From Arcobacter nitrofigilis DSM 7299 (GTDB taxonomy: Bacteria > Campylobacterota > Campylobacteria > Campylobacterales > Arcobacteraceae): 64,000 nucleotides of DNA. Shown here one piece after another: positions 1-64,000 of the stretch. The notes below the pieces were generated by a model. It was not told the origin of the DNA, did no database searches, and was given only the letters and a program-made list of their open reading frames with translations. Made by a program: the position numbers and the translations under genes. Numbering within the stretch: the stretch's first letter is position 1; each line of letters starts with the position of its first letter. The stretch spans positions 248,001 through 312,000 of the forward strand of contig NC_014166.1 in NCBI RefSeq assembly GCF_000092245.1. Reading direction: 5' to 3'.

Positions 1-3000
1 ATTAGATATGATGAGATGTATGAAGGGTATAAAGAAGTAGCAAATGGATTAGCTGATGGTGGATGTGACATATATTTACTTGAAACTTGTCAAGATCCAC
101 TTCAAATAAAAGCAGCACTTCATGCTCTAACTGATACTCATCCTGAAATTCCAGTAATGGTATCTGTAACTATTGAGTTATCTGGAACTATGTTAATAGG
201 AACAGATGCTATGACAATAGCTGCTATTATGAGCCCTTTTAATATTTTATCTTTAGGTTTTAACTGTGGTACTGGACCAAAACAAGTCCATAAACATGTA
301 AAAACATTAAGTGAAGTTTGTAAATTCCCTATTTCAGTTCATGCCAATGCAGGACTTCCTCAAAATAAAGGTGGAGTTTCATATTATCCAATGGGACCAG
401 AAGAGTTTACTCAACTACAAAGTAGTTTTTTAGAAATAAATGGAGTCTCATTTTTAGGTGGTTGTTGTGGAACAACTCCTGAACATATAGAAGCTTTAGC
501 AAATAAAGTACGGGGAATCAAACCAAAAGCTCCAAGTGGATTTTTAAAAGCTTCTTTGGCATCACTATTTAATACAGTTCCACTAAAACAAGATCCAGCT
601 CCTTTATTAATAGGTGAGAGAAGTAATGCAACTGGTTCAAAAGCTTTTAGGGATTTATTAAAAGATAATAATTATGAGGGAACGCTATCTGTTGGGCAAC
701 AGCAAGTAAGAGCGGGAGCTCATATTATTGATGTAAGTGTTGGATTTGCAGGACGAGATGAAACAGGAGATATGGATAAGGTAGTTGAACTTTATTCTCA
801 AAAAGTTTCACTTCCTTTGATGCCAGATTCAACACAAATAAAAGCTTTAGAAGCTGCTCTTAAACAAATAGGTGGAAGATGTATTATAAATTCTGTAAAC
901 CTTGAAGATGGTGAGGAGAAGTTTGATGCTGTGTGTAAACTTGCTAAGAAATTTGGGGCAGCACTTGTTTGTTTGGTTATTGATGAAGTTGGAATGGCTA
1001 AAACTAAAGAAGACAAAATCAGAATTGCTGAACGTATTTATGATTTATGTGTAAATAGACATGGATTTAATCCTGAAGATTTAGTTTTTGATATGCTTAC
1101 CTTTACTATTGGTTCTGGAGATGATGAGTATAGAACAGCTGGTGTTGAGACTATGGAAGCAATTAGAGAGTTTCAAATACTTCACCCAGAAGTAGGAACT
1201 ACCTTAGGGCTTTCAAATATCTCTTTTGGACTTGATATAAAAGCTAGAGTTTATTTAAATTCTATTTATTTAGATCATTGTGTAAAAGCAGGACTTACGA
1301 GTGCCATTGTAAATGTTAAACATATCTTACCACTAAATAAAATCACAGAAGAGGATAGAAAAGCTTGTGATGATTTGATTTTTAATAATCAAGAAGATGG
1401 TGACCCTTTATTTAAATTTATTGACCACTTTTCAAATGTAGAAGCTCAAGAAGATCAAAGTGATGAAGAGTACTTAAAAATGGAGCCAATAGATAAAGTT
1501 AAAAAACTTTTATTAGATGGGGACAAAGATAGACTTCTTCCTTTGGTTGATGAATTAAGACATACCATAAAAGCAGAGATGATAGTAAATGAATGGTTAA
1601 TTGATGGTATGAAAATTATTGGTGAACTTTTTGGTTCTGGTCAAATGCAATTACCCTTTGTACTTCAAAGTGCTGAGACTATGAAAGCAACAGTAGATGC
1701 TTTAAATCCATATTTACCAAAAGAAGAAAAAGCTAGTGAAACAGTGCTTGTAATTGGAACGGTAAAAGGTGATGTTCATGATGTGGGTAAAAATTTGGTG
1801 GATATTATTTTAAGTAATAATGGATTTAAAGTTATAAATATAGGAATAAAAGCAGATATCAATGACTTTATAATAGCTGTACAAAAGCATAAAGCACAAG
1901 CAATTGGGATGAGTGGATTACTTGTAAAATCAACGGCTGTTATGAAAGAAAATCTTGAAGAACTTAAAAGACAAGGTATTGATATTCCTGTACTTTTAGG
2001 TGGAGCAGCACTAACAAAATCATTTGTAAATGAGTATTGTAGACCTTTATACGAAGGACCAATATTTTATTGTAGAGATGCCTTTGATGGAGTTGTATCT
2101 ATGCAAAGAATAGAATCAGGAGATTCTTTTAATACAAAACTTGCAGCTGACTTGATAAAAGATGCAGATGATATTAAAAAAGAGAAAAAAGAGGTAATAA
2201 TTCCTCCTTATGAAGAGATAGAATTACCTCCAAAAGCTGAGTTTACTTTTCCACCACTTTGGGGAAGAGTTACTCAAAATAAAACTTTATTAAATAAAGA
2301 TTTGATTTTTTCTTGGATAAATCATAGAGTTTTATTTAGACAAAGATGGGGATATAAAAAAGGTGCGATGAAAGCTGATGAGTTTTTAGCCCATGAGGAA
2401 GATGTAGTAAAACCACTTTATGAAAAATATAAAGAAGAGTTCTTTGAAAAAGATATCTTTGACCCAATAGCTATTTATGGATATTATCCTTGTATTTCCC
2501 ATGATAATAAGCTTTATATCTTTGATAATGAGTATGCTTTTAATAGTTTAAAAGAGGCACAAAATGTACCACCACTAGAAAAAGCTATAAAAGTGTTTGA
2601 ATTTCCTCGACAAACAAAAGCACCATATAGATGTATAGCTGACTTTTTTGCAAATGATAGATTAGATGTGGTCGCTTTTACACTTGCCAGTTCAGGATTA
2701 AAAATAACTTCTTATGAGAGTGAATTATATCAAAATAGTGAGTTCTCAAAATATCATCAAATCCATGGATTAGGTGTTGAACTTGCAGAAGCTTTAGCTG
2801 AAGTAATTCACAAGCAAATAAGACTTGACCTTGATATCGTACCAAAAGAGGGTCATACTTTATATGATGTTCAAATGAAACAATATGTTGGATGTAGATA
2901 TTCTCCTGGTTATGCAGCGTGTCCTGATTTGGAACAAAGTAGGGATATCTTTGATTTACTAAAACCAGAAGAGTTTGGAATAACACTAAGTGAGACTTTT

Positions 3001-3072
3001 CAAATAGATCCAGAACAAAGTACATGCGCCATAGTAGTGCCACACAATAAAGCCAACTATTATAATATTTAG
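1..3072 (+). CDS. metH: Cobalamin-dependent methionine synthase, 5' end cut by window
   Basis: Transfers a methyl group from methyltetrahydrofolate to homocysteine through cobalamin, making methionine in the cytoplasm. The reading frame is open back to base 1, so the N-terminus lies outside the window; about 1,023 residues are visible, against roughly 1,150-1,230 in the family. Counting from the ATG at 16, the homocysteine-domain zinc cysteines are C84 and the C150-C151 pair in GGCCGTTPEH. A pterin-binding domain follows. The cobalamin-binding DxHxxG motif is D586-H588-G591, and the C-terminal reactivation domain carries the RxxxGY motif at R961-Y966. All modules visible look intact. No cobalamin or SAM riboswitch can be judged because the leader is outside. 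Confidence 0.97.
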   Translation: MRYDEMYEGYKEVANGLADGGCDIYLLETCQDPLQIKAALHALTDTHPEIPVMVSVTIELSGTMLIGTDAMTIAAIMSPFNILSLGFNCGTGPKQVHKHVKTLSEVCKFPISVHANAGLPQNKGGVSYYPMGPEEFTQLQSSFLEINGVSFLGGCCGTTPEHIEALANKVRGIKPKAPSGFLKASLASLFNTVPLKQDPAPLLIGERSNATGSKAFRDLLKDNNYEGTLSVGQQQVRAGAHIIDVSVGFAGRDETGDMDKVVELYSQKVSLPLMPDSTQIKALEAALKQIGGRCIINSVNLEDGEEKFDAVCKLAKKFGAALVCLVIDEVGMAKTKEDKIRIAERIYDLCVNRHGFNPEDLVFDMLTFTIGSGDDEYRTAGVETMEAIREFQILHPEVGTTLGLSNISFGLDIKARVYLNSIYLDHCVKAGLTSAIVNVKHILPLNKITEEDRKACDDLIFNNQEDGDPLFKFIDHFSNVEAQEDQSDEEYLKMEPIDKVKKLLLDGDKDRLLPLVDELRHTIKAEMIVNEWLIDGMKIIGELFGSGQMQLPFVLQSAETMKATVDALNPYLPKEEKASETVLVIGTVKGDVHDVGKNLVDIILSNNGFKVINIGIKADINDFIIAVQKHKAQAIGMSGLLVKSTAVMKENLEELKRQGIDIPVLLGGAALTKSFVNEYCRPLYEGPIFYCRDAFDGVVSMQRIESGDSFNTKLAADLIKDADDIKKEKKEVIIPPYEEIELPPKAEFTFPPLWGRVTQNKTLLNKDLIFSWINHRVLFRQRWGYKKGAMKADEFLAHEEDVVKPLYEKYKEEFFEKDIFDPIAIYGYYPCISHDNKLYIFDNEYAFNSLKEAQNVPPLEKAIKVFEFPRQTKAPYRCIADFFANDRLDVVAFTLASSGLKITSYESELYQNSEFSKYHQIHGLGVELAEALAEVIHKQIRLDLDIVPKEGHTLYDVQMKQYVGCRYSPGYAACPDLEQSRDIFDLLKPEEFGITLSETFQIDPEQSTCAIVVPHNKANYYNI

Positions 3073-3078
3073 TAGAAA

Positions 3079-3166
3079 CAGCCACTTTTGGCTGATTTCT
3101 GCGTTGGAGTTGTAAATTTATAAACTCACTTACTTATAGTAAGCTCCTTCATAAATTTACAACTCC
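3079..3166. repeat. Two nested hairpins after metH (terminator-like palindrome)
   Basis: A short stem (cagcca/tggctg, loop cttt, 3079-3094) follows the metH stop. A larger palindrome comes next, with 16-bp perfect arms (3106-3121 and 3151-3166) enclosing a further cttact/agtaag stem (3129-3143). No long T-run follows, so this is only terminator-like. It may stop metH transcription or be an extragenic repeat. Confidence 0.55.
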
Positions 3167-3261
3167 GCCTTGAACTAAACCAAAATTGACTATTTCAAGT
3201 TTTAATTATGACTGGTCTTTTTTAGTTTTTACAAAATTAGAATTTAAACAATCGAGAATAT

Positions 3262-4113
3262 ATGAACAACAATAAAAAAGGTATTATAATTACCGCCTTA
3301 GGCGTTTTACTAATGAGTTTTGAATCTTTATTTATAAAACTAACTAGTATTTCACCTTTTACATTTTCTTTCTATCTTGGAATATTTATGTTTATTTCAA
3401 TGCTTTTACTACTAATAATAAAACAAAGAGATATCATAAGAGAGATTACTAAAACATCTTTTTATATCTTTCTTTCATGTTCACTATTAATGGGTAGCGC
3501 AAATATTTTCTTCATTTGGGCGATAAAAAGTACAACTGCTGCAAATGTTGTACTTATAATAGGAACAGGGGCTTTATTTACGTCTTTTTTCTCATATTTA
3601 TTTTATAAAGAAAAAATAAGAATAAATGTTCTTATTGCTTCATTTTTTATGATTCTTGGTCTTCTTATTATCTTTAATGATAAGATAGGATTAGGTAGTT
3701 TAAAGGGCAATATTTTAGCACTTTTATGTACAATGACTTTTTCTTTGTCTTTTGTTTTGATGTCAAAATATACTAGAATAAACCGTATCGCAATGACGGC
3801 AATGACAGGAATATCATTGGCTATAATAGCTTATTTTGTAAGTGACACAATTAGTATTGACTTTTATAATCTATTCGTAGTAGGAGTAATGGGATTAATT
3901 ATAACTCCATTTTCAAGAGTTTTAATATTTACTGGAACAAAGTTTATAAATGCAAGTGAAGTAAGTCTTTTAATGATTATAGAAACAGTAATGGGACCTA
4001 TTTGGGTTTGGATGGTTTTAAATGAAGTACCAAGCTCTTATACTTTTATAGGTGGGAGTATTATCTTGTTAACTTTAATAGCAAATTCAATGTACATCAT
4101 GAAAAAGGAATAA
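3262..4113 (+). CDS. EamA/DMT-superfamily membrane exporter
   Basis: A 283-residue inner-membrane protein made of about ten hydrophobic segments arranged as two EamA repeats, the usual size and layout of drug/metabolite transporter family exporters. Such proteins export metabolites or amino acids; the substrate cannot be read from sequence. Its N-terminus (GVLLMSFESLFIKLTS) is closely similar to the second DMT protein at 56277-57131 (GVLLMSIETLFMKITS), so the two are paralogues. The 3' end overlaps the convergent YjdF-like gene by 27 bp, with no room for a separate terminator. Confidence 0.9.
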   Translation: MNNNKKGIIITALGVLLMSFESLFIKLTSISPFTFSFYLGIFMFISMLLLLIIKQRDIIREITKTSFYIFLSCSLLMGSANIFFIWAIKSTTAANVVLIIGTGALFTSFFSYLFYKEKIRINVLIASFFMILGLLIIFNDKIGLGSLKGNILALLCTMTFSLSFVLMSKYTRINRIAMTAMTGISLAIIAYFVSDTISIDFYNLFVVGVMGLIITPFSRVLIFTGTKFINASEVSLLMIIETVMGPIWVWMVLNEVPSSYTFIGGSIILLTLIANSMYIMKKE

Positions 4114-4695
4114 ATTTAATTGTTTGTCATGATATTTACTAAGTAAAATTAAGGCAAGAATACTTCCTAAAAGTGCAAAGGCCATATCACTTTGAGTATC
4201 CCAAATATATCCTTGAGTTCCTAAAAATGCTGTGGCATCTGAGCCACTTAGCATTGCTACAAACCACTCTATTAGTTCATAAAATGCTGAAAATGCTAGA
4301 CAAAAGCAGATTATGAAGAAGTTTCTCCATTTTGCAAGGGGAATTATATTTTCTCGTATAAGAATTTCTCTTGCAATAATTGCTGGAATAAAACCTTGGG
4401 CAAAATGTCCTACTTTATCATAGTTATTTCTACTTTGATTTAGTACTTCTTTAATAGTATCAAATAAGGGAACTTCTGCATAAGTATAGTGACCACCTAC
4501 CATTAAAATAATACAATGAATAAGAATAAGAGTATAAGTGAGAGTTGTCAATTTAAAAGATTTGTATGTATAGGCAAGTATTATAAATCCAATAATAGCT
4601 GGAAACACTTCTAAAAGCCAAGTAAATTGGTCTTTGGGATTAATTCCTGACCAAATAAAAATAGTAATAAAAATAATAAGCCATAAATATTTCAT
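4087..4695 (-). CDS. DUF2238/YjdF-like integral membrane protein
   Basis: A 202-residue membrane protein with about six hydrophobic segments. The central part contains HYTYAEVP, then a DKVGHFAQGFIPAI stretch and AFYELIEWFVA, the pattern of the DUF2238 (YjdF) family, whose function is unknown. The gene lies 11 bp downstream of the glutamine synthetase gene on the same strand and could be co-transcribed with it. Its last 27 bases overlap the end of the DMT exporter gene on the other strand. Confidence 0.82.
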   Translation of the reverse strand: MKYLWLIIFITIFIWSGINPKDQFTWLLEVFPAIIGFIILAYTYKSFKLTTLTYTLILIHCIILMVGGHYTYAEVPLFDTIKEVLNQSRNNYDKVGHFAQGFIPAIIAREILIRENIIPLAKWRNFFIICFCLAFSAFYELIEWFVAMLSGSDATAFLGTQGYIWDTQSDMAFALLGSILALILLSKYHDKQLNLFLFHDVH

Positions 4696-4706
4696 AAAAT
4701 ATTATA

Positions 4707-5714
4707 TCAATTTAAAGCTTTTTTAACACTCTTAATAATAATTGCAGCCACATCATATGGATTTGCATTTGAAGCTGGTCTTCTATCTTCTATTCTTCCT
4801 TTCCAATTATTTTTTATAGTTGCAATTGGAATTCTAAGTGAAGCACTTCTATCTGAAACACCATAAGAAAAAGAGTTTATATCTTGAGTTTCATGCTCTC
4901 CTGTAAGGCGTTGTTCATTGTGGTCACCATAAACTGCAATATGCTCTTTATGTGTTAATTTAAACTCTTCACAAATCTTGTCAAATATTTTTTTATCACC
5001 AGATTCTCTTAATTGTTTATTTGAAAAGTTCGCATGCATTCCAGAACCATTCCAATCTCCTTGTACTGGTTTTGGATCCCAATCAACTTTTACATTATAT
5101 TGTTCAGTAATTCGCTCTAAAAAGTATCTTGATGCCCAAATTTGGTCACAAGCTTCTGTGGCATTTTTTGAAAATATTTGATACTCCCATTGTCCCATCA
5201 TAACTTCTGAGTTTATTCCTTCAATATTTAAACCAGCTTCAATACAAGTATCTAAATGTTCTTCTATTATTTGTCTTCCAACTGCATTTGTAGCTCCAAC
5301 TGAACAGTAATATTGACCTTGTGGTGAAGGATAACCATTTACAGGAAATCCTATAGGTCTATTTGTTTCCAAATCTATTAAAGTATATTCTTGTTCAAAG
5401 CCAAACCAAAAATCATCATTCTCTTCTATAGTTGCTCTTTTATTTGAGATATGAGGTGTTTCATCAGAATTTAAAACTTCATTTATAACTATATAAGCAT
5501 CTATTCTTCCTGGGTCTAGATATAAAGCAACTGGCTTTAAAAGACAATCAGAGTTGTTCCCAACAGCTTGTTTTGTAGAAGAACCATCAAAACTCCAAAT
5601 ATCACAATCTTCTAATTTTCCACTAAAATCACTTACGACCATAGTCTTACTTCTAAGACTTTGTGTTGGTTTATATCCATCTAGCCAAATATACTCTAGT
5701 TTAGTTTTAGTCAT
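4707..5714 (-). CDS. Glutamine synthetase, type II (eukaryotic-like short form)
   Basis: Makes glutamine from glutamate, ammonia and ATP. At 335 residues it is far shorter than the ~470-residue bacterial GSI and fits the GSII class. Visible motifs in order: WSFDGSSTKQA in the beta-grasp region, the catalytic GFEQEYTL, NSEVMMGQWEYQ, DWNGSGMHANFS, the ATP-site SYGVSDRSASLRIP and EDRRPASNANPYD. The Tyr adenylylation site of GSI is absent, so control by GlnE-type adenylylation is not expected. The ATG is preceded by an AGGAG-like site (5719-5724). Whether a GSI is also encoded elsewhere cannot be seen here. Confidence 0.93.
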   Translation of the reverse strand: MTKTKLEYIWLDGYKPTQSLRSKTMVVSDFSGKLEDCDIWSFDGSSTKQAVGNNSDCLLKPVALYLDPGRIDAYIVINEVLNSDETPHISNKRATIEENDDFWFGFEQEYTLIDLETNRPIGFPVNGYPSPQGQYYCSVGATNAVGRQIIEEHLDTCIEAGLNIEGINSEVMMGQWEYQIFSKNATEACDQIWASRYFLERITEQYNVKVDWDPKPVQGDWNGSGMHANFSNKQLRESGDKKIFDKICEEFKLTHKEHIAVYGDHNEQRLTGEHETQDINSFSYGVSDRSASLRIPIATIKNNWKGRIEDRRPASNANPYDVAAIIIKSVKKALN

Positions 5715-5833
5715 CTGATTCTCCTACTTAATTTTAAATATAATATTATAATAAAATATAGTTACTAAGATATTACATATAAGTTTACAAATATTATAAC
5801 AATTTAAATGTGTATAAGGTAAGATTCTTAACA

Positions 5834-6646
5834 ATGAAAAAAAATACATTTACTAAAATATTTAAAGATGAAAAAATACCTTACTTAGAACTTCGATATA
5901 CCAATTCAAATAAGCATTATAAAAAACATTTTCATGATACTTTTTCCCTTGGTATAAATGAACAAGGAGTTAGTATTTATACTAACAATGACAAATCTTA
6001 TACCTTAGATGAAAACATGCTTAGCATAGTAAATCCATATGCTGTACACTCTTGTAATGCTTGTTCTGAGGTATTAAACATATATTATATGTTATATTTA
6101 GATATCTCTTGGTGTAAAGAGGTACAAAAAAGTATTGATGATAAAGTAAATGAATTTACCAACATTCCACTTGATATTTTGGAAGATAAAGTTTTTTATG
6201 ATGAGTATTTAACTCTATGCAAATTTCTTTTTTCAGATAATCATATTTCAGATAAAGAAGATATTTTGATTGATTTTTTTATAAAGTTTTTTTCTCTTTT
6301 TTTAGATAAAACTGAAGATGCAAATACAAATAAAGAGTTTGATAAAATAGTCTTTTTTTTAGAAAAAAATTATAAAGAAAATATCTCTATAAAAGAGTTA
6401 TCAAAATTTTTTAATCTAAATCCTTATTATATAATCAGACTTTTTAAATCTAAAATAAATCTAACACCCCATGCTTTTTTAATAAATTTGAAAATAAATA
6501 AAGCAAAAGAGTTATTACAACAAGGCCATTCTATATCTGATACTGCTTTAGAGTGTGGATTTTTTGATCAAAGTCATTTTCACAAAAATTTTGTAAAAAT
6601 AGTTGCAACAACTCCAAAAGAATACAAACTCAATTTTGTACAATAA
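5834..6646 (+). CDS. AraC-family transcriptional regulator
   Basis: An N-terminal cupin-like sensing domain (KHFHDTFSLGINEQG, NPYAVHSCN) is followed by a C-terminal double helix-turn-helix (NISIKELSKFFNLNPYYI to QGHSISDTALECGFFDQSHFHKNF), the standard AraC arrangement at ~270 residues. I start at ATG 5834; an in-frame GTG at 5810 would add eight residues but lacks a ribosome-binding site. The gene is 51 bp upstream of a LysE-type exporter on the same strand, so it probably controls that exporter in response to an amino acid. A second AraC gene sits beside an amino-acid exporter at 54333. Confidence 0.9.
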   Translation: MKKNTFTKIFKDEKIPYLELRYTNSNKHYKKHFHDTFSLGINEQGVSIYTNNDKSYTLDENMLSIVNPYAVHSCNACSEVLNIYYMLYLDISWCKEVQKSIDDKVNEFTNIPLDILEDKVFYDEYLTLCKFLFSDNHISDKEDILIDFFIKFFSLFLDKTEDANTNKEFDKIVFFLEKNYKENISIKELSKFFNLNPYYIIRLFKSKINLTPHAFLINLKINKAKELLQQGHSISDTALECGFFDQSHFHKNFVKIVATTPKEYKLNFVQ

Positions 6647-6697
6647 GTTATTTTAAAAAACATATATACTTTTTCTAAATTTTATTTAGGAAAATAT

Positions 6698-7294
6698 ATG
6701 AGTTTTACAATTTTTTTGACAATGTTCTCTTTTGCTTTAGTGATGTCAATTTCTCCAGGTCCTGTAAATATGATGATTATAACTTCAAGTATAAACAATG
6801 GATTTGCAAGAACTTTTAGTTTTATCTCAGGGGCAACTATTGGCTTTATTCTTTTATTAATATGTATTGGGCTTGGATTATCAAAGATAATAAATACCTA
6901 TCCAGATATTTTATTATATGTAGAGATTTTTGGTTTTTCATTTATTATATATTTAGGGATAAAGATTCTAAGTTCAAAGCCAAGTTTGGAAGTAAATAAA
7001 AATGATAAAATAAACTTGAGATTTCATGAGGGATTTTTACTTCAATGGCTAAATCCTAAGGCTTGGATAGCTTGTATTTCTGTGGTTTCTATGTATTCTT
7101 CATCTGAATTATTTACTATTTTTGTCATTATTTATTTTTTTGTTTGTTATTTATCCTTGTCATTTTGGGGAGTTTTAGGAAGTAAAGTCACTAGATTCTT
7201 TGATACAGATTTTAAATTGAGGGTATTAAATATTATTATGGGACTTATTCTTATTTTTTGTGCCATTTCAATAATTTTTGTAAATATTTTTTGA
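6698..7294 (+). CDS. LysE-family amino acid exporter
   Basis: A 198-residue inner-membrane protein with five to six hydrophobic segments. It carries the LysE/RhtB signature near the N-terminus (SISPGPVNMMIITSS) and the central LLQWLNPKAWIAC motif. Members export basic amino acids, homoserine or threonine; the substrate is not predictable here. It starts at ATG with AGGA at 6688-6691. The AraC gene immediately upstream makes a regulator-exporter pair likely. Confidence 0.92.
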   Translation: MSFTIFLTMFSFALVMSISPGPVNMMIITSSINNGFARTFSFISGATIGFILLLICIGLGLSKIINTYPDILLYVEIFGFSFIIYLGIKILSSKPSLEVNKNDKINLRFHEGFLLQWLNPKAWIACISVVSMYSSSELFTIFVIIYFFVCYLSLSFWGVLGSKVTRFFDTDFKLRVLNIIMGLILIFCAISIIFVNIF

Positions 7295-7372
7295 TAATGA
7301 AGAAATTTAAATTGGTATTAGTAAAATTTGGGTAAAATCAGCACAATATATAAATAAAAAATAGGAAAGAAC

Positions 7373-7852
7373 TTGTTAGATAAAATTTTGAATTTTTGTT
7401 TTAGTGTATCTAAACAACCGGTTTTATTAAAAGATTTATTAGTAGCAAATGTTCAACATAATGAAAAAATGCATGTGGATGCTGCAAAATTAGGATTTAG
7501 ACTTAGTATAGGAAAAGCATATATTGTATATATTTTAATTGTTTGTATTCCCGTAATTCCATTGTCTTTATTAGCACATACTATTTTTGAAAAAATTGAT
7601 GCCCATGCTTCTATTGTAGTTTCTATTATCTTTACAGCTATTATTTTTATTTGGTTCAATTTCTTTAGAATTTGGATAAAAGATAAAATGGCAAATAGAG
7701 TTATAAGAAAAGCTTGGATGATTCATTTCCCATATTTCCCTTATGATGAGTATAGATATAAAATAGAAGAGATTTTTCATAAAGCTATGAAAAATGAAAT
7801 TCCAAGAAAAGACTTGGAGCGATATATTCTAGATAATTTAGTTCAAAACTAG
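7373..7852 (+). CDS. Uncharacterised two-TM membrane protein
   Basis: I do not recognise a family. The 159-residue product starts at TTG with AGGAAAG nine bases upstream. It has two strongly hydrophobic segments, about residues 43-66 and 80-103, separated by a short charged loop. A basic cytoplasmic C-terminus contains YFPYDEYRYKIEEIFHKA. The base composition is like that of the neighbours. It ends five bases before the convergent mnmD gene. Confidence 0.75.
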   Translation: MLDKILNFCFSVSKQPVLLKDLLVANVQHNEKMHVDAAKLGFRLSIGKAYIVYILIVCIPVIPLSLLAHTIFEKIDAHASIVVSIIFTAIIFIWFNFFRIWIKDKMANRVIRKAWMIHFPYFPYDEYRYKIEEIFHKAMKNEIPRKDLERYILDNLVQN

Positions 7853-7857
7853 ATTAT

Positions 7858-8589
7858 CTAATCATAAAATGCTTTAGCCTCTTTATTTCTACTTTTTTTT
7901 AATTCCATATCAATATATTTTGCTTCTATATCTTTTTTATTCTTTAGCGCAATTGTTTGTTTTCTATTTCCACTTGGATTTATTTCATATATATAAAAAC
8001 CAGCTTCATACATAGATAATCTTACATTTGTAGAGATAGAATAAGTCGTCATAACTGCACCATTTTTACAAAGTTTAAAAATATCTTGAAAATATTCTAC
8101 ACTCCAAAGTTCTTTATTAACATCACTAGAGAAAGCATCTTGATATACTATATCTATATTATTTAAGGTTCTGATATACTTTCTTGCATCTCCAATAAAA
8201 ACTTCTATTTTAATATTTGCATCTTCATAGGAAAAAGTCTTTGCAATAGAATCAATGATATGTTTTATTTTTTCAAACTCTTTAGGAAAATCAAATTTAT
8301 CTAAACTTCTTACTAACTCTTCATCTAATTCAGGGGAATAAATTTCTAGATTTATATTTAAGTTATTTTCTAGAATATAATAAATAGTAGAAAAAGTGTT
8401 ATAGCCAATACCAAAACAAATATCTAAAATCTTTAGTTTTTTTAAATCTTTTTTTAATGTAAGTGCTGGAATAACATGTTTGTTTAAAGACTCTTTGATG
8501 GCACCAGTTTTAAGATCATGAAAGTGTTGATTGTATTTTGTAGAATAAAGGGTATTTGACCCATCTATTGTTTGAATTGGATTATTCAT
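7858..8589 (-). CDS. mnmD: MnmD-like tRNA wobble-uridine methyltransferase
   Basis: A SAM-dependent methyltransferase of the MnmC N-domain family, which adds the last methyl group to 5-aminomethyl-2-thiouridine at tRNA position 34. Visible motifs are DGSNTLYSTKYNQHFHD at the N-terminus, the SAM loop ILDICFGIGYNTF and the YQDAFSSDVNKELWS segment typical of this group. At 243 residues it is the stand-alone methyltransferase without the FAD oxidase domain of the fused MnmC. The gene follows luxS on the same strand, with a perfect 12-bp hairpin between them. Confidence 0.85.
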   Translation of the reverse strand: MNNPIQTIDGSNTLYSTKYNQHFHDLKTGAIKESLNKHVIPALTLKKDLKKLKILDICFGIGYNTFSTIYYILENNLNINLEIYSPELDEELVRSLDKFDFPKEFEKIKHIIDSIAKTFSYEDANIKIEVFIGDARKYIRTLNNIDIVYQDAFSSDVNKELWSVEYFQDIFKLCKNGAVMTTYSISTNVRLSMYEAGFYIYEINPSGNRKQTIALKNKKDIEAKYIDMELKKSRNKEAKAFYD

Positions 8590-8595
8590 GTAGGT

Positions 8596-8623
8596 TTTAA
8601 GAGATATAAAAATATCTCTTAAA
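8596..8623 (-). promoter_or_regulatory. Perfect 12-bp hairpin between luxS and mnmD
   Basis: tttaagagatat (8596-8607) and its exact complement (8612-8623) flank a four-base loop in the 42-bp gap between the luxS stop and the mnmD start. No T-run follows on the minus strand, so it is not a classic terminator. It lies directly upstream of the mnmD start codon and could limit translation or mark RNA processing. Confidence 0.5.
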
Positions 8624-8631
8624 TATCTTTC

Positions 8632-9147
8632 TTAGTTTCCTAAAGATGCTAGTTTATCGTCAGATAAATAAAGCTCTTCATTTGACATTACGCCAATTTT
8701 GTGAGATAAAATATCTTTTGCAATATCTTTTGCTTCCTCTAATGAGTGCATATTACATGTACCACATTGGTAAATATTTAATTCTGGAATATCTTCTTGT
8801 TTTGCAACATTTAAAACATCTTCCATAGCAGCTTTCCAAGCAGCAGCAACTGTCTCTTCTTTTGGACTTCCAAGTAAACTCATATAAAAACCAGTTCTAC
8901 AACCCATAGGTGAAACATCAATAATTTCAACAGTAGGAGAGTTTAAATGTTCTCTAATAAAACCAGCAAAAAGGTGCTCTAATGTATGAATCCCTTTTTC
9001 ACTCATCATATCTTTATTTGGTACATAAAATCTTAAATCAAATACTGTAATAATATCACCAGATGGTGACTTCATTGTTTTTGCAACTCTAACGGCAGGT
9101 GCTGGCATAATTGTATGATCAACTTTAAAACTATCTAATAATGGCAT
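8632..9147 (-). CDS. luxS: S-ribosylhomocysteine lyase
   Basis: Cleaves S-ribosylhomocysteine to homocysteine and DPD, the precursor of autoinducer 2, in the activated methyl cycle. The metal-binding HTLEH motif is present ([16 protein letters not shown]), as is the cysteine of the [14 protein letters not shown] segment that completes the site. At 171 residues the length is normal. The homocysteine product is the substrate of MetH, which is encoded at the left edge of the window but not in the same operon. Confidence 0.97.
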
Positions 9148-9219
9148 ATAATATCCTTCAATTTTGTTATAAAAGGGATTTTAACTTAAAGTTAATAAAT
9201 TGATGATTATATATTATAA

Positions 9220-9570
9220 TTAATAAAGATTTTCTCTAACCATTTTTTTAAAAGCTTTCATATGAACTTTGAGCATATTTGGTATGATATCCTCTTTACA
9301 TGCATGAACAATATTTGCGTATTCTGGTTTAGAGTAAATTGTAGCTCTATCTCGTGCAAGAAGTATAAGTCTATTCATATCATCATCTAAAATAATATCT
9401 TCTCTATCTGTTATGGCATCATACACATAAAAAAACATTCTTCGCTCTTCACTTGACATTTGACAAGAATCATCAAGCATCTTAAGTGCTAATTTTCCTG
9501 CATACTCTATCTCAATAGGTGTAAAGTTATAGGTATATGCCCAATCATAAGCTTTTTTAAGTATGTCCAT
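9220..9570 (-). CDS. Small helical protein at the end of the MoxR/VWA cluster
   Basis: No family recognised. The 116-residue, probably soluble and mostly helical protein contains the stretches YNFTPIEIEYAGKLALKML and SEERRMFFYVYDAI. It starts at ATG with a strong AAGGAG site. It is the last of a minus-strand run beginning at the hemerythrin gene and is separated from the preceding 192-residue protein by nine bases, so it is probably translated from the same message as the MoxR and VWA genes. Confidence 0.7.
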   Translation of the reverse strand: MDILKKAYDWAYTYNFTPIEIEYAGKLALKMLDDSCQMSSEERRMFFYVYDAITDREDIILDDDMNRLILLARDRATIYSKPEYANIVHACKEDIIPNMLKVHMKAFKKMVRENLY

Positions 9571-9579
9571 TTTATCTCC

Positions 9580-10158
9580 TTAATCCATATATGGAATGTC
9601 TAAATTTGCATCTCTATCATTTGCACTAAAATCAAAACTATCATCTACAACCAGCTTAGAAAGATTCTTTTCTATAACTTTTATTTGTAGTTTATGGTAA
9701 GTATTGTTTTCAATATTTCTTTTTATTTCATTTTTATAAAAATTTAAAATTATAGGGTGTAGTTTTATTTGGTTTTGTAATAAATTATCTAAAAATTTAT
9801 TTAGTGATGAGATATCAAGTTCATCTATTTTTTCTAATTTTCTAACTAAGTTTCTTACAAACTGTTTTTGGTGGTATCCTTCACTTAATTCCAAAAGTTT
9901 TGATGCAGCAAAAATATCAGCATCAACTCCTGAATAATTATACAAATACCTAAAATGGTCACAAACTATTTCAATATATTTTGGATAATATTTTAAAACA
10001 AAAACAAGCTCTTTTAAATCTCCATCAATAAGTACTTGAAAGAGGGTTGCTGTTCTTTTTTCTATCTTATCCCAATGTGAACCATGCTCTTTAAATTCAC
10101 CTAAAAATCGTTCATAATTTTCTAGTTTGTAGTTTTCTTCCATGGTATTTATATGCAA
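9580..10158 (-). CDS. Uncharacterised helical protein in MoxR/VWA cluster
   Basis: No family recognised. A 192-residue acidic protein predicted to be almost entirely helical, without signal peptide or membrane segments. I keep the TTG start at 10158, which has AAAGG eight bases upstream; an in-frame ATG at 10143 is the alternative. The segment RTATLFQVLIDGDLKELVFVLKYYPKYIEIVCDHFRY resembles part of the next protein upstream (RARMLFRSLVDDDFIELNKVLDLVPVYLPVAIDQL), so the two may be distant paralogues. Confidence 0.68.
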   Translation of the reverse strand: MHINTMEENYKLENYERFLGEFKEHGSHWDKIEKRTATLFQVLIDGDLKELVFVLKYYPKYIEIVCDHFRYLYNYSGVDADIFAASKLLELSEGYHQKQFVRNLVRKLEKIDELDISSLNKFLDNLLQNQIKLHPIILNFYKNEIKRNIENNTYHKLQIKVIEKNLSKLVVDDSFDFSANDRDANLDIPYMD

Positions 10159-10181
10159 GAATTATACCTTTAACTAAGACA

Positions 10182-10883
10182 TTAAATTAATTTATTAGCA
10201 AGTTTTTCTAAACCTTTTTTTTGTAAAATATGAAGGTCTGAATTTTTTGTCCAAAGATAAGTTTGCTCTTTGTAATAGTTTAAAATGTTATTATCAACAT
10301 CATTTTTTATTTTTATAGTATTTTCTAATAATTCTTTGATTTCTGAGCTATCAAGCTCTTCAAAGTTTGCTAGTTTTATATACAAAGCACTTAAGAGTTC
10401 TTCATCTATAAACTCTTTTGATTTTTGTAAAAATTTTGTAGCTTCAATTTCACTAGCAAGCATATCATTCCACTTTCTTCCATTTTTTAACTGGTCTATT
10501 GCCACAGGTAAATATACTGGAACTAAATCTAAAACTTTGTTTAGTTCTATAAAATCATCATCAACTAAACTTCTAAAAAGCATTCTTGCTCTGTTTCTTA
10601 TTTTCCCTCTTAGATTATCTTTTTCAATGACATCTTTATGTAGAAGTTGAAACCTTTTTAGAGCAGGTAATTTTGAGTGGTTAAAAGCCATTATAGAGAC
10701 TATTGGATGCTTATCTGCTATTTGTTCTTCCCTTGAGCCATTTGGTCTACAAAATGCCCAATAAAGTCTAGCTTCCATATCTTCATGATTTAGATATTTT
10801 TCATCACCTAAGCTTTCAAAATCAGCTTCATCTTTTAGAAGTTCCACTTCCTCTTTATAGGTTAAATTGAATAACTCTTCCAT
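10182..10883 (-). CDS. Uncharacterised helical protein in MoxR/VWA cluster
   Basis: No family recognised. About 233 residues, soluble and helix-rich. The start is taken at ATG 10883, nine bases after AAAGG; an in-frame TTG at 10892 would add three residues. Its 5' end overlaps the VWA gene by 29 bp, strong evidence for translational coupling. A central segment starting RARMLFRSLVDDDF is similar to one in the 192-residue neighbour. The context suggests an accessory or substrate protein of the MoxR/VWA pair. Confidence 0.7.
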   Translation of the reverse strand: MEELFNLTYKEEVELLKDEADFESLGDEKYLNHEDMEARLYWAFCRPNGSREEQIADKHPIVSIMAFNHSKLPALKRFQLLHKDVIEKDNLRGKIRNRARMLFRSLVDDDFIELNKVLDLVPVYLPVAIDQLKNGRKWNDMLASEIEATKFLQKSKEFIDEELLSALYIKLANFEELDSSEIKELLENTIKIKNDVDNNILNYYKEQTYLWTKNSDLHILQKKGLEKLANKLI

Positions 10884-12081
10884 AACTTTCAAACCTTTTT
10901 AGATTTTTTCTATCACTGATTATAAATATAGTATTACTAACTAAAGACTCATTTATGTCAAACTCCCCATCACTTAGTACCATAAGTAGGTTTTCACTTC
11001 TTATTTCACTTGATTTTTTTAGATACCTTAAAACTTCATCAAAATCAGTTCCGCCATCACTTTTAGGAATAAAAAGTTCTTCTTGATTTAGAGGATTAAA
11101 GCTATCAAATTTTATGATATGTTCCTCTTTTACTTTTAAATCAAAGGGTAAGACAACTACTTTATATTCATAAAAGCCATCACATACATCTTTTACTACA
11201 CCTAAAAACTTTTTATATTCATCTAAACTAACACTTGAAGAGCTATCAAGGGCAATATATACTTCTATTAGTTCATCACTTTTTTTATTCCCAGGAAGAT
11301 ATAAACCACTATGGATAAATCTTCTATTTGGTCTATTGTAAGTGCTTGTTTTTTCAAAAAGTGAAGCAATTAGATACTCTTTTAGACTATCTTGTAGGGA
11401 AATTTCTGGTTTTATTAAGGTGTCAATCTCAACTTGTAAACCAATATATTCTTTAGAAGATTTTTTAGCAATAGACAAAGCTTGTATGATGATACCATCA
11501 AGTTTTTCTCTATCACCTTGATTTGTTTTATCATCATTGACTTCTTCAATATCAAGTTTAGATTCGTCATAAATATATGATTTTAACTTACCTTTTTCAT
11601 TTGCTTTTGTTTTTATCTCTTCATCTTCTTTTTTTTCTTTTGTTGATGATTCACTATCTTCTTCTTGCTCTTTATATAAAATCTCATAAACCTCTTCCAC
11701 ACACTTGTTTTCTAAATCAAGGTCAAGAATCTCATCTTTTGGCATTTCTCCTATATTGGAAAATTTTGACATAATAAGATTGACAACTAAATCACATGCT
11801 TGATTCCAAAGTTTTTTTTCTCTTGTTTTTTGTCTGTAAGGGTGTTTAAGTACTATATGTAAAAGAGTGTGAGCATAAAGATAGGTTATCTCTTGGGCAC
11901 TATAAAGTGAGAGTTTTTCTAAATCCACACTTATATGCATGCCATTTGTTTGAAAAGCACTAAATTTATTTTGAGCATAGATTGTAGGAATAGAAAGGGC
12001 AAGTACTGATAAAAAAGGATGATTGAATAAAAAGTTTATTCGAATTTTTTGAAAAATCTCATCATATGATGTATTGTCCAT
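10855..12081 (-). CDS. VWA domain protein with DUF2201-like metallopeptidase N-domain
   Basis: The N-terminal half matches the DUF2201-type layout: a helix with AHTLLHIVLKHPYR, then KLWNQACDLVVN. A charged, probably disordered linker rich in Glu and Lys lies near residues 140-190. The C-terminal VWA-like domain has an intact MIDAS pattern (ALDSSSSV, GGTDFDE, LSDGEFD). In DUF2201 proteins the first motif is usually HExxH; here Thr replaces the Glu, so peptidase activity is doubtful. I start at ATG 12081, behind GGAG; a TTG at 12111 is possible. It overlaps the MoxR gene by 20 bp, the usual MoxR-VWA pairing. Confidence 0.82.
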   Translation of the reverse strand: MDNTSYDEIFQKIRINFLFNHPFLSVLALSIPTIYAQNKFSAFQTNGMHISVDLEKLSLYSAQEITYLYAHTLLHIVLKHPYRQKTREKKLWNQACDLVVNLIMSKFSNIGEMPKDEILDLDLENKCVEEVYEILYKEQEEDSESSTKEKKEDEEIKTKANEKGKLKSYIYDESKLDIEEVNDDKTNQGDREKLDGIIIQALSIAKKSSKEYIGLQVEIDTLIKPEISLQDSLKEYLIASLFEKTSTYNRPNRRFIHSGLYLPGNKKSDELIEVYIALDSSSSVSLDEYKKFLGVVKDVCDGFYEYKVVVLPFDLKVKEEHIIKFDSFNPLNQEELFIPKSDGGTDFDEVLRYLKKSSEIRSENLLMVLSDGEFDINESLVSNTIFIISDRKNLKRFESYGRVIQFNL

Positions 12082-13069
12082 ACTGCTCCATCCATGAATC
12101 AAAGGCTTCAAGTTCAGCTATATCTTCATCTTTGATGATTAAATCTTTTATTAGCATTACATTAAACTCAACTGGTAGTTTGTTACAATACTCAAAAAGA
12201 TTTACAGCTTGAGTTGTCTCTTTGTACTTTTCAATAATAGCTGCACATAAGGCATATAATGCACTTGGCTCATTTGGCACAATATCAGATTCTCCTTTTA
12301 AAATAGCATCAATATCAGGCAAGGTTTTATAAACCTTTACAAAAGAGATAAACTCAATACCTGCTCCATAACCAACACTTCCATAAATAATTGGATTGAT
12401 TGTTTTTATATCCGAAATTGATTTTACAATATTTGATAACATACTCCAAGCTCTTGGTGTACAAAAAGCTGGGTTAGTTTCACTAGAACTTGGAACTTCA
12501 GTACTTAATAAATCAGGTCTAAATCCTAAAAAACCTATGATAAAAGGATGAATCTCATTTTTAATAGCCCAGATTTTAAAATCCTCATATTTAGCTTCAA
12601 GAACAATATGAACCATTCTATTTATCAAAGGACTAGGGAGTTTAAAAACGATACCTTTATCATCTATTTTATTTCCTGCACAAACTATTCTCCAGCCTTT
12701 TGGCATAGAATATTCGCCTATTTTTCTATCAAGAACTAGTTGATAAATAGCAGCTTGAACAGAGAGTGGGGCAGAGTTTAACTCATCTAAAAAAAGTATT
12801 CCTTTGGAGTTTTCATCTGAGGGTAAAAATATTGGTGGCATCCATTTTGTTTGCTCATTTGAGATAGTGGGAATTCCTCTTAAATCTATGGCATCAAGTT
12901 GGGATAAACGCACATCAATGATTTCTAAATCGTTTTGTTTAGCTATATCATTTACAATATAGGACTTACCAATTCCTGGACTTCCATGTATGAAGACAGG
13001 AATATCTGTATCAATTAAGGTTTGTAGTTGTTTATATAATTCTTGGGTACCAATAGCTGGAGTTATCAT
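12062..13069 (-). CDS. MoxR-type AAA+ ATPase
   Basis: A 335-residue cytoplasmic ATPase. The Walker A is GSPGIGKS (near residue 30), the Walker B is ILFLDELNSAP, and a sensor-like stretch is WRIVCAGNKIDD. MoxR-family ATPases act as chaperones that load cofactors or remodel a target together with a VWA-domain partner, and that partner gene overlaps the 3' end here. The substrate is unknown; the hemerythrin and three helical proteins of the cluster are candidates by context only. It is not a magnesium chelatase, since no chlorophyll genes are present. Confidence 0.88.
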   Translation of the reverse strand: MITPAIGTQELYKQLQTLIDTDIPVFIHGSPGIGKSYIVNDIAKQNDLEIIDVRLSQLDAIDLRGIPTISNEQTKWMPPIFLPSDENSKGILFLDELNSAPLSVQAAIYQLVLDRKIGEYSMPKGWRIVCAGNKIDDKGIVFKLPSPLINRMVHIVLEAKYEDFKIWAIKNEIHPFIIGFLGFRPDLLSTEVPSSSETNPAFCTPRAWSMLSNIVKSISDIKTINPIIYGSVGYGAGIEFISFVKVYKTLPDIDAILKGESDIVPNEPSALYALCAAIIEKYKETTQAVNLFEYCNKLPVEFNVMLIKDLIIKDEDIAELEAFDSWMEQYGQYII

Positions 13070-13077
13070 CTATATTC

Positions 13078-13266
13078 CTATGAGAGTTTTATATCTTTTA
13101 TTAGAGTATTTAAGTCATTGTTCAAAGTAGAAATTTTTTCTAAGATTTTTTGTTTTTCTTCAGGACTTAAAGTAAATTTATTATCAATAGTCTCATACAT
13201 TTTTAGGCTATCTGCAAAGATATTTTGCATAATTTCTTGTTTTATTTTATCTTCAAAAAGTCCCAT
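13078..13266 (-). CDS. Short coiled protein before moxR
   Basis: A 62-residue charged, helix-forming peptide (contains LSPEEKQKILEKISTLNNDL) with no recognised family. The ATG at 13266 is preceded by AAAGGAT. It sits nine bases before the MoxR gene and 15 bases after the hemerythrin gene, in the same direction. The spacing supports a real gene; a role can only be guessed from the cluster. Confidence 0.6.
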   Translation of the reverse strand: MGLFEDKIKQEIMQNIFADSLKMYETIDNKFTLSPEEKQKILEKISTLNNDLNTLIKDIKLS

Positions 13267-13280
13267 TTTATATCCTTTGA

Positions 13281-13682
13281 TTAGTGCTCAAATTTATTTA
13301 AGTGGCAAACTAAATCACTATCCATATTTGCTAAATGAAAATCAAACCATTGGGGTAATTTTTCTATAAAATATGATTTCAACATCTTTTTACCAAATGT
13401 TGAGTGAGAATTTTTTATAAAATATTCCATCTCTGCTAAGGCTTTGTAGTGTTCATCTTTATGCTCTTTTATAGTTGGATAATTATATTTTTCCATAAGA
13501 GTTTCTTCTTCTTGGAAGTGTTTTTCACTATGAATTAGTAATTCTTTTGATATTTGTATAATACTTTCTAAAGAGTTTATATTTGCATTTGCATATATAT
13601 CTAAGAACTCTTTATGTAATGTATCTATTTGGTCATGATTAAGTACATGTGTACTTTTATTAAATTCTTTTATTGTATTCAT
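13281..13682 (-). CDS. Bacteriohemerythrin (diiron oxygen-binding protein)
   Basis: A 133-residue single-domain hemerythrin, which binds O2 at a non-haem diiron site and may deliver or sense oxygen in a microaerophile. The ligand pattern is visible: H in TLHKEFL, H in HSEKHFQEEETLMEKYNYP with the Glu four residues on, the KEHKDEH pair, and the C-terminal H and D in DFHLANMDSDL. The N-terminus is less conserved than usual. It is first in the minus-strand cluster that continues with the MoxR and VWA genes. Confidence 0.87.
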   Translation of the reverse strand: MNTIKEFNKSTHVLNHDQIDTLHKEFLDIYANANINSLESIIQISKELLIHSEKHFQEEETLMEKYNYPTIKEHKDEHYKALAEMEYFIKNSHSTFGKKMLKSYFIEKLPQWFDFHLANMDSDLVCHLNKFEH

Positions 13683-13755
13683 CTACTATTGTATGCAAGT
13701 TTCATTCCAAGTTTTTTATAAGTGATATTTTGATAAAAAGTTCTAAAGGATAATT

Positions 13756-14448
13756 ATGAGATTTGATAAACTTTATAAAGGTAAGTTAGTAAAAAGATAT
13801 AAAAGATTTTTGGCTGATATTATTTTAGATAGTGGAGAAGAAATAACTGCTCATGTACCAAATAGTGGCGCGATGACTTCTTGTATAGAAGAGAACTGTC
13901 CTGTATGGGTAACTTTTCACGATAATCCAAAAAGAAAATTAAAGTATACCTTGGAACTCACAAAGATGCAAGATATTTTGATTTGTACAAATACAGGTGT
14001 TGCAAATAAGATTGCTATAGAAGCTATAAAAAATGGTATTATCAAAGAGTTACAAGGATATAATTCTCTTACTCCTGAACAAAAATATGGAGTAAACTCT
14101 AGAATTGATATTTTATTAGAAAATAAAGATGAAAAGTGTTATGTGGAAGTAAAAAGTGTAAGTTTAAAGATTAATGATTTTTTAGCTTTCCCAGATGCTG
14201 TAACAACAAGAGGGAAAAAACATCTAGATGAATTGGTTTCTATGGTAAAAGAAGGACATAGAGCTGTAATGTTGTATGTTATTCAAAGAACTGATAACTT
14301 ACCATTTACAATTGCAAAAGAGATTGACCCAAAATATAATGAAGCATTAAAAGAGGCTATGAATAGTGGTGTTGAGGTTTTAGTTTATCAATCAGATATT
14401 AACCTTGAAGAGATAAATCTAAAAACAAAGTCAAGTTTACAAATGTAA
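13756..14448 (+). CDS. sfsA: SfsA family DNA/RNA nuclease-like protein
   Basis: A 230-residue protein of the sugar fermentation stimulation family. An N-terminal OB-like part (KRYKRFLADIILDSGEEI, HVPNSGAMTSC) precedes a nuclease-like fold with the SRIDILLE and CYVEVKSVSL segments. E. coli SfsA was named for an effect on maltose metabolism and binds DNA; its true role is unclear. It starts at ATG behind AAAGGA and ends six bases before the convergent AbrB-type gene. Confidence 0.93.
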   Translation: MRFDKLYKGKLVKRYKRFLADIILDSGEEITAHVPNSGAMTSCIEENCPVWVTFHDNPKRKLKYTLELTKMQDILICTNTGVANKIAIEAIKNGIIKELQGYNSLTPEQKYGVNSRIDILLENKDEKCYVEVKSVSLKINDFLAFPDAVTTRGKKHLDELVSMVKEGHRAVMLYVIQRTDNLPFTIAKEIDPKYNEALKEAMNSGVEVLVYQSDINLEEINLKTKSSLQM

Positions 14449-14454
14449 GAAGTT

Positions 14455-15519
14455 TTATTCTAACCTTTTTGCAAATATATTAGATAGATTCATCACTAAA
14501 AAGAGCCTAACTATATGGTGAACAGCAATATATGGAACATTTGCTCCTACAATAATAGCTATTAAGTTTATATCTGCTTGTCCACCTGGAGCAAATGCCA
14601 ATAAAATAGACAAAATTGGAAAGTCAAAAAAGTAACTAACTATTAAAGTAAAAGTTGTTGTTATACAAGCTAGGATTATAAAATGCCCAAAGGTAGAAAG
14701 TAGAGTTTTAATAACTATATCTAACTTTATACCTTTAAAGGTAAATCCAATGATTGTTCCAAAAATTACTTGCACAAGTTTTAACAATTCATCAGGTGGT
14801 CTTGAATCAACAAAACCAATACTAAAAGCAAAAATACTTAAAAACATTGGACCCATTAAAAAAGCAGCAAAAAGGTTTAGTTTTTTTCCAATAATTGCAC
14901 CAATTGTTCCTATACAGACAAGATAAAAAAGCTGTTTTAAATCAATTTGACTTAAGGTTTCGGTAATTACTTGGTTACCACTTACATCTACATTAAAAAT
15001 ATAATGAACGATAAAAGGTAAGCTTAAAACTATAAATAAAAGTCTAGAAGATTGTACAAGTGTGATTTTTCTTGTATCAGCTTTTATTTGTTCTCCTAAA
15101 ATAACAAGTTCAATCAAACCCCCAGGAATAGAGCAGAAGAAGGCAGTCTTTTTCTCAAAATGTAATATTTTATAATAATAAAACATTCCCAATAAAATGG
15201 TGATAATTGTAAAAGGAATAACAAGCAGTAAAGAGAAAAAATAGACATTTAAATAGTTGAAAATCTCAGGGCTAAAAGCACTTCCAATGGTTACCCCAAT
15301 TATTACTCTTGCAGGGCTAGAAAATATTTTTGGACTTTTTAGGGGAAGAGTATCATATCTTACGGCAAAAGAAGTGGCACAAATAGCCCCTAAAAGCCAA
15401 GGAATAGGTAAATTTAAATATATAAAAAGAATAGATCCCAATACACCAATACAAAGTGTTAATACTATTTTTAATAACTCTTTGCTTGCATTTATAAAAG
15501 AATCTCTATCTATATTCAT
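14455..15519 (-). CDS. AbrB-family integral membrane protein (AbrB duplication)
   Basis: A 354-residue protein with about ten to eleven hydrophobic segments and two copies of the AbrB-type membrane repeat: LPIPWLLGAICATSFAVRY with SPARVIIGVTIGSAFSPE, and LFAAFLMGPMFLSIFAFSIGF with LVQVIFGTIIGFTFKG. The family is often misannotated as a transcription regulator through E. coli AbrB; it is more probably a transporter or an ammonia-monooxygenase-associated membrane protein. It overlaps the carbonic anhydrase gene by 14 bp and so follows it in an operon. Confidence 0.87.
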   Translation of the reverse strand: MNIDRDSFINASKELLKIVLTLCIGVLGSILFIYLNLPIPWLLGAICATSFAVRYDTLPLKSPKIFSSPARVIIGVTIGSAFSPEIFNYLNVYFFSLLLVIPFTIITILLGMFYYYKILHFEKKTAFFCSIPGGLIELVILGEQIKADTRKITLVQSSRLLFIVLSLPFIVHYIFNVDVSGNQVITETLSQIDLKQLFYLVCIGTIGAIIGKKLNLFAAFLMGPMFLSIFAFSIGFVDSRPPDELLKLVQVIFGTIIGFTFKGIKLDIVIKTLLSTFGHFIILACITTTFTLIVSYFFDFPILSILLAFAPGGQADINLIAIIVGANVPYIAVHHIVRLFLVMNLSNIFAKRLE

Positions 15520-16153
15520 TTATATCCTTATACTTTTTATTTTCTTGGTCATAAAATTCTATTGATCCATCTATTAAATTATAATACCAGCCATGAATAG
15601 TAATCTCTTTTGTAAGAACTTTTCTTTTTATTGCAGGGTATGTTAGTAGGTTTTTTAGTTGACATATTATAGAGTTTTTTTCTGTTGCTTTATATAAATC
15701 TTGTTTATTTTTATAAAGATGTTTATTTTCTAAGGTCATATCCTTTGCTTCTTTACCAAGTTCTAGCCATTTTCTTATATTTATATAATCATCTGTATTA
15801 GGAATATCTTCATACAGACTTTGGCATGCTCCACAATGTGAATGTCCACAAACAATTATATTTGATACTTTTAAGACTGAAACTGCATATTCTATAGCAG
15901 AGGCATTACCGTGAAAATCACCATCTGCACTATATGGAGGTACAAAATTGCCTATATTTCTAAGGGTAAATAAATCACCTGGTTTACTTCCTATCATAAA
16001 ATCAGTTGTTATTCTACTATCGCAACAACTTATAAATAAAACTTCAGGTTTCTGACCGTTATTTATTAGCTCATGTAGGTCATCTTTAAAATCTTCAAAG
16101 TGATATTTACGAAATAATTTATTACCTCGTATTAAGTTATTTATTGGATTCAT
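15506..16153 (-). CDS. Beta-class carbonic anhydrase
   Basis: Interconverts CO2 and bicarbonate at a zinc site. The ligands and dyad are in SCCDSRI (Cys with the Asp-Arg pair) and CGHSHCGA (His and Cys), and the NIGNFVPPY segment is present, giving a complete beta-class site. At 215 residues it has the usual length, and no signal peptide is seen, so it is cytoplasmic. It lies first in a two-gene operon with the AbrB-type membrane protein. Possible roles are CO2 capture for carboxylases and pH control. Confidence 0.95.
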   Translation of the reverse strand: MNPINNLIRGNKLFRKYHFEDFKDDLHELINNGQKPEVLFISCCDSRITTDFMIGSKPGDLFTLRNIGNFVPPYSADGDFHGNASAIEYAVSVLKVSNIIVCGHSHCGACQSLYEDIPNTDDYINIRKWLELGKEAKDMTLENKHLYKNKQDLYKATEKNSIICQLKNLLTYPAIKRKVLTKEITIHGWYYNLIDGSIEFYDQENKKYKDINEYR

Positions 16154-16195
16154 ATTAAGAGCATAGCTTTAAATAATGTAAAAATAATTAAATTC

Positions 16196-18367
16196 TTAGA
16201 TTTCAATGGAAAATATTGCACCATGGTGTGAATTCTTAACACTTATTGTTCCATTCATTTTTTCTTCAATAATCATTTTTGTCATATATAATCCAATACC
16301 TGTACCATAGTCATATTTTGTAGTGAAGTAAGGGTCAAAAATTTTATTTATAATAGTATCATCGATTCCACCTGCATTATCTTCAATATGTAAGCATAAC
16401 TTTTCATTTTTTTGAGCATAAATTTTTATTTGTGGATTTTGGATATTCTTTTCCAATAAAATATCTTTTGCATTTGATAATATGTTCATAATTGCTTGAG
16501 AATACTCATTTTTATAACCATCAATTTTATAATCTTCTTCGATATTAATAATAAGTTCTATATGGTGAAAGGTAAGAGTGGATTTTACTATTTTTAGTGC
16601 ATTATCTATTGCTTCATTTAAATAAAAGAGTTCTTTTTTTGAATTTGGATTAAAAAAATTTCTAAAATCATCAATTGTTTTTGACATATATTCAAGTAAA
16701 TCATTCGCTTCATCAACTCTATTTTGAAGATATTTTTTATCTAATTCTTTATAATCATAAGCAGATTCAATATCAAAAAATAATCCTGAAACTTGAGATA
16801 AAGGTTGTCTCCATTGGTGGGCAATATTACCTATCATTTCACCCATTGCTGCCATTTTTGATTTTTGGATTAATATATTTTGCTGTTTGATTTTTTCTTC
16901 TTTTAGAAGTGTTCGCTCTGTAATATCCCTCAAAGAAGCAAATAGTAAATTTTGGTTTTCATATGAATAGATAATTGCATTTAGTTCTATAGTTCTTGTT
17001 TGTTTATCTTTTGTAAATAATTTTACTGTTTTAACTAAAGATTTTGATTGTTTAATCTCTTCTAAACTCAATTGATCAAATAAGTTAAAAAAGTCTTTAT
17101 ATAATATTTCACTTGACTCATAACCTATAGTTTTAAGGGCAGTACTATTTAGACTTAAAATACGAGTACTATTATTGATTATTTCAGAGATTATAAAACC
17201 ATCATTACTATAGTTAAAAAGTAAGGCATATTTCTCTTCATTTTGTTTAACTCTTTTTCTATATTGATTAAAAAGCTCTTCTATCTTTCTTGTAAAAAGT
17301 AAGGAAAAAAAGAAAAAAACTATAGTCATAACTATAATGATGATGATTAGTTTTATTATGTTTTTGTAAAGGTTATCCAGAGATATTTTAGTCTCTTTTT
17401 TTACTATTTGATTGATATTTGATAGATTTACTCCAACTGCTATAAAATACCTATACTCTTTGATATATGTAGCATAAAAAAGCTTTTGGTTATAGTCATA
17501 ATAAGTTGCTTCATTTGCCTTATAATTTGTTTTTATAAGAAGTTCTTTTATTGCTTCAAGCTCTTTATTTGAAGTTATTATGTTTTTTTGTATTAGAAGT
17601 TTACTTTTATGCATAATATCAGTTAAACTATTTATTTTATAAATAAAAATAAACTCATCATTATTGAAACCTTGCAAGGTGATTTTTTTTAGAAGTTTAT
17701 CTGTTAGTTCCACATGATTACTCTCTAAATTACTTGCAGAACCTATTATTAGCCCCAATTCTTTTAGATGTCTTGAATAAGTGATTCTTTTGTTTGGTCT
17801 GTACCAATTATAGTCTAAGAAGTTTTGAGTATTGGGATTTGCATTTATCATTTTATTTATAAACTTTACCCCATCCAAATCTTCAAAATCAAGGAAATTT
17901 ATTCCTTCATTTTTAGGATAATCAGTATTTAAGAGTAGAGTTCCTTTTGTATTTAAAATAAAGTAATTAATATCATTTTTTTCTTGGGCGATCTCTTTTA
18001 GTGATTTTTCTATTAAATCTATTTGTTCTTCTTTTGAGAGATTTTTTGAAGATTTATACAAAGAATAGGCTAGATTATATGCAATGATTGATTGGTTTTT
18101 TATTCTTTGTTTTTTACTATTTATTATCGAAAGAGATTCAAAATCTATGTCATTTTTAAGATTTTGAACTGATGTTTTAACATAAAACATCTCCCTTTCT
18201 ATTAGTGTATTTTTGAAACTTTTTATATGAGTCCTAAAATTACTATATTCAGTTTTTATAAGAACTATACCAATGATAGTTGCTACTATTAAAATAATAA
18301 TTGTAGAACTAAGTAAAGTAGTTTTTTTTATTCCTTGTTCTACTGTTTGATTGTAGTTATTTTTCAA
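16196..18367 (-). CDS. Cache-PAS sensor histidine kinase next to tct operon
   Basis: A 723-residue membrane kinase. A transmembrane segment (residues 18-38) is followed by a long periplasmic Cache-type region (40-335), a second transmembrane segment (340-362), a PAS domain (380-490), an H box (NIAHQWRQPLSQVSG, near 515) and an HATPase domain with NILSNAKDIL, DNAGGID and GTGIGLYM motifs. Cache domains bind small carboxylates and amino acids. The gene overlaps its response regulator by 11 bp and lies just beyond tctCBA, so the likely job is sensing a carboxylate and controlling its uptake. Confidence 0.9.
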   Translation of the reverse strand: MKNNYNQTVEQGIKKTTLLSSTIIILIVATIIGIVLIKTEYSNFRTHIKSFKNTLIEREMFYVKTSVQNLKNDIDFESLSIINSKKQRIKNQSIIAYNLAYSLYKSSKNLSKEEQIDLIEKSLKEIAQEKNDINYFILNTKGTLLLNTDYPKNEGINFLDFEDLDGVKFINKMINANPNTQNFLDYNWYRPNKRITYSRHLKELGLIIGSASNLESNHVELTDKLLKKITLQGFNNDEFIFIYKINSLTDIMHKSKLLIQKNIITSNKELEAIKELLIKTNYKANEATYYDYNQKLFYATYIKEYRYFIAVGVNLSNINQIVKKETKISLDNLYKNIIKLIIIIIVMTIVFFFFSLLFTRKIEELFNQYRKRVKQNEEKYALLFNYSNDGFIISEIINNSTRILSLNSTALKTIGYESSEILYKDFFNLFDQLSLEEIKQSKSLVKTVKLFTKDKQTRTIELNAIIYSYENQNLLFASLRDITERTLLKEEKIKQQNILIQKSKMAAMGEMIGNIAHQWRQPLSQVSGLFFDIESAYDYKELDKKYLQNRVDEANDLLEYMSKTIDDFRNFFNPNSKKELFYLNEAIDNALKIVKSTLTFHHIELIINIEEDYKIDGYKNEYSQAIMNILSNAKDILLEKNIQNPQIKIYAQKNEKLCLHIEDNAGGIDDTIINKIFDPYFTTKYDYGTGIGLYMTKMIIEEKMNGTISVKNSHHGAIFSIEI

Positions 18368-19037
18368 GATTTAGTTTGTACCCCATATTTGAAATATTTT
18401 TAATACAATTAAATGGAATCTTTTTTCGTAAAAAACCAAGGGAAGTTCGTAAAGAATTCAAACTCATATATTCTCCATCCCAGACATTTTGTTCAATCTC
18501 TTCATAAGAGACTACTCTGTTTTTGTTTAACACTAGAAGTTTCAAAAACAATAACTCTTTTTTTGTGAGATTAATTACTTGACCTTTATTATAAAATAAA
18601 GAAGTATTGTTGTCAAAATAAAATTCATCACCCAAGGTTATTTTAAAATCTTTCTCTTTTTCTAAGGCTTCTACTGCTTTTGAAAGGGCTGGAAGAAGGT
18701 TTCTACTTGTAAGGGGTTTGATGATATATTTTTCTAGGTTTAATTCAATGGCATCCAATAGATAACTTTTTTCACTAAATGCTGTTGAGATTATGATTTT
18801 TGTAGTTGTGTCTTTTTGTCTTATTTTTTTTGCTAAAGATATTCCATCAAGTTTTGGCATCTTTATATCTGTTAGAATAATATCTGGATGATATTTTTTA
18901 TAAAGCTCGTAACCTTCTTCTCCATCTTTTGCTTCGTATAGTTCATTGAACATACGATTTAAAAATCGAGAATTGATAGTTCTTACCCCTTCGTCATCCT
19001 CAATATATAAAATAGTATATTTTTTAAAATCATCCAT
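18357..19037 (-). CDS. OmpR-type response regulator next to tct operon
   Basis: A 226-residue two-domain regulator. The receiver has acidic residues in YIEDDEG, the phosphorylated Asp in DIILTDIKMPKLDG and the Lys in EKYIIKPLTS. A winged-helix DNA-binding domain follows (LTKKELLFLKLLVLNKNRVVS). It pairs with the overlapping kinase gene and lies 29 bp after tctA in the same direction, resembling the TctD/TctE arrangement beside tricarboxylate transporters, although the kinase here has a different sensor region. Its binding site was not identified. Confidence 0.9.
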   Translation of the reverse strand: MDDFKKYTILYIEDDEGVRTINSRFLNRMFNELYEAKDGEEGYELYKKYHPDIILTDIKMPKLDGISLAKKIRQKDTTTKIIISTAFSEKSYLLDAIELNLEKYIIKPLTSRNLLPALSKAVEALEKEKDFKITLGDEFYFDNNTSLFYNKGQVINLTKKELLFLKLLVLNKNRVVSYEEIEQNVWDGEYMSLNSLRTSLGFLRKKIPFNCIKNISNMGYKLNLEK

Positions 19038-19066
19038 TACTACCTCTTTTAAAAGAAAAGAGAAAT

Positions 19067-20584
19067 TTAATTCTCTTTTTTCTTTCTAATTTTAGCTGAA
19101 AATTCCCCAAATAAAGGAACTAACAATAAAATTACTGTGATGATTAGTATTGATAAAGTAATAGGTCTTTCCCATAAAAATGATAAAGAACCATCACTAA
19201 TAGTCAATGCTCTTCTTAAGTTGTTTTCCATCATTCCACCTAAAATAAAACCTAAAATCATAGGTGCCATTGGAAAATCAACGATTCTTAAAAACAGTGC
19301 AACAACTGCAAATATTGTCATCATATAAATATCAAAGTTATTAAATGTAACCAAATAAACCCCAACAAGAGAGAAAAATATAATCAATGGCAACAATAAC
19401 TGTTTAGGCAATGTTAACAATTTCGCAATATATGGAATCAAAGGTAAATTTAAAACCAAAAGAACAAGGTTACCAATATACATAGAAATAATAACTGACC
19501 AAAATAATTCTGGATTATCCACATACATAGTAGGTCCTGGTTGAATTCCATAGGAAATTAAAGCACCTAAAATAATAGCAGTAGTTCCAGACCCTGGAAT
19601 ACCTAAAGTAAGTAAAGGTACAAAAGAACCAGAACAAGCTGCATTGTTAGCACTTTCAGGAGCTGCAAGTCCTTTAATACTACCTTTTCCAAAGTTTAGT
19701 TTTTCTTTCACACTTGCAATTGATCTCTCCATTCCATAAGCTAAAAATGAAGCAATTGTTGCACCAGCTCCTGGAAGAACTCCAACAAAGAATCCAAGCA
19801 CAGAAGATCTACCAATAGTTGGAATCATCTCTTTTACTTCTTCACGTGTAAGTCTTAGACTTCCAATATCTTTTTTAAGTTCTTCCTCTTCCTCTTTTGT
19901 TGTTTGATGACTTTCTAAAACATTCATCAAAGCTTCAGATAAAGCAAAGGCAGCCATTGCTAAAAGTAAAAATGAGATTCCATCAATCAAATCTAATCTT
20001 CCAAAAGTAAATCTAGCAATACCAGAATCAGAATCACTTCCAACAGTTGCTAACATAAGACCAAAGACAGTCATAATAGCAGCTTTTAGAAACTTACCTT
20101 TCCCCGCAAAGGCTGCAACTGCTGTAAGACCTAATACCATCAAGGCAAAATAATCAGATGATTGGAAACTCAAACTAACAGATGCTAAAGCAGGTGCTGC
20201 AAAAAGTAAGAATATAGCTGCAATTGTTCCACCAGAAAATGAAGAATATGCAGCGATTGCTAAGGCTTTTCCTGCATGTCCATTTTTTGCCATTGGGTAA
20301 CCGTCAAATGATGAAGCAACTGTTCCTGCAACTCCTGGAGCATTAATCAAAATAGATGAAGTAGAACCTCCAAATATAGCACCATAATAAACACCTGCAA
20401 TCAAAATAAGTCCAGAAGAAGGATCCATTCCATAAGTAATAGGAATCATCAAGGCAATTGCAGAGATTGGTCCCAATCCTGGAAGCATACCAATAAAAGT
20501 ACCAGCAAAACATCCAATTGCTACCATTAGGATATTGTAAGCGCTAAGAGCTGTTCCTGCTCCTTGTAATATACCATCTAACAT
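19067..20584 (-). CDS. tctA: Tripartite tricarboxylate transporter, large membrane subunit
   Basis: A 505-residue inner-membrane protein with about twelve hydrophobic segments and the TctA signatures GMLPGLGPISAIALMIP (N-terminal repeat) and VGVLPGAGATIASFLAYGMER with PESANNAACSGSFVPLLTLGIPGSG (second repeat). It forms the channel of a Na+- or proton-driven, binding-protein-dependent carboxylate importer. Its ATG overlaps the tctB stop (TAATG), so the two are translationally coupled. The substrate may be citrate or another carboxylate. Confidence 0.96.
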   Translation of the reverse strand: MLDGILQGAGTALSAYNILMVAIGCFAGTFIGMLPGLGPISAIALMIPITYGMDPSSGLILIAGVYYGAIFGGSTSSILINAPGVAGTVASSFDGYPMAKNGHAGKALAIAAYSSFSGGTIAAIFLLFAAPALASVSLSFQSSDYFALMVLGLTAVAAFAGKGKFLKAAIMTVFGLMLATVGSDSDSGIARFTFGRLDLIDGISFLLLAMAAFALSEALMNVLESHQTTKEEEEELKKDIGSLRLTREEVKEMIPTIGRSSVLGFFVGVLPGAGATIASFLAYGMERSIASVKEKLNFGKGSIKGLAAPESANNAACSGSFVPLLTLGIPGSGTTAIILGALISYGIQPGPTMYVDNPELFWSVIISMYIGNLVLLVLNLPLIPYIAKLLTLPKQLLLPLIIFFSLVGVYLVTFNNFDIYMMTIFAVVALFLRIVDFPMAPMILGFILGGMMENNLRRALTISDGSLSFLWERPITLSILIITVILLLVPLFGEFSAKIRKKKEN

Positions 20585-21066
20585 TAGTTAACTCCTAATA
20601 AATTATTGATAAAGTCGCCTGCATCTATATATACACCTAAAACATTGTTTAGTAATACATAAAATCCTACAGATACCCCAACTGAAATTAAAAATATTCT
20701 TTTTATATTTCTCTCTTTTAAAATAAAAAATCCTATTGCTAAAAATATCATTGTAGAAAAGATAAAACCTAAAGGTCTTATTGTAAAACCATAAAAAATC
20801 ATTAACAAAATAAAAAACGTAGTAGTTTTTAAATCTAGACTTCTTAGATAAGTCAAAGATAGGTTTTCTTTGTTTTTTTCTAATAGTGATAAAACCAATA
20901 ATATCACTGATATAATAATTCCTGTTAATCCAATATAATAAGGAAATGTAGAAGCAGTCATAACTTCAAACTGCGCCATTGGCATCTTTTTTATACTAAA
21001 TACAGAATAAAAATAGAAACTTGAAAAAGCTAAAAAAAATATTGAGCCTATTGTATTTTTTGTCAT
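20584..21066 (-). CDS. tctB: Tripartite tricarboxylate transporter, small membrane subunit
   Basis: A 160-residue protein with four hydrophobic segments, the normal TctB build. I choose ATG 21066 because AAAGGACAACAA stands directly before it; a longer frame from 21093 has no such site. It lies between tctC and tctA and overlaps tctA by one base. The bases around its start (GGACAACAAATGA) match, with one mismatch, the complement of the linker in the two small-RNA-like units upstream of tctC, so its translation may be controlled by them. Confidence 0.9.
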   Translation of the reverse strand: MTKNTIGSIFFLAFSSFYFYSVFSIKKMPMAQFEVMTASTFPYYIGLTGIIISVILLVLSLLEKNKENLSLTYLRSLDLKTTTFFILLMIFYGFTIRPLGFIFSTMIFLAIGFFILKERNIKRIFLISVGVSVGFYVLLNNVLGVYIDAGDFINNLLGVN

Positions 21067-21107
21067 TTGTTGTCCTTTATATAAATAGAGCAAAGGCTCT
21101 ATTTATC

Positions 21108-22079
21108 CTATAGAAATCCCATTTCTTTCATCAAAGATGAGATTGTTTTTTCTTGATTTTCTAGGAATGTTTTGAATTGAGTAGTTGGTTTATATAGATT
21201 TGCCCAACCATTTCTTGCTCTAACTGTTTCCCACTCTTTTGTTTTGTACATGTCTCCAAGAACTTTTGCAAAAGCATCGATTTTTTCTTGTGGTAAGTTT
21301 GGTGCTCCAAAAAATCCTCTCCAGTTTGCAAAGTATGCATCAACACCCATACTTTTGAAACTTGGGATTCCATCAATTGACTCATCAGAAGTGATTCCTA
21401 TGATTCTTACTTCACCTTTTTTATGTTTTTCTAAAACTTCTCCAAGTCCTGTTGATAAAACATCAACTTCTCCAGTTAATAATCCTGCAAGTGCTTTTCC
21501 TCCTGCATCATAAGGAACATATCTTACATTTGTCGGATTTCCCCCTGCTGCTTTAAAGATTTGTGCAGCTACAAGATGATCCATACTTCCCCTTGAACTT
21601 CCACCAGCGATTTTTACTTTTCTTGGATTTTTGTCAAAAGCTGCTTTTACATCAGCCCAAGTTTTATATTTAGAGTCAGCTCTTACAACTAAAGCTCCAT
21701 AATCAGCAACAACAGCTGAGATTAGAGATAAGTCTCTAAATGATTGAGGAAATACACCTTGTAATGATCTAATTACAATAGGAGTTGAATTTACCATCAA
21801 GGTATCTTGTTGTTTATCAGCAGTTTCTATTAAGTAAGCGATAGCTTTTCCACCACCACCTCCTGACATATTTTCAAAAGATGTTTCATCAACTAAACCA
21901 GATTTTTTAAGAGCTTCCCCAACTCCTCTAGCAGTTCCATCCCAACCACCACCGGCACCACCAGGGATTAGGAAATGGATTTTTTCAATTTCTGAAGCAA
22001 CAGAAGTCATAGCTAACCCAGCAACTAAGCAACTAGCTAAGGCAACATTTTTGCAAATTTTTGAGATTTGTAATTTCAT
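21108..22079 (-). CDS. tctC: TctC/Bug-type periplasmic carboxylate-binding protein
   Basis: A 323-residue periplasmic binding protein that delivers substrate to TctAB. The N-terminal signal peptide (about 28 residues) has a basic start, a hydrophobic core (NVALASCLVAGLAMTSV) and a cleavage site near VASEIE. Family features include FLIPGGAGGGWDGTARGVG, the binding-loop region IAGGSSRGSMDHL and YVPYDAGGKALAGLLTGEVDV. It starts at ATG behind AAAGGACG and is the first gene of tctCBA. Substrate identity cannot be read directly; the GGWDGTARG loop belongs to the tricarboxylate-type branch. Confidence 0.94.
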   Translation of the reverse strand: MKLQISKICKNVALASCLVAGLAMTSVASEIEKIHFLIPGGAGGGWDGTARGVGEALKKSGLVDETSFENMSGGGGGKAIAYLIETADKQQDTLMVNSTPIVIRSLQGVFPQSFRDLSLISAVVADYGALVVRADSKYKTWADVKAAFDKNPRKVKIAGGSSRGSMDHLVAAQIFKAAGGNPTNVRYVPYDAGGKALAGLLTGEVDVLSTGLGEVLEKHKKGEVRIIGITSDESIDGIPSFKSMGVDAYFANWRGFFGAPNLPQEKIDAFAKVLGDMYKTKEWETVRARNGWANLYKPTTQFKTFLENQEKTISSLMKEMGFL

Positions 22080-22236
22080 TTTTCGTCCTTTGTTTATTTC
22101 TATTTCAATGTTAAATGAAAAAAATGTAAGAAAAATAAAATAAATATTTATTTAGAGAATTTCTTTTAAAAGGTATAAAAAACAATTACAAAAAGGAACA
22201 TAAGATTTTGATAATAAAATGAAGGGAATTTTGGGC

Positions 22237-22309
22237 AAAAAAAAAGAGGCTTCGTGGACCTCTTTTTTTAGGGAGAACAAATGAAAAAAGACGTTCGCAT
22301 TCGTCTTAT
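22237..22309 (-). ncRNA. Candidate small RNA, copy A of a tandem pair
   Basis: Read on the minus strand, a TATAAT box (22316-22321) is followed about seven bases on by a hairpin (aagacg/cgtctt, 22288-22307), a C/U-rich linker containing CATTTGTTCTCCC, and a strong terminator: an 11-bp stem (22239-22249/22259-22269) ending in nine T. The predicted RNA is about 73 nt. Box, hairpin, linker and terminator are all conserved in copy B 200 bp away while intervening sequence is not. Plus-strand reading gives only a 13-codon frame. This is inferred from structure; it matches no known family that I recognise. Confidence 0.5.
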
Positions 22310-22447
22310 AAAGAAATTATAACTGTTGATGATAAATGGATAAATAATCAAAGGTTAACAAAAAGATAACTTGACTAAAAGTTTATAAATTTGTAAAAAA
22401 TGTAGTAGGGTTTTGAAAATAGATTTTGAGTTTGTAGATTTTTGGGC

Positions 22448-22514
22448 AAAAAAAAAGAGGGTTCGCGACCTCTTTCTTTAGGAGAACAAATGAAGACGTT
22501 CGTATTCGTCTTAT
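22448..22514 (-). ncRNA. Candidate small RNA, copy B of a tandem pair
   Basis: Same layout as copy A: TATAAT on the minus strand (22521-22526), a 5' hairpin (stem 22493-22498/22507-22512), the linker CATTTGTTCTCCT, then a gagg/cctc terminator stem and nine T. Length is about 67 nt. Relative to copy A it differs by small deletions (four bases after the ATG-like triplet, single bases in the terminator loop and linker) and point changes in loops, while both stems remain paired. The linker would be single-stranded and is complementary to a GGAG-N5-ATG translation start. Confidence 0.5.
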
Positions 22515-22599
22515 AAGATAATTATAACAGCTGATAATGAATGGATAAATAATCAATAGTTAATGGATAGATAACTGATATGGAAATTATTGATAATGT

Positions 22600-22860
22600 G
22601 CTCTCTTGAAGACCTAAAGGTCTCCGCTTTTTACTTTCTTTTGTTGAAAAGAAAGTAACAAAGAAAGCAACTGCCGAATTGATGAAGGCAAAGCTTTCCT
22701 CTCTTATTGATTTTCTCTTTTCTGCCCTGCAAAACTCGCTAAAGAGTGCATTTAGCACTTTTTTTTACGCTCAGACAGTTTCGGGCTTGTTTCGAAAAGA
22801 GAAAATCAAACGTTCGGCTTCATCAAAGGCAGGATTTAGTGCCATTTAGTTCAAGTGAGA
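22600..22860. repeat. Multi-hairpin extragenic element
   Basis: A gene-free stretch packed with perfect inverted repeats: agacc/ggtct (22607-22620); a 12-bp stem ttactttctttt with its complement (22631-22642/22647-22658); 16-bp arms ttgattttctcttttc and complement (22707-22722/22794-22809); 9-bp outer arms ttgatgaag/cttcatcaa (22679-22687/22818-22826); and at the centre a terminator-like hairpin agtgc/gcact followed by eight T (22745-22766). G+C is higher than around it. The form suggests a repeated extragenic element; other copies must be sought in the genome. A 78-codon frame inside it is not believed to be a gene. Confidence 0.65.
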
Positions 22861-22929
22861 ATAGTTAACCAATCAACAAAATTATTTAAGATAAAATAAA
22901 CTATAAAATTTTCTAAAGATAGGATTTTC

Positions 22930-23841
22930 ATGTTTAATTTAATTGTACTTTGCGGGGAAGATAGTTGGGAAACTTCACCAATTGAGCTAAATAGAAGTAG
23001 GCTTTTTGAATATACTGTTGATGAAATAAGTGAAAGATATATTGAGTTGACAGATGAGGTAATAAATGAACTAAAAACATATCCTTGTTTATTTGCAACT
23101 GAACAAGAAGTTTCAAGTACAAAAATAGGTTATATAAAAAAAATTAGCCGTCGAAGAGATGAAATTAAAATTTATTTTGAAATAATAGAATTATTCTCTA
23201 GTATTGAAAAAGGTTGGTTAAAAGAATTATCAAACGAATTAGATATTGTGAAAAATGAGTTAAGAAGAACTCATTGGTCTATTAAAGATGAGGATTTATT
23301 TGAGATACTATTAAAGAAAAGTTTAATAAGTAAAGAAAATTATATTAAACATTTAAATTCTTATAAATTATTGGATGAACCAGTTAATATTAAACCTTCT
23401 CAAGGTGAAGTATTTAATACATCTCAAGTTTTTATTGTACATGGTCATGATAGTGTAACAAAAATGGAAGTTTCAGATTTTGTTAAAGAATTAGGATTAG
23501 AACCTATAATCCTACATTTACAAGCAAGTTCTGGTATGACAATAATTGAAAAGATTGAAAAATATACAAATGTTGGTTATGCATTAGTATTGTACACTCC
23601 TTGTGATATTGGAACAAAAAGAGATTCTTTAATTTATAAGAGAAGAGCACGTCAAAATGTAGTTTTTGAGCATGGGTATCTTCTTGCAAAACTTAAAAGG
23701 GAAAGAGTAGCTGCAATCGTTAAAGATGAACTTGAACTCCCAAATGATATGAGTGGATTAGTTTATATATCTTATGATGAAAATGATAATTGGAAAGAAG
23801 AGTTAAAAATAGAGCTTAAGACTTTAGGATATTTAGGTTAA
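22930..23841 (+). CDS. TIR-like (PF10137-type) nucleotide-binding effector, stand-alone
   Basis: The C-terminal half (about residues 160-303) has the pattern of the CAP12/Pycsar-type TIR domain: VFIVHGHDSVTKMEVSDFV, ILHLQASSGMTIIEKIEKY, ALVLYTPCDIGTKR, RRARQNVVFEHGYLLAKLKRERV and LPNDMSGLVYI. Family members cleave NAD+ when triggered, often in antiphage defence. The N-terminal ~150 residues form a separate domain of unknown role (PCLFATEQEV, SSTKIGYIKKISRRRDEIKIYFEI). No cyclase or partner gene is adjacent. It starts at ATG behind AGGA and lies between a multi-hairpin element and a large palindrome, in an island-like position. NADase activity is inferred. Confidence 0.85.
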   Translation: MFNLIVLCGEDSWETSPIELNRSRLFEYTVDEISERYIELTDEVINELKTYPCLFATEQEVSSTKIGYIKKISRRRDEIKIYFEIIELFSSIEKGWLKELSNELDIVKNELRRTHWSIKDEDLFEILLKKSLISKENYIKHLNSYKLLDEPVNIKPSQGEVFNTSQVFIVHGHDSVTKMEVSDFVKELGLEPIILHLQASSGMTIIEKIEKYTNVGYALVLYTPCDIGTKRDSLIYKRRARQNVVFEHGYLLAKLKRERVAAIVKDELELPNDMSGLVYISYDENDNWKEELKIELKTLGYLG

Positions 23842-23970
23842 TTTAGAGGTTAATATTTTTGTTCTAATCAAGGAAGTTAGTAATTTTTGAGCCAAGGAGC
23901 ATAGGCTCCTATGTGAGTGCTCAAAAATTGCTAGATGACGCAGAGTAGGGCAAAAAGATTGACCTCTAAA
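23842..23970. terminator. Nested palindrome between TIR gene and porB
   Basis: Three nested inverted repeats: tttagaggt/acctctaaa (23842-23850/23962-23970), a 15-bp stem with one G-T pair (23878-23892/23919-23933), and an inner aggagc/gctcct hairpin (23895-23910). It fills the gap between two convergent genes, and its right arm overlaps the porB stop. It is a probable two-way transcription stop, without a classic T-run. Confidence 0.55.
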
Positions 23971-24922
23971 CTCTTGCTTCTTCTCTCTTTTGTAGATACT
24001 CCCATTTGGCATCTACTCTTTTTTGCCATTCTTCTATGATATACTCATTTTCTGGTTTAAACAGGTGTTTAAATCTTGGTTGGAAAGCTAGGTAATCTCT
24101 TACTGGCACTATGTTTTTTGGTCTGTATGTTATATTTAATTCTGTTCCATCTATGATTTCGTATAGTGGGAAAACTAGCGAATCAACTGCTAAATCTGAG
24201 GCTTCTATTGTTTCGTGTGGTTGGAACTTCCACTCTGTTGTACAGGCGCTCATTGCATTTATAAATACAGGTCCTTTTGTATCAAATCCTGTTTGGATCT
24301 TTTTAATCATATCTTTCCATTTGTTTGGTGCAACTTGTGCTACATATGGTGAACCGTGTGCGGCCATGATTGCTAGCATATCTTTTTTATTTCTTTTTTC
24401 ACCATAAGAAGTACTTCCAGCTGGTGCTGTTGTTGTACTTGAACCAATAGGAGTAGAAGATGATCTTTGACCTCCTGTATTTGCATAAACTTCATTGTCT
24501 AAACAAATATACATAAAGTCATGTCCTCTTTCAAAACATCCTGAAATCCATTGGAAACCAATATCATAAGTTGCTCCATCTCCACCAAATGTTACAAATT
24601 TTGGTTCAGGAGTTGATGGATCGATTCTTCCTTTTTTTCTTAGAACTTTATTCATAGTCTCAGCACCTGCGATTGCAGTTGAGGCATTTTCAAATCCTAT
24701 ATGAATCCAAGAACAGTCCCATGAAGTATGTGGATAAATAGCTGTACAAACTTCTAAACATCCAGTTGCTGCTGATACTACTAAGTTATCATTTGTAGCA
24801 TTTAGTACTTCTCTTACAATAATTGAGTGTGCACAACCTGGACATAAAACATGAGAACCCTCAAATCTTTCAGCCGCAGTTGAAAATGTTTTTAAGTTTT
24901 TGATTACTTTTTGATTACTCAT
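23966..24922 (-). CDS. porB: Pyruvate:ferredoxin oxidoreductase, beta subunit (TPP-binding)
   Basis: Converts pyruvate and CoA to acetyl-CoA, CO2 and reduced ferredoxin/flavodoxin; it is also the reductive CO2-fixing step in some relatives. The 318-residue subunit binds thiamine diphosphate (GDGATYDIGFQWISGCFERG, DNEVYANTGGQRSS) and an iron-sulfur cluster through CPGCAHS and the later CLEVC. It is last in the porC-porD-porA-porB operon, ten bases after porA, with TGA-proximal palindromes following. The four-subunit form is typical of Campylobacterota and archaea. Confidence 0.95.
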   Translation of the reverse strand: MSNQKVIKNLKTFSTAAERFEGSHVLCPGCAHSIIVREVLNATNDNLVVSAATGCLEVCTAIYPHTSWDCSWIHIGFENASTAIAGAETMNKVLRKKGRIDPSTPEPKFVTFGGDGATYDIGFQWISGCFERGHDFMYICLDNEVYANTGGQRSSSTPIGSSTTTAPAGSTSYGEKRNKKDMLAIMAAHGSPYVAQVAPNKWKDMIKKIQTGFDTKGPVFINAMSACTTEWKFQPHETIEASDLAVDSLVFPLYEIIDGTELNITYRPKNIVPVRDYLAFQPRFKHLFKPENEYIIEEWQKRVDAKWEYLQKREEARV

Positions 24923-24931
24923 ATTTTCTCC

Positions 24932-26161
24932 TTAGTGTTCATAAAAACTTAACTCAGGACCTCTTACACCATGAAGTGTTTGAATTTTCCCATTAAGTTT
25001 TCCATTTTTTGCTTCTTCATTTAAAGAGACAAAAATCTCTTTTAATTCATTTACAATAATATCTCTTCCACCTAAACCATATACTAAGTTTTTCAGAATT
25101 GGTCTAGCTTGGGTATTAAATAAGGCTCCCGCAACTTCATTGTATAAAGTTCCAACCGTTCCACCAGGTGCACTTCTATCCATACATGCTATAGCTTTTA
25201 CATTTTGTAATTTTGAAGCCAATTGTGTAAGAGGAAATGGTCTAAAAAGTCTTGGTGCTAAAACACCAGCTTTTATTCCTGTTTCTTCTCTTATGGCATC
25301 AACTGCTATCATTGCTGTTTCATAAGTAGTTCCTAAACATACAATTACAACATCTGCATCTTCTACTTTATATGATTCTACAAGATTATATTTTCTTCCA
25401 CTAATTTTTTCAAACTCTTCAAAAACTTCTTCCACAACAAAAAGTGAACCCATTAGGGCTGCATGTTGTTTAGCTTTATGTTCAAAGTGCCAGTCATGCT
25501 CTGTTTGAACTCCATGAGTAACAGGGTTTGTAAAATCCAACATTGCATTAACTTGCAAATAGTCACCTACAAAATCATAAGCCACTTTATCAGACAGTGG
25601 TCTTACTGTTTGGGCTGTATGAGAAGTCAAAAATCCATCTTGATTAGAGATAACTGGAAGTCTTACATCTTTGTGCTCACCGATTTTAAAAGAACATAGT
25701 GTTAAATCATAAGCTTCCTGTGCATTAAATGAGTCTAGTTGAATCCAGCCTGCATCTCTTGTAAGGTACATATCTGAATGGTCACCATTTACATTTAAAG
25801 GTGCTGCTAATGCTCTATTTACTAAACATAAAACAACAGGGATTCTCATACCAGAACATTGATATAAAACTTCTACCATCAAAGCACAACCTTGTGATGA
25901 AGTAGCAGTTGCTACTCTTCCACCAGCAGCTCCTGCACCAACACAACCAGACATTGCAGCATGCTCAGATTCCACCATAATGATTTCACCATCCACATAT
26001 CCATTTGCATGAAAAGAAGCATAAGTTTCAACTGTATTTGTTGAAGGTGTTATAGGATAAGCAGCAAGTACATCAACAGCTGCTTGTCTAAATGCTTGAG
26101 CATTACAGGTATTCCCATCCCAAACTTCTACTTTATTTAGTTCCATTTGTTTGCTATTCAT
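24932..26161 (-). CDS. porA: Pyruvate:ferredoxin oxidoreductase, alpha subunit
   Basis: A 409-residue catalytic partner of PorB. The N-terminal pyrimidine-binding region shows AYPITPSTNTVE and VESEHAAMSGCVGAGAAGGRVATATSSQG; the C-terminal transketolase-like part has ADVVIVCLGTT. It starts at the base after porD's stop codon begins (one-base overlap at 26161), implying coupling. Length and motifs are normal for the four-subunit enzyme. Confidence 0.95.
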   Translation of the reverse strand: MNSKQMELNKVEVWDGNTCNAQAFRQAAVDVLAAYPITPSTNTVETYASFHANGYVDGEIIMVESEHAAMSGCVGAGAAGGRVATATSSQGCALMVEVLYQCSGMRIPVVLCLVNRALAAPLNVNGDHSDMYLTRDAGWIQLDSFNAQEAYDLTLCSFKIGEHKDVRLPVISNQDGFLTSHTAQTVRPLSDKVAYDFVGDYLQVNAMLDFTNPVTHGVQTEHDWHFEHKAKQHAALMGSLFVVEEVFEEFEKISGRKYNLVESYKVEDADVVIVCLGTTYETAMIAVDAIREETGIKAGVLAPRLFRPFPLTQLASKLQNVKAIACMDRSAPGGTVGTLYNEVAGALFNTQARPILKNLVYGLGGRDIIVNELKEIFVSLNEEAKNGKLNGKIQTLHGVRGPELSFYEH

Positions 26162-26574
26162 TATTTTTCACCTTTTTCTTTTTTAACAGGCCACTTTGTA
26201 AGTGCTAATTCATTTTTTTCTGTTTCATTAAACATCATCAATGATTTTGGATTGGTAGGACATACTTCAACACAGATTCCACAACCTTTACAGTGGTCAT
26301 AATCTATACCTTGTATCTCTTTATTTCTTGAAATTACTGCACTATCTGGACAATAAATCCAACAGTTTTGACAGTCAATACATAATTCAGTATTCCATAC
26401 GGGCTTCATTACTCGCCAATCCCCCACATAAAGATTTTTAGAGTTTGTCTCTGCATAGGTTCTATCTTCTGGGTTTGTCTCAGCTAAGGTATAGTCAATT
26501 ACTTGGTCAAATGAAAAAAGTGCCGCCCCAGGTACTAATTCATCCCATCCCATTTCTTTTATTGATTTACTCAT
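26161..26574 (-). CDS. porD: Pyruvate:ferredoxin oxidoreductase, delta subunit (2x[4Fe-4S])
   Basis: A 137-residue ferredoxin-like subunit with two cluster motifs, CIDCQNCWIYCP and CKGCGICVEVCP, which pass electrons from the TPP site to the external ferredoxin or flavodoxin. A long N-terminal extension of about 75 residues (starting MSKSIKEMGWDELVPGAAL) precedes the clusters, as in other Campylobacterota PorD proteins. It lies ten bases after porC and overlaps porA by one base. Confidence 0.94.
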   Translation of the reverse strand: MSKSIKEMGWDELVPGAALFSFDQVIDYTLAETNPEDRTYAETNSKNLYVGDWRVMKPVWNTELCIDCQNCWIYCPDSAVISRNKEIQGIDYDHCKGCGICVEVCPTNPKSLMMFNETEKNELALTKWPVKKEKGEK

Positions 26575-26584
26575 GATTTACTCC

Positions 26585-27148
26585 TTAATGTACTTCATTG
26601 TATGCTCTCTCAATAGCAATCATATTTGCATCGATTATCTTTTGAGGAAGTTTTTTAAGCACTGATTTCATCGCATTTTGGAAATAATCCAATTCAAACA
26701 TACCACTTACTTTCATAAATGCCCCAAGCATTGGTGTATTTGGAATAGGTCTTCCTATTGTTTCTTGAGAAATTTGCAAACAATCTAGTATAAATGTTCT
26801 GTTTTCTCTACCATGTAAAGCTGGAATTGCTTCTATTAACTCTTCTTTACTAAGGTGTGTTGTGATTATGTATTTAGTATCTTCAGTTTCATTAGCTGTA
26901 AAGTCATCTGTAAATGCTAATGCTGGGTCTAATATAAATACAAAGTTTGGTTCCATGAATTTCTCATGGTTTATGATTTGTTTGTCATCTATTCTGTTAT
27001 AAGCAGTCATAGAAGCACCTCTTTTTGCAGATCCATAAAATGCAAAAGCTTGAACTTCTTTCCCCGTTTCTGCTACAACTGAACCTAGACCTTTTGCACC
27101 AGTAACCGCCCCTTGTCCTGCTCTACTGTGCCATCTAATTTCTAACAT
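26585..27148 (-). CDS. porC: Pyruvate:ferredoxin oxidoreductase, gamma subunit
   Basis: A 187-residue gamma subunit with the family start IRWHSRAGQGAVTGAKGLG and the QAFAFYGSAKRGASMTAYNRID segment. It is the first gene of the por operon, with an AGGAG site (27157-27161) and about 500 bases of gene-free DNA upstream that must contain the operon promoter. An AT-rich stretch, ttataatatt-like, lies within 30 bases of the start, but no single -10 box stands out. Confidence 0.94.
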   Translation of the reverse strand: MLEIRWHSRAGQGAVTGAKGLGSVVAETGKEVQAFAFYGSAKRGASMTAYNRIDDKQIINHEKFMEPNFVFILDPALAFTDDFTANETEDTKYIITTHLSKEELIEAIPALHGRENRTFILDCLQISQETIGRPIPNTPMLGAFMKVSGMFELDYFQNAMKSVLKKLPQKIIDANMIAIERAYNEVH

Positions 27149-27657
27149 TATTAGCTCCTATAATATTAACTATAAGTATATTTTATGACTAAATTTTTTG
27201 TAAAGTCACAAAAACTTCAAGTATTCTATCGCTATAAATCTTCAGTGAATTTTAATTCAATATGTATAATTATTTCTTATAAGTAAAAGTAAAGAATAAG
27301 TGCCTTTTTACCTACATTTTTGTAAAAAATAAATAGAGCAAATGACCATTAAGTCATACATAAGCTTATATTTATATTTATAAATTAAAGAAAATTCTTT
27401 TTTAAAATGAATATCTTCCTATAAAAAGGGCTTTAAGAGTTCATTGAAAGTAAAAAAATAGGAAAAATAACTTTTAGGCTTAAATTTTACTTAAAATTGA
27501 AAAAATTTCAATAAAATGAAAATCAAAATCTAAAAAAAGGAAAAAAAAGAGAAAATTTAAGTTTTTGAGAGGACTATTTTAAAAAATTATAGCCCAATTT
27601 TCAAAAGTGGGTAGAATTGAATTAAATAAAAAACTAATAATTCAGGTTAAATTAGAA
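27149..27657. other. 509-bp AT-rich gene-free region upstream of por operon
   Basis: No frame of useful length and no RNA gene was found. The region is extremely AT-rich, with long A tracts around 27530-27560 and a small palindrome attgaaa/tttcaat (27497-27513). The part next to porC should hold its promoter; the rest may hold upstream regulatory sites or decayed sequence. Confidence 0.5.
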
Positions 27658-28314
27658 CTAAGTTTTTAGAGTATATTTTTGAATTAGTTCCACTGCTGCA
27701 AGAGAATTAGAAGTAACAAAATTTGTAAGTTCTCTTAAGTCTTCTTCTTTACCATATCCACATAATACTCCCACACAATTTATTTCAGCTCCATTTGCAG
27801 AAATTAAGTCTAAGTGAGTATCTCCTACCATCCAAACATTTGAGCCTTTTTTTATATTCATTTGGTTTAGTGTTTTTAATATAGGTTCTGGATGAGGTTT
27901 TGGATTTTCTACATGTTCTCTTCCTGTGATTACCTCAAAGTATTTTAGAATATCAAAGTGCTCTAACAAGGGAATAGTGTAAGCTCCTGTTTTAGTTGTC
28001 ACTACTGATAATCTTGCAAATTTACTTGCTTTTTCTAAAGCTTCTTTTGCATTTTCAAGTAGAAGGGTTTTTTTAGTTGATATTTGTTTATATCTTTGTT
28101 TGTATGCAGCAACATAATCCCAAGCCAATTCTTTTTCAATACCTAATTCCATGTACATTATTTCTAAAGGGTATCCAATAAGTGATTTGATATCTTCATC
28201 ATTTCCCGTGTATTGATAATTCATTACTTCAAAAGAGTGGTGAAAGGTAGATACAATAGCATCTGTAGAATCAATCAATGTTCCATCTAAATCAAATAGT
28301 ATTACATTTTCCAA
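27658..28314 (-). CDS. HAD-superfamily phosphatase, phosphoglycolate phosphatase-like
   Basis: A 218-residue hydrolase with all four HAD motifs: FDLDGTLIDS (nucleophile Asp), VVTTKTG, the Lys in ENPKPHP, and MVGDTHLDL. A helical cap lies between motif 1 and motif 2, as in Gph/PpaX-type enzymes that remove phosphate from phosphoglycolate or pyrophosphate. The exact substrate is not fixed by sequence. The start is TTG, five to seven bases after AAAAGGAAA. It follows the peptide-binding protein gene by 12 bases, so the two may be co-transcribed. Confidence 0.85.
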   Translation of the reverse strand: MENVILFDLDGTLIDSTDAIVSTFHHSFEVMNYQYTGNDEDIKSLIGYPLEIMYMELGIEKELAWDYVAAYKQRYKQISTKKTLLLENAKEALEKASKFARLSVVTTKTGAYTIPLLEHFDILKYFEVITGREHVENPKPHPEPILKTLNQMNIKKGSNVWMVGDTHLDLISANGAEINCVGVLCGYGKEEDLRELTNFVTSNSLAAVELIQKYTLKT

Positions 28315-28326
28315 ATATTTTCCTTT

Positions 28327-29844
28327 TTAATCATCTTCTTTTATCCAATCTTTTTGATTATGAGTTATTCCTATAAAAGATGGTTCTATATTTTTTATTT
28401 TTTTACTAACTACCGTAATTGAGTTTGGAATATATAAAAACAAATATGGTGTATCATGGGCAATTATACGAAAGATTTTTTTGTATATTTTACTTAATTT
28501 CTTTTTATCAATAGTAGTTGCTCCTTTTACAATAAGCTCATCTACTTCTTTATTTGAGTAGCTTACTAAATTAAATCCACCTTTTTTCATAGATTCACTA
28601 TGCCATAAGGGATAAGCATCTGGCATAAGAGCTAAATTCCAACCTAATACAATGGCTTCAAAATTTTTAGGATGAACAACTGTATTTAAAAATGCTTGCC
28701 ACTCCATGACTCTTATTTTCATCTTAACACCGATCTTTGCCAATTGGTATTGAATGATTTGAGTTGCATTTATTCTTATATCATTTCCTGTATTTGTAAT
28801 AACTTCAAAGCTAAGAGGATGGTTTTCATCATAACCTGCAAGTTTTAATAAACGTTTTGCCTCTTTTATATTTTGTTTTATAGGTTTAATTGTATCATCA
28901 TAAGCAAATGTCCCTGGTAAAAAAGGTCCATTACAAACTTTCCCATGACCAAAAAATAAAATATCTATTATCTCTTCTCTATTTATGGCTAGGGATAAAG
29001 CTCTTCTTACTCTTATATCTTGAAACTTTTTTTTCTTTAAATTAAAACCTAGATAATCATAAGAAAATGCTGGTTTTTCTATTATTTGATAATGCTTTTC
29101 AAACTCTTTATCTATTTGTCTATCTATTTGTAGTGGACTTAATCCTCCTAGATCAAGTTTGCCTTGTTTTAAATATAAAAAAGAGGTATTGGCATCTGGC
29201 AAAAATTTAAAATTTAGTTCATCAATTTTTGGTCTACCTTCAAAATATTTATCAAAGGCATAAAGTCTTATATCACTTCCTAATTTAAAGCCATCAATTT
29301 TATATGGACCTGTTCCTATTGGGTGTTTATTAAAAGAGCTTGTCATAAGGTCTTTTTCATCTTTTAAAATATGTTTTGGGATTATACCAAACATCCAAAT
29401 TTCTAAGGCTTTGAAGTAGGGCTTTTTATAAACAACTTCTACTGTGTAATTATTTATTTTGGATAGGCTTTTTACTTCTTTAAAATATGACTTGATTGTA
29501 GTAAAAACTTTTGGGTCATTTATTTTTTCATAAGTAAAGATTACATCATCAGCTGTGAATTTTTTCCCATCTTGCCATAATACATTTTTTTTAAGATTTA
29601 TTACTAAGTGAGTAGAATCAATAAATTTATATGAAGATGCAAGGTCTGTAGTTACTTGTCCATTTTTGTCATATTTAAATAAGCCATTAAATATCCAACC
29701 AGAAATTTCACTACTAGCTGAGTCATTTGCCAATATTGTATTTAATCTAATAGGTGAACTAGTTATGGACATATTTAAAGTACTAGCATTTGTAGTGTTT
29801 AATAAACAGCAAATAGTAAATAATAGAAGAGTTAACTTTTTCAT
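28327..29844 (-). CDS. Family 5 solute-binding protein (peptide/nickel type)
   Basis: A 505-residue periplasmic binding protein. A signal peptide starts at ATG 29844 (KKLTLLLFTICCLLNTTNAS), which is why I reject the longer frame reaching back into the rpsI terminator. SBP family 5 features include GWIFNGLFKYDKNGQ near the N-terminus, DGKKFTADDVIFTYEKI and GTGPYKIDGF. These proteins feed oligopeptides, dipeptides or nickel to ABC permeases; no permease or ATPase gene is adjacent, so the partner must be encoded elsewhere. A HAD phosphatase gene follows 12 bases downstream. Confidence 0.88.
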   Translation of the reverse strand: MKKLTLLLFTICCLLNTTNASTLNMSITSSPIRLNTILANDSASSEISGWIFNGLFKYDKNGQVTTDLASSYKFIDSTHLVINLKKNVLWQDGKKFTADDVIFTYEKINDPKVFTTIKSYFKEVKSLSKINNYTVEVVYKKPYFKALEIWMFGIIPKHILKDEKDLMTSSFNKHPIGTGPYKIDGFKLGSDIRLYAFDKYFEGRPKIDELNFKFLPDANTSFLYLKQGKLDLGGLSPLQIDRQIDKEFEKHYQIIEKPAFSYDYLGFNLKKKKFQDIRVRRALSLAINREEIIDILFFGHGKVCNGPFLPGTFAYDDTIKPIKQNIKEAKRLLKLAGYDENHPLSFEVITNTGNDIRINATQIIQYQLAKIGVKMKIRVMEWQAFLNTVVHPKNFEAIVLGWNLALMPDAYPLWHSESMKKGGFNLVSYSNKEVDELIVKGATTIDKKKLSKIYKKIFRIIAHDTPYLFLYIPNSITVVSKKIKNIEPSFIGITHNQKDWIKEDD

Positions 29845-29875
29845 GGTGTATTGTAATATTTTTTTATAAAAAAGT

Positions 29876-29909
29876 GCATAAAAAAAGGAGCAACAAATGT
29901 CGCTCCTTT
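29876..29909 (-). terminator. Rho-independent terminator of rplM-rpsI
   Basis: An aaaggagc/gctccttt stem (29884-29891/29902-29909) with a ten-base loop is followed on the minus strand by T residues, 22 bases after the rpsI stop. Confidence 0.85.
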
Positions 29910-29931
29910 GAGTTTGATAATAAAATACCAA

Positions 29932-30321
29932 TTATCTTTTCGAGAATTGAGTAGATTTTCTTGCTTTTTTCTTTCCGTATTTTTTTCTCTCTACAGATCT
30001 TGCATCTCTAGTTAGTAATCCATAAGGTTTTAAAACAGCTCTAAATTGTTCATCAAATGCAACTAATGCTCTTGAAATACCATGTTTAGCAGCATCAGCT
30101 TGTGCAGAATATCCTCCACCAAGAGTTTTAACAACGATATTTACAGAAGATTCTTGTTTAGATACTTCTAAAGGTCTCATTACTCTTTTTTTGATAGCTT
30201 CGTGTCCACCTAACCATGCGTCTAAAGTTTGACCATTAATAGAAACTTGTCCATTACCAGCTTCTAACCATACTTTTGCGATAGAAGATTTTCTTCTTCC
30301 AGTTGCGTATACTTTTGCCAT
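29932..30321 (-). CDS. rpsI: 30S ribosomal protein S9
   Basis: A 129-residue small-subunit protein whose C-terminal tail contacts P-site tRNA. The family start [15 protein letters not shown] and end ([22 protein letters not shown], terminal Lys-Arg) are complete. It lies five bases after rplM, the conserved L13-S9 pair. A strong hairpin terminator follows. Confidence 0.98.
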
Positions 30322-30326
30322 TAGTC

Positions 30327-30746
30327 TTATCCTTTAATTTGCGCAGTGTGAGGGTGTTCGCTACCTGCGTATACTTTTAATTTTTTTAACATTGATTTAC
30401 CAAGTTTAGTTTTTGGTAACATCCCTCTTGCTGCTAATTTGTATAGCTTTTCAGGATTTTGTTCAAACATATCAGACATTTTGTGAGTTTTTGTACTACC
30501 AAAATAACCTGAGTGTGTATAGTAATTTTTAGTTTCTAGTTTAGTTCCAGAAAATTTTGCTTTTGTTGCATTTATGATAATTACGTTATCTCCACAGTCT
30601 ACATGAGGAGTATAATTAGTTTTATTTTTACCTCTTAAGATTGTAGCAACTTCAGTAATGATTCTACCAAATACTTTATCAGTTGCATCAATAATAACCC
30701 AATCTCTATCAATTTCAGTGGCTTTTGCCATTTGAGTGAATTTCAT
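30327..30746 (-). CDS. rplM: 50S ribosomal protein L13
   Basis: A 139-residue large-subunit assembly protein with the signature region [35 protein letters not shown] and [20 protein letters not shown]. First gene of the rplM-rpsI operon. The start is taken at ATG 30746; the internal Met at position 6 is an alternative but would leave the N-terminus short. Confidence 0.98.
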
Positions 30747-30822
30747 CTACGTTCTCCGATTTAATTAATGAGCTGGAATAATAGTGTAGTAATACTTATA
30801 CATAGCTTAAATTAAGTGATTT

Positions 30823-32199
30823 TTAATATTTAATTATAAATTCAGAACCTTGAGCATAAACTGAGTGAATTTCAAGTTTAAAATCATGTAAAACTAGAAT
30901 AGAATTTACTATAAATAATCCAAGTCCTAAAGAGTTATTCCAACCATTTTGTGAGACTCTGTAAAACTTATCTGTGATTTTTAGTAGTTCCATCTCAGAT
31001 ATTCCAATACCCAAATCTATAACTTTTAAATATTTATCAGTAATTTCTATAGTAACTGTATTTTCTGAGTATTTTAAAGCATTTTCTACTAAATTTGATA
31101 TTGCCATAGAAAGCAGAGTTTCATCAGCTTCAAGCAGATAATTATCACCTTTTATTTCAATAGTTCTATTTGGGTACTTATCTTTTAAATCAATGCATAA
31201 AGTAGTACAAACATCTTTTAAGTGTATTTTTCTTTTTTCTATATGTTCTTTTCCTTCTTCAAGTTTTAAAACAAGTCTTAATTTATCAATTATTTGAGTC
31301 ATCTTATTTGCATTTGAATCAATTTTAGATAAAAATTTATTTCTCATTTGTTCAGGTAAATCTTTATCATTTTGTAAAGTTTGAACATAACCTGTAATAA
31401 TTGCTATTGGGTTTTTAAATTCATGGGAAATTGCACTAATAATTTCATCTTTTTGTTTATTTGCAAGTTTTAATTTAGCTGTATGTTTAGCTTTTGTTTT
31501 CTCTTTCTTTTGAAGCCTAAGTGCAACTTTATTTAATAATCTATTGATGGTGAAAAACTCTTTAGTATGAAATACACTTAAGCTTATCGATTCTCTTTTT
31601 TTTGTAAGGCTAATTAAAAAGTGTAAGATATTATCTGTCTCTTTTTTTATTTCATTTGAAATATAGTATGAAACTATAAAAGCTAAAAGTAAAAAAATAG
31701 AGAATATCGCAATAAGTTGGAGGCTCAATTTAATAAAATATTCTTTTATGGTACTTATATCGCTAGACATTCTTATATAATAATTTTGTCCATCAATTTT
31801 TACTTCTTTTGCAATATAAAGTAAATCTTTATTTAAAGTATCTGAATGTCTTGAAATCTCTCCATAATCACTAAGTTTAGCATCAATGACTTCTTCTCTA
31901 TTTAGGTGATTTTCCATAAGTGTTTTGTCTTTGTCTGTTTCTGCAATAACTTTTCCCTTTGAATTAATAATAGTAACTCTAAGATTAGTTGCTTCTTTTA
32001 TCTCTTTTACTTTTTTATCAATATTATCTAAATTTGGAAGTGCAATTGAAAGGGTATTGATATTTGATAATATATTTTTTTCAATTTGTTCTAAATATAT
32101 TGTTTTAGACCAGAAATAAATTACAATCGAGATTAATATAAGTATTGATAAAAAGATAAGGATAAAACTTCTAAGGAAAAACTGGTGAATTTTTAACAA
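30823..32199 (-). CDS. PhoR-like sensor histidine kinase
   Basis: A 458-residue membrane kinase. Transmembrane segments at about 9-29 and 160-180 flank a periplasmic domain, followed by a HisKA H box (ISAISHEFKNPIAIITGYVQ) and an HATPase domain (NLVENALKYS, DLGIGIS, GLGLFIV). The start is TTG, overlapping the stop of the response regulator gene. Because phoU and psiE lie just upstream in the same run, a role in phosphate signalling is likely, though the pst transport genes are not present here. Confidence 0.87.
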   Translation of the reverse strand: MLKIHQFFLRSFILIFLSILILISIVIYFWSKTIYLEQIEKNILSNINTLSIALPNLDNIDKKVKEIKEATNLRVTIINSKGKVIAETDKDKTLMENHLNREEVIDAKLSDYGEISRHSDTLNKDLLYIAKEVKIDGQNYYIRMSSDISTIKEYFIKLSLQLIAIFSIFLLLAFIVSYYISNEIKKETDNILHFLISLTKKRESISLSVFHTKEFFTINRLLNKVALRLQKKEKTKAKHTAKLKLANKQKDEIISAISHEFKNPIAIITGYVQTLQNDKDLPEQMRNKFLSKIDSNANKMTQIIDKLRLVLKLEEGKEHIEKRKIHLKDVCTTLCIDLKDKYPNRTIEIKGDNYLLEADETLLSMAISNLVENALKYSENTVTIEITDKYLKVIDLGIGISEMELLKITDKFYRVSQNGWNNSLGLGLFIVNSILVLHDFKLEIHSVYAQGSEFIIKY

Positions 32200-32867
32200 A
32201 ACATATATCCTTCACCACGAACAGATTTAATATATTTTTTATCATTTTTTGGGTCAATTTTACTTTTTAATCTTTTAACTGCAACATTTACTGTTTTTAA
32301 TTTTTTTTCTAAAGAGTCTTCCCAAACTGTATCTAAAAGATATTCTCTACTTAAAAGAATATCTTTGTTTTTAAAAAATTCTAAAAACAGATCATGCTCT
32401 AAGGTTGTCAAATCTATTTTTGATTCATTTATAAAAAAACTTTTACTAGATTTTTTATAAGTAATATCTTTTATTTTTTCTATTTCAATATCTTTTTTTG
32501 TTCTTTTAATTACAGCTTTAACTCTAGCAATTAACTCTTTTAGATTAAAAGGTTTAGTTATATAATCATCAGCATGTTTATCAAAACCTTCTAAAATATC
32601 TTCATCTTGGTCTTTTGCGCTGACATAGATTACTGGTATGTTGTAACCCTTGTTTTTTATGTCACTTATAAAAGAGGTTCCTTCTATTCCTGGTAAGTTT
32701 CTATCCATAAGTATTAAATCAATCTCTTCTTCATTTAAGACTTCGTATACTTTATCTGAGGCATTTAAAAATCCAATTGTCTCATAACCCTCTTTTTGTA
32801 GGGTATATTCTAAAAGTTCTAAAATATCAACTTCATCTTCTATTATTAAAAGTGTACTACTATTCAT
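32193..32867 (-). CDS. OmpR/PhoB-type response regulator
   Basis: Two-domain regulator. The receiver has DE acidic residues in LLIIEDEVD, Asp in LILMDRNLPGIEG and Lys in DDYITKPFN; the winged-helix domain ends with the typical KYIKSVRGEGYMF. I start at ATG 32867, five bases after the psiE stop; TTG 32891 or ATG 32888 would overlap psiE. It overlaps the kinase gene by seven bases. The order phoU-psiE-regulator-kinase suggests PhoB-like control of phosphate genes. Confidence 0.9.
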   Translation of the reverse strand: MNSSTLLIIEDEVDILELLEYTLQKEGYETIGFLNASDKVYEVLNEEEIDLILMDRNLPGIEGTSFISDIKNKGYNIPVIYVSAKDQDEDILEGFDKHADDYITKPFNLKELIARVKAVIKRTKKDIEIEKIKDITYKKSSKSFFINESKIDLTTLEHDLFLEFFKNKDILLSREYLLDTVWEDSLEKKLKTVNVAVKRLKSKIDPKNDKKYIKSVRGEGYMFC

Positions 32868-32871
32868 TTGC

Positions 32872-33255
32872 TTACTCACTTTTTTCATCAATTTTATGTA
32901 TTCCTGGAGAGTATTTTATTGACATTATCCTAAAAATAAAAAATATAAATATGACAATTAGTAAAAATATTATATCAACATAGTCAATTGTTGTATGAGA
33001 AGCTTGAATTATAACATCTCTAATTAGAAAAATAATAAATAAATCAATGATAAATCGAAGTCTTAATTTCTCTTTTTTTATAAAATCAGAAATCATTTTA
33101 ACAACTTCCATAATAACGATAAATTCAAGCATGTAGATAATTGCTTTGGAAAAATCTAATCCAGAAACAATAATAGCAATGAATAAAATCATTGCTATTA
33201 AGACTTCATAATTACTTCTAAAGTATCTGTTTATTTTTGCAATAGCTCTTTTCAT
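32872..33255 (-). CDS. PsiE-like phosphate-starvation membrane protein
   Basis: A 127-residue membrane protein with four hydrophobic segments, matching PsiE in size and in the YVDIIFLLIVIFIFF to KYSPGIHKI region. In E. coli PsiE is induced by phosphate starvation; its molecular role is unknown. It lies 22 bases after phoU and immediately before the response regulator, which supports a phosphate link. Confidence 0.8.
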   Translation of the reverse strand: MKRAIAKINRYFRSNYEVLIAMILFIAIIVSGLDFSKAIIYMLEFIVIMEVVKMISDFIKKEKLRLRFIIDLFIIFLIRDVIIQASHTTIDYVDIIFLLIVIFIFFIFRIMSIKYSPGIHKIDEKSE

Positions 33256-33262
33256 AGGTCAA

Positions 33263-33284
33263 AAAATAGTATTAAAACTATTTT
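33263..33284 (-). terminator. Hairpin overlapping the phoU stop codon
   Basis: Stem aaaatagt/actatttt with a six-base loop, followed on the minus strand by T residues. The phoU stop (TAG) lies inside the stem, and psiE begins eight bases beyond. It could attenuate transcription from phoU into psiE. Confidence 0.4.
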
Positions 33285-33949
33285 CTTTCAATCTCTCCAC
33301 CTCTTTCAGCAAATAGCAATAAGTGTGCTATAGAAACTGATCTGTCAGAGATTTTTTCTAATTTTCTTAATGATGTTAAAATATCGAAATACTCTTTTGA
33401 TAAATCTAAATTTTTAGCAATTAGTTTTAATATATTTTTTTCTATCATTGAGTATAAATCATCAGTTTTACTCTCTTCTACAACAACTCTTTGGTATTTT
33501 TCTTCAATATGATTTGTAGTAGACTCTTTAATAATCGACATTGATGTTTGAAGAGAAAGTAGTGTTGATTTTAATAAAGGAATTGCATATTCTAAGATTG
33601 TTTTAGTGTTTAAATCATCACTAAAAGAAGTTCTAAATATTTTTATAAAACCTTTTGTATTTCCCCCAGCTCTTACTAATTCATTTGTAATTTTAAAGTA
33701 AGATACCAACTCTCTTAAATCTCTTGCTTCTGGTTGATATAAAGCAAGTGCTGTTACAATTGAGTTGTCTATATTATTTGAACTAATTGTAAGCTTTTTT
33801 AAAGATAATTCTGCATCTTTCAAAGCTTTAAAATCCTCATCTTTTAGTGCTTTTAAAGCTGCATTTAATGATTCAATTACCATATCACCTATTTCTAACA
33901 ATTCATTTTGAATTTGTTCTCTTCTTGTCTCATAAACTTTTAACATCAT
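33278..33949 (-). CDS. phoU: PhoU-like phosphate signalling protein
   Basis: A 223-residue cytoplasmic helical protein built of two three-helix PhoU repeats (VIESLNAALKALKDEDFKAL in the first; the EKISDRSVSIAHLLLFA metal-site helix in the second). PhoU represses the PhoR/PhoB pathway when phosphate is ample and limits Pst activity. It heads a minus-strand run of psiE, a response regulator and a kinase. No pst genes are visible in this window, so transport must be encoded elsewhere. Confidence 0.88.
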   Translation of the reverse strand: MMLKVYETRREQIQNELLEIGDMVIESLNAALKALKDEDFKALKDAELSLKKLTISSNNIDNSIVTALALYQPEARDLRELVSYFKITNELVRAGGNTKGFIKIFRTSFSDDLNTKTILEYAIPLLKSTLLSLQTSMSIIKESTTNHIEEKYQRVVVEESKTDDLYSMIEKNILKLIAKNLDLSKEYFDILTSLRKLEKISDRSVSIAHLLLFAERGGEIERK

Positions 33950-34024
33950 TTAAGCCTTCCCATTGTGTATAACATCTATTTTGTCGGATATTATAGTTTA
34001 TAATAATTACAAGATGATTACAGT

Positions 34025-35755
34025 TTAAAATGAGGCACTAATAGGTCTATCTAGATCCTTTGAGTATTTTTTCATTACATTTAAAGTGTAGTCAAAGTTT
34101 GCTTTTTTTGAATTATTTGAGATTTCAATGATAGCACAAGAACAAGACAAAAGTTCAAATATTCTGTTTTCTCCAAATCTATCTTTTCCTTTTATATGTC
34201 CATTTTTTTTATCTGTTTCATTATATAAGTTTTTCACAGACCATCTAAACTCATCTAATGCCTCTTTAGTTCTTTCATATACATCTTCAATATCACTATT
34301 TTTTATGCCTATAAAAAAGTCATCTCCTCCAATATGTGCTATAAAGGTATCACTAGGGTATTTTTTTTGTAGAAGTTCTGCAAATAAAAGTATTGCTCTA
34401 TCTCCTTGTCTAAATCCATAGGTATCATTAAAAGGTTTGAAGTTATCAAAATCGAAATATAAAATATGTGATTTATAACTATTTTTATTTTCCAAACTAT
34501 CATAAATAAATCGTTCAATTTGTTTATTACCTGGTAGTCTTGTTAGTGGATTTTGATTTTCTGCAATCTCTATAGTTCTTTTATGCGAAAGTTGTAAAAG
34601 AGATCTTAAATCAATAAAGCCATGATATTTATTTGCTTTTGTAATAAATATACCAGATGAGTTTGGATCTTGGTTAAAAATTTGTAAGGCTTTATCAATT
34701 CCCCATGATGCTTCTATTGAAATAACTTGTTTAACGTATTTACTTATTTTAGTACTGTATGATTTATTTTGCGCTAAGGCTAAGCCATATTGTGAATATG
34801 AGATTTGTTTAATATCAACTTCATAAATTACTCCAATAAAGTTATCATAATCATCTACAATTGGAACAAAACTACTATGTGAATAATCTTTAAAATATAA
34901 AAATAAAGAGTGTAAAGATGAATCAATATTAATAGGAACAATATTTTGAATAAATTCTTGCTCTATTGGGGCATTATCATCTGCTCTTTTTTCATTTAGG
35001 AGATATTTTACTATATCTTTGTATATTGGTTTTATCTCATCTATATCTACAGTTGGTTTTTGTACAAGATACCCTTGGATAAAATCTGCCCCAATATTTT
35101 TACAAGTGTAGAACTCTTTTAGAGTTTCAACACCTTCTGCTACAACTTTCATTCCCATAATATGTGCCATATTTATAATTGATGAACAAAACAATCTTTT
35201 TTTTGCATCTTCATTGATATTTTCTATAAAAAATCTATCTATTTTTATTATATTTGCTTGTGAAAAATATAATAGTTTTAGCCCAGAAACTCCTACTCCA
35301 AAGTCATCAATAGCAATATTATAATTACTGCTGTTGTAATTTTGAATTATTTCAACTAAGTTATTTTGATCTTCTATTGTACCTCGTTCACTTAATTCAA
35401 AACAAATTACACTCTTAGGCAAGTTGTATTTTTTTAGGATTTTTTTTGTATTACCTTTAGTATAGTTTTTTGCATGAATAGTTCTATTATCAAGGTTATA
35501 ATAAAGTTGTAAATTCTCAATGCTTATTTTTGAAAACTTTTCAATGGCTTTTTCTCTTAAAAGTAAATCAAACTCGTATAAATAGTTCTCTTCATAAGCT
35601 AAATCAAAAATATCATGAATATAGTTTATATTAGGTATCTTTTCTACATTTCTAAGTAGTGCTTCAACTGCAAAAATTTTACCTGAGTGGGCATGTATAA
35701 TAGGTTGAAAAGCATAATCAAGTTTTTCAACAATTGAATTCCATTTTATTTTCAT
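34025..35755 (-). CDS. EAL-CBS-GGDEF cyclic-di-GMP protein
   Basis: A 576-residue cytoplasmic protein with the domain order EAL (about 10-245), a CBS-pair region (255-385) and GGDEF (395-560), the reverse of the common GGDEF-EAL order. The EAL domain keeps its catalytic set: EALLRN, YNLDN, ELSE, IDDFGVG, IIKIDRFF, AEGVET and QGYLVQKP, so phosphodiesterase activity is likely. The GGDEF signature reads IGGDDFF, a variant in which the fourth position is Asp, making cyclase activity uncertain. CBS pairs usually bind adenine nucleotides. It has no membrane segment. Confidence 0.9.
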   Translation of the reverse strand: MKIKWNSIVEKLDYAFQPIIHAHSGKIFAVEALLRNVEKIPNINYIHDIFDLAYEENYLYEFDLLLREKAIEKFSKISIENLQLYYNLDNRTIHAKNYTKGNTKKILKKYNLPKSVICFELSERGTIEDQNNLVEIIQNYNSSNYNIAIDDFGVGVSGLKLLYFSQANIIKIDRFFIENINEDAKKRLFCSSIINMAHIMGMKVVAEGVETLKEFYTCKNIGADFIQGYLVQKPTVDIDEIKPIYKDIVKYLLNEKRADDNAPIEQEFIQNIVPINIDSSLHSLFLYFKDYSHSSFVPIVDDYDNFIGVIYEVDIKQISYSQYGLALAQNKSYSTKISKYVKQVISIEASWGIDKALQIFNQDPNSSGIFITKANKYHGFIDLRSLLQLSHKRTIEIAENQNPLTRLPGNKQIERFIYDSLENKNSYKSHILYFDFDNFKPFNDTYGFRQGDRAILLFAELLQKKYPSDTFIAHIGGDDFFIGIKNSDIEDVYERTKEALDEFRWSVKNLYNETDKKNGHIKGKDRFGENRIFELLSCSCAIIEISNNSKKANFDYTLNVMKKYSKDLDRPISASF

Positions 35756-35768
35756 ATTTTAATCCTAT

Positions 35769-35813
35769 TTATAGCCTTTTCTCTTTGTTCGCGTAAAAGA
35801 TAAAGGGCTATAA
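35769..35813 (-). promoter_or_regulatory. Leader hairpin upstream of the EAL-GGDEF gene
   Basis: Arms tatagcc-ttt and aaagggctata with one bulge enclose a 22-base loop, starting 14 bases before the start codon of the EAL-GGDEF gene on the minus strand. It matches no c-di-GMP riboswitch that I recognise. It may be a leader structure or the weak end of the prfA transcript. Confidence 0.35.
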
Positions 35814-35952
35814 CTAAAATCAAAAAAAGTCATCTCTTTTTTCAATTTTCAATTTTTGGAATATTTGTATGGTTATATTTTAATAGGTGAAAGTCTATTT
35901 TAAAATGATTACATTTTGATTACGGAAGTAGATAAAAAGTGAAACTAATGGA

Positions 35953-37020
35953 TTATAATCCATTAGCCTCAATTGCTTTTGATTGAGCATCTGTTATTAA
36001 TGGGTCAATGATTTCATCAAAAACTCCATCATTCATAACTGCTTCAAGTCTGTATAATGTTAGGTTAATTCTATGGTCACTTATTCGGCCTTGTGGATAA
36101 TTATAAGTTCTAATTCTTCCACTTCTATCCCCTGTTCCAACTTGTTCTTTTCTGCTGGCACCTTCAGAGTCCATTTTCTCTTGCATTTGAATGTCATAAA
36201 GTCTAGCTTTTAAGACTTTCATTGCTTTATCTTTATTTTTATGTTGAGATTTTTGGTCTTGGTTGGTTACCACAAGTCCTGAAGGAATATGTGTAATTCT
36301 AACCGCAGAGTCTGTTGTATTTACAGATTGTCCACCATTTCCACTAGCTCTCATAACATCAATTTTTAAATCACCTGGATCGATTTCAACTTCTACATCG
36401 TCAACTTCTGGCATAACTGCCACAGTAATTGCTGAAGTATGAACTCTTCCTTGAGATTCTGTTGCGGGAACTCTTTGAACTCTATGTGTTCCACTTTCAT
36501 ATTTTAGTCTTGAATAAACCTGTTCACCTTTGAATAAAGCTACGATTTCTTTATAACCACCTGCTTCATTCTCACTTTGGTTCATTATCTCAACTTTCCA
36601 CCCTTTTAGTTCCGCATATCTTAAGTATGCTCTAAATAGGTTTCCTACAAATATTCCTGCTTCGTCCCCACCTGCACCAGCTCTTAATTCTATAAAAATG
36701 TTTTTATTATCATTAGGATCTTTAGGTATCATAAGAACTTTTATTTCTTCTTCAATAGTAGGCTTTCTAAGCTCTAAATCTTTAAGTTCTTCTTTTGCTA
36801 ATTCACCTAATTCTGGGTCATCATATAACAATTTGTTATCTTGAATATCATTTAATACACTTATATATTCTTTAGCTTTATTTACAATTGGTTCAATTGC
36901 CGACTGCTCTTTTGAAAGGGTAGTCATCCTTTTTATGTCTGAAGAGATATCTGGAGAAGCTAATAATCCATTAATCTCCTCATATCTATCAATAAATAGT
37001 TGTAATTTATCTTGTAACAT
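35953..37020 (-). CDS. prfA: Peptide chain release factor 1
   Basis: Reads UAA and UAG stop codons and triggers peptide release. The GGQ catalytic motif is in [18 protein letters not shown] and the stop-codon tripeptide is PAT in [12 protein letters not shown], which marks RF1 rather than RF2. At 355 residues it has the normal length. It follows rpsT on the same strand, with a hairpin between. Confidence 0.97.
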
Positions 37021-37049
37021 ATTTTATAGTATTATAAGCAAATAAATAA

Positions 37050-37076
37050 AATTAACTACCATAGTTTTATGATAGT
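37050..37076 (-). terminator. Hairpin after rpsT
   Basis: A nine-pair stem with one G-T pair (37055-37063/37068-37076) and a gttt loop; a T-rich tract follows on the minus strand. It lies about ten bases past the rpsT stop and probably ends the rpsT message. Confidence 0.5.
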
Positions 37077-37084
37077 AAACTTTA

Positions 37085-37345
37085 TTAAAGTGCGTTAACT
37101 TTTACTTGTAATCTACCAACTTTTCTAGCAGCAGTTCCTTTTTTAAGGATACCTTTTGCGATACAATGGTGCATGTATTTATTAGCAGTTTTCATAGCAA
37201 CAGTTGCTTTTTCTTTGTCATTAGCCTCAACTGCAGATAATACATCTTTAGTTATGTTTTTAATTCTTGTTTTGTAAAATCTGTTTCTCTCAGTTTTTAC
37301 TAACGTTTGTTTAGCTCTTTTAGCCGAAGATTTGTGGTTTGCCAT
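37085..37345 (-). CDS. rpsT: 30S ribosomal protein S20
   Basis: An 86-residue, very basic helical protein (starts MANHKSSAKRAKQT; contains HHCIAKGILKKGTAARKVGRL) that binds 16S rRNA early in small-subunit assembly. An AAAGAGG-type site precedes the ATG. It is divergent from glmM, with 90 bases between them holding both promoters. Confidence 0.97.
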   Translation of the reverse strand: MANHKSSAKRAKQTLVKTERNRFYKTRIKNITKDVLSAVEANDKEKATVAMKTANKYMHHCIAKGILKKGTAARKVGRLQVKVNAL

Positions 37346-37435
37346 TTTTAACCTCTTTATAATTTTTTTAAGGCTAGAATACTAGCCAAATAACTTTAAA
37401 GTAAGTTTAAATTAAGTTTAATTTTAGGATTTTTC

Positions 37436-38770
37436 ATGAAACTATTTGGTACTGATGGTGTAAGAGGACAAGCGGGGTCATTTTTAGATGCGATGACTGT
37501 AATGAAACTAGCAATGGCTGCTGGAATATTCTTTAGAAAGAATTCATATACAAACAAAATTTTAGTAGGAAAAGATACTAGAAGAAGTGGGTATATGATT
37601 GAAAATGCACTTGTATCTGGACTGACGGCCGTAGGATATGATGTTATACAAATAGGGCCAATGCCAACTCCTGCTATTGCATTCTTAACAGAATCAATGA
37701 GATGTGATGCTGGAATTATGATATCTGCTTCACATAATCCTTTTGAAGATAATGGAATCAAGTTTTTCGATCATAATGGAAATAAGTTAGATATTGAGTG
37801 TGAAAAAGCAATTGAAGAACTATTTTTTGATGAAGAATCGATAATTCAAGCTCAAAAAACAGGAAAAGAAATAGGGGCATCAAAAAGAATTGATGATGTT
37901 ATTGGAAGATATATTGTATCAATTAAAAGTTCATTTCCAAAAGATTTAACATTGAGTGGGCTAAGAATTGTTCTTGACTGTGCAAATGGAGCAGCTTATA
38001 AAGTAGCACCTACAATTTTAGAAGAACTAGGAGCTGAAGTCTTTACAATAAATGCAAAACCAAATGGATTTAATATAAATGAATTAAGTGGTGCCATGTA
38101 TCCTGAAAATGTTTCAAAAGTTGTAAAAGAAGTAAGAGCTGATATTGGATTAGCATTAGATGGGGATGCTGATAGACTTGTCATAATAGATGAAAATGGT
38201 GATACTGTTGATGGGGATAAACTATTAGGTGCCCTATGTGTCTACCTAAGCAATAAGGGGCTTCTAAAAGGTGAAGCTTGTGTTGCTACGGTTATGAGTA
38301 ATAAAGCCTTAGAAGACTACCTAGACTCATTTGACTTAAAACTAAACAGAACAGATGTTGGTGATAAAAATGTTTTAGTAAATATGAAAGAAAATCATAT
38401 CAATTTTGGTGGTGAGCAAAGTGGGCATGTTATTTTCTCTGATGTTTCAAAAACAGGAGATGGACTTGCAACTGCACTTCAAGTGTTGGCATATGTTTTA
38501 GAAAGTGGAAAAAAAGCTAGTGAAGCTTTAAATAAATTTGAACTTTATCCACAAGTATTAAAAAATATAAAAGTAAATGAAAAAATTCCTTTAGATAAAA
38601 TTGAAGGATTAAAAGAACTCCAAGCAGAAATCAAATCTAAAGGTATGAGAGACTTAATTAGATATTCTGGAACAGAAAACAAACTAAGAATTTTAATAGA
38701 AGGTCGAGATAAAAAGCTAGTAAATGAATATATAGAAAAACTAGTAGAGTTTTTAACTAAAAAATTATGA
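37436..38770 (+). CDS. glmM: Phosphoglucosamine mutase
   Basis: Converts glucosamine-6-phosphate to glucosamine-1-phosphate for UDP-GlcNAc and the cell wall. The 444-residue protein has the four-domain alpha-phosphohexomutase pattern: the phosphoserine loop [15 protein letters not shown], the metal loop ALDGDADRL, the sugar loop GGEQSGH and the phosphate loop [12 protein letters not shown]. The N-terminus [13 protein letters not shown] distinguishes GlmM from ManB. Its stop overlaps the lspA start by four bases (ATGA). Confidence 0.97.
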
Positions 38771-39228
38771 GTAAAAAATTAACTACTTCAGTAGCAATCT
38801 TCATATTATTAGTTTTAATAGATCAAGCTATTAAATATGGTTTTGTATTTTTAAATTTTGGTTTTGAAAGTGATTGTATTTCATTAGTTCTTGCATACAA
38901 TTATGGTGTAGCCTTTTCAATGTTTGAATTTTTGAGTGAATATTTGAAATTTATACAATTAGCACTTATAGCTTGTATATTGATTTATTTATATTTCAAT
39001 AAAGAAGTATTTTTAAAATATTATATACCAATTTCAATCCTAATGGCAGGTGGTTTATCTAATATTTTAGATAGATTTACATATGGGGCAGTTGTTGATT
39101 ATGTTTATTGGCATTGTGGTTTTGATTTTGCAATATTTAATTTTGCAGATGTAATTATTGATTTTGCTATTGCAATAATTTTATATATGCAGTATAAACA
39201 ATATAAAGAAGATAAAAAAAGAGCTTAA
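38767..39228 (+). CDS. lspA: Lipoprotein signal peptidase II
   Basis: An inner-membrane aspartyl protease that cuts signal peptides from prolipoproteins. The 153-residue protein has four transmembrane segments and both catalytic regions: [19 protein letters not shown] (first Asp near 108) and [12 protein letters not shown] (second Asp). It also shows an [10 protein letters not shown] segment typical of the family. It is translationally coupled to glmM through a four-base overlap. Confidence 0.95.
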
Positions 39229-39306
39229 AAGAGTTTTTGAAAGCTAAACAGATTTTAGCTATAATCGAGCAAATTAAAAAAGATAAGTTTAATAAAGAGA
39301 GAAAAG

Positions 39307-40575
39307 ATGGGTCAAACAATTACAGAAAAAATATTTAGCGAACATGTGGGACATGAAGTTTATGCAGGTGAGATTGTACGAAGTCCAATTGATATGGTTA
39401 TTGGAAATGATATTACTACTCCTATTTCTATTAGAGCATTTGAAGAGGGTGGTTTTGAAAAATTAGCGAACCCAGATGGTTTTGCAATTGTACTTGATCA
39501 CTTTATTCCTGCAAAAGATATTGCATCAGCAAATCAAGCAAGAATTTCAAGAGATTTTGCAGAAAAACATAATTTAAAACTATTTTTCGATGAAAAAGAT
39601 ATGGGAATTGAACATGCACTTTTACCTGAAAAAGGATTAGTGTTGCCAGGTGATGTTATTATTGGTGCTGATTCACATACCTGTACTCATGGTGCATTAG
39701 GTGCATTTTCTACTGGAATGGGAAGTACTGATATATCTTTTGGAATGATTACTGGTGGAAACTGGTTTAAAGTTCCTGAGTCTATTAAAGTAGTATTCAA
39801 AGGAAAACCAGGTCCTTATATTACTGGGAAAGATTTAATCTTAGAGATTATCAGAATTTTAGGTGTTGATGGAGCTTTATATAAAGCTTTAGAATTTACG
39901 GGGGATTCAATTCCTTATTTAAGCATGGATGATAGATTTTCTTTATGTAATATGGCTATTGAAGCAGGTGCCAAAAATGGTATTGTTGCATATGATGAAG
40001 TTACAAAAGAGTTTTTAGATAGTAGAGATAGTTTAAGAGCCCAACCAAAAATTCATTACTCTGATGATGATGCAACATATTGTCAAGTAATTGAAATAGA
40101 TGTAGAAGCCTTAAATCCAGTAATTGCATATCCATTTTTACCATCAAATGGACATAGTGTAAATCAAGCAGTTGAAGATAATATTAGAGTTGATCAAGTA
40201 TTTATTGGAAGCTGTACAAATGGAAGATTATCTGATTTTAAAGTGGCTGCACAATTACTTGAAGGTAAAAAAGTTGCAAGACACGTAAGATTAATCTTAA
40301 CTCCAGGAACTCAAAAGATACTAAGAGAAGCTACAAAACTAGGTTATATTGATACTTTAGTTGATGCAGGTGGAGTTGTTTCTAATCCTACTTGTGGAGC
40401 GTGTTTAGGTGGATATATGGGAATCTTAGGTGATGATGAGGTTTGTATTTCTACTACAAATAGAAACTTTGTTGGAAGAATGGGTTCTAGAAGTTCAAAA
40501 ATATACTTATCAAATACAGCAGTTGCAGCAGCAAGTGCAATTAGTGGATATATCACAGACCCTAGAAGTTTATAG
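39307..40575 (+). CDS. leuC: 3-isopropylmalate dehydratase, large subunit
   Basis: Isomerises 2-isopropylmalate to 3-isopropylmalate in leucine synthesis. At 422 residues it belongs to the shorter LeuC branch. The [4Fe-4S] ligands are the Cys in FIGSCTNGRL and the pair in TCGACLGG; other aconitase-family motifs are GADSHTCTHGALGAF and MGSRSSKIYLSN. The small subunit gene leuD is not adjacent. AGAGAG lies seven bases before the ATG. mobA begins directly after its stop. Confidence 0.93.
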   Translation: MGQTITEKIFSEHVGHEVYAGEIVRSPIDMVIGNDITTPISIRAFEEGGFEKLANPDGFAIVLDHFIPAKDIASANQARISRDFAEKHNLKLFFDEKDMGIEHALLPEKGLVLPGDVIIGADSHTCTHGALGAFSTGMGSTDISFGMITGGNWFKVPESIKVVFKGKPGPYITGKDLILEIIRILGVDGALYKALEFTGDSIPYLSMDDRFSLCNMAIEAGAKNGIVAYDEVTKEFLDSRDSLRAQPKIHYSDDDATYCQVIEIDVEALNPVIAYPFLPSNGHSVNQAVEDNIRVDQVFIGSCTNGRLSDFKVAAQLLEGKKVARHVRLILTPGTQKILREATKLGYIDTLVDAGGVVSNPTCGACLGGYMGILGDDEVCISTTNRNFVGRMGSRSSKIYLSNTAVAAASAISGYITDPRSL

Positions 40576-41154
40576 ATGATTAAACCACACTTTGATATAC
40601 CTTGTGTAATCCTTTGTGGTGGTAGAAGTTCACGAATGGGAGAAGACAAATCTCTTCTTCCTTTTTCTAACTATAATACCCTTACTCAATACCAATTTGA
40701 TAGGTTAAAAACTCATTTTAAAAATATATACTTATCTTCAAAAACTAATAAATTTGATTTTTTAAAAAGTGACGAAAATATAATATTTGATAATATTGAA
40801 GATGAAAGTTCACCTTTGATAGCTTTAAAAAGTATTTTTGAAACTATCAAATCTGACAAGGTATTTATCCTAACAGTGGATACTCCTTTTGTAAAAATTG
40901 AGACGATAGCAAAACTAATAAATGAAAGTTTGAATAGTAGTACAATTGCAATAACATCAAGGGAACATAATTTATGTGGAGTTTATGAAAGGTCTTGTTT
41001 AAAAATAATAAATCAAATGTTAAAAGAAAATAATCATAAAATAGGTTTTTTGTTAAAAAGAATAGAACTAAAAAAAATAGAGTTTTTTGATGAAAATGAA
41101 TTTTTAAATCTAAACAAAAAAGAAGATTATCAAAAAGCACTCTCTTTAATATAA
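40576..41154 (+). CDS. mobA: Molybdenum cofactor guanylyltransferase
   Basis: Adds GMP to molybdopterin to make the guanine dinucleotide cofactor of formate dehydrogenase and nitrate reductase-type enzymes. The 192-residue protein has the nucleotide-binding start CVILCGGRSSRMGEDKSLLPF and the metal-binding LTVDTPFV. Its start codon immediately follows the leuC stop, so the two genes form one transcription unit, closed by a strong terminator. Confidence 0.92.
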   Translation: MIKPHFDIPCVILCGGRSSRMGEDKSLLPFSNYNTLTQYQFDRLKTHFKNIYLSSKTNKFDFLKSDENIIFDNIEDESSPLIALKSIFETIKSDKVFILTVDTPFVKIETIAKLINESLNSSTIAITSREHNLCGVYERSCLKIINQMLKENNHKIGFLLKRIELKKIEFFDENEFLNLNKKEDYQKALSLI

Positions 41155-41165
41155 AAGTTGGGCAT

Positions 41166-41204
41166 AAAAAAAGGGGTTTGAAATTAATCAAACCCCTTTT
41201 TTAT
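41166..41204. terminator. Bidirectional terminator between mobA and rplT
   Basis: An eleven-bp stem aaggggtttga with its complement (41171-41181/41188-41198) is extended by flanking A and T runs, giving a T-tail on both strands. It serves mobA on plus and rplT on minus. Confidence 0.9.
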
Positions 41205-41219
41205 TTTGCAAATTTAAAA

Positions 41220-41579
41220 TTATTTTGCTAATGCTGCTTTAGCTGCTGTTGCAACTGTTGTAAATGCTGCAGCATCGTTCATTGCCATATCAGCTAATAT
41301 TTTTCTATCTAGTTCAATTCCAGCTAATTTAACACCGTTCATGAATCTTGAATAGTTGATATCATTTAATCTACAAGCTGCATTAATTCTGATAATCCAT
41401 AGCTTTCTAATATCTCTTTTTTTCTGTCTTCTATCTCTGTATGCGTATACTAAAGATCTTTCTAATTGTTCTTTTGCTTTTCTAAAGTGTTTACTTCTAC
41501 CTGCGAAGAAACCTCTTGCAGCTTTTAGAACTTTTTTATGTCTTCTTCTTCTAACTATACCAGTTTTAACTCTAGGCAT
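41220..41579 (-). CDS. rplT: 50S ribosomal protein L20
   Basis: A 119-residue basic assembly protein with the family start [22 protein letters not shown] and the [16 protein letters not shown] segment. Last gene of thrS-infC-rpmI-rplT. In other bacteria L20 represses its own operon by binding structured leader RNA; two hairpins in the gap before this gene are candidates for such control. Confidence 0.98.
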
Positions 41580-41620
41580 TTTATTCCTTTCTTAACCATA
41601 TATTTTGTTTAATATTGGTG

Positions 41621-41655
41621 TCGGCTATTGCCGAACTTGTCCACATACTTGTGGA
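41621..41655 (-). promoter_or_regulatory. Two hairpins in the rpmI-rplT gap
   Basis: On the minus strand, tccaca/tgtgga (41640-41655) and tcggc/gccga (41621-41634), each with a four-base loop, lie between rpmI and rplT in a gap of about 100 bases. Neither has a T-run. They could be L20 binding sites or RNA-processing structures. Confidence 0.4.
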
Positions 41656-41680
41656 GGGACTTGTAATTAAATTTCTTTAA

Positions 41681-41878
41681 TTACGCTTTACACAACATTC
41701 GTCTAACTCTTGTAGCATCAGTGCTATCAATAGTTTGAGGTCCTCTTAATGCCACTTTTCTTTTTCTTGACATTTTTGTTAAGATGTGACTTCTAAATGC
41801 TGAACCACATTTAATTGAACCATTTTTTTTCACTTTAAATCTTTTTAAAGCTCCACTTACTGATTTCATTTTAGGCAT
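41681..41878 (-). CDS. rpmI: 50S ribosomal protein L35
   Basis: A 65-residue basic protein ([20 protein letters not shown] start, [13 protein letters not shown] core) of the large subunit. It lies between infC and rplT in the conserved order. AAAGGAG stands before the ATG. Confidence 0.97.
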
Positions 41879-42021
41879 GGATTTCTCCTTTCTTAAATTT
41901 GCATTCTTCTTCGATATTAGAAAAAGTTTGTGATTATATTTAAAAAAAGCTTTAAATAAGTTTAAGTTAATTTGAAGTTTTTGTAGAAAGAGAATTTCTT
42001 CTCTTTCTTAAAGAGGGTAAG

Positions 42022-42549
42022 TTAGTCTTTTTTAGGAAGAACCATCATATTTACAAATCTTCCTTCAAGTTTAGGTTCAGAATCTCTATCCCCATAATCT
42101 TCAAGCATAGGCCATACTTTCTCAAGTACTTCTACACCAGCTTCAGGATGAGCCATTTCTCTACCTTTTAGGAAAACTCTACATTTTACATGAAAGCCTT
42201 TTTCAAGGAATTCAATTGCATGTTTAACTTTATAGTTAATATCATTTTCAGCAATTTTAACAGAAAATTTCACTTCTTTTAGAACAATCACTTTTTGATT
42301 TTTTCTAGCTTCTTTTTTCTTTTTTTCTTGCTGATATTTGAATTTACTATAATCCATTATTTTTGCAACAGGTGGTTTCCCCTCTGGCGCAATAAGAACT
42401 AAATCAAGACCTTGTTCATCAGCTGTTTTTAAAGCTTCAGCTGTTGAAATAATACCATAATTAGCACCATCATCCCCCATACACCTAACTTCTTTAGCTG
42501 TAATATCGTCATTCATTATTACGTCGTCTTTTTTATTTCCTCGACTCAA
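42022..42549 (-). CDS. infC: Translation initiation factor IF-3
   Basis: Binds the 30S subunit, checks start codon-fMet-tRNA pairing and blocks early 50S joining. The 175-residue protein has N-domain ([39 protein letters not shown]) and C-domain ([20 protein letters not shown]) motifs. The start is a non-ATG codon, TTG at 42549, overlapping the thrS stop and placed six bases after AAGGAAG; non-ATG starts are common for infC and allow IF-3 to limit its own synthesis. ATG 42516 is the alternative. Confidence 0.96.
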
Positions 42550-44354
42550 ATTTCACTTCCTTTATTAATTTCATTTAACATTTGGATAAATTCAGTTTTA
42601 CCCATGTTTGATTGTTCTCTTTTTCTTCTATCTCTTAGTGCTACAGTTTTGTTTTCAACTTCTTCATCTCCAATTACTACAATCATTGGAACTCGTTGTT
42701 TTTCTGCCATTCTAATTCTTTTATTTAAACTTTCATTCATATTGAAAATTTTAGAATCCATGCTATTTTGTAGAAGCTCATTTTGTAACTCTTTTGCATA
42801 CTCATTATGAGTATCTGCAATTGGTACGAAAATAACTTGTGTAGGAGCAATAACAAATGGAAACTCACCTGCACAGTGTTCTGTTAATATACCAATAAAT
42901 CTTTCAAAAGAACCTAAAATGGCTCTATGAATCATAACTGGTTGTTCTTTTTCACCTTTTTCATTGATATACTCAGCTTCAAATCTTGATGGCAAGTTCA
43001 TATCAACTTGCACAGTTCCACATTGCCATTTTCTTCCAATAGCATCTAGAATTTTGATGTCAATTTTAGGACCATAAAATGCTCCTCCGCCTTCATCAAT
43101 ACCATATGTGATATTTTTTTCATCAAGTGCATCCATGATACCTTTTGTTGTTTTTTCCCAAAACATATCATCACCAATTGCTTTTTCTGGTTTTGTAGAA
43201 ACTTCGATTTCATATTTAAAGTCAAATAGTTTTAGTACTGCATCAACAAATTCTAAAACTTCAAAAATCACATCTTTCATTTGATCTTGTGTACAAAAAA
43301 TATGTGAATCATCTTGAGTAAATTCTCTTACTCTAAATAACCCGTGCATTGCACCACTCATCTCATGTCTATGAACAACCCCATATTCAAAAAGTTTTTT
43401 TGGTAAGTCTTTGTATGAGACTAAAGAGTTTTTGAAAATTTGTATATGCCCAACACAGTTCATTGGTTTCATTGCATATTGTTGTTCATCAATAGTAGTA
43501 TAGTACATATTTTGACTATAGTTCGCATTATGTCCTGAGATATCCCACATCTTAGATTTTAAGATTTCAGGTCCACGAACTGGTTCATAACCTCTTACTC
43601 TGTGAGCTTTATACAAGATATGCTCTAGTTTTGATCTTAGACGTGCCCCATTTGGTAACCACATTGGAAGACCTGCTCCCACATCATCACTAAATGTGAA
43701 AAGTTCAAGTTCTGTTCCTAATTTTCTATGATCTCTTTTTTTAGCTTCTTCAAGCATTTTTACATAGTCAAAAAGTTCTTGTTTATCAAAAAATGCAATA
43801 CCATAAATTCTAGTGATCATCTCATTTTTTTCATCACCACCAAGATAAGCTCCTGCTACTCTTGTTAGTTTAAAACTTCTTATCATTCTCGTATTTGGCA
43901 AATGTGGACCTCTACATAAATCCTCAAAATCACCTTGTTTGTACATCGTCAGTGTATCATCTGTAATTCTTGATAATACAGCTTGTTTTAGTTCGTCACT
44001 ATTAAATTTTTGTGAAATCTCTTCTCTTGATGCTTCGTATCTTTCAATAGGTAGTTTAGCATTTGCTAACTCTTTCATTTTCTTTTCAATTTTAGGTAAG
44101 TCTTCATCTGAAATTTTTGATTCAACTTTAAAATCATAGTAAAAACCTTCACTTACAACAGGTCCTACAAAAAATTTAGCTTCTGGATATAACTCTTTGA
44201 TAGCTTGTGCCATAAGATGGGCACATGAGTGTCTTAAAATCTCTAAAGATTCTTTAGAGTTATCAGCTTTTATTACCTCTCCTTGAATATTCAAAGCTTC
44301 CGCAGTTTGAAGGTCATAAATTTGACCATCATTTAATACGCCAATCGGTTCCAA
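42546..44354 (-). CDS. thrS: Threonine-tRNA ligase
   Basis: Charges tRNA-Thr. The 602-residue class II synthetase has the editing-domain motif [15 protein letters not shown] (near residue 45), the catalytic zinc Cys in [10 protein letters not shown], motif 2 region [15 protein letters not shown], motif 3 and the C-terminal anticodon-binding domain. The N-terminal TGS domain is reduced to a short stretch, as in other Campylobacterota. The first gene of the infC-rpmI-rplT run, overlapping infC by four bases. No T-box leader is seen. Confidence 0.97.
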
Positions 44355-44463
44355 TAATTTCCTTTTTTATTAAGTTTTTTATAAAATTTATATATTTTAA
44401 CTTAATTAGACTTAAAAAACTTTAGAGTTGTGCTTATTTAGAATAATTTAGATAAAATTGTGT

Positions 44464-44976
44464 ATGATTATAAACTTATCCAAAATAAAAACAGAAGCCT
44501 TATTACTCTTATGCAAGGACATTATAACATCTTATGAAAATATTGAAGATGAAAATTTTGAAATTGATGATGAAATAAAAATTTATATAAAAGATACTTC
44601 TAAAGATGTTTTAAAAGAGTTAAAAAGAGTAACAAAAGAAAGTGATTATTATTTAGAAAATAAAAATTCATATACTATTTCGGCTATTTTACAAGCTTAT
44701 AATTTTTTAAATTTAGAATTGTCAAAAGAGTTTAAAGAAGGTACACAATTTAATCCTTCTATGCTTTATATATCACTTTTATCGATGTGGTTTAAGGAGT
44801 TAGGAAAAGAATCAAAATCAAAAGAATATATCTATTTTTTACTCTATCCATATTCTTTAACTTATGATAAATTATTGCTAAATATAAAAGATGAAAAATT
44901 TAAAGTTTTAAATATAAAAATGATAGATATAGCAGAACGAATAATTTTAAAATATGATAAATACACACTAAAATAA
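44464..44976 (+). CDS. Uncharacterised cytoplasmic protein before the NFACT gene
   Basis: No family recognised. A 170-residue, lysine- and glutamate-rich, helical soluble protein (contains KDTSKDVLKELKRVTKESDY and LSMWFKELGKESKSKEYIYF). I start at ATG 44464; a TTG two codons earlier is possible, and neither has a clear ribosome-binding site. It ends 12 bases before the NFACT gene on the same strand and is divergent from thrS, so it probably opens the long plus-strand run. Confidence 0.7.
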   Translation: MIINLSKIKTEALLLLCKDIITSYENIEDENFEIDDEIKIYIKDTSKDVLKELKRVTKESDYYLENKNSYTISAILQAYNFLNLELSKEFKEGTQFNPSMLYISLLSMWFKELGKESKSKEYIYFLLYPYSLTYDKLLLNIKDEKFKVLNIKMIDIAERIILKYDKYTLK

Positions 44977-44988
44977 AATTGGAACAAA

Positions 44989-46317
44989 ATGAAATATTAT
45001 GCTATAAAAAATATTGTTGAATATTTAAATGCAAATTGTAAGATAATAAGACAAATAAGAAGAGTAGAAAATAACACTATTTTTATAGAGTTTAATGATA
45101 GAAATGTAATATATTTTGATATGGCAAAAAGCAATAGTTTGATATACAAAAAAGATGAAAAGATTTCATCAAAAAAAGATTTTATCGCTCCTTTTGATAC
45201 TATTTTACAAAAAAGATTTAATAACTCAAGAATAAAAAATATCACTATGCACAATGACGATAAGATTATTCGAATTTATGTAAATTCAAAATCTTCATAC
45301 AAAGAATTAACTACAATTTTACAGTTTGAATTTACAGGAAAACACACAAATATAATAATCTTGGATGAAAATGAGATAATCTTAGAAGCCCTAAGACATA
45401 TAGATGAGTTCAGCTCTTCTAGGGTTGTAAAAGTTGGTGAAAAATTAGATGAAATCCCAAAACAAACCTTTATACCCAAAATGGAAGAGATAAAAGACAC
45501 AGAAGAGTTCTTACTTAATAATTATCTTCAAAAAGAACAAAGTTTATTAGCCAGTTTAAAAAAACAAAAGATATCACAAATAGAAAAAAATCGTGCCAAA
45601 TTATTAAAAGTCTTAAAAACTTTACCACAAAAAGATGAATTAGAAAAAGAATCACAGCTTTTATACGAAAAAGCAAATTTGATTTTAAGTAATTTACATC
45701 TAATAAAAGCATATGAAAAGAGCGCAAAACTAAATAACTATGATGGAACAGTTGTAGAGATTGATTTAAGTGAGTGTAGTAACCCCTCTATTTATGCAAA
45801 TACTCTTTTCAAAAAAGCAAAAAAACTAAAACAAAAAAGTCTACATATTTCTATAGAAAAAGAGAATTTAGAGAATAAAATTGAATTTTTAAATCGGATG
45901 ATTACCAATGTGAATCTTTGTAAATCTATTGATGAAGTAGAGTTTTTACTTCCAAAGAAACAGAAAAATCAAACTAAAACAAAAAAACAAGAACCCTATG
46001 AGAGTTTTTTCTTTGATGGGTATAGAATACTTCTTGGAACTGATGAAAAATCAAATATTTATTTACTTCAAAATTCAAAAGCAAGTGATTTTTGGTTTCA
46101 TATGCAAAGTACAAACTCTTCACATGTAATAGTACAAAATACAAAAAAAACGCTACCCATAGATGTTATATACAAAGCAGCAGAATTATGTGTAAAGTTT
46201 TCAACAGATTTTAGTGGGAAATACTTAGTTGACTTTACTCAAAGAAGAAATGTAAAAGTTCAAAATGGGGCAAATGTTTTATACAATCCCTACGATACAA
46301 TTGATGTGCATATTTAA
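44989..46317 (+). CDS. NFACT-family protein (RqcH-like ribosome rescue factor)
   Basis: A 442-residue protein with an NFACT-N domain (1-150), a helical/coiled-coil middle (170-320, many Lys/Glu) and an NFACT-R domain (FFDGYRILLGTDEKSNIYLL, ASDFWFHMQ, SSHVIVQN). RqcH proteins bind stalled 50S subunits and recruit tRNA-Ala to add C-terminal alanine tails. At 442 residues it is shorter than the ~570 of Firmicutes members. At the place where RqcH has an Asp-Arg pair, this one reads NDDKIIRI, so the Arg seems replaced by Lys; the alignment is by eye. Confidence 0.87.
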   Translation: MKYYAIKNIVEYLNANCKIIRQIRRVENNTIFIEFNDRNVIYFDMAKSNSLIYKKDEKISSKKDFIAPFDTILQKRFNNSRIKNITMHNDDKIIRIYVNSKSSYKELTTILQFEFTGKHTNIIILDENEIILEALRHIDEFSSSRVVKVGEKLDEIPKQTFIPKMEEIKDTEEFLLNNYLQKEQSLLASLKKQKISQIEKNRAKLLKVLKTLPQKDELEKESQLLYEKANLILSNLHLIKAYEKSAKLNNYDGTVVEIDLSECSNPSIYANTLFKKAKKLKQKSLHISIEKENLENKIEFLNRMITNVNLCKSIDEVEFLLPKKQKNQTKTKKQEPYESFFFDGYRILLGTDEKSNIYLLQNSKASDFWFHMQSTNSSHVIVQNTKKTLPIDVIYKAAELCVKFSTDFSGKYLVDFTQRRNVKVQNGANVLYNPYDTIDVHI

Positions 46318-46407
46318 ATAAACTAGGCTTAAAATAAGTCTTAAAAAGTTTATTTACAAAATAGAAAGAAAACTTAAGATAAAATATGAAAAAATCAAAG
46401 GTTTTCA

Positions 46408-47166
46408 ATGTATGAGTTAATTTCCTCAAGTTCAACACGAATAAAAACAGCACTTGTTTTATTTGCTGTATTTATTCTAGTAAGTTATATAAATACTATG
46501 TTTGTAACTTGGCTTTTTCTTGGTGCTTTTATGATTGTAGGTATTGATGAAGCCATGAATCTTTTTAAAGTAAAAGATTCTACAGTTTTCCAATATGCTG
46601 CTATTACTTGGATTATTGCTTATTTTTATCCTTATCCTGAAATATTAGTTTTAATTGCTTTAGTTATTTTTGCTTCTAATTTAGCTTACAAAAGAGATAT
46701 TGATAAAAAAGTATTTCTTCCTTTATTATATCCTCTTATTTCATTTTTAACACTTTTAACTTTATATAATGAGTATGGAATAGGAGTTCTTTGGTGGATG
46801 TTATTTGTGGTAGCTTCTGCTGATGTTGGAGCTTATTATGTGGGTCGTGCTTTTGGGAAAACAAAATTTTGTGAAACAAGTCCTAATAAGACTTTAGAAG
46901 GTGTAGCTGGAGGTATTGTTTTAGCAGCTATCTTAGGTCCAATCTTTGCAATTGATGGAATAACTTATATGGGAACTCTAGTTATTTCTATAGTAGTTGC
47001 TATTTCATCTATTTTTGGTGACTTATTTGAAAGTTATTTAAAAAGAGAAGCAGAGGTCAAAGATAGTGGGAATATTTTACCAGGTCATGGTGGAGTATTA
47101 GATAGAACAGATGGCTTCTTATTTGCTTCGATTGTTATGTTAGTTTTATTAAGAGCCATACTTTGA
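46408..47166 (+). CDS. cdsA: Phosphatidate cytidylyltransferase
   Basis: Makes CDP-diacylglycerol from phosphatidate and CTP in the inner membrane, the branch point for phospholipids. The 252-residue protein has about seven hydrophobic segments and the C-terminal signature KDSGNILPGHGGVLDRTDGF, with the earlier SPNKTLEGVAGGI segment. Its stop overlaps the TTG start of dxr, a conserved gene pair. Confidence 0.96.
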   Translation: MYELISSSSTRIKTALVLFAVFILVSYINTMFVTWLFLGAFMIVGIDEAMNLFKVKDSTVFQYAAITWIIAYFYPYPEILVLIALVIFASNLAYKRDIDKKVFLPLLYPLISFLTLLTLYNEYGIGVLWWMLFVVASADVGAYYVGRAFGKTKFCETSPNKTLEGVAGGIVLAAILGPIFAIDGITYMGTLVISIVVAISSIFGDLFESYLKREAEVKDSGNILPGHGGVLDRTDGFLFASIVMLVLLRAIL

Positions 47167-48230
47167 TAATATTAGGTAGTACTGGTTCTATTGGAGTTAA
47201 TACTCTAAATATCGCAAAAAAATTTAATCTAAATATTGATGTTTTAGTTGCAGGTAAAAATATAGATTTACTAAATACTCAAATAAAACAATTCAATCCA
47301 AAAACCGTAGTAATTGCTTCAAAAGATGATATTCCAAAAGTAAATCATACAAATGTATCTTATGGAGAAGAAGCAATTTTAAATGCTATTGAACAATCAG
47401 ATGCAAAAACAGTTGTAAATTCACTTGTAGGTTTTTTGGGATTAAAACCTACCCTTAAAGCAATCAAATGCGGGAAAAAAGTAGCTTTGGCAAATAAAGA
47501 ATCCCTAGTAGTAGCTGGTGCTTTTATAGATCAAAACAATCTTATTCCAATAGATAGTGAACACTTTGGCTTATGGTATTTACTCCAAGATAAAAAAATA
47601 GACTCTATGACAATAACTGCTAGTGGTGGTTCATTTAGAGATTATTCATTAGAAAAGTTAAAAAACGTATCCATAAAAGAGGCTTTAAATCATCCAAATT
47701 GGTCAATGGGAAATAAAATCACAATCGATAGTGCGACTATGACAAATAAGATTTTTGAACTACTTGAAGCAAAATGGCTTTTTGATACAACAAAACTTGA
47801 TGCAATAATAGAAACAAAATCATTAATTCATGCACTAATTAATTTTACTGATGGAAGTACAACAGCTCATATAGCAAATGCAAATATGCAACTTCCTATC
47901 TCATACGCTGTTTTGGGTAGAGTTGATGAAAATATACTTAAGCATATAGATTTAGTGGAAGTTGGAACTTTAGAGTTTAAAAAAATAGAAGAGCAAAGAT
48001 ATCCAATCTGGGGTATAAAAGATGAAATCTTAAAAAATCCAAATTTAGGTGTAGTTATTAATGCTGCAAATGAAGTTGCAGTTGCAAAATTTTTGAATGA
48101 AGAAATAGGGTTTTTAGATATTTCAAAAATCACTTTAGATGCTTTAAATCATTTTCATAATGTAAATCCAAGTTCATTGGAAGATATTTTTGCTTGGGAT
48201 AAAGAAGTTAGGGCTTATTGTGGGTCTTGA
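47163..48230 (+). CDS. dxr: 1-deoxy-D-xylulose 5-phosphate reductoisomerase
   Basis: The second step of the non-mevalonate isoprenoid pathway, making 2-C-methyl-D-erythritol 4-phosphate with NADPH. The 355-residue protein has the NADPH loop LGSTGSIGVNTL, ALANKESLVVAG, the metal-site PIDSEHFGL, TASGGSFRDY and HPNWSMGNKITIDSATMTNK. Start codon TTG, overlapping the cdsA stop by four bases. Confidence 0.97.
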   Translation: MIILGSTGSIGVNTLNIAKKFNLNIDVLVAGKNIDLLNTQIKQFNPKTVVIASKDDIPKVNHTNVSYGEEAILNAIEQSDAKTVVNSLVGFLGLKPTLKAIKCGKKVALANKESLVVAGAFIDQNNLIPIDSEHFGLWYLLQDKKIDSMTITASGGSFRDYSLEKLKNVSIKEALNHPNWSMGNKITIDSATMTNKIFELLEAKWLFDTTKLDAIIETKSLIHALINFTDGSTTAHIANANMQLPISYAVLGRVDENILKHIDLVEVGTLEFKKIEEQRYPIWGIKDEILKNPNLGVVINAANEVAVAKFLNEEIGFLDISKITLDALNHFHNVNPSSLEDIFAWDKEVRAYCGS

Positions 48231-48504
48231 TTTATTAATTCCTTTTGGAATACTTTTGGTTTTAGTTGTATATTTAATCGCTACTAGAATAAAGTTTGAA
48301 AAACAGACAATTAAAGATTATGAAGAAAAATTTGAAAACTGGAAAGTTCATGCAAAACCAGAAGAAAAAGAAGTTCAAGAATCAAAAAAAGAGTTAGTTG
48401 GACTTGTGTTTAAAAAAAATGGTAAAATAGAGATAGAACTTTTTGATGAATTTACAAATAATAAAATTCAAAGAGGAAAATTTAACTCAAAGATAAGAGA
48501 ATGA
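48220..48504 (+). CDS. Small single-TM protein overlapping dxr
   Basis: No family recognised. About 94 residues: one hydrophobic segment at the N-terminus (DLLIPFGILLVLVVYLI) followed by a charged cytoplasmic tail (KFEKQTIKDYEEKFENWKVHA, then a predicted strand-rich end). I choose GTG 48220, six bases after AGTTAGGG; a TTG at 48190 is possible. It overlaps the end of dxr by 11 bp and the next gene by four. Confidence 0.68.
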   Translation: MGLDLLIPFGILLVLVVYLIATRIKFEKQTIKDYEEKFENWKVHAKPEEKEVQESKKELVGLVFKKNGKIEIELFDEFTNNKIQRGKFNSKIRE

Positions 48505-48929
48505 AATATTTACTACTCATAATATCGTTAATAGCAGTTTTAAATGCAGCTTCTTTACAAAGAGACAATGATAGAAATATCGTAATAGATGATGCAAATA
48601 AATTAGTTTGGATGGATAGTGAATTAAATATTACAACTTATTTAAACCATTCAGCTGCGCAAGAGTATTGTGAAAAGTTATCTTATGCAGGCTTTGATGA
48701 TTGGCGTTTGCCAGAAATTGAAGAGTTTGCTTTAATAGTTGATAAAAAGAATTTTCCAAAAAATATAAATAGAGTTTTTCGATATAGTCTAAATGAAGGA
48801 TACTGGGCAAATACAGCCCATTGGAGAACCTTGTGGTTTTATGCTGATTATATGTATTTTGTAAGTGGAACACCATATTATGATAATAGAGATAAGAAAA
48901 AATTAGTTCGATGTGTAAGAACAAGATAA
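48501..48929 (+). CDS. Exported DUF1566 (Lcl C-terminal-like) domain protein
   Basis: A 142-residue protein with a short signal peptide (KYLLLIISLIAVLNAAS) and a DUF1566-type fold: LVWMDSELN, AQEYCEKLSYAGFDDWRLPEIEEFALIVD and the closing LVRCVRTR. Proteins of this type are secreted or surface-exposed and of unknown function. It overlaps the preceding gene by four bases and lies ten bases before the hydrolase gene. Confidence 0.83.
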   Translation: MKYLLLIISLIAVLNAASLQRDNDRNIVIDDANKLVWMDSELNITTYLNHSAAQEYCEKLSYAGFDDWRLPEIEEFALIVDKKNFPKNINRVFRYSLNEGYWANTAHWRTLWFYADYMYFVSGTPYYDNRDKKKLVRCVRTR

Positions 48930-48939
48930 AAGGTAAAAA

Positions 48940-49497
48940 GTGAATAAAAGAGTTTTGATATTACATGGTTTAGGAGGAAGTGATTTCCCTCATTGGCAAG
49001 CACATTTAGCAAGTGATTTGATAAAAGATAATTATATTGTATCTTTCCCAGCTTTCCCTAATAGAGATAACCCTGATTTAAATGAATGGAAAGAGTTTTT
49101 AAAAAAAGAGATTAAACACTTTAATCCTGAAATTGTAGTTTGTCACTCCTTGGCAAATATACTTTGGTTTCACACTTGTAGTGAACTTGATATTAAGCTT
49201 GATAAATTGATGTTAGTAGCACCTATTAGTAGAACTAGAATTGTAAAAGAAGTACAAAGTTTTTATCCATATCCTATTGCAAAAGATTTAAAAGCAAAAG
49301 AGGTAATAATGGCAGCTTCTACAAATGACCCATATATGGATATTGAAGAAGCAATAAAATTACAAACAGAATTAAATGTTGGTATGAAAATCATGGAAAA
49401 TGCAGGACATATAAATGCAGCTTCTGGATTTGGAAAACTGGATTGTGCCTTAGCTTGGATAAAAAGAGAAGAGACTTGTGAGGAAAATGCTAAATGA
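48940..49497 (+). CDS. RBBP9/YdeN-type serine hydrolase
   Basis: A 185-residue alpha/beta hydrolase. The start [18 protein letters not shown] is typical; the nucleophile is the Ser in [12 protein letters not shown], the acid is likely the Asp in STNDPYMD, and the His lies in [12 protein letters not shown]. The substrate is unknown. The start codon is GTG, behind AAAAGG. It overlaps tsaD by four bases. Confidence 0.86.
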
Positions 49498-50483
49498 TTC
49501 TTAGCATTGAATCTTCCTGTGATGATAGCTCTATAGCTATAACTGAAATAGCTACAAATAGACTTATTTATCATAAAAAAATATCTCAAGAACTACAACA
49601 TAGTGTTTATGGTGGAGTTGTGCCTGAACTTGCTGCAAGACTTCATGTGGAAGCCTTACCTAAAATACTTGAAGAGTGTAAAGAGTATTTCCCAAAATTA
49701 AAAGCAATCGCAGTTACAAATGCTCCTGGTCTTTCAGTTACACTTATGGAAGGTGTAACTATGGCAAAGGCTTTAGCTATCTCTTTAAATCTTCCCCTAA
49801 TCGCTGTAAATCACCTAAAAGGGCATATTTATTCACTTTTTATTGAAAAAGATTCAATATTACCTTTAACTGTACTTTTAGTTTCTGGTGGACATACGCA
49901 AATTATAGAAGTGAATTCTTTAAGTGCTATGAAAATCCTTGCAAGTACTATGGATGATAGTTTTGGTGAGAGTTTTGATAAGGTTGCCAAGATGATGGAT
50001 TTGGGTTACCCCGGAGGTCCAGTTATTCAAGAGCTATCTTTTAATGGAGATAGTCAAAAATTTGATTTTCCTGTACCACTTAGACAAAGTCCTAAAATAG
50101 AGTTTTCATATTCAGGTTTAAAAAATGCAGTTAGAGTTGAAATAGAAAAACAAGGAATTCTAAGTGATGAAATGAAAGCAGATATTTGTGCTTCATTTCA
50201 AAGAACAGCAGTTGAACATATTATGCAAAAGTTAAAAAAACTTTTCAAACAGCATGCTCCTAAAAACTTTGCAATAGTAGGTGGAGCAAGTGCTAATGTT
50301 TGCTTAAGAGGTGAGGTTGAAAAGCTTTGTGGAAAATATGCAACAGCTTTGATGTTAAGTGAACTTAAATATTGCAGTGACAATGCAGCTATGATAGGAA
50401 GAGTTGCTGTTGAGCAGTATAAAGTAAGTGATTTTATAAAAATAGATGAACTAGATGTTCAAACAAGAGTAAAGGTATTTTAA
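49494..50483 (+). CDS. tsaD: tRNA N6-adenosine threonylcarbamoyltransferase
   Basis: The catalytic subunit that places the threonylcarbamoyl group on A37 of ANN-decoding tRNAs (t6A). The 329-residue ASKHA-fold protein starts [14 protein letters not shown] and has the metal/ATP motifs [29 protein letters not shown] and [11 protein letters not shown]. It overlaps the hydrolase gene at its start, and its stop overlaps the next gene by one base. Confidence 0.97.
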
Positions 50484-50812
50484 TGATATTTGAAATGGGT
50501 GCAAAACTTGATGGCGATAGTTTTGATACAAAAAAAGAAGATAAAAATAAAAAAACATCAAATAATAAAATAGAGCCAAAAAACTCACATCAGTTGGTAT
50601 TTACTTACGAAAAAAGAAAAGGTAAGCCAGTTACTTTAGTGGGTAGATTTAATGTTAGTGTTGATGAGAAAAAAGAGGTTTTAAAACTTCTAAAGAAAAA
50701 GCTTGCCTGCGGTGGAGCTATTAAAGAAGAGTGGATAGAATTACAAGGTGATGTAAAAGAAAAAATAATAGAAATCTTATCAAAAGATGGATGGAAATTT
50801 AAAAACAAATAA
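50483..50812 (+). CDS. SUI1/YciH-type translation initiation factor
   Basis: A 109-residue basic protein with a lysine-rich N-terminus (residues 15-37) and a SUI1 domain (KGKPVTLVGRFNVSVDEKKEV, KLACGGAIKEEWIELQGDV, DGWKFKNK). It is related to eukaryotic eIF1 and E. coli YciH, which influences start-site choice; the bacterial role is not settled. It begins at the last base of tsaD and is followed 11 bases later by the nnr gene. Confidence 0.9.
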   Translation: MIFEMGAKLDGDSFDTKKEDKNKKTSNNKIEPKNSHQLVFTYEKRKGKPVTLVGRFNVSVDEKKEVLKLLKKKLACGGAIKEEWIELQGDVKEKIIEILSKDGWKFKNK

Positions 50813-50823
50813 AGAAGTATGCC

Positions 50824-52209
50824 ATGAAAAAAGTATTTGATGAAGTCGGAACTTTAGATAAAAGATGTTATGAAGAGTTTAGTTTAACAGAAGATATACT
50901 TATGGAACATGCTGCTTGTAGTATGGCAAAGTTTTGTGAAGAGAAGTTTGAAGATGAGAGTACTATTCTTATTGTCTGTGGTCCTGGAAATAATGGGGCA
51001 GATGGGATAGCACTAGCACGACTTTTATACAAAAAATTTGATGTTAAACTTTATCTTCCTTTTGGTGCAAAATCTCAAATGGCACAATTACAAGAAAAAA
51101 GAGCAAAACTTTTAGGTCTTGAAGAGTTAGATTTCGTATGTAGTTGTGATGTAGTTATTGATTGTCTGTTTGGAAGTGGTTTAAATAAAGATTTAGATGA
51201 GAATTCAATTGAACTTTTAAAAAGAGTAAATTATCTTGATGCTTATAAAATAGCTTGTGATATTCCAAGTGGAATAAACAGTTTGGGACAAATAAATAGT
51301 GTGGCTTTTAAAGCCCACACAACTATTACTATGGGTGCTTATAAAAAGTCTTTATTTTCTGATATATCTAAAAACTATGTGGGTGAAATTATTGTTGGTA
51401 ATTTAGGAATTCAAAGGGAAGTTTATGAGGGTAGTTCTAATACTTTTTTATTAGAAAAATCTGATATGAAACTTCCTTTTAGAAAAGATAAAAACTCACA
51501 TAAAGGAACTTTTGGTCATGTTGGCATTATCATGGGTGAAAAGTGTGGGGCAGGAAGAATTGCTTGCGATGCTGCTTTTAAATTTGGAGCTGGTTTAGTA
51601 ACAGCTGTTTGTCACAAAGAGCTAAATTTACCTTATCATATTATGCAAAGTCATTTTATACCTGAAAATTGTACAGCAGTAGCTATTGGAATGGGATTAG
51701 GAAAGTATGAACATGCAGAGATAAAAGATATTTTAGCTCTTAAAATTCCAAAAGTTATAGATGCTGATTTATTTTATGAAGAATTATTAGTGGAAAATCT
51801 AAATAAAGAGCTTGTTTTAACTCCTCACCCAAAAGAGTTTTGTTCTCTTTTAAAACTTTGTAATATCGCTAATATAAAAGTTGAAATTTTACAAAAAGAT
51901 AGATTCAAATATGTAGAGTTGTTTACAAAAAAATACCCAAATGTCACTTTACTTTTAAAAGGTGCTAACACAATTATTGCAAAAGCCCAAAAAAGATATA
52001 TAAATAACCATGGTACTCCAAATTTAAGTAAAGGTGGAAGTGGAGATGTCTTATCTGGACTTATATCTTCACTTTTAGCACAAGGTTATAATTCCTTAGA
52101 TGCAACAATAACTGCATCTTTGGCACATAGTTTTGCAGCGAGTAATTTTGCTAAAAACTCTTATGCCTTAACTCCACAAGATATTATCGATGAGGTTACA
52201 AAATTATGA
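50824..52209 (+). CDS. nnr: Bifunctional NAD(P)HX epimerase/dehydratase
   Basis: Repairs hydrated NADH and NADPH. The N-terminal half (1-210) is the epimerase (VCGPGNNGADGIALARLL, DVVIDCLFGSGLNKDL, DIPSGINSLG); the C-terminal half (220-461) is the ADP/ATP-dependent dehydratase (HKGTFGHVGIIMG, LTPHPKEFCSLL, GTPNLSKGGSGDVLSGLI). Fusion of the two is common in bacteria. It overlaps cutA by four bases. Confidence 0.95.
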   Translation: MKKVFDEVGTLDKRCYEEFSLTEDILMEHAACSMAKFCEEKFEDESTILIVCGPGNNGADGIALARLLYKKFDVKLYLPFGAKSQMAQLQEKRAKLLGLEELDFVCSCDVVIDCLFGSGLNKDLDENSIELLKRVNYLDAYKIACDIPSGINSLGQINSVAFKAHTTITMGAYKKSLFSDISKNYVGEIIVGNLGIQREVYEGSSNTFLLEKSDMKLPFRKDKNSHKGTFGHVGIIMGEKCGAGRIACDAAFKFGAGLVTAVCHKELNLPYHIMQSHFIPENCTAVAIGMGLGKYEHAEIKDILALKIPKVIDADLFYEELLVENLNKELVLTPHPKEFCSLLKLCNIANIKVEILQKDRFKYVELFTKKYPNVTLLLKGANTIIAKAQKRYINNHGTPNLSKGGSGDVLSGLISSLLAQGYNSLDATITASLAHSFAASNFAKNSYALTPQDIIDEVTKL

Positions 52210-52517
52210 AAATGTGTATTGTACAAACAACATGTAAAGATATCCAAGAAGCTAAAACTATAGCAAAAATTTTACTTGATAAAAAACTTGCAGCTTGTAT
52301 ACAAATAAGCAGTATTGAGTCTTTGTATATTTGGAATGATGAACTTTGTGAGGATAAAGAGAAGCTTCTTTCAATCAAAACTAAAAAGAAAAACTTTAAA
52401 AAAATCCAAAGGGAAATAAAAGAAAATCATAGCTATGATTTGCCTGAAATTATATCTATTGATATAGAAAATGCTAGTAAAGAATATAAAAATTTTATAG
52501 GAGAAAATACGAAATGA
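52206..52517 (+). CDS. cutA: CutA-like divalent cation tolerance protein
   Basis: A 103-residue trimeric ferredoxin-fold protein. CutA hallmarks are the start [28 protein letters not shown], the [15 protein letters not shown] segment, and [18 protein letters not shown] near the C-terminus. It is linked to copper tolerance in E. coli, though its direct function is unclear. It is coupled to nnr and thiG by four-base overlaps. Confidence 0.92.
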
Positions 52518-53293
52518 GTGATATTTTAAAAATTGGTAATTATGAATTTAATAGTAGATTAATAGTAGGAAGTGGTAAATATAAAGATTTTCAAACTACA
52601 AAAGATGCAACTCTAGCAAGTGGAAGCGAACTAATTACTGTGGCTATAAGAAGAGTAAATATTACAAACCCAAATGAAGAGAATTTATTAGATTATTTTA
52701 AAGGTACAAATGTAAAACTTCTTCCAAATAGTGCTGGGTGTTTTACAGCTGAAGAAGCAATTACAACTTTTAGACTTATGAGAGAAGCTACTGGAATAGA
52801 TTTGATTAAACTTGAAGTTATAGGTGATGCACAAAAAACTTTGTATCCTGATGTAATAGAGACAATTAAAGCTTGTGAAATTCTAAAAAAAGAGGGTTTT
52901 ACAATCATGGCATATACAAATGATGACCCAATCATTGCAAAAAGACTAGAAGAAGCGGGAGCTGATGCAATTATGCCTCTAGCTGCACCCATAGGAAGTG
53001 GTCTAGGGATTCAAAACAGATATAACATAGCATTTATTAAAGATGCAGTAAAAGTTCCTGTAATCGTTGATGCAGGTGTTGGTTGTGCAAGTGATGCAGC
53101 GATTGCAATGGAATTAGGAGCTGAAGCAGTTCTTACAAATACTGCAATTGCAGGAGCAAAAGATCCAATAGCAATGGCAGAAGCTATGAAGTATGCAGTA
53201 ATTGCTGGAAGAATGGGCTATAAAGCAGGAAGAATCCCTAAAAAACCTTATGCAACAGCTAGTTCACCTATTGATGGATTGATTCAATTTTAA
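52514..53293 (+). CDS. thiG: Thiazole synthase
   Basis: Makes the thiazole phosphate part of thiamine from deoxyxylulose phosphate, dehydroglycine and the sulfur carrier ThiS. The 259-residue TIM-barrel protein shows [13 protein letters not shown], the catalytic-lysine region [23 protein letters not shown] and [18 protein letters not shown]. The partner genes thiS, thiF and thiH are not adjacent, and no TPP riboswitch is seen upstream. It closes the plus-strand run. Confidence 0.95.
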
Positions 53294-53298
53294 ATTGT

Positions 53299-53319
53299 AA
53301 CCTCCTAAAAAAGGAGGTT
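53299..53319. terminator. Hairpin between thiG and azlD
   Basis: Stem aacctcct/aggaggtt with a five-base loop, six bases after the thiG stop. The azlD stop codon lies in the stem-loop. No T-run follows, so it is a weak terminator for either strand. Confidence 0.5.
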
Positions 53320-53610
53320 GCTTCTACTTAAATAGATTATAAAAACTCCAATACTCATAGATAAAAAGATATTTTTTGATTTAATCATTACTATTATTAC
53401 AAATAAACTAGCAATAATGCCTATCATTCCCTCTTTAATAATAGGTGGAATAATAAGAGCAATAAGCAGTGTTGCAGGAATTGATTCTAAAAGAGAATTC
53501 ACATACTTAAGCTTCTTTAATTTAGTTGATAGTAGAAGTCCTGAGACTCTTAAAAAGTAAGTCCCAATAGCCACAGCAAATATAATTAAAAGCATATTAG
53601 AATCACTCAT
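53305..53610 (-). CDS. azlD: AzlD-type branched-chain amino acid export subunit
   Basis: A 101-residue membrane protein with four hydrophobic segments, starting with the family pattern NMLLIIFAVAIGTYFLRVSGLLL and containing ESIPATLLIALIIP. With AzlC it forms an exporter of branched-chain amino acids. It overlaps azlC by eight bases and is last in the AraC-azlC-azlD unit. Confidence 0.87.
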   Translation of the reverse strand: MSDSNMLLIIFAVAIGTYFLRVSGLLLSTKLKKLKYVNSLLESIPATLLIALIIPPIIKEGMIGIIASLFVIIVMIKSKNIFLSMSIGVFIIYLSRSNLLF

Positions 53611-54286
53611 CTTCTACCTTTTTATTCATAATCAAAGAGAATAAAGAACCTAATAATGCTGATATTAAAATATATATACTATTGTCTAATAATTTCTCAA
53701 AAATTATTGCAATAAATGCTGTGATAAAAAAGGTAAAAAGGTCATTTTTTGTTTTATACATTGTTGTTAAAATAGCAACAAACATTGCATAAAAAGCAAA
53801 ATCTAAACCATAGTTTTTTGGTTCTATTATTAGTTGAGCAAAAAAGTATCCAATAGATGTTCCTAAAATCCATGATAAAAAAATACATAAACCTCCACCT
53901 AAAAGAAAATAAACAGTAATATTTTTTTCTTTTATATTTTTCATAGTTATTGCCCATGATTCATCAGTAACAAAATGCATGATTAGAAGTTTTTGTTTTA
54001 TAGAGCTATTTAAAAAGAGTTTATCTAAAGTCGTGCCTATTAAAAAATATCTCATATTTATAAGGATGGCTGTACCTATGATTGTACTTAGACTCAAATT
54101 GTTTGAAAGCATATCTACAATTACAAACTGAGAAGAGCCTGCAAATATAAAAATATTCATTAACATTAATTGTAAATAATCTATACTTTTTGTATTACAA
54201 ATAATTCCCAATACAATGCCATAACTAAATACACTCAAACTAATTGGTAAGTTTGATAAAAATCCATTTTTCATATTATTTTTCAT
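53603..54286 (-). CDS. azlC: AzlC-type branched-chain amino acid exporter
   Basis: A 227-residue membrane protein with about six hydrophobic segments. AzlC/YgaZ features are GIVLGIICNTKSIDYLQL, FAGSSQFVIVDML and ILINMRYFLIGTTL, with HFVTDESWAITM later. It exports valine-type amino acids together with AzlD. An AraC regulator gene lies 46 bases upstream on the same strand and probably controls it. Confidence 0.9.
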   Translation of the reverse strand: MKNNMKNGFLSNLPISLSVFSYGIVLGIICNTKSIDYLQLMLMNIFIFAGSSQFVIVDMLSNNLSLSTIIGTAILINMRYFLIGTTLDKLFLNSSIKQKLLIMHFVTDESWAITMKNIKEKNITVYFLLGGGLCIFLSWILGTSIGYFFAQLIIEPKNYGLDFAFYAMFVAILTTMYKTKNDLFTFFITAFIAIIFEKLLDNSIYILISALLGSLFSLIMNKKVEDE

Positions 54287-54332
54287 TTTTGAATATTATA
54301 AAAAAATAAAAGAGCTGTATAGTACAAGGTTG

Positions 54333-55160
54333 CTAAAGAAAAAAGTTTTTATACTCTCCTGGAGTTGTTCCAGTTAGCAGTTTAAATTTTTTATTTAAAT
54401 GACTTTGGTCTGTAAAGCCACATAAATATGCTATTTCACTTATATTAGTATTTTTTCTTAAAAACTGTTTTGCCTTTTCAACTCTTCTAATCATCAAATA
54501 TGTATGAGGAGAGACGAAGGTATGTTTTTTAAAGAGTCTAAGAAAATGATATTTTGATATATCAAATTCTTTTGAAAAGTCATCTAAAGTAAAGTTTTGG
54601 TTGTAATTGTCATTTATAAACTCTTTTGCATATTGTATTAACTTGTAGTTGTTAGGTAATACAATTTCATTTGAAACTTTAGTATTTATTTTTAAAACAG
54701 AATTTATTGTATCAATTAGTTCACATTCCCAAGATAACTTTGAAAATAAAGAAGAGTTATAATTCATAAGTGGATATAGTTTTTGATAAATAATTTCATT
54801 TGAAAAGTGAAAATTTTTAAATGAGAGTAGATTATTATTAAAGTTTTCTTTTAATATCTCATCCATTATTTGTGTAGAAATATATAAGGAGTGGTGTTTA
54901 AAACCCTCTTTTGATAATATTCCGCAAGAGTGTACTTCATCGGGATTTATAGTAATAATAGATGATTTGTCAAATTTATGGTTAAATCCTCTTAAAAATG
55001 CACCCATATTACCTCTTTCTATTAGGGTAATAGTATATTCTTCATGGATGTGTTTTTCAAAAGAGAAATTGTTATAATCACCTTCATAAAGAAAGATTTC
55101 TTTTTCTTTATTTGGTTTTGTATATTTTACATTATGCACTAAAGTAGATATATTGTTCAT
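54333..55160 (-). CDS. AraC-family regulator of the azl module
   Basis: A 275-residue regulator with an N-terminal cupin-like domain (FEKHIHEEYTITLIERGNMGAF, NPDEVHSCG) and a C-terminal double helix-turn-helix (FTLDDFSKEFDISKYHFLRLF; NISEIAYLCGFTDQSHLNKKF). This organisation is common among AraC proteins next to amino-acid exporters. It is upstream of azlCD on the same strand and similar in build to the AraC protein at 5834 next to the LysE exporter. Confidence 0.9.
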   Translation of the reverse strand: MNNISTLVHNVKYTKPNKEKEIFLYEGDYNNFSFEKHIHEEYTITLIERGNMGAFLRGFNHKFDKSSIITINPDEVHSCGILSKEGFKHHSLYISTQIMDEILKENFNNNLLSFKNFHFSNEIIYQKLYPLMNYNSSLFSKLSWECELIDTINSVLKINTKVSNEIVLPNNYKLIQYAKEFINDNYNQNFTLDDFSKEFDISKYHFLRLFKKHTFVSPHTYLMIRRVEKAKQFLRKNTNISEIAYLCGFTDQSHLNKKFKLLTGTTPGEYKNFFL

Positions 55161-55254
55161 GGGTTATATTATATCAATTATGTTGTTTTATGTATTGTAT
55201 GAAATTGCTAAAATAAAGAATTTCTGAGAATTTCTAGATTTTGTCAAAAAAGAC

Positions 55255-55283
55255 TTGACAAATGTTTAAAAACTTAATATAAT
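55255..55283 (+). promoter_or_regulatory. Consensus sigma-70 promoter of the tRNA cluster
   Basis: TTGACA (55255-55260) and TATAAT (55278-55283) are separated by exactly 17 bases, 33 bases before the first tRNA. A perfect match to both boxes is rare in this group and fits strong stable-RNA transcription. Confidence 0.9.
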
Positions 55284-55315
55284 TCCGTCCACTTTTCGAA
55301 AGATTAGTATTGTTT

Positions 55316-55393
55316 CGGGGCGTAGCGCAGTCTGGTTAGCGCACCTGGTTTGGGACCAGGGGGCCGGAGGTTCGAATCCTCTCGCCCCGACCA
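55316..55393 (+). tRNA. tRNA-Pro (TGG)
   Basis: A 78-base cloverleaf: the acceptor CGGGGCG pairs fully with CGCCCCG, the anticodon stem CCTGG/CCAGG encloses TGG, the T-arm has GGTTCGAATCC, and CCA is encoded. First of five tRNA genes. Confidence 0.97.
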
Positions 55394-55402
55394 TTTTTAG
55401 AT

Positions 55403-55480
55403 GGTAGGTATAGCTCAGTTGGTTAGAGCATCGGGTTGTGGTTCCGAGGGTCGTGGGTTCGAGCCCCATTACTTACCCCA
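55403..55480 (+). tRNA. tRNA-His (GTG)
   Basis: The extra G at position -1 (55403) faces C73, the identity mark of tRNA-His. Acceptor GTAGGTA pairs with TACTTAC with one G-T pair. The anticodon is GTG, and CCA is encoded. Confidence 0.96.
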
Positions 55481-55496
55481 TTTTTTATTTTTAAGT

Positions 55497-55573
<77 letters not shown>

Positions 55574-55634
55574 CTTTTAGATTTTTGTTAATTTAACATC
55601 AATCTTTTTTTGTCTTATTTAGACGCTTATGTGC

Positions 55635-55719
55635 GCGGATGTGGTGAAATTGGTATACACGCCAGACTTAGGATCTGGTGCCGCAAGGTGTGAAGGTTCA
55701 AGTCCTTTCATCCGCACCA
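55635..55719 (+). tRNA. tRNA-Leu (TAG)
   Basis: An 85-base class II tRNA: acceptor GCGGATG/CATCCGC, anticodon stem CCAGA/TCTGG around TAG, a long variable arm (GTGCCGCAAGGTGT) and encoded CCA. Confidence 0.97.
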
Positions 55720-55815
55720 TCTACTTTAAAATAAATTCAATATTTATAAGCTCTTTAATTTTTAAACTTCCTTTGGGACTTTAATCTTATTTTACTTTAT
55801 ATAATATTTACTTAG

Positions 55816-55892
<77 letters not shown>

Positions 55893-55962
55893 ACCCAATA
55901 ATACAAAGATTTAATATCCTAATTTAGATTTTTAGAATTAAATAAATAATGAAAGGAAACAT

Positions 55963-56103
55963 ATGTCAATAACAAACATAAAATTAACTCAAAAAGTTGA
56001 AGTTTTTATTAGATTAATACAAAATAATGAAAACATAAAAGATGCTTGTAGCAAAGCTGGAATAAAAATATCTACTGCTTCAAAATTAAACTCTTCAAAG
56101 TAA
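55963..56103 (+). CDS. 46-residue HTH-like small protein after the tRNA cluster
   Basis: A short gene: ATG with AAAGGAAAC seven bases before it, 46 codons, stop TAA. The peptide (start MSITNIKLTQKVEVFIRL) contains DACSKAGIKISTASKLNSS, which looks like the recognition part of a helix-turn-helix. It may be a small DNA-binding protein or a fragment of a larger regulator. It lies 70 bases after tRNA-fMet, a common integration neighbourhood. No family recognised. Confidence 0.55.
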   Translation: MSITNIKLTQKVEVFIRLIQNNENIKDACSKAGIKISTASKLNSSK

Positions 56104-56167
56104 AAGAATACTAATTTAAATGTAAATTAATTATGTACATTGGTTCAATGATAAAAGTCATTAAACT

Positions 56168-56253
56168 AATAGTATTTAATTACTTTGTAAAAATATGAAT
56201 CTCTGCTTATAAAACTTTTTCATCAAGAAATGAATTCTTAAGAATTATAATAA
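56168..56253. repeat. Direct repeat, left copy (bounds the 6.3-kb segment)
   Basis: About 85 bases align with 62545-62632: a shared start aatagtatttaatta, a 20-base identical core (56207-56226), then aaatgaat, ctt and taat blocks, with scattered changes and a one-base gap. In the right copy this is the end of the LysR gene plus the end of the kinase gene. Confidence 0.8.
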
Positions 56254-56254
56254 T
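56207..56254 (-). pseudogene. Stranded 3' end of a histidine kinase gene
   Basis: Read on minus, the last codons give ILKNSFLDEKVL then TAA, matching the C-terminus of the kinase at 62585 (LPKDSFIDEKVL, stop TAA). Upstream the similarity stops and an in-frame stop appears, so only about 15 codons remain. It is evidence that a kinase gene once ended here, or that its 3' end was copied when the intervening segment arrived. Confidence 0.65.
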
Positions 56255-56276
56255 AAGTTAATCTACCTTTTTTAAG

Positions 56277-57131
56277 TCAAGTATTTTTAGATACCTTTAA
56301 TAAATATAAAGAGTTTACAAATAAAGATAATATTATAATAAAACCACCTGTAAAAGTGCCATCTGAAGGAACTTCTCTTAAAATCAACCAAACAAAAAAT
56401 GGTGCAGCCACAGCTTCTAAAGTCATCAATAAACTAACTTCACTAGCGGGTAACTGTTTTGTTCCAAGAGAGATAAGAACTCTTGATATAGGAACTACTA
56501 AAAGGCCAGCTAATAATAAAATCATTAAGGTACTCATATCAATCAGCAGATTACTAGCAAGAAAAAAAGATATAGTTGCAATGATGAGACCTCCAAATGC
56601 AATAATTGCAAATCTATTGGCTTCATTGTATTTTGAAAGTACTACAAAATATAAAGAGAATAAATTTGCACTAACAAGTGCATAAATATTCCCCCTCATG
56701 TCACCACTGCCTAATTGCGAAAAGAAAATAACCGTTAGTCCAACAAAAATAAAAAAAGATACAATATAAATATTTTTTTTACTTTTTTCTTTATAAAGTA
56801 AATATGAATAAAAAGCAGAAAACAATGGAGCAGAAGCTAGTATGAAAACAGTATTTGCAACTGTTGTTGTTTTAATGGCATTAATAAAAAAAACAATTGA
56901 TATTCCAGATAAAGCACCACAGATCAAAATAGGCTGGATGTTCACTTTATATATAAAGATTGTTTTTTTCTTTAAGGTTGTCAACAAAATAATATTTAAG
57001 CTTAAAAACATGAAAATACCAATATAAAACGCAAATGTAAGTGCATCAATAGAAGTTATCTTCATAAAGAGTGTTTCTATACTCATAAGTAATACACCAA
57101 AGATAGTTATTAATATAGCTCGTAAATGCAA
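56277..57131 (-). CDS. EamA/DMT-superfamily exporter, second paralogue
   Basis: An inner-membrane protein of about ten hydrophobic segments in two EamA repeats. I start at TTG 57131, five bases after AAAGGA, giving 284 residues, which matches the paralogue at 3262 end to end; a longer frame from 57197 adds 22 residues with no ribosome-binding site. Residues such as FGVLLMSIETLFMKITSIDALTFAFYIGIFMF parallel the other copy. It lies inside the segment bounded by direct repeats and is divergent from the ureohydrolase cassette; it may export a product of that pathway. Confidence 0.88.
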   Translation of the reverse strand: MHLRAILITIFGVLLMSIETLFMKITSIDALTFAFYIGIFMFLSLNIILLTTLKKKTIFIYKVNIQPILICGALSGISIVFFINAIKTTTVANTVFILASAPLFSAFYSYLLYKEKSKKNIYIVSFFIFVGLTVIFFSQLGSGDMRGNIYALVSANLFSLYFVVLSKYNEANRFAIIAFGGLIIATISFFLASNLLIDMSTLMILLLAGLLVVPISRVLISLGTKQLPASEVSLLMTLEAVAAPFFVWLILREVPSDGTFTGGFIIILSLFVNSLYLLKVSKNT

Positions 57132-57307
57132 GTTTTTCCTTTGTATCTTTTCTGAATAATTTATATAAAACTGCGTAATATACAAAATAATATGCAATTA
57201 GAGAAATAAAATTTATTGATTATTTTCATAAATTTATTTGATATATAATTTATACATTAATTTGAATTTTATCTGATAGAATTTGAACAATTTATATATT
57301 CTTAGAT

Positions 57308-57369
57308 GTATACTTTATATACATAATTATAAGACATGTAAAGAAAATGCTTTGCTAGAATAATAGTTG
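57308..57369 (+). promoter_or_regulatory. Promoter segment of the ureohydrolase-transporter cassette
   Basis: Contains the dyad GTATA-N5-TATAC (57308-57322) and, further on, the 19-base block tttgctagaataatagttg (57351-57369), whose TGCTAGAAT reads as an extended -10 box. The block and dyad recur upstream of the LysR gene at 61571-61639, with a wider dyad spacing there. The dyad is a candidate operator for the LysR protein. Confidence 0.55.
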
Positions 57370-57417
57370 TCAATTTAAAAAACAATATATTATTTAAGAA
57401 AAAAAGGAGATATTTAT

Positions 57418-58353
57418 ATGAAAAAAAGTAATTTAATGAATCTAATTGTAGATAAGGCTGGGTTAATTAAACCTATTTTAAATGGAGAAAGTAAAACAAT
57501 GAAAAGTATACTTTTCCCATTCCAGAAAACGTTATTGGTCGCTAGTCTAGTATGCACGACTTTTGTTCATACTGCTCAAGCTGATTTACTTGAAGATATT
57601 AAAGCAAAAGGAGAAATAGTTATTGCGACTGAAGCACGTTATGCTCCTTTTGAAATGCTTAAAGATGGAAAAATTGTTGGTTACGATGAAGATATTTTAC
57701 ATGAAATTTTAAAGGATTTGCCAGGTGTAAAGTTAACTCAATTAGATTTACCTTTTCAAGGAATTTTAACTGGTCTTAGTGCTAAACGTTATGATTTTGT
57801 AGTTACTGCATTAACATTAACCAAAAAGCGAATGGATAAATATGCTTTTACCTATCCCATTTCAACAGCTTCACTTGTCATCTTAAAACGCAAAGGAGAT
57901 GATCGTATCAAGTCACCAAAAGATATGGCTGGCATGATTCTTGGTATACAACGTGGTTCGGCGCAATTAAAGACTATCAAGGCATATGAAAAGGCTGAGC
58001 TTTCAAAGAAAGGTTATAAAAAAATTAAAGAGTTTACTGATTACAACGAAGCTTACACAGCCTTAGCATCAGGACGAGTAGACGTTGTACCCCAAGCACT
58101 ACCAAATTTGGCCTCAGTAGTTAAAGAACGTTCTGATATATTTGAGATTGTTAGACCTAGTTTTGGTCCTGACTTATATTACGGTTGGGTAGGTAGAAAA
58201 GATGCCGAATCAGCTTCTTTAGTACAGTTTTTTAGTGATGGAATAGAAAAATTACACAAAAATGGCAAGTTAGCAGAGCTACAAATGAAATGGTTCGGAT
58301 TTAAAATGGATTTTCCAACAGGATTTGTACCTATGTCTCAAGGTGAGAAATAA
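57418..58353 (+). CDS. Polar amino acid ABC transporter, substrate-binding protein
   Basis: A family 3 periplasmic binding protein (KGEIVIATEARYAPFEMLKDGKIVGYDEDIL, YDFVVTALTLTKKRMDKYAFTYPI). A normal signal peptide begins at Met 28 (ATG 57499: MKSILFPFQKTLLVASLVC, Ala-rich cleavage site before DLLED). The best ribosome-binding site, AAAAAGGAG, stands before ATG 57418, giving a 27-residue N-terminal extension; either start is possible. From the signal peptide on, arginine codons are mostly CGN, unlike neighbouring genes. It lies first in the cassette and is followed after two bases by the ureohydrolase gene. Confidence 0.9.
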   Translation: MKKSNLMNLIVDKAGLIKPILNGESKTMKSILFPFQKTLLVASLVCTTFVHTAQADLLEDIKAKGEIVIATEARYAPFEMLKDGKIVGYDEDILHEILKDLPGVKLTQLDLPFQGILTGLSAKRYDFVVTALTLTKKRMDKYAFTYPISTASLVILKRKGDDRIKSPKDMAGMILGIQRGSAQLKTIKAYEKAELSKKGYKKIKEFTDYNEAYTALASGRVDVVPQALPNLASVVKERSDIFEIVRPSFGPDLYYGWVGRKDAESASLVQFFSDGIEKLHKNGKLAELQMKWFGFKMDFPTGFVPMSQGEK

Positions 58354-58355
58354 AT

Positions 58356-59309
58356 ATGAGTCAAGATCAACAACAATTACCCCGATATAGTGGTATTGCT
58401 ACTTTTATGCGATGTGCTTATGAAGAGTCATTAGAAGGAATTGATATTGGATTGATTGGTGTACCATTTGATGGTGGTGTAACTAACCGTACTGGTACAC
58501 GTCATGGTCCTCGTGATATCCGAGTTCAGTCAACTTTAATGCGTTCAGTCAACCAAAGTACTGGTATTGCACCTTTTGAATTATGTAAAGTTGCTGATGT
58601 AGGTGATGCATTACCAGAAAGCCCATTTGAACTAGAACGTAGCCATAAATCTATTCAAAGTTTTTTTGAAAAGGTTGTTGAAGCAGGCGTGCTTCCCATT
58701 TCAGCTGGTGGAGACCATTCAATAAGTTTACCTATTTTAAGAGCTTTAGCTAAAGATGAGCCTGTAGCATTAGTACACTTCGATGCTCATTGTGATACTG
58801 GTGGCGACTATTTAGGATCTAAATTCCATCATGGTTCTCCTTTTAGAGTAGCTGTTGAAGAAGGCTTAATTGATCCTAAAAAAACTATTCAAATAGGTAT
58901 TAGAGGTTCACTTAATCATAAAGAAATGTGGAAGTTTAGTCATGATAGTGGTATGCGCGTTATCTATATGGATGAGTTTTATGACTTAGGTGTTGATGGA
59001 ATAATTAAAGAAATTCATAAAATAGTGGGAGAGACACCTACTTATATCACCTTTGATGTTGACGGTTTAGATCCAGCCTTTGCAGTTGGAACAGGTACGC
59101 CCGAAGTTGGTGGTTTTACTACCTTTGAAGCAATTGAAATGATCCGTGGGTTAACAGGTTTGCATATAGTTGGAGGAGATGTAGTTGAAGTCTCACCTCC
59201 CTTTGATCCCTCTGGTTCAACAGCATTAGTAGGCGCAACCATGATGTTCGAATTACTTTGTATTGCTGCTGAGTCATTAGTAGCGCGTAAAGATAGCTTG
59301 GCATGTTAG
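58356..59309 (+). CDS. Ureohydrolase, agmatinase/guanidinobutyrase-like
   Basis: A 317-residue arginase-superfamily enzyme that hydrolyses a guanidino compound to urea and an amine. The two-metal site is complete: H121 in SAGGDHS, D143, H145 and D147 in FDAHCDTGG, and D234 and D236 in FDVDGLDPAF. The start LPRYSGIATFMR and the GVTNRTGTRHGPRDIR and VEVSPPFDPSG segments are closest, from memory, to guanidinobutyrase/guanidinopropionase-type enzymes rather than arginase; the substrate is inferred. Arginine codons are largely CGT/CGA. It sits between the binding protein and permease genes of an uptake system, overlapping the permease by seven bases, which points to coupled import and hydrolysis. 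Confidence 0.9.
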   Translation: MSQDQQQLPRYSGIATFMRCAYEESLEGIDIGLIGVPFDGGVTNRTGTRHGPRDIRVQSTLMRSVNQSTGIAPFELCKVADVGDALPESPFELERSHKSIQSFFEKVVEAGVLPISAGGDHSISLPILRALAKDEPVALVHFDAHCDTGGDYLGSKFHHGSPFRVAVEEGLIDPKKTIQIGIRGSLNHKEMWKFSHDSGMRVIYMDEFYDLGVDGIIKEIHKIVGETPTYITFDVDGLDPAFAVGTGTPEVGGFTTFEAIEMIRGLTGLHIVGGDVVEVSPPFDPSGSTALVGATMMFELLCIAAESLVARKDSLAC

Positions 59310-59953
59310 ACTTTAGTGTTGTATTTGAACATTTAAATGATTTATTGAATGGGCTATGGATGACCACATGGATATCCTTGCTATCGATTTTAATTGGTTT
59401 TATATTTAGTATTATTTTATGTCTAGGTCGTTTATCTTCAAATACTTTCATTAATTTTATCTGTCGATTTTATATCAGTGCAATAAGAGGAACTCCTTTA
59501 CTAGTTCAATTAACGATTGTGTTCTATTTTCTACCATATTGGGGAATAAATATACCCTCGATTGCAGCTGCTATTATTACTTTATCAATGAATACAGCAG
59601 CATTCCAAGCTGAAATTTTACGTGGGGGTTTTCAAACAATCCCTCATGGTCAAAAAGAAACAGCTTGGAGCTATGGTTATACACCCTTTCAATGTTTATA
59701 TTATATCGAATTACCACAAGTAATAAGAAAAGTATTACCATCATTAACCAATGAAATTATTGACATTATTAAGAACTCTGCGCTTATTTCAACAATCGCA
59801 GTAATTGATTTAATGAGGGTTACACAGGTTTATTCATCAACAACGTATCGCCCAATTGAATTTTTTGTTTCTGCAGGGTTACTGTATTTACTACTTACTT
59901 CTTGTATCAGTATTTTGGGACGTTATATCGAATCCCGTTTAACGACGCACTAG
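59303..59953 (+). CDS. Polar amino acid ABC transporter permease 1
   Basis: A 216-residue permease with about five transmembrane segments, the HisM-type start GLWMTTWISLLSILIGFIFS and the EAA loop EILRGGFQTIPHGQKETAWSYGYTPFQ. It pairs with the next gene to form the membrane channel. Its start overlaps the ureohydrolase gene by seven bases. CGN arginine codons dominate, as in the rest of the cassette. Confidence 0.93.
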   Translation: MLDFSVVFEHLNDLLNGLWMTTWISLLSILIGFIFSIILCLGRLSSNTFINFICRFYISAIRGTPLLVQLTIVFYFLPYWGINIPSIAAAIITLSMNTAAFQAEILRGGFQTIPHGQKETAWSYGYTPFQCLYYIELPQVIRKVLPSLTNEIIDIIKNSALISTIAVIDLMRVTQVYSSTTYRPIEFFVSAGLLYLLLTSCISILGRYIESRLTTH

Positions 59954-59959
59954 GAGATT

Positions 59960-60625
59960 GTGAAAATGGATTTAAGTCTTTATATTACTTATTGGCCTTT
60001 ATTATTTAAAGGACTTTTATTTACTATCTACATTTGCTCAATTGGTATATTTTTAGCCATTCTGGGAGGGTTAATTCTATATCGTATTAATAGAATTAAT
60101 TTGCTCATTACACGTTTGATTTATTCTATTTATTTAACTGTGTTCCGTGGGACACCTTTGCTTGTTCAAGTTTATTTAGTCTATTACGGTGGACCATTTA
60201 TTGGATTAGAGTTAACGGCAGAACAAGTGGGTATTTTAGGTCTTAGCTTATATGGTGCAGCTTACTTTGCTGAAATATTCCGTTCAGGATTTGAAAGTAT
60301 TCCTAAAGGACATATTGAAGCAGCTTACGATTTAGGTTACTCACGTCAGCAAATTTTGAGATATATTCAACTACCAGAGATGTTGGGTTTGATTCTTCCA
60401 CCAAGTATTAATTTAACTATTATTTTAATTAAAGAATCTGCAATTCTTTCTATTATTACAGTATCTGAACTCACAACAGCAGCAGTTACAATGGGAACAG
60501 AAACATTTAGTATGGTTGAACCTTATGTATTTTTAGCTTTATCTTATTGGTGTATTACATTCATTGTCGCAAAAATAGGTTCTTGGTGTGAAAATCGAAG
60601 CATTATTCATTTGCAACGTAGCTAA
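59960..60625 (+). CDS. Polar amino acid ABC transporter permease 2
   Basis: A 221-residue permease of the same family: the start WPLLFKGLLFTIYICSIGIF, FRGTPLLVQVYLVYYGGPF, and the EAA loop EIFRSGFESIPKGHIEAAYDLGYSRQQ. It lies six bases after permease 1, whose membrane topology it shares. The ATG follows AGGAGATTG. Confidence 0.93.
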   Translation: MKMDLSLYITYWPLLFKGLLFTIYICSIGIFLAILGGLILYRINRINLLITRLIYSIYLTVFRGTPLLVQVYLVYYGGPFIGLELTAEQVGILGLSLYGAAYFAEIFRSGFESIPKGHIEAAYDLGYSRQQILRYIQLPEMLGLILPPSINLTIILIKESAILSIITVSELTTAAVTMGTETFSMVEPYVFLALSYWCITFIVAKIGSWCENRSIIHLQRS

Positions 60626-60646
60626 GTTAAGAATTCAGGAGAAGTT

Positions 60647-61444
60647 ATGAAAATAGTACAACATAAAGCAATAAAACTAATTAATTTAAAAAAGCACTTT
60701 GGTGATAATGAAGTATTAAAGGGAATCAATTTCGATATCGATTATGGGAAAGTGGTCTGTATTATTGGAGGATCAGGATCAGGGAAAAGTACAATGCTTA
60801 GATGCATGAACTTCCTTGAACAATACGATGGAGGCGAAGTACAAATAAATGGAAAACTATTAGGTTATGGTTCCGATTCTCAAGGTAATCTAGAATTATT
60901 ACCGAGTCAATTTATACAAAAAGATTTAGCAGAAGTTTGCATGGTTTTTCAACAATTTAATCTGTGGCCACACATGAGTGTGATTGACAATGTCATGTCC
61001 CCACTATTACGAGTTCATCACTTAAGTAAAAAAGAGGCTGAAGAAAGAGCCGTAAAAGTACTTGAAAAAGTTGATATGCTACATAAAAGGGATGCTTATC
61101 CTGCCCAATTGTCAGGTGGACAACAACAACGTGTTGCAATTGCACGTGCATTAGGTACTGAGCCTAAAATTATGTTATTTGATGAGCCTACTTCAGCACT
61201 TGACCCTGAATTAGTAGGTGAAGTATTAAAAGTAATGAAATCACTTGCTCAAGATGGTATGACCATGGTTATAGTGACTCATGAAATGGGATTTGCAGCT
61301 CAAGTATCAGATAAAGTTGTCTTTCTTGCAAATGGTTTAATTGAAGAAGAAGGAGACCCAAAAATACTTTTTAGTCAACCTAAATCAGAAAAATTAAAAA
61401 GCTTTTTAAGTACATGGACTGAAAGGAATAGTGGAATTATATAG
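60647..61444 (+). CDS. Polar amino acid ABC transporter ATP-binding protein
   Basis: A 265-residue GlnQ/HisP-type ATPase that powers the two permeases. Walker A is GGSGSGKST, the signature motif is LSGGQQQR, Walker B is [13 protein letters not shown] and the switch His is in VIVTHEMG. An insertion between Walker A and the Q loop ([19 protein letters not shown]) is found in several HisP-like proteins. AGGAG precedes the start. It is the last gene of the cassette; a strong terminator follows. Confidence 0.95.
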
Positions 61445-61496
61445 TTTCCCCAATCTTACATTATAAAACATTTTTTGATAATAGAACCATTTGAAT

Positions 61497-61533
61497 AAAG
61501 AGAGCGATAATAAAACATTGCTCTCTTTTTTTA
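61497..61533 (+). terminator. Rho-independent terminator of the cassette
   Basis: Stem aaagagagc/gctctcttt (61497-61505/61520-61528) with a 14-base loop, followed by five more T residues, 53 bases after the ATPase stop. It separates the cassette from the LysR gene, which has its own promoter. Confidence 0.88.
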
Positions 61534-61570
61534 ATATGAACTTTTGTTTATATATCCCTTTTTGAATAGT

Positions 61571-61639
61571 GTATACTAGGCTACTTAATATACAATATAA
61601 TAACTAATTAAGAAAAATATTTTGCTAGAATAATAGTTG
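61571..61639 (+). promoter_or_regulatory. LysR gene promoter, copy of the cassette promoter
   Basis: GTATA-N13-TATAC (61571-61593) and the 19-base block tttgctagaataatagttg (61621-61639) repeat the arrangement found before the binding-protein gene at 57308-57369. The extended -10 reading TGCTAGAAT places the start of transcription about 35 bases before the ATG. Confidence 0.55.
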
Positions 61640-61670
61640 ACAATTAAAAACTAAAATAGGTAAGATAAAA

Positions 61671-62549
61671 ATGACAATAAGAGAGATGGATATATTTGTA
61701 AATGTTGCAGAATTATCAAACTTAACAAAAGTTTCTGAAAAAATGAATTTAACCCAACCAAGTATTTCTATGACTATCAAATCAATTGAAGAAGAATTTA
61801 ATGAAAAAATGTTTGATAGAATAAGTAAAAAATTAATAGTAAATGAAAGGGGTAGAGTATTATATGAAGAAATTACTCCTATATTATTACAATTAAAACA
61901 ATTTAAAGAAAGATTTATCCAGAATAAATTTTCGGGAAATATTAATGTCGCTGCTTCAAATACAATTGGTGTTTATGCTTTAGCTGATGTTTTATATGAT
62001 TACAAGAAGCTACATAAGCATGTAAATATTACTCATTTATATCCAGAACCTGATAATATTATCTCTTTGATTTATGAAGGGAAAGTGGATATTGGATTTA
62101 TTGAATTTGAACTTCTTGATAAAAATATTGTAAAGGAATTACTTTACAAAGATGAACTTATTGTTGTGAGTTCAGATAAATCTCTTATAGAAAAAAGTTT
62201 TTATATTGATCAATTATTTGACAAAGAATGGATAGTAAGAGAAATATCTTCTGCCGTTACTCAAACTTTTTTTGATTATTTAGGAGAGGTGAAATCAGAT
62301 TTAAATATTACATTGGCACTTGAACATACTGTAGCTATAAAGGAACTACTTATAAAACATAAAAATACAATTTCTATTTTACCAGCGAAAAGTGTGGAAA
62401 ACGAAATTCGTTCTAATAAATTATATAAAATTGATATTATTAATATGAAGTTTGAAAGAAATACTTATATGATTTATCATAAAAATAAATTCAAGAATAT
62501 TATCTTTGAATCATTTAGAAAGTTTGCACTTCAAAATATTGTTAAATAG
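61671..62549 (+). CDS. LysR-family transcriptional regulator
   Basis: A 292-residue regulator with an N-terminal winged helix-turn-helix (DIFVNVAELSNLTKVSEKMNLTQPSISMTIKSIEEEF) and a C-terminal effector-binding domain (SGNINVAASNTIGVYALADVL). Codon use is of the local AGA-rich type, unlike the cassette before it. Because its promoter segment is a near copy of the cassette's, it probably regulates both itself and the transporter-ureohydrolase genes, with a guanidino compound or product amine as inducer. It ends inside the right direct repeat. Confidence 0.92.
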   Translation: MTIREMDIFVNVAELSNLTKVSEKMNLTQPSISMTIKSIEEEFNEKMFDRISKKLIVNERGRVLYEEITPILLQLKQFKERFIQNKFSGNINVAASNTIGVYALADVLYDYKKLHKHVNITHLYPEPDNIISLIYEGKVDIGFIEFELLDKNIVKELLYKDELIVVSSDKSLIEKSFYIDQLFDKEWIVREISSAVTQTFFDYLGEVKSDLNITLALEHTVAIKELLIKHKNTISILPAKSVENEIRSNKLYKIDIINMKFERNTYMIYHKNKFKNIIFESFRKFALQNIVK

Positions 62550-62632
62550 TATTTAATTATTTTGAAAAATAGTAAAATTTTCTATTATAAAACTTTTTCA
62601 TCAATAAATGAATCCTTGGGAAGTGTAATATT
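62545..62632. repeat. Direct repeat, right copy
   Basis: Matches 56168-56253 over about 85 bases, including the 20-base identical core at 62585-62604. This copy covers the last bases of the LysR gene, the 35-base gap and the 3' end of the kinase gene. Confidence 0.8.
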
Positions 62633-64000
62633 ATACTCCAATCCATTATTATTTTTGCAATTAAGTTTTCCTTTTAATTGAAAAGAGATAAGAGTTTTCA
62701 TAAGACTAAATCCAAACCCACTCTCCACTTCATCAATATTTGCTCCAATACCATTATCTTTATACATAAAATTTATATTTTTATCATCTTTAGAAAAATA
62801 GATACTAATTTTTGGATTAGGAGTTTGTTTAAAAGCATATTTAACACTATTTAAGATTAACTCATTCATTACAAGTCCTATTGGGATTAGGCTATTTTTG
62901 TTTAATAAAATTTTTTGAATATTCAATTCGTATTGGATACCTAAAGAAGAGTAACTATTTTTGATCTCAGATATGATTTTTTCAATATACTTTTTTAACT
63001 CAATTTTATTTGGATTTTCTGTTTCTAAGAAGTTTTCATATAAAATAGATATTGATTTGATTCTTTTTATATTTTCATCTAAAATATCTTTATCTTTTTC
63101 ATTCTCTAATTTGTCCTTATCCATATATAATAAGGCACTTATTATTTGCAAATTGTTTTTAATTCTATGTGATAACTCTTTTAATAATACTGTTTTATTT
63201 TTTACTTGTATATCTAACTCTTTTGTTCTCTCTTCAACTTTTTTCTCTAAGTTTTTATTTAGTAGAGTTACTTCTTTTTTAGTATTTTCTAAAATAAGGT
63301 TCAATGAAGTATATCTATATGCTAAAGCTATAGAAAAAAGAATAGAGTCTATACTTACTCCAATATCCACTCCTTTGTACAAGTACCAATTATAATCAAT
63401 CATAGAAGCTGCAATTGAAGCTGTTAAAAAGGCACCAGTACAACCAAAGAGAGTTGCTAAAGTAAAGAATACTGCTTTTTTATTTCCCTTTAAATAAGAG
63501 TAAACTCCTAAAAATAACATATAGATACTAAATAATGGAGTAATACAAGAGGCATAAAAGACACTATATTTATATCCTAAAATAGAAGTAAGAATACATA
63601 TTATAATATGTCCAATCAAAATATAGTTTGTATAAGTATTTATTTTAGGAAAATTATCTTTTAACTCTAAAAATGATTTAGCAAAAAGTAAACTAAAAAT
63701 CAAATAGAAAAGTATAGGAATAGATTGCATCCAATTTTGAATATTTGGGTAGTCATAGAATATATATTTAAAAGTATGACCATGATAACTTAGACTCATC
63801 ACAAGATATGATAATAAATATAAAGAGTAATAAAAATATGGCTTATATCTTACAATAATAAATATCAAAATATTAAAAATAAAAATAGCAGAAACGATGC
63901 TATATGTACTTATTTCTATCAAATCCATATTCATTATTTTTTTATAAAAGTTCTTTTCACTTAAAATTGAAAAAGGTACTATAAAAGGATCTCTTGTTTT
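62585..64000 (-). CDS. 7TM-type sensor histidine kinase (HisKA_2), 5' end cut by window
   Basis: The visible part has about seven hydrophobic segments (7TMR-DISM-like, 64 kb side to ~63300), a coiled linker (LEKKVEERTKELDIQVKNKT), a HisKA_2 H box (LKELSHRIKNNLQIISALLYMD) and an HATPase domain (NELILNSVKYAF, DNGIGANID, GFGFSLMK). The first Met (63934) is not a safe start: the frame stays open to base 64000 and reads DPFIVPFSILSEKNFYKK, which suits the end of a periplasmic ligand domain. So the N-terminus probably lies outside. Its 3' end is duplicated at 56207. Confidence 0.87.
   Translation of the reverse strand, partial: KTRDPFIVPFSILSEKNFYKKIMNMDLIEISTYSIVSAIFIFNILIFIIVRYKPYFYYSLYLLSYLVMSLSYHGHTFKYIFYDYPNIQNWMQSIPILFYLIFSLLFAKSFLELKDNFPKINTYTNYILIGHIIICILTSILGYKYSVFYASCITPLFSIYMLFLGVYSYLKGNKKAVFFTLATLFGCTGAFLTASIAASMIDYNWYLYKGVDIGVSIDSILFSIALAYRYTSLNLILENTKKEVTLLNKNLEKKVEERTKELDIQVKNKTVLLKELSHRIKNNLQIISALLYMDKDKLENEKDKDILDENIKRIKSISILYENFLETENPNKIELKKYIEKIISEIKNSYSSLGIQYELNIQKILLNKNSLIPIGLVMNELILNSVKYAFKQTPNPKISIYFSKDDKNINFMYKDNGIGANIDEVESGFGFSLMKTLISFQLKGKLNCKNNNGLEYNITLPKDSFIDEKVL

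Follow-up and report, generated by a model that had tools for sequence, protein, structure and literature searches.

Two short units, repeated in tandem on the minus strand beside an operon for a tripartite carboxylate transporter, raise the question of what they encode, which genes their products act on and what switches them on. We addressed this question in a window of 64,000 nucleotides of Arcobacter nitrofigilis DSM 7299 (248001-312000 of the 3.19-Mb single-contig genome) and by comparison with related genomes.

Two minus-strand units and their promoter array

The minus strand of 22237-22576 consists of two direct-repeat units whose starts are spaced 205-211 bp apart. Each unit contains, in order, a TATAAT promoter, a 6-bp hairpin of the form AAGACG-loop-CGTCTT, the C/U-rich linker CATTTGTTCTCC and a terminator hairpin with a T9 run (Table 1). 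This layout had been described in an earlier note on this DNA and is borne out by the sequence and by folding z-scores of -2.8 and -2.3 for the two units against dinucleotide-shuffled controls. The same note held that the sequence lying between the units does not match. We found instead that the similarity continues for about 50 nt above the TATAAT box, in what is a regulatory array that had been overlooked: the 84-nt segment comprising the hairpin and all that lies upstream of it is 83 % identical between the units, compared to 86 % for the linker segment and 93 % for the terminator segment.

Gapless alignment of 12 promoters from 8 genomes resolves the array into four RTTAAC-N5 half-sites with an 11-bp period, the third and fourth being more variable. 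The start of the last half-site and that of the -10 box lie 16 nt apart, and TGT often precedes TATAAT. The unit promoters have no recognisable -35 element and the four half-sites stand in its place. Such a layout is that of a promoter activated by a response regulator of the OmpR/PhoB type, as established for that regulator family.

The linker had also been expected to be unpaired. This is the case for unit 2, where the predicted fold leaves it open (P unpaired 0.85-0.99), and likewise for the predicted folds of the congeners, but not for unit 1, where in the best fold the 5' arm pairs with CAUUUGUU, leaving CAUU with a P unpaired of 0.08. That fold is 1.1 kcal/mol better than the hairpin given in Table 1 and leaves the CUCC end partly open. 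Given the different exposure of their linkers in the modelled folds, the two RNA copies may be of unequal strength.

Table 1 Features of the locus and related sites (window positions; R1, promoter model described in the text)
Feature	Position or locus	Strand	Evidence
Unit 2 promoter: half-sites GTTATC, ATTAAC, ATTATT, ATTCAT; -10 TATAAT at 22521-22526	22511-22576	-	R1 59.2 bits, E=1.4e-15
Unit 2 5' hairpin AAGACG-AATACGAA-CGTCTT	22493-22512	-	folding
Unit 2 anti-start linker CATTTGTTCTCC (complement GGAGAACAAATG)	22481-22492	-	predicted unpaired
Unit 2 intrinsic terminator, T9 run; predicted RNA about 65-67 nt	22448-22479	-	sequence, folding
Unit 1 promoter: half-sites GTTATC, GTTAAC, ATTATT, ATTTAT; -10 TATAAT at 22316-22321	22306-22371	-	R1 54.6 bits, E=3.9e-14
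Unit 1 5' hairpin AAGACG-AATGCGAA-CGTCTT; rivalled by fold pairing the linker	22288-22307	-	folding
Unit 1 anti-start linker CATTTGTTCTCC (complement GGAGAACAAATG)	22272-22283	-	predicted mostly paired
Unit 1 intrinsic terminator, T9 run; predicted RNA about 71-73 nt	22237-22269	-	sequence, folding
tctB start site GGACAACAAATGA, target named by the earlier note; non-specific match	21063-21075	-	pairing compared to background
htrA loci with the box	L121, L126, L139, L153, L306, L310, L317		Arcobacteraceae and two other families

R1, a model of the 66-nt promoter built on sequence alone, was run against 104 Arcobacteraceae genomes and matches 68 of them at E<=1e-3 and 58 at E<=1e-6. At E<=0.1 the number rises to 91 genomes, about ten of which are expected by chance, and we therefore rely on the two stricter thresholds. 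R1 finds three strong units in the A. nitrofigilis genome, the tandem pair included. The third, at about 377.8 kb (G000:C1), has a flagellin-like gene on one side and a truD-like gene on the other. The upstream region, a GTTCTCC linker and a terminator are what it has in common with the pair, and little else.

Three further elements of this genome are worth recording. A possible fourth unit lies on the minus strand at about 1480-1700 of locus L081 (G000:C1, about 1850.4-1850.6 kb), where TCTCCT and an intrinsic terminator accompany a small hairpin and two TTAAC half-sites. On the minus strand of locus L085, ATTAAC-N5-ATTAAC...ATTAAA and TATAAT are found upstream of an ORF (1202-1486) for a 94-aa small secreted protein, a possible further regulon member. 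The element of about 230 bp at window 22600-22850 folds, as RNA, into a long hairpin of -85 kcal/mol and is dispersed in the genome, with seven copies, often in inverted pairs, in a 400-kb sample; one copy adjoins the sRNA pair in all three congeners.

A multicopy RNA family in Arcobacteraceae

In the Arcobacteraceae set, 90 of the 97 distinct promoter hits run into an intrinsic terminator, yielding RNAs of 65-130 nt with a median of 116; the hits without a terminated RNA are mostly at htrA genes. A strict anti-Shine-Dalgarno word (TTTCCTT, TCTCCT, CTCCTT, TTCTTCC, CTCCC or TTCTCC) is found in 85 of the 90 terminated RNAs, compared to 8.1 expected from dinucleotide shuffles. Tandem pairs are common, since two promoter hits occur at 14 loci, and the members of the family occupy many unrelated gene contexts.

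The 5' hairpins comprise 61 distinct self-complementary stems, such as AAGACG/CGTCTT, AGTAAACG/CGTTTATT, GTAGATGAAG/CTTTATCTAT and TGAGTAA/TTACTCA, and their loops often keep GCGAA. A MAFFT alignment put the stems one base out of register and we consequently listed them RNA by RNA instead of counting pairs. Read from the stems of each RNA and not from a single formal alignment, the differences between them are compensated changes. GCGAA recurs in 5' hairpin loops (for example at window 22493-22512), in second hairpins and in terminators, though the stems differ.

Promoter and -10 box, anti-Shine-Dalgarno stretch and terminator of homologous units are conserved in dozens of relatives' genomes, and the stems are compensated. 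As judged from these shared sequence features, the pair belongs to a large multicopy sRNA family spread through Arcobacteraceae. The comparison thus gives good support to one half of the earlier note's reading, duplicated trans-acting sRNA genes with a linker that covers the ribosome-binding site, and not to the other half, tctB as the target.

Outside Arcobacteraceae, 15 genomes match R1 at E<=1e-3, where about 0.35 are expected. Among these matches are at least seven RNAs with stretches of the CUCCUUGU type, a gene resembling Spy/CpxP and, in three genomes that represent two other families, htrA. This weaker evidence suggests that the family extends to other families of Campylobacterales. 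The same array is followed by RNAs in L241, L307, L308, L314 and L315, which belong to further families of the order; these RNAs carry repeated CUCCUUGUU/CUUCCUUGUU stretches, some of which sit in the loops of one long hairpin.

At gathering score Rfam reports only tRNAs in the window and no family in the loci of eight relatives, and the Arcobacter sRNA literature that we searched holds no matching description. Most of the 38 intergenic regions of Arcobacter sp. L that one study screened were given no name (PMC6429828), and a member of the class may have been sighted among them. Judging from Rfam and this literature, in which we found no match, the RNA family appears to be previously unrecorded.

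Predicted pairing with translation starts

The tctB start matches 12 of the 13 bases of the linker complement, as the earlier note had observed, at a site one base off from the one it gave. To place this match we used a background of 411 predicted gene starts, taken from the window and from 400 kb of sequence sampled in 20 spaced stretches of 20 kb. The tctB duplex has a predicted energy of -14.4 kcal/mol with unit 1 and -15.1 kcal/mol with unit 2, which 28 and 18 of the 411 starts, respectively, equal or beat (4-7 % of the sampled starts). GGANAACAAATG is present ten times in the genome, including the two sRNA genes and three gene starts with the exact 12-mer GGAGAACAAATG, those of a c553-type cytochrome, a hydrogenase small subunit (Tat signal) and TssB/VipA; tctB carries a one-base variant. 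The cytochrome and hydrogenase names rest on a reading of the sequence beyond Pfam domain hits.

The c553 start pairs with unit 1 at -24.5 (18 consecutive pairs) and the TssB start with unit 2 at -23.6, each beating all sampled starts for its unit, but these two starts and that of the hydrogenase were preselected by the 12-mer and their rank is no test. The third RNA of the genome, too, pairs best with the c553 start (-21.6 compared to -15.6 for the best background start). This pairing uses bases outside the 12-mer selection, is lost in congener G002 and may be taken as an additional hint at c553 as a target. On pairing potential, the cytochrome c553, TssB and hydrogenase small subunit starts are the best target candidates that we found in this genome. 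As a target conserved more widely c553 was not upheld: the pairing is kept in the three congeners and the start drifts in other genera without a matching change of the linker. A conserved target of UUUCCUUGUGUG was likewise rejected, the exact search for CACAAGGAAAC in 26 genomes returning mainly the sRNA genes themselves and no conserved perfect partner.

The linkers were also compared to controls as a class. Their mean pairing energies are -8.9, -8.7 and -7.3 with gene starts and -6.6, -6.5 and -6.3 with internal coding sequence, while shuffled linkers reach -7.2, -6.6 and -5.6 at gene starts. The pairing of the real linkers with gene starts is thus better than either control, by about 3-4 standard deviations. 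This preference argues for a generic anti-start element and not for an RNA devoted to one neighbouring gene, and tens to hundreds of partners per linker would be expected.

How do other readings of the pair compare? That the RNAs specifically tune the adjacent carboxylate transporter through the tctB start, as suggested by adjacency and near-complete complementarity, agrees with the site being retained in the only congener that shares this neighbourhood. We nevertheless consider it very improbable, given the equally good or better pairing elsewhere and the loss of the tct neighbourhood in G002, where other genes adjoin the pair; the third unit, too, lies beside the flagellin-like gene. At window 16196-19037, tctCBA is followed by genes for a histidine kinase and an OmpR-type regulator, which probably give the transporter two-component control of its own that does not depend on the sRNAs. 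Somewhat less improbable, and still doubtful, is that the RNAs titrate an RNA-binding protein through their GCGAA loops, the C/U stretch being secondary. GCGA, ACGAA or CGGA is present in 58 of 97 5' loops while the stems vary, and GCGAA reappears further along the RNAs; yet no other part of the RNA body is as constant as the anti-Shine-Dalgarno stretch, which varies between classes and still matches Shine-Dalgarno sequences. The least credible reading makes the plus strand the functional one. There, GGAGAACAAATG would be where ribosomes bind and begin a micro-ORF, giving the peptide MKKDVRIRLIKKL from unit 1 and MKTFVFVL from unit 2. The plus strand does offer a good ribosome-binding site with an ATG, but the two peptides are unlike in length and sequence, the conserved array and -10 box indicate the minus strand and the complement of the linker lacks an ATG in most relatives; the micro-ORFs were rejected as not conserved.

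A candidate activator and its known counterparts

A search of the genome with the TTAAC direct-repeat pattern gave matches upstream of an operon for a CpxP-like protein, an OmpR-type response regulator (G000:C1:663053-663727) and a histidine kinase (L040) and upstream of a gene for an EptA-like lipid A phosphoethanolamine transferase (L045), the latter box having only two to three half-sites. Among the Arcobacteraceae orthologues, at least three of the four RTTA half-sites at period 11 are found upstream of 26 of 28 usable regulator operons, compared to at most 2 of 28 for each of the remaining periods between 6 and 16 and for the other strand. Array and -10-like box are spaced as they are at the sRNAs. 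In 25 of the 28 loci, the small gene that separates the array from the regulator encodes LTxxQ, the hallmark of the CpxP/Spy family; the A. nitrofigilis protein scores 16.0 bits against 24.3 for Pfam PF07813.

The strong sRNA promoter occurs in 58 of 86 genomes with a close orthologue of the regulator and in 0 of 18 without (Fisher 4e-8, a value inflated by shared descent and genome reduction, as the genomes are not phylogenetically independent). The same box precedes htrA/DegP in two Arcobacteraceae genera, with three genomes from the first and one from the second. At the A. nitrofigilis htrA the box is weak, with 5.3 bits and three half-sites in register, yet it is the best-scoring place in 400 kb. 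Taken together, the shared boxes and the co-occurrence suggest that the activator of the sRNAs is most likely the OmpR-type regulator beside the CpxP/Spy-like gene, and we infer that its operon is autoregulated. With an OmpR-type domain and 113 bits against the cut-off of 341 for the CpxR equivalog (NF008199), the regulator reaches no NCBIfam equivalog cut-off and is accordingly named Cpx-like and not CpxR.

The same mechanism could be served by another response regulator, of the CprR or PhoB type or a TctD-like one beside tctCBA. Several OmpR-type regulators use 11-bp direct repeats, and shared boxes and co-occurrence are what ties the Cpx-like regulator to the sRNAs. Such a substitution is unlikely, however, given arrays of the right period and spacing at nearly all Cpx-like operons, the absence of strong sRNA promoters where that regulator is absent and the occurrence of sRNAs away from tct. 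A Pho box was rejected because no clean array of four parts stands in register upstream of pstS.

We thus favour, as the likely reading, multicopy trans-acting anti-start sRNAs, of about 65-73 nt in this pair, driven by an envelope-stress regulator of the OmpR type in a manner resembling the CiaR-csRNA-HtrA system. It is built on architecture, conservation, co-occurrence and pairing potential, from which we infer transcription, activation, the stress signal, repression and targets. Under envelope stress the Cpx-like regulator would bind the four-half-site array at the sRNA promoters and raise the sRNAs together with the HtrA protease. Each RNA would expose, between 5' hairpin and terminator, an anti-Shine-Dalgarno stretch, in this pair extended to an anti-AUG, that would pair with translation starts and bar ribosome entry on many mRNAs. 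More tentatively, we hypothesize that Campylobacterales may have evolved a regulon of HtrA and generic anti-start RNAs independently of streptococci, lowering exported and respiratory proteins under envelope stress, with the GCGAA loops as the handle for an RNA-binding protein. Hardly any regulatory RNAs have been described in relatives of Arcobacter. If the favoured reading is true, it would provide an sRNA family whose candidate activator and pairing site are named and whose stress input can be tested, a striking parallel in a distant phylum and a second lineage in which to test the coupling of a periplasmic protease to generic anti-start RNAs.

Three known systems bear comparison. Like CprRS of Campylobacter jejuni (PMC9449129), this is an OmpR-type system of Campylobacterota tied to the cell envelope; for CprRS, the literature searched gave no sRNA regulon. 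The likeness to Cpx of Enterobacteria lies in an apparently self-regulated operon of CpxP/Spy-like protein, OmpR-type regulator and kinase and in the regulator box at both this operon and htrA/DegP, the latter weak in A. nitrofigilis. CpxR of Enterobacteria also controls sRNAs, namely CpxQ, CyaR and RprA. Unlike these, the Arcobacter sRNAs are multicopy, generic anti-start RNAs unrelated to them, and unlike Cpx the system has the gene order cpxP-R-A in one operon and a regulator that is no CpxR equivalog.

The parallel with the csRNAs of the streptococcal CiaRH regulon extends to more features. CiaR binds NTTAAG-N5-TTTAAG, with the -10 box set 10 nt past the last repeat in the published search, and turns on htrA as well as several csRNAs; in the latter an anti-Shine-Dalgarno/anti-AUG stretch lies between stem-loops, and several copies are needed for repression (PMC3091779, PMC4507080). 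The Arcobacter box, with four RTTAAC-N5 repeats instead of two NTTAAG-type ones, is not a CiaR box, and the RNAs differ in sequence, in their GCGAA loops, in the Gram-negative Campylobacterales host and in a regulator beside a CpxP-like gene. The Rfam csRNA model (RF02379) gives 21 bits against a gathering score of 57 (E=2.2), out of register with the units. For these differences we consider the RNAs csRNA-like in their working and do not file them as csRNAs. Both systems have an OmpR-type box of 11-bp direct repeats, with 16 nt from the start of the last repeat to the -10 box, several sRNA copies, some in tandem, and two stem-loops that enclose the anti-start stretch, predicted to be exposed in unit 2 and the congeners and mostly paired in unit 1; and in both, htrA shares the regulator box with the sRNAs.

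Follow-up and report, generated by a model that had tools for sequence, protein, structure and literature searches.

A ureohydrolase gene lies inside an ABC importer operon of Arcobacter nitrofigilis DSM 7299, and this arrangement probably represents a horizontally acquired nutrient operon for the uptake and cleavage of guanidino acids, within a block that later moved between genera. The operon is located in the window analyzed here, a 64,000-nucleotide stretch of contig NC_014166.1. Its component parts are of known kinds, and its transfer history is unusually clear.

Gene content of the operon

An earlier note on this DNA described a binding protein, an arginase-superfamily enzyme, two permeases, and an ATPase, tightly packed with the enzyme inside the transporter operon. 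Open reading frame (ORF) coordinates and Pfam analysis agree with this description, and the five genes occupy positions 57418 to 61444:

57418..58353, + strand: periplasmic binding protein (SBP) of the PAAT type (Pfam SBP_bac_3)
58356..59309, + strand: ureohydrolase (Pfam Arginase), guanidinopropionase-like, a predicted guanidino acid hydrolase
59303..59953, + strand: ABC permease 1 (HEQRo_perm_3TM, BPD_transp_1)
59960..60625, + strand: ABC permease 2 (BPD_transp_1), with a GTG start and an alternative ATG at 59966
60647..61444, + strand: ABC ATPase, HisP/GlnQ-like (ABC_tran)
61497..61528, + strand: terminator-like hairpin and T run, 3' of the ATPase gene

The transporter genes have the makeup of a PAAT ABC importer, namely, a family 3 SBP, two HEQRo-type permeases, and a HisP/GlnQ-like ATPase, and they resemble HisJQMP, GlnHPQ, and ArtJ in protein families and operon logic. 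The SBP has an extra N-terminal extension of 27 amino acids that is not found in the donors described below; the donor-like start is at 57499. The arms of the terminator-like hairpin also are recognizable in G045, a genome from another Arcobacteraceae genus, and three terminator-like sites were found in the stretch against 2.2 expected. Urease alpha was found in both the host genome (G000) and G045. The host is a marine-type relative of Arcobacter.

Foreign origin and the shared seven-gene block

Arginine codons that are mainly CGN had been taken to suggest acquisition from another lineage, perhaps Gammaproteobacteria, with codon statistics and phylogeny proposed as checks. The codon contrast holds over the window: 35 of the 49 Arg codons in the five-gene cassette are CGN (14 are AGR), compared with 52 of 524 (472 AGR) in the 63 other window ORFs of at least 100 amino acids, which were called mechanically and may include spurious ones (Fisher p = 3.7e-21). 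The bias is carried by four of the five genes and is absent from the ATPase gene (3 CGN and 4 AGR; 3/7). The G+C content of the cassette is 34.6%, against a background of 29.0%.

In the ureohydrolase tree, the window and G045 sequences are sisters (96/86), the pair joins two Psychromonas sequences (98/86), and the wider clade includes a third Psychromonas and Amphritea (99/95). Trees of the SBP, both permeases, and the ATPase again place the window and G045 within the Psychromonas/Amphritea group, so that all five gene trees conflict with the host phylogeny. The ureohydrolase is present in 2 of 104 Arcobacteraceae genomes. In G001, a near relative of the same genus, the site is empty at 56189|65541: 3 nt separate the two flanks, whose identities are 93.5 and 91.5%. 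The trees, codons, empty site, and distribution support the proposal that the five genes are foreign and came from Gammaproteobacteria; vertical inheritance in Arcobacteraceae is rejected on the evidence of the trees and distribution. The donor is best explained, as judged from the sequences, as a Psychromonas-like gammaproteobacterium. No homolog of at least 60% identity turned up on a plasmid, so the search gave no close plasmid vector.

Among the 80 GTDB loci that were recovered, 9 carry the complete five-gene set, and a tenth is cut by a contig end. The operons of Psychromonas, Amphritea, Marinobacterium, and Pseudomonas share the order SBP-ureohydrolase-permease-permease-ATPase, with enzyme identities of 67 to 85%. 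They have their own divergent GcvA-type LysR (checked in L031, L033, and L041), which the window locus lacks, and no EamA or YeiE-type LysR match lies alongside them. The Marinobacterium copies also differ in holding a second ureohydrolase.

The genes had been described as a five-gene cassette. They are indeed foreign, but the unit common to the two Arcobacteraceae genera is larger and comprises an EamA gene, the operon, and a native-looking LysR gene:

56277..57197, - strand: EamA-family transporter, native codon usage, divergent from the operon, 80% identical in G045
61671..62549, + strand: YeiE-like LysR-family regulator, native codon usage, 91% identical in G045
56247..62548, no strand: seven-gene block (EamA, five genes, LysR) common with G045, about 87% nucleotide identity
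56190..64000, no strand: strain-specific islet, absent in G001, continuing beyond the window end to position 65540
56166..56256, + strand: left copy of an imperfect direct repeat of about 90 nt, including a histidine kinase 3'-end remnant
62543..62635, + strand: right copy of this repeat, after LysR and into the kinase 3' end
57339..57380, + strand: 42-nt promoter-like direct repeat with an extended -10 (TGCTAGAAT), upstream of the operon
61609..61650, + strand: second copy of the 42-nt repeat, upstream of LysR

The block proteins are 80 to 91% identical between the window and G045, except for the SBP (77%); for comparison, the marker proteins NnrD and TsaD are 60 and 76% identical. The repeats of about 90 nt bracket the block. 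The G045 flanks lack a comparable pair of direct repeats (best local score, 19); the repeats are therefore specific to G000, and we do not claim a site-specific mechanism. No integrase is encoded among the seven block genes. A third near-copy of the 42-nt repeat, with 2 mismatches at C1:2010149, falls within an ORF and was not considered further.

Substrate of the enzyme and importer

The enzyme matches PF00491 (E value, 1.2e-88). The full two-metal site attributed to it was borne out: the GGDH, DAHxD, and DxD motifs are complete, and the six ligands (H121, D143, H145, D147, D234, and D236), together with E278, are invariant in 82/82 homologs. The site presumably is occupied by metal. The best PDB match, both by sequence and by fold, is the P. 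aeruginosa 3-guanidinopropionase GpuA (PDB 3NIP), which scored 375 bits in the sequence search compared with 292 bits for the guanidinobutyrase GbuA. Identities are 54.6% to GpuA over 304 residues, 46.0% to SpeB over 265 columns, and 44.3% to GbuA. The enzyme shares with GpuA all metal ligands, the acid-pocket Arg, and the equivalent of Tyr157; it differs in loop A (SKFHHG), which is divergent and one residue shorter than that of GpuA (DNPYTHG), and in being encoded within the operon of a PAAT ABC importer. In P. aeruginosa, a secondary transporter serves gpuA.

Arg63, found in 82/82 homologs, aligns with the Arg of GpuA and GbuA. Tyr152 is present in 81/82 homologs (the remaining one has Arg) and matches Y157 of GpuA, where GbuA has M161. 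We take Arg63 to be equivalent to Arg105 of the human guanidino acid hydrolase (AGMAT), presumably the same acid-pocket residue. Published studies state the role of GpuA Tyr157 and GbuA Met161 (PMC10833137) and report that an Arg of the neighboring subunit faces the substrate acid group in the human enzyme (PMC9772407).

The SBP has the carboxylate Arg, whereas Ala stands in place of the Asp found in amino-acid binders in 12/12 operon copies. We assume that this Arg contacts the carboxylate and the Asp the alpha-amino group. The window SBP thus differs from those of HisJQMP, GlnHPQ, and ArtJ, and the Arg-Asp pair of PAAT alpha-amino-acid importers is incomplete. An SBP fold model was too poor (pLDDT, 65.6) to inform on the geometry of the pocket.

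Because GpuA is the closest relative, the Tyr and acid-binding Arg are kept, and the SBP retains the carboxylate Arg without the alpha-amino Asp, the residue pattern favors a guanidino acid over agmatine or arginine as the substrate. Family and residue evidence also is consistent with the proposed coupling of importer and ureohydrolase. Among the compounds listed in the earlier note, 3-guanidinopropionate is favored and is our best guess, and agmatine is disfavored by Arg63 and the SBP Arg. At one donor-side locus (L033), an aminotransferase gene and a methylmalonate-semialdehyde dehydrogenase (MMSDH)-family gene adjoin the operon, which would fit beta-alanine breakdown; neighbors were examined at some operon loci, and this pair was seen at L033 only. 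No MMSDH-type dehydrogenase above the cutoff was found in G000 or G045, so use of beta-alanine as carbon is not evident there.

Taurocyamine and guanidinoacetate are guanidino acids of marine invertebrates with a presumed phosphagen link. They are possible substrates, although we consider it unlikely that they are the real ones. Any short guanidino acid fits the residue pattern, the donors are largely marine genera, and the human guanidino acid hydrolase acts well on taurocyamine (PMC9772407). However, no sulfoacetaldehyde acetyltransferase above the cutoff was found in G000, G001, or G045, and the L033 neighbors suggest beta-alanine.

An agmatine importer with an agmatinase, giving putrescine and nitrogen, is improbable. 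The enzyme does match the NCBIfam agmatinase model TIGR01230 above the cutoff (190.3 versus 174.3 bits) and narrowly misses the subfamily model PRK02190 (298.9 versus 302), and plasmid-borne homologs, all below 60% identity, are named agmatinase where the listed ones carry annotation. Against this, SpeB is less similar than GpuA, agmatine has no carboxylate for the Arg kept by the importer, and a separate agmatinase-like gene is present in the genome at C1:1377644 (34%). Moreover, the equivalent of SpeB Trp68, whose role in E. coli agmatinase is described in PMC8125230, is missing: MAFFT places Ala67 opposite Arg63 with Trp68 one column on, HMMER places Trp68 opposite Arg63, and Arg63 or its neighbor Ser64 stands there depending on the alignment.

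We likewise give little credence to a 4-guanidinobutyrate importer with a guanidinobutyrase. GbuA is the second-best solved relative and, in addition to the guanidino acid hydrolysis predicted for the window enzyme, has the same Arg by alignment, but Tyr152 replaces Met161. Pseudomonas viridiflava has a separate ureohydrolase near the same operon, 42% identical to the window enzyme, which reaches 485 bits against the subfamily model for agmatinase; the operon enzyme therefore probably does something else. A guanidine or metformin hydrolase is very improbable: the superfamily is the same, but guanidinases and metformin hydrolases are distant (25 to 32% in the fold search), the window operon has one ureohydrolase gene only, and a search of window positions 50000 to 64000 found no guanidine riboswitch.

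Proposed route and its significance

In the route that we favor, the periplasmic SBP would capture a small guanidino acid, which the two permeases and ATPase would import. Cleavage by the cytoplasmic two-metal ureohydrolase would yield urea plus an amino acid (beta-alanine from 3-guanidinopropionate), and the cell's urease could then release ammonia. A Psychromonas-like gammaproteobacterium would have supplied the five genes but not its own divergent GcvA-type LysR. An EamA gene of Arcobacteraceae and another LysR would next have come to flank them, and the seven-gene block would afterwards have moved between genera of this family. The adjacent LysR may regulate the operon.

No paper evidently about such an operon was found in open-licence PMC text. 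It is conceivable, although we hold this only tentatively, that the operon represents a dedicated, undescribed uptake-and-cleavage route for short guanidino acids that has spread among marine Gammaproteobacteria. In Arcobacteraceae, it would then form a compact mobile block of seven genes whose regulation has been exchanged and which jumps from one genus to another, entering a tRNA-adjacent hot spot. Enzymes of this type are automatically named agmatinase; the enzyme pocket and importer binding residues suggest a guanidino acid instead and offer a testable correction of that naming. The locus is a clean case of cross-phylum transfer in which the donor clade, the swapped neighboring regulator, a second transfer within the family, and the empty site all are visible, and the operon may provide a nitrogen source for marine bacteria.

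Gene content and relatives of the cassette

The earlier note described a guanidino-compound importer joined to a ureohydrolase in a CGN-rich cassette of foreign, perhaps gammaproteobacterial, origin, and this account proved right in substance. The five ORFs were confirmed on the forward strand, and a domain search found the domains expected of them.

Features in and around the cassette (window positions)
55316-55892: five-tRNA cluster, upstream of the seven-gene block
56166-56256 and 62543-62635: imperfect direct repeat of ~90 nt, bracketing the block
56277-57197, minus: EamA gene
57339-57380 and 61609-61650: 42-nt promoter-like repeat, before the binding protein (SBP) gene and before the LysR gene; copies 86% identical
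57418-61444, plus: SBP, ureohydrolase, permease 1, permease 2, ATPase
61671-62549, plus: LysR gene

The full two-metal site claimed for the enzyme was likewise found: every arginase-superfamily metal ligand is present and invariant in 82/82 sequences (the window, G045 from another genus of Arcobacteraceae, and 80 GTDB loci, the best 80 of 446 relatives). The SBP has a 27-aa N-terminal extension (MKKSNLMN..., 57418-57498), the first part of which is common to G045 and which is missing in the donors examined.

In the five genes, arginine is encoded by 35 CGN and 14 AGR codons; in the remaining 63 window ORFs (100 aa or longer), the counts are 52 and 472 (Fisher p 3.7e-21). "Mainly CGN" thus holds for the cassette overall but not for the ATPase gene, which is balanced (3 CGN to 4 AGR). 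The neighbors contrast as claimed, with host-like usage (EamA, 1 CGN to 5 AGR; LysR, 1 to 8).

The transfer history of the cassette is well resolved. Among 104 family genomes, only two carry the enzyme at E < 1e-80: the window's own (3.19 Mb, single contig) and G045. Its closest GTDB relatives (best 80 of 446) are from Psychromonas (85, 83, and 80%) and Amphritea (79%), followed mainly by other Proteobacteria. In the enzyme tree (88 rows), the window and G045 are sisters (support 96/86); two Psychromonas sequences join this pair (98/86), and the third and Amphritea share the enclosing clade (99/95). For the remaining four proteins, quick trees (SH-aLRT support only) also place the window and G045 copies within that Psychromonas/Amphritea group, where the branching differs slightly. 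The phylogeny of enzyme and permeases supports a foreign origin.

When window proteins were searched by tblastn against the 80 loci (best 80 of 446), the order SBP-enzyme-permease-permease-ATPase was found in 9; a tenth, L039, lacks the ATPase because its contig ends there. In three of these ten operons, all from Marinobacterium, an extra ureohydrolase 29 to 31% identical to the window's lies between SBP and enzyme, giving two enzymes per importer.

Second ureohydrolase in Marinobacterium loci
L041:5024-6004
L043:5012-6004
L039:2984 onward

The L041 copy best matches D. radiodurans agmatinase (1WOG) in the PDB; those of L041 and L043 keep all metal ligands and lack counterparts of Arg63 and Tyr152 (discussed below). 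In Thalassolituus (L036, 771-11363), a 75% identical enzyme has a different setting, with a taurine/nitrate-type ABC transporter, EamA, an aldehyde dehydrogenase, and a glutamine synthetase-like gene. The upstream divergent gene is a GcvA-type LysR in all three donor loci tested (L031, L033, and L041); scores range from 276 to 291 bits, and two lie just below the cut-off of 288. No GcvA-type LysR adjoins the window's operon; the LysR downstream of it is YeiE-like (165 bits, cut-off 480).

The seven-gene block and its insertion site

In G045, all seven genes recur in identical order (divergent EamA, the cassette, LysR) amid other flanking ORFs, with a nucleotide match of ~87% over 56247-62548. 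Amino acid identities, in block order, are 80, 77, 89, 89, 90, 91, and 91%. These exceed the values for the two marker proteins compared, NnrD (60%) and TsaD (76%), a small sample; transfer of the assembled block from one genus to another is thus probable. The next relative of LysR (71%) is in G035, of the same genus as G045, and the operon is absent from G035.

In the congener G001, position 56189 joins 65541 directly with 3 nt between (flanks 93.5 and 91.5% identical), delimiting an islet of 9.35 kb, ~300 nt beyond the tRNA cluster, that also carries genes for a sensor kinase (7TMR-DISM/HisKA_2) and for a response regulator. The site is variable, since a second congener, G002, has different content there, including tRNA-Ser and a 708-aa kinase. 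In the three congeners compared (the window's genome, G001, and G002), the stretch that separates tRNA-Met from a conserved 119-aa ORF has different content in each, which suggests an insertion hot spot.

The ~90-nt repeat takes in the 3' terminus of the sensor kinase gene, whose start is outside the window and whose end is at 62585. A segment of the repeat scored 35; 300 shuffles gave at most 17. In its left copy, the repeat resembles a leftover of that 3' terminus. The repeats would fit insertion beside the kinase gene with target duplication, a candidate mechanism; the pair was not found in G045. In the response-regulator region downstream of the block (L112:17498-18495), partial duplicates of the regulator gene start form direct repeats of 84 to 90%.

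The 42-nt repeat includes an extended -10 motif. Its exact 19-nt core occurs twice in the whole genome and was not found in the G045 stretch examined. When the two genomes are aligned, there is a gap of ~54 nt before the SBP gene and a shorter one before LysR. A general promoter scan gave no excess (37 sites; 37.2 in shuffles). That the operon and LysR share transcriptional control is our guess.

Predicted substrate and its metabolism

The best PDB match to the enzyme sequence is P. aeruginosa 3-guanidinopropionase (GpuA; 375 bits, 54.6%), followed by guanidinobutyrase (GbuA; 292 bits, 44.3%), and the AlphaFold model of the enzyme (pLDDT 84.8) has the GpuA structure 3NIP as top fold match. PMC10833137 assigns substrate recognition to Y157 in GpuA and to M161 in GbuA; Tyr152 of the window enzyme is at that position. 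For human guanidino acid hydrolase, PMC9772407 describes a neighboring-subunit Arg, modeled on a GbuA rotamer, that points toward the acid end of the substrate, and PMC8125230 puts Trp68 of E. coli agmatinase in a similar place. The window enzyme has Arg63 there, although aligners disagree by one column. The human Arg presumably shares its alignment column. The SBP retains the T-x-x-R loop Arg, and 12/12 operon copies have Ala in place of the Asp that follows GRxDAVV in amino acid binders; we assume the roles of both residues from LAO/GlnBP structures. Together, the enzyme and SBP residues favor a carboxylate ligand without an alpha-amino group. Against such a substrate count the agmatinase model TIGR01230, which scores above cut-off, and loop A, in which the window enzyme differs from GpuA. 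Taurocyamine is weakened as substrate, since no sulfoacetaldehyde acetyltransferase above cut-off was found in the three genomes searched.

At L033, the operon's neighbors include an aminotransferase and a gene that matches MMSDH strongly (680.5 bits), a pair that would process beta-alanine. Among the subset of operon-locus neighbors tested, it was seen at L033 only, and neither the window's genome nor G045 has an MMSDH above cut-off, which counts against a beta-alanine route there. Urease alpha is present in 4/5 genomes searched (the window's own, G001, G002, and G045), and the window's genome has an apparent urease gene cluster; urea from the enzyme could thus serve as nitrogen supply. The cassette belongs to known kinds, a PAAT importer and a guanidino acid hydrolase, and the substrate prediction is narrower than that of the earlier note, and testable.
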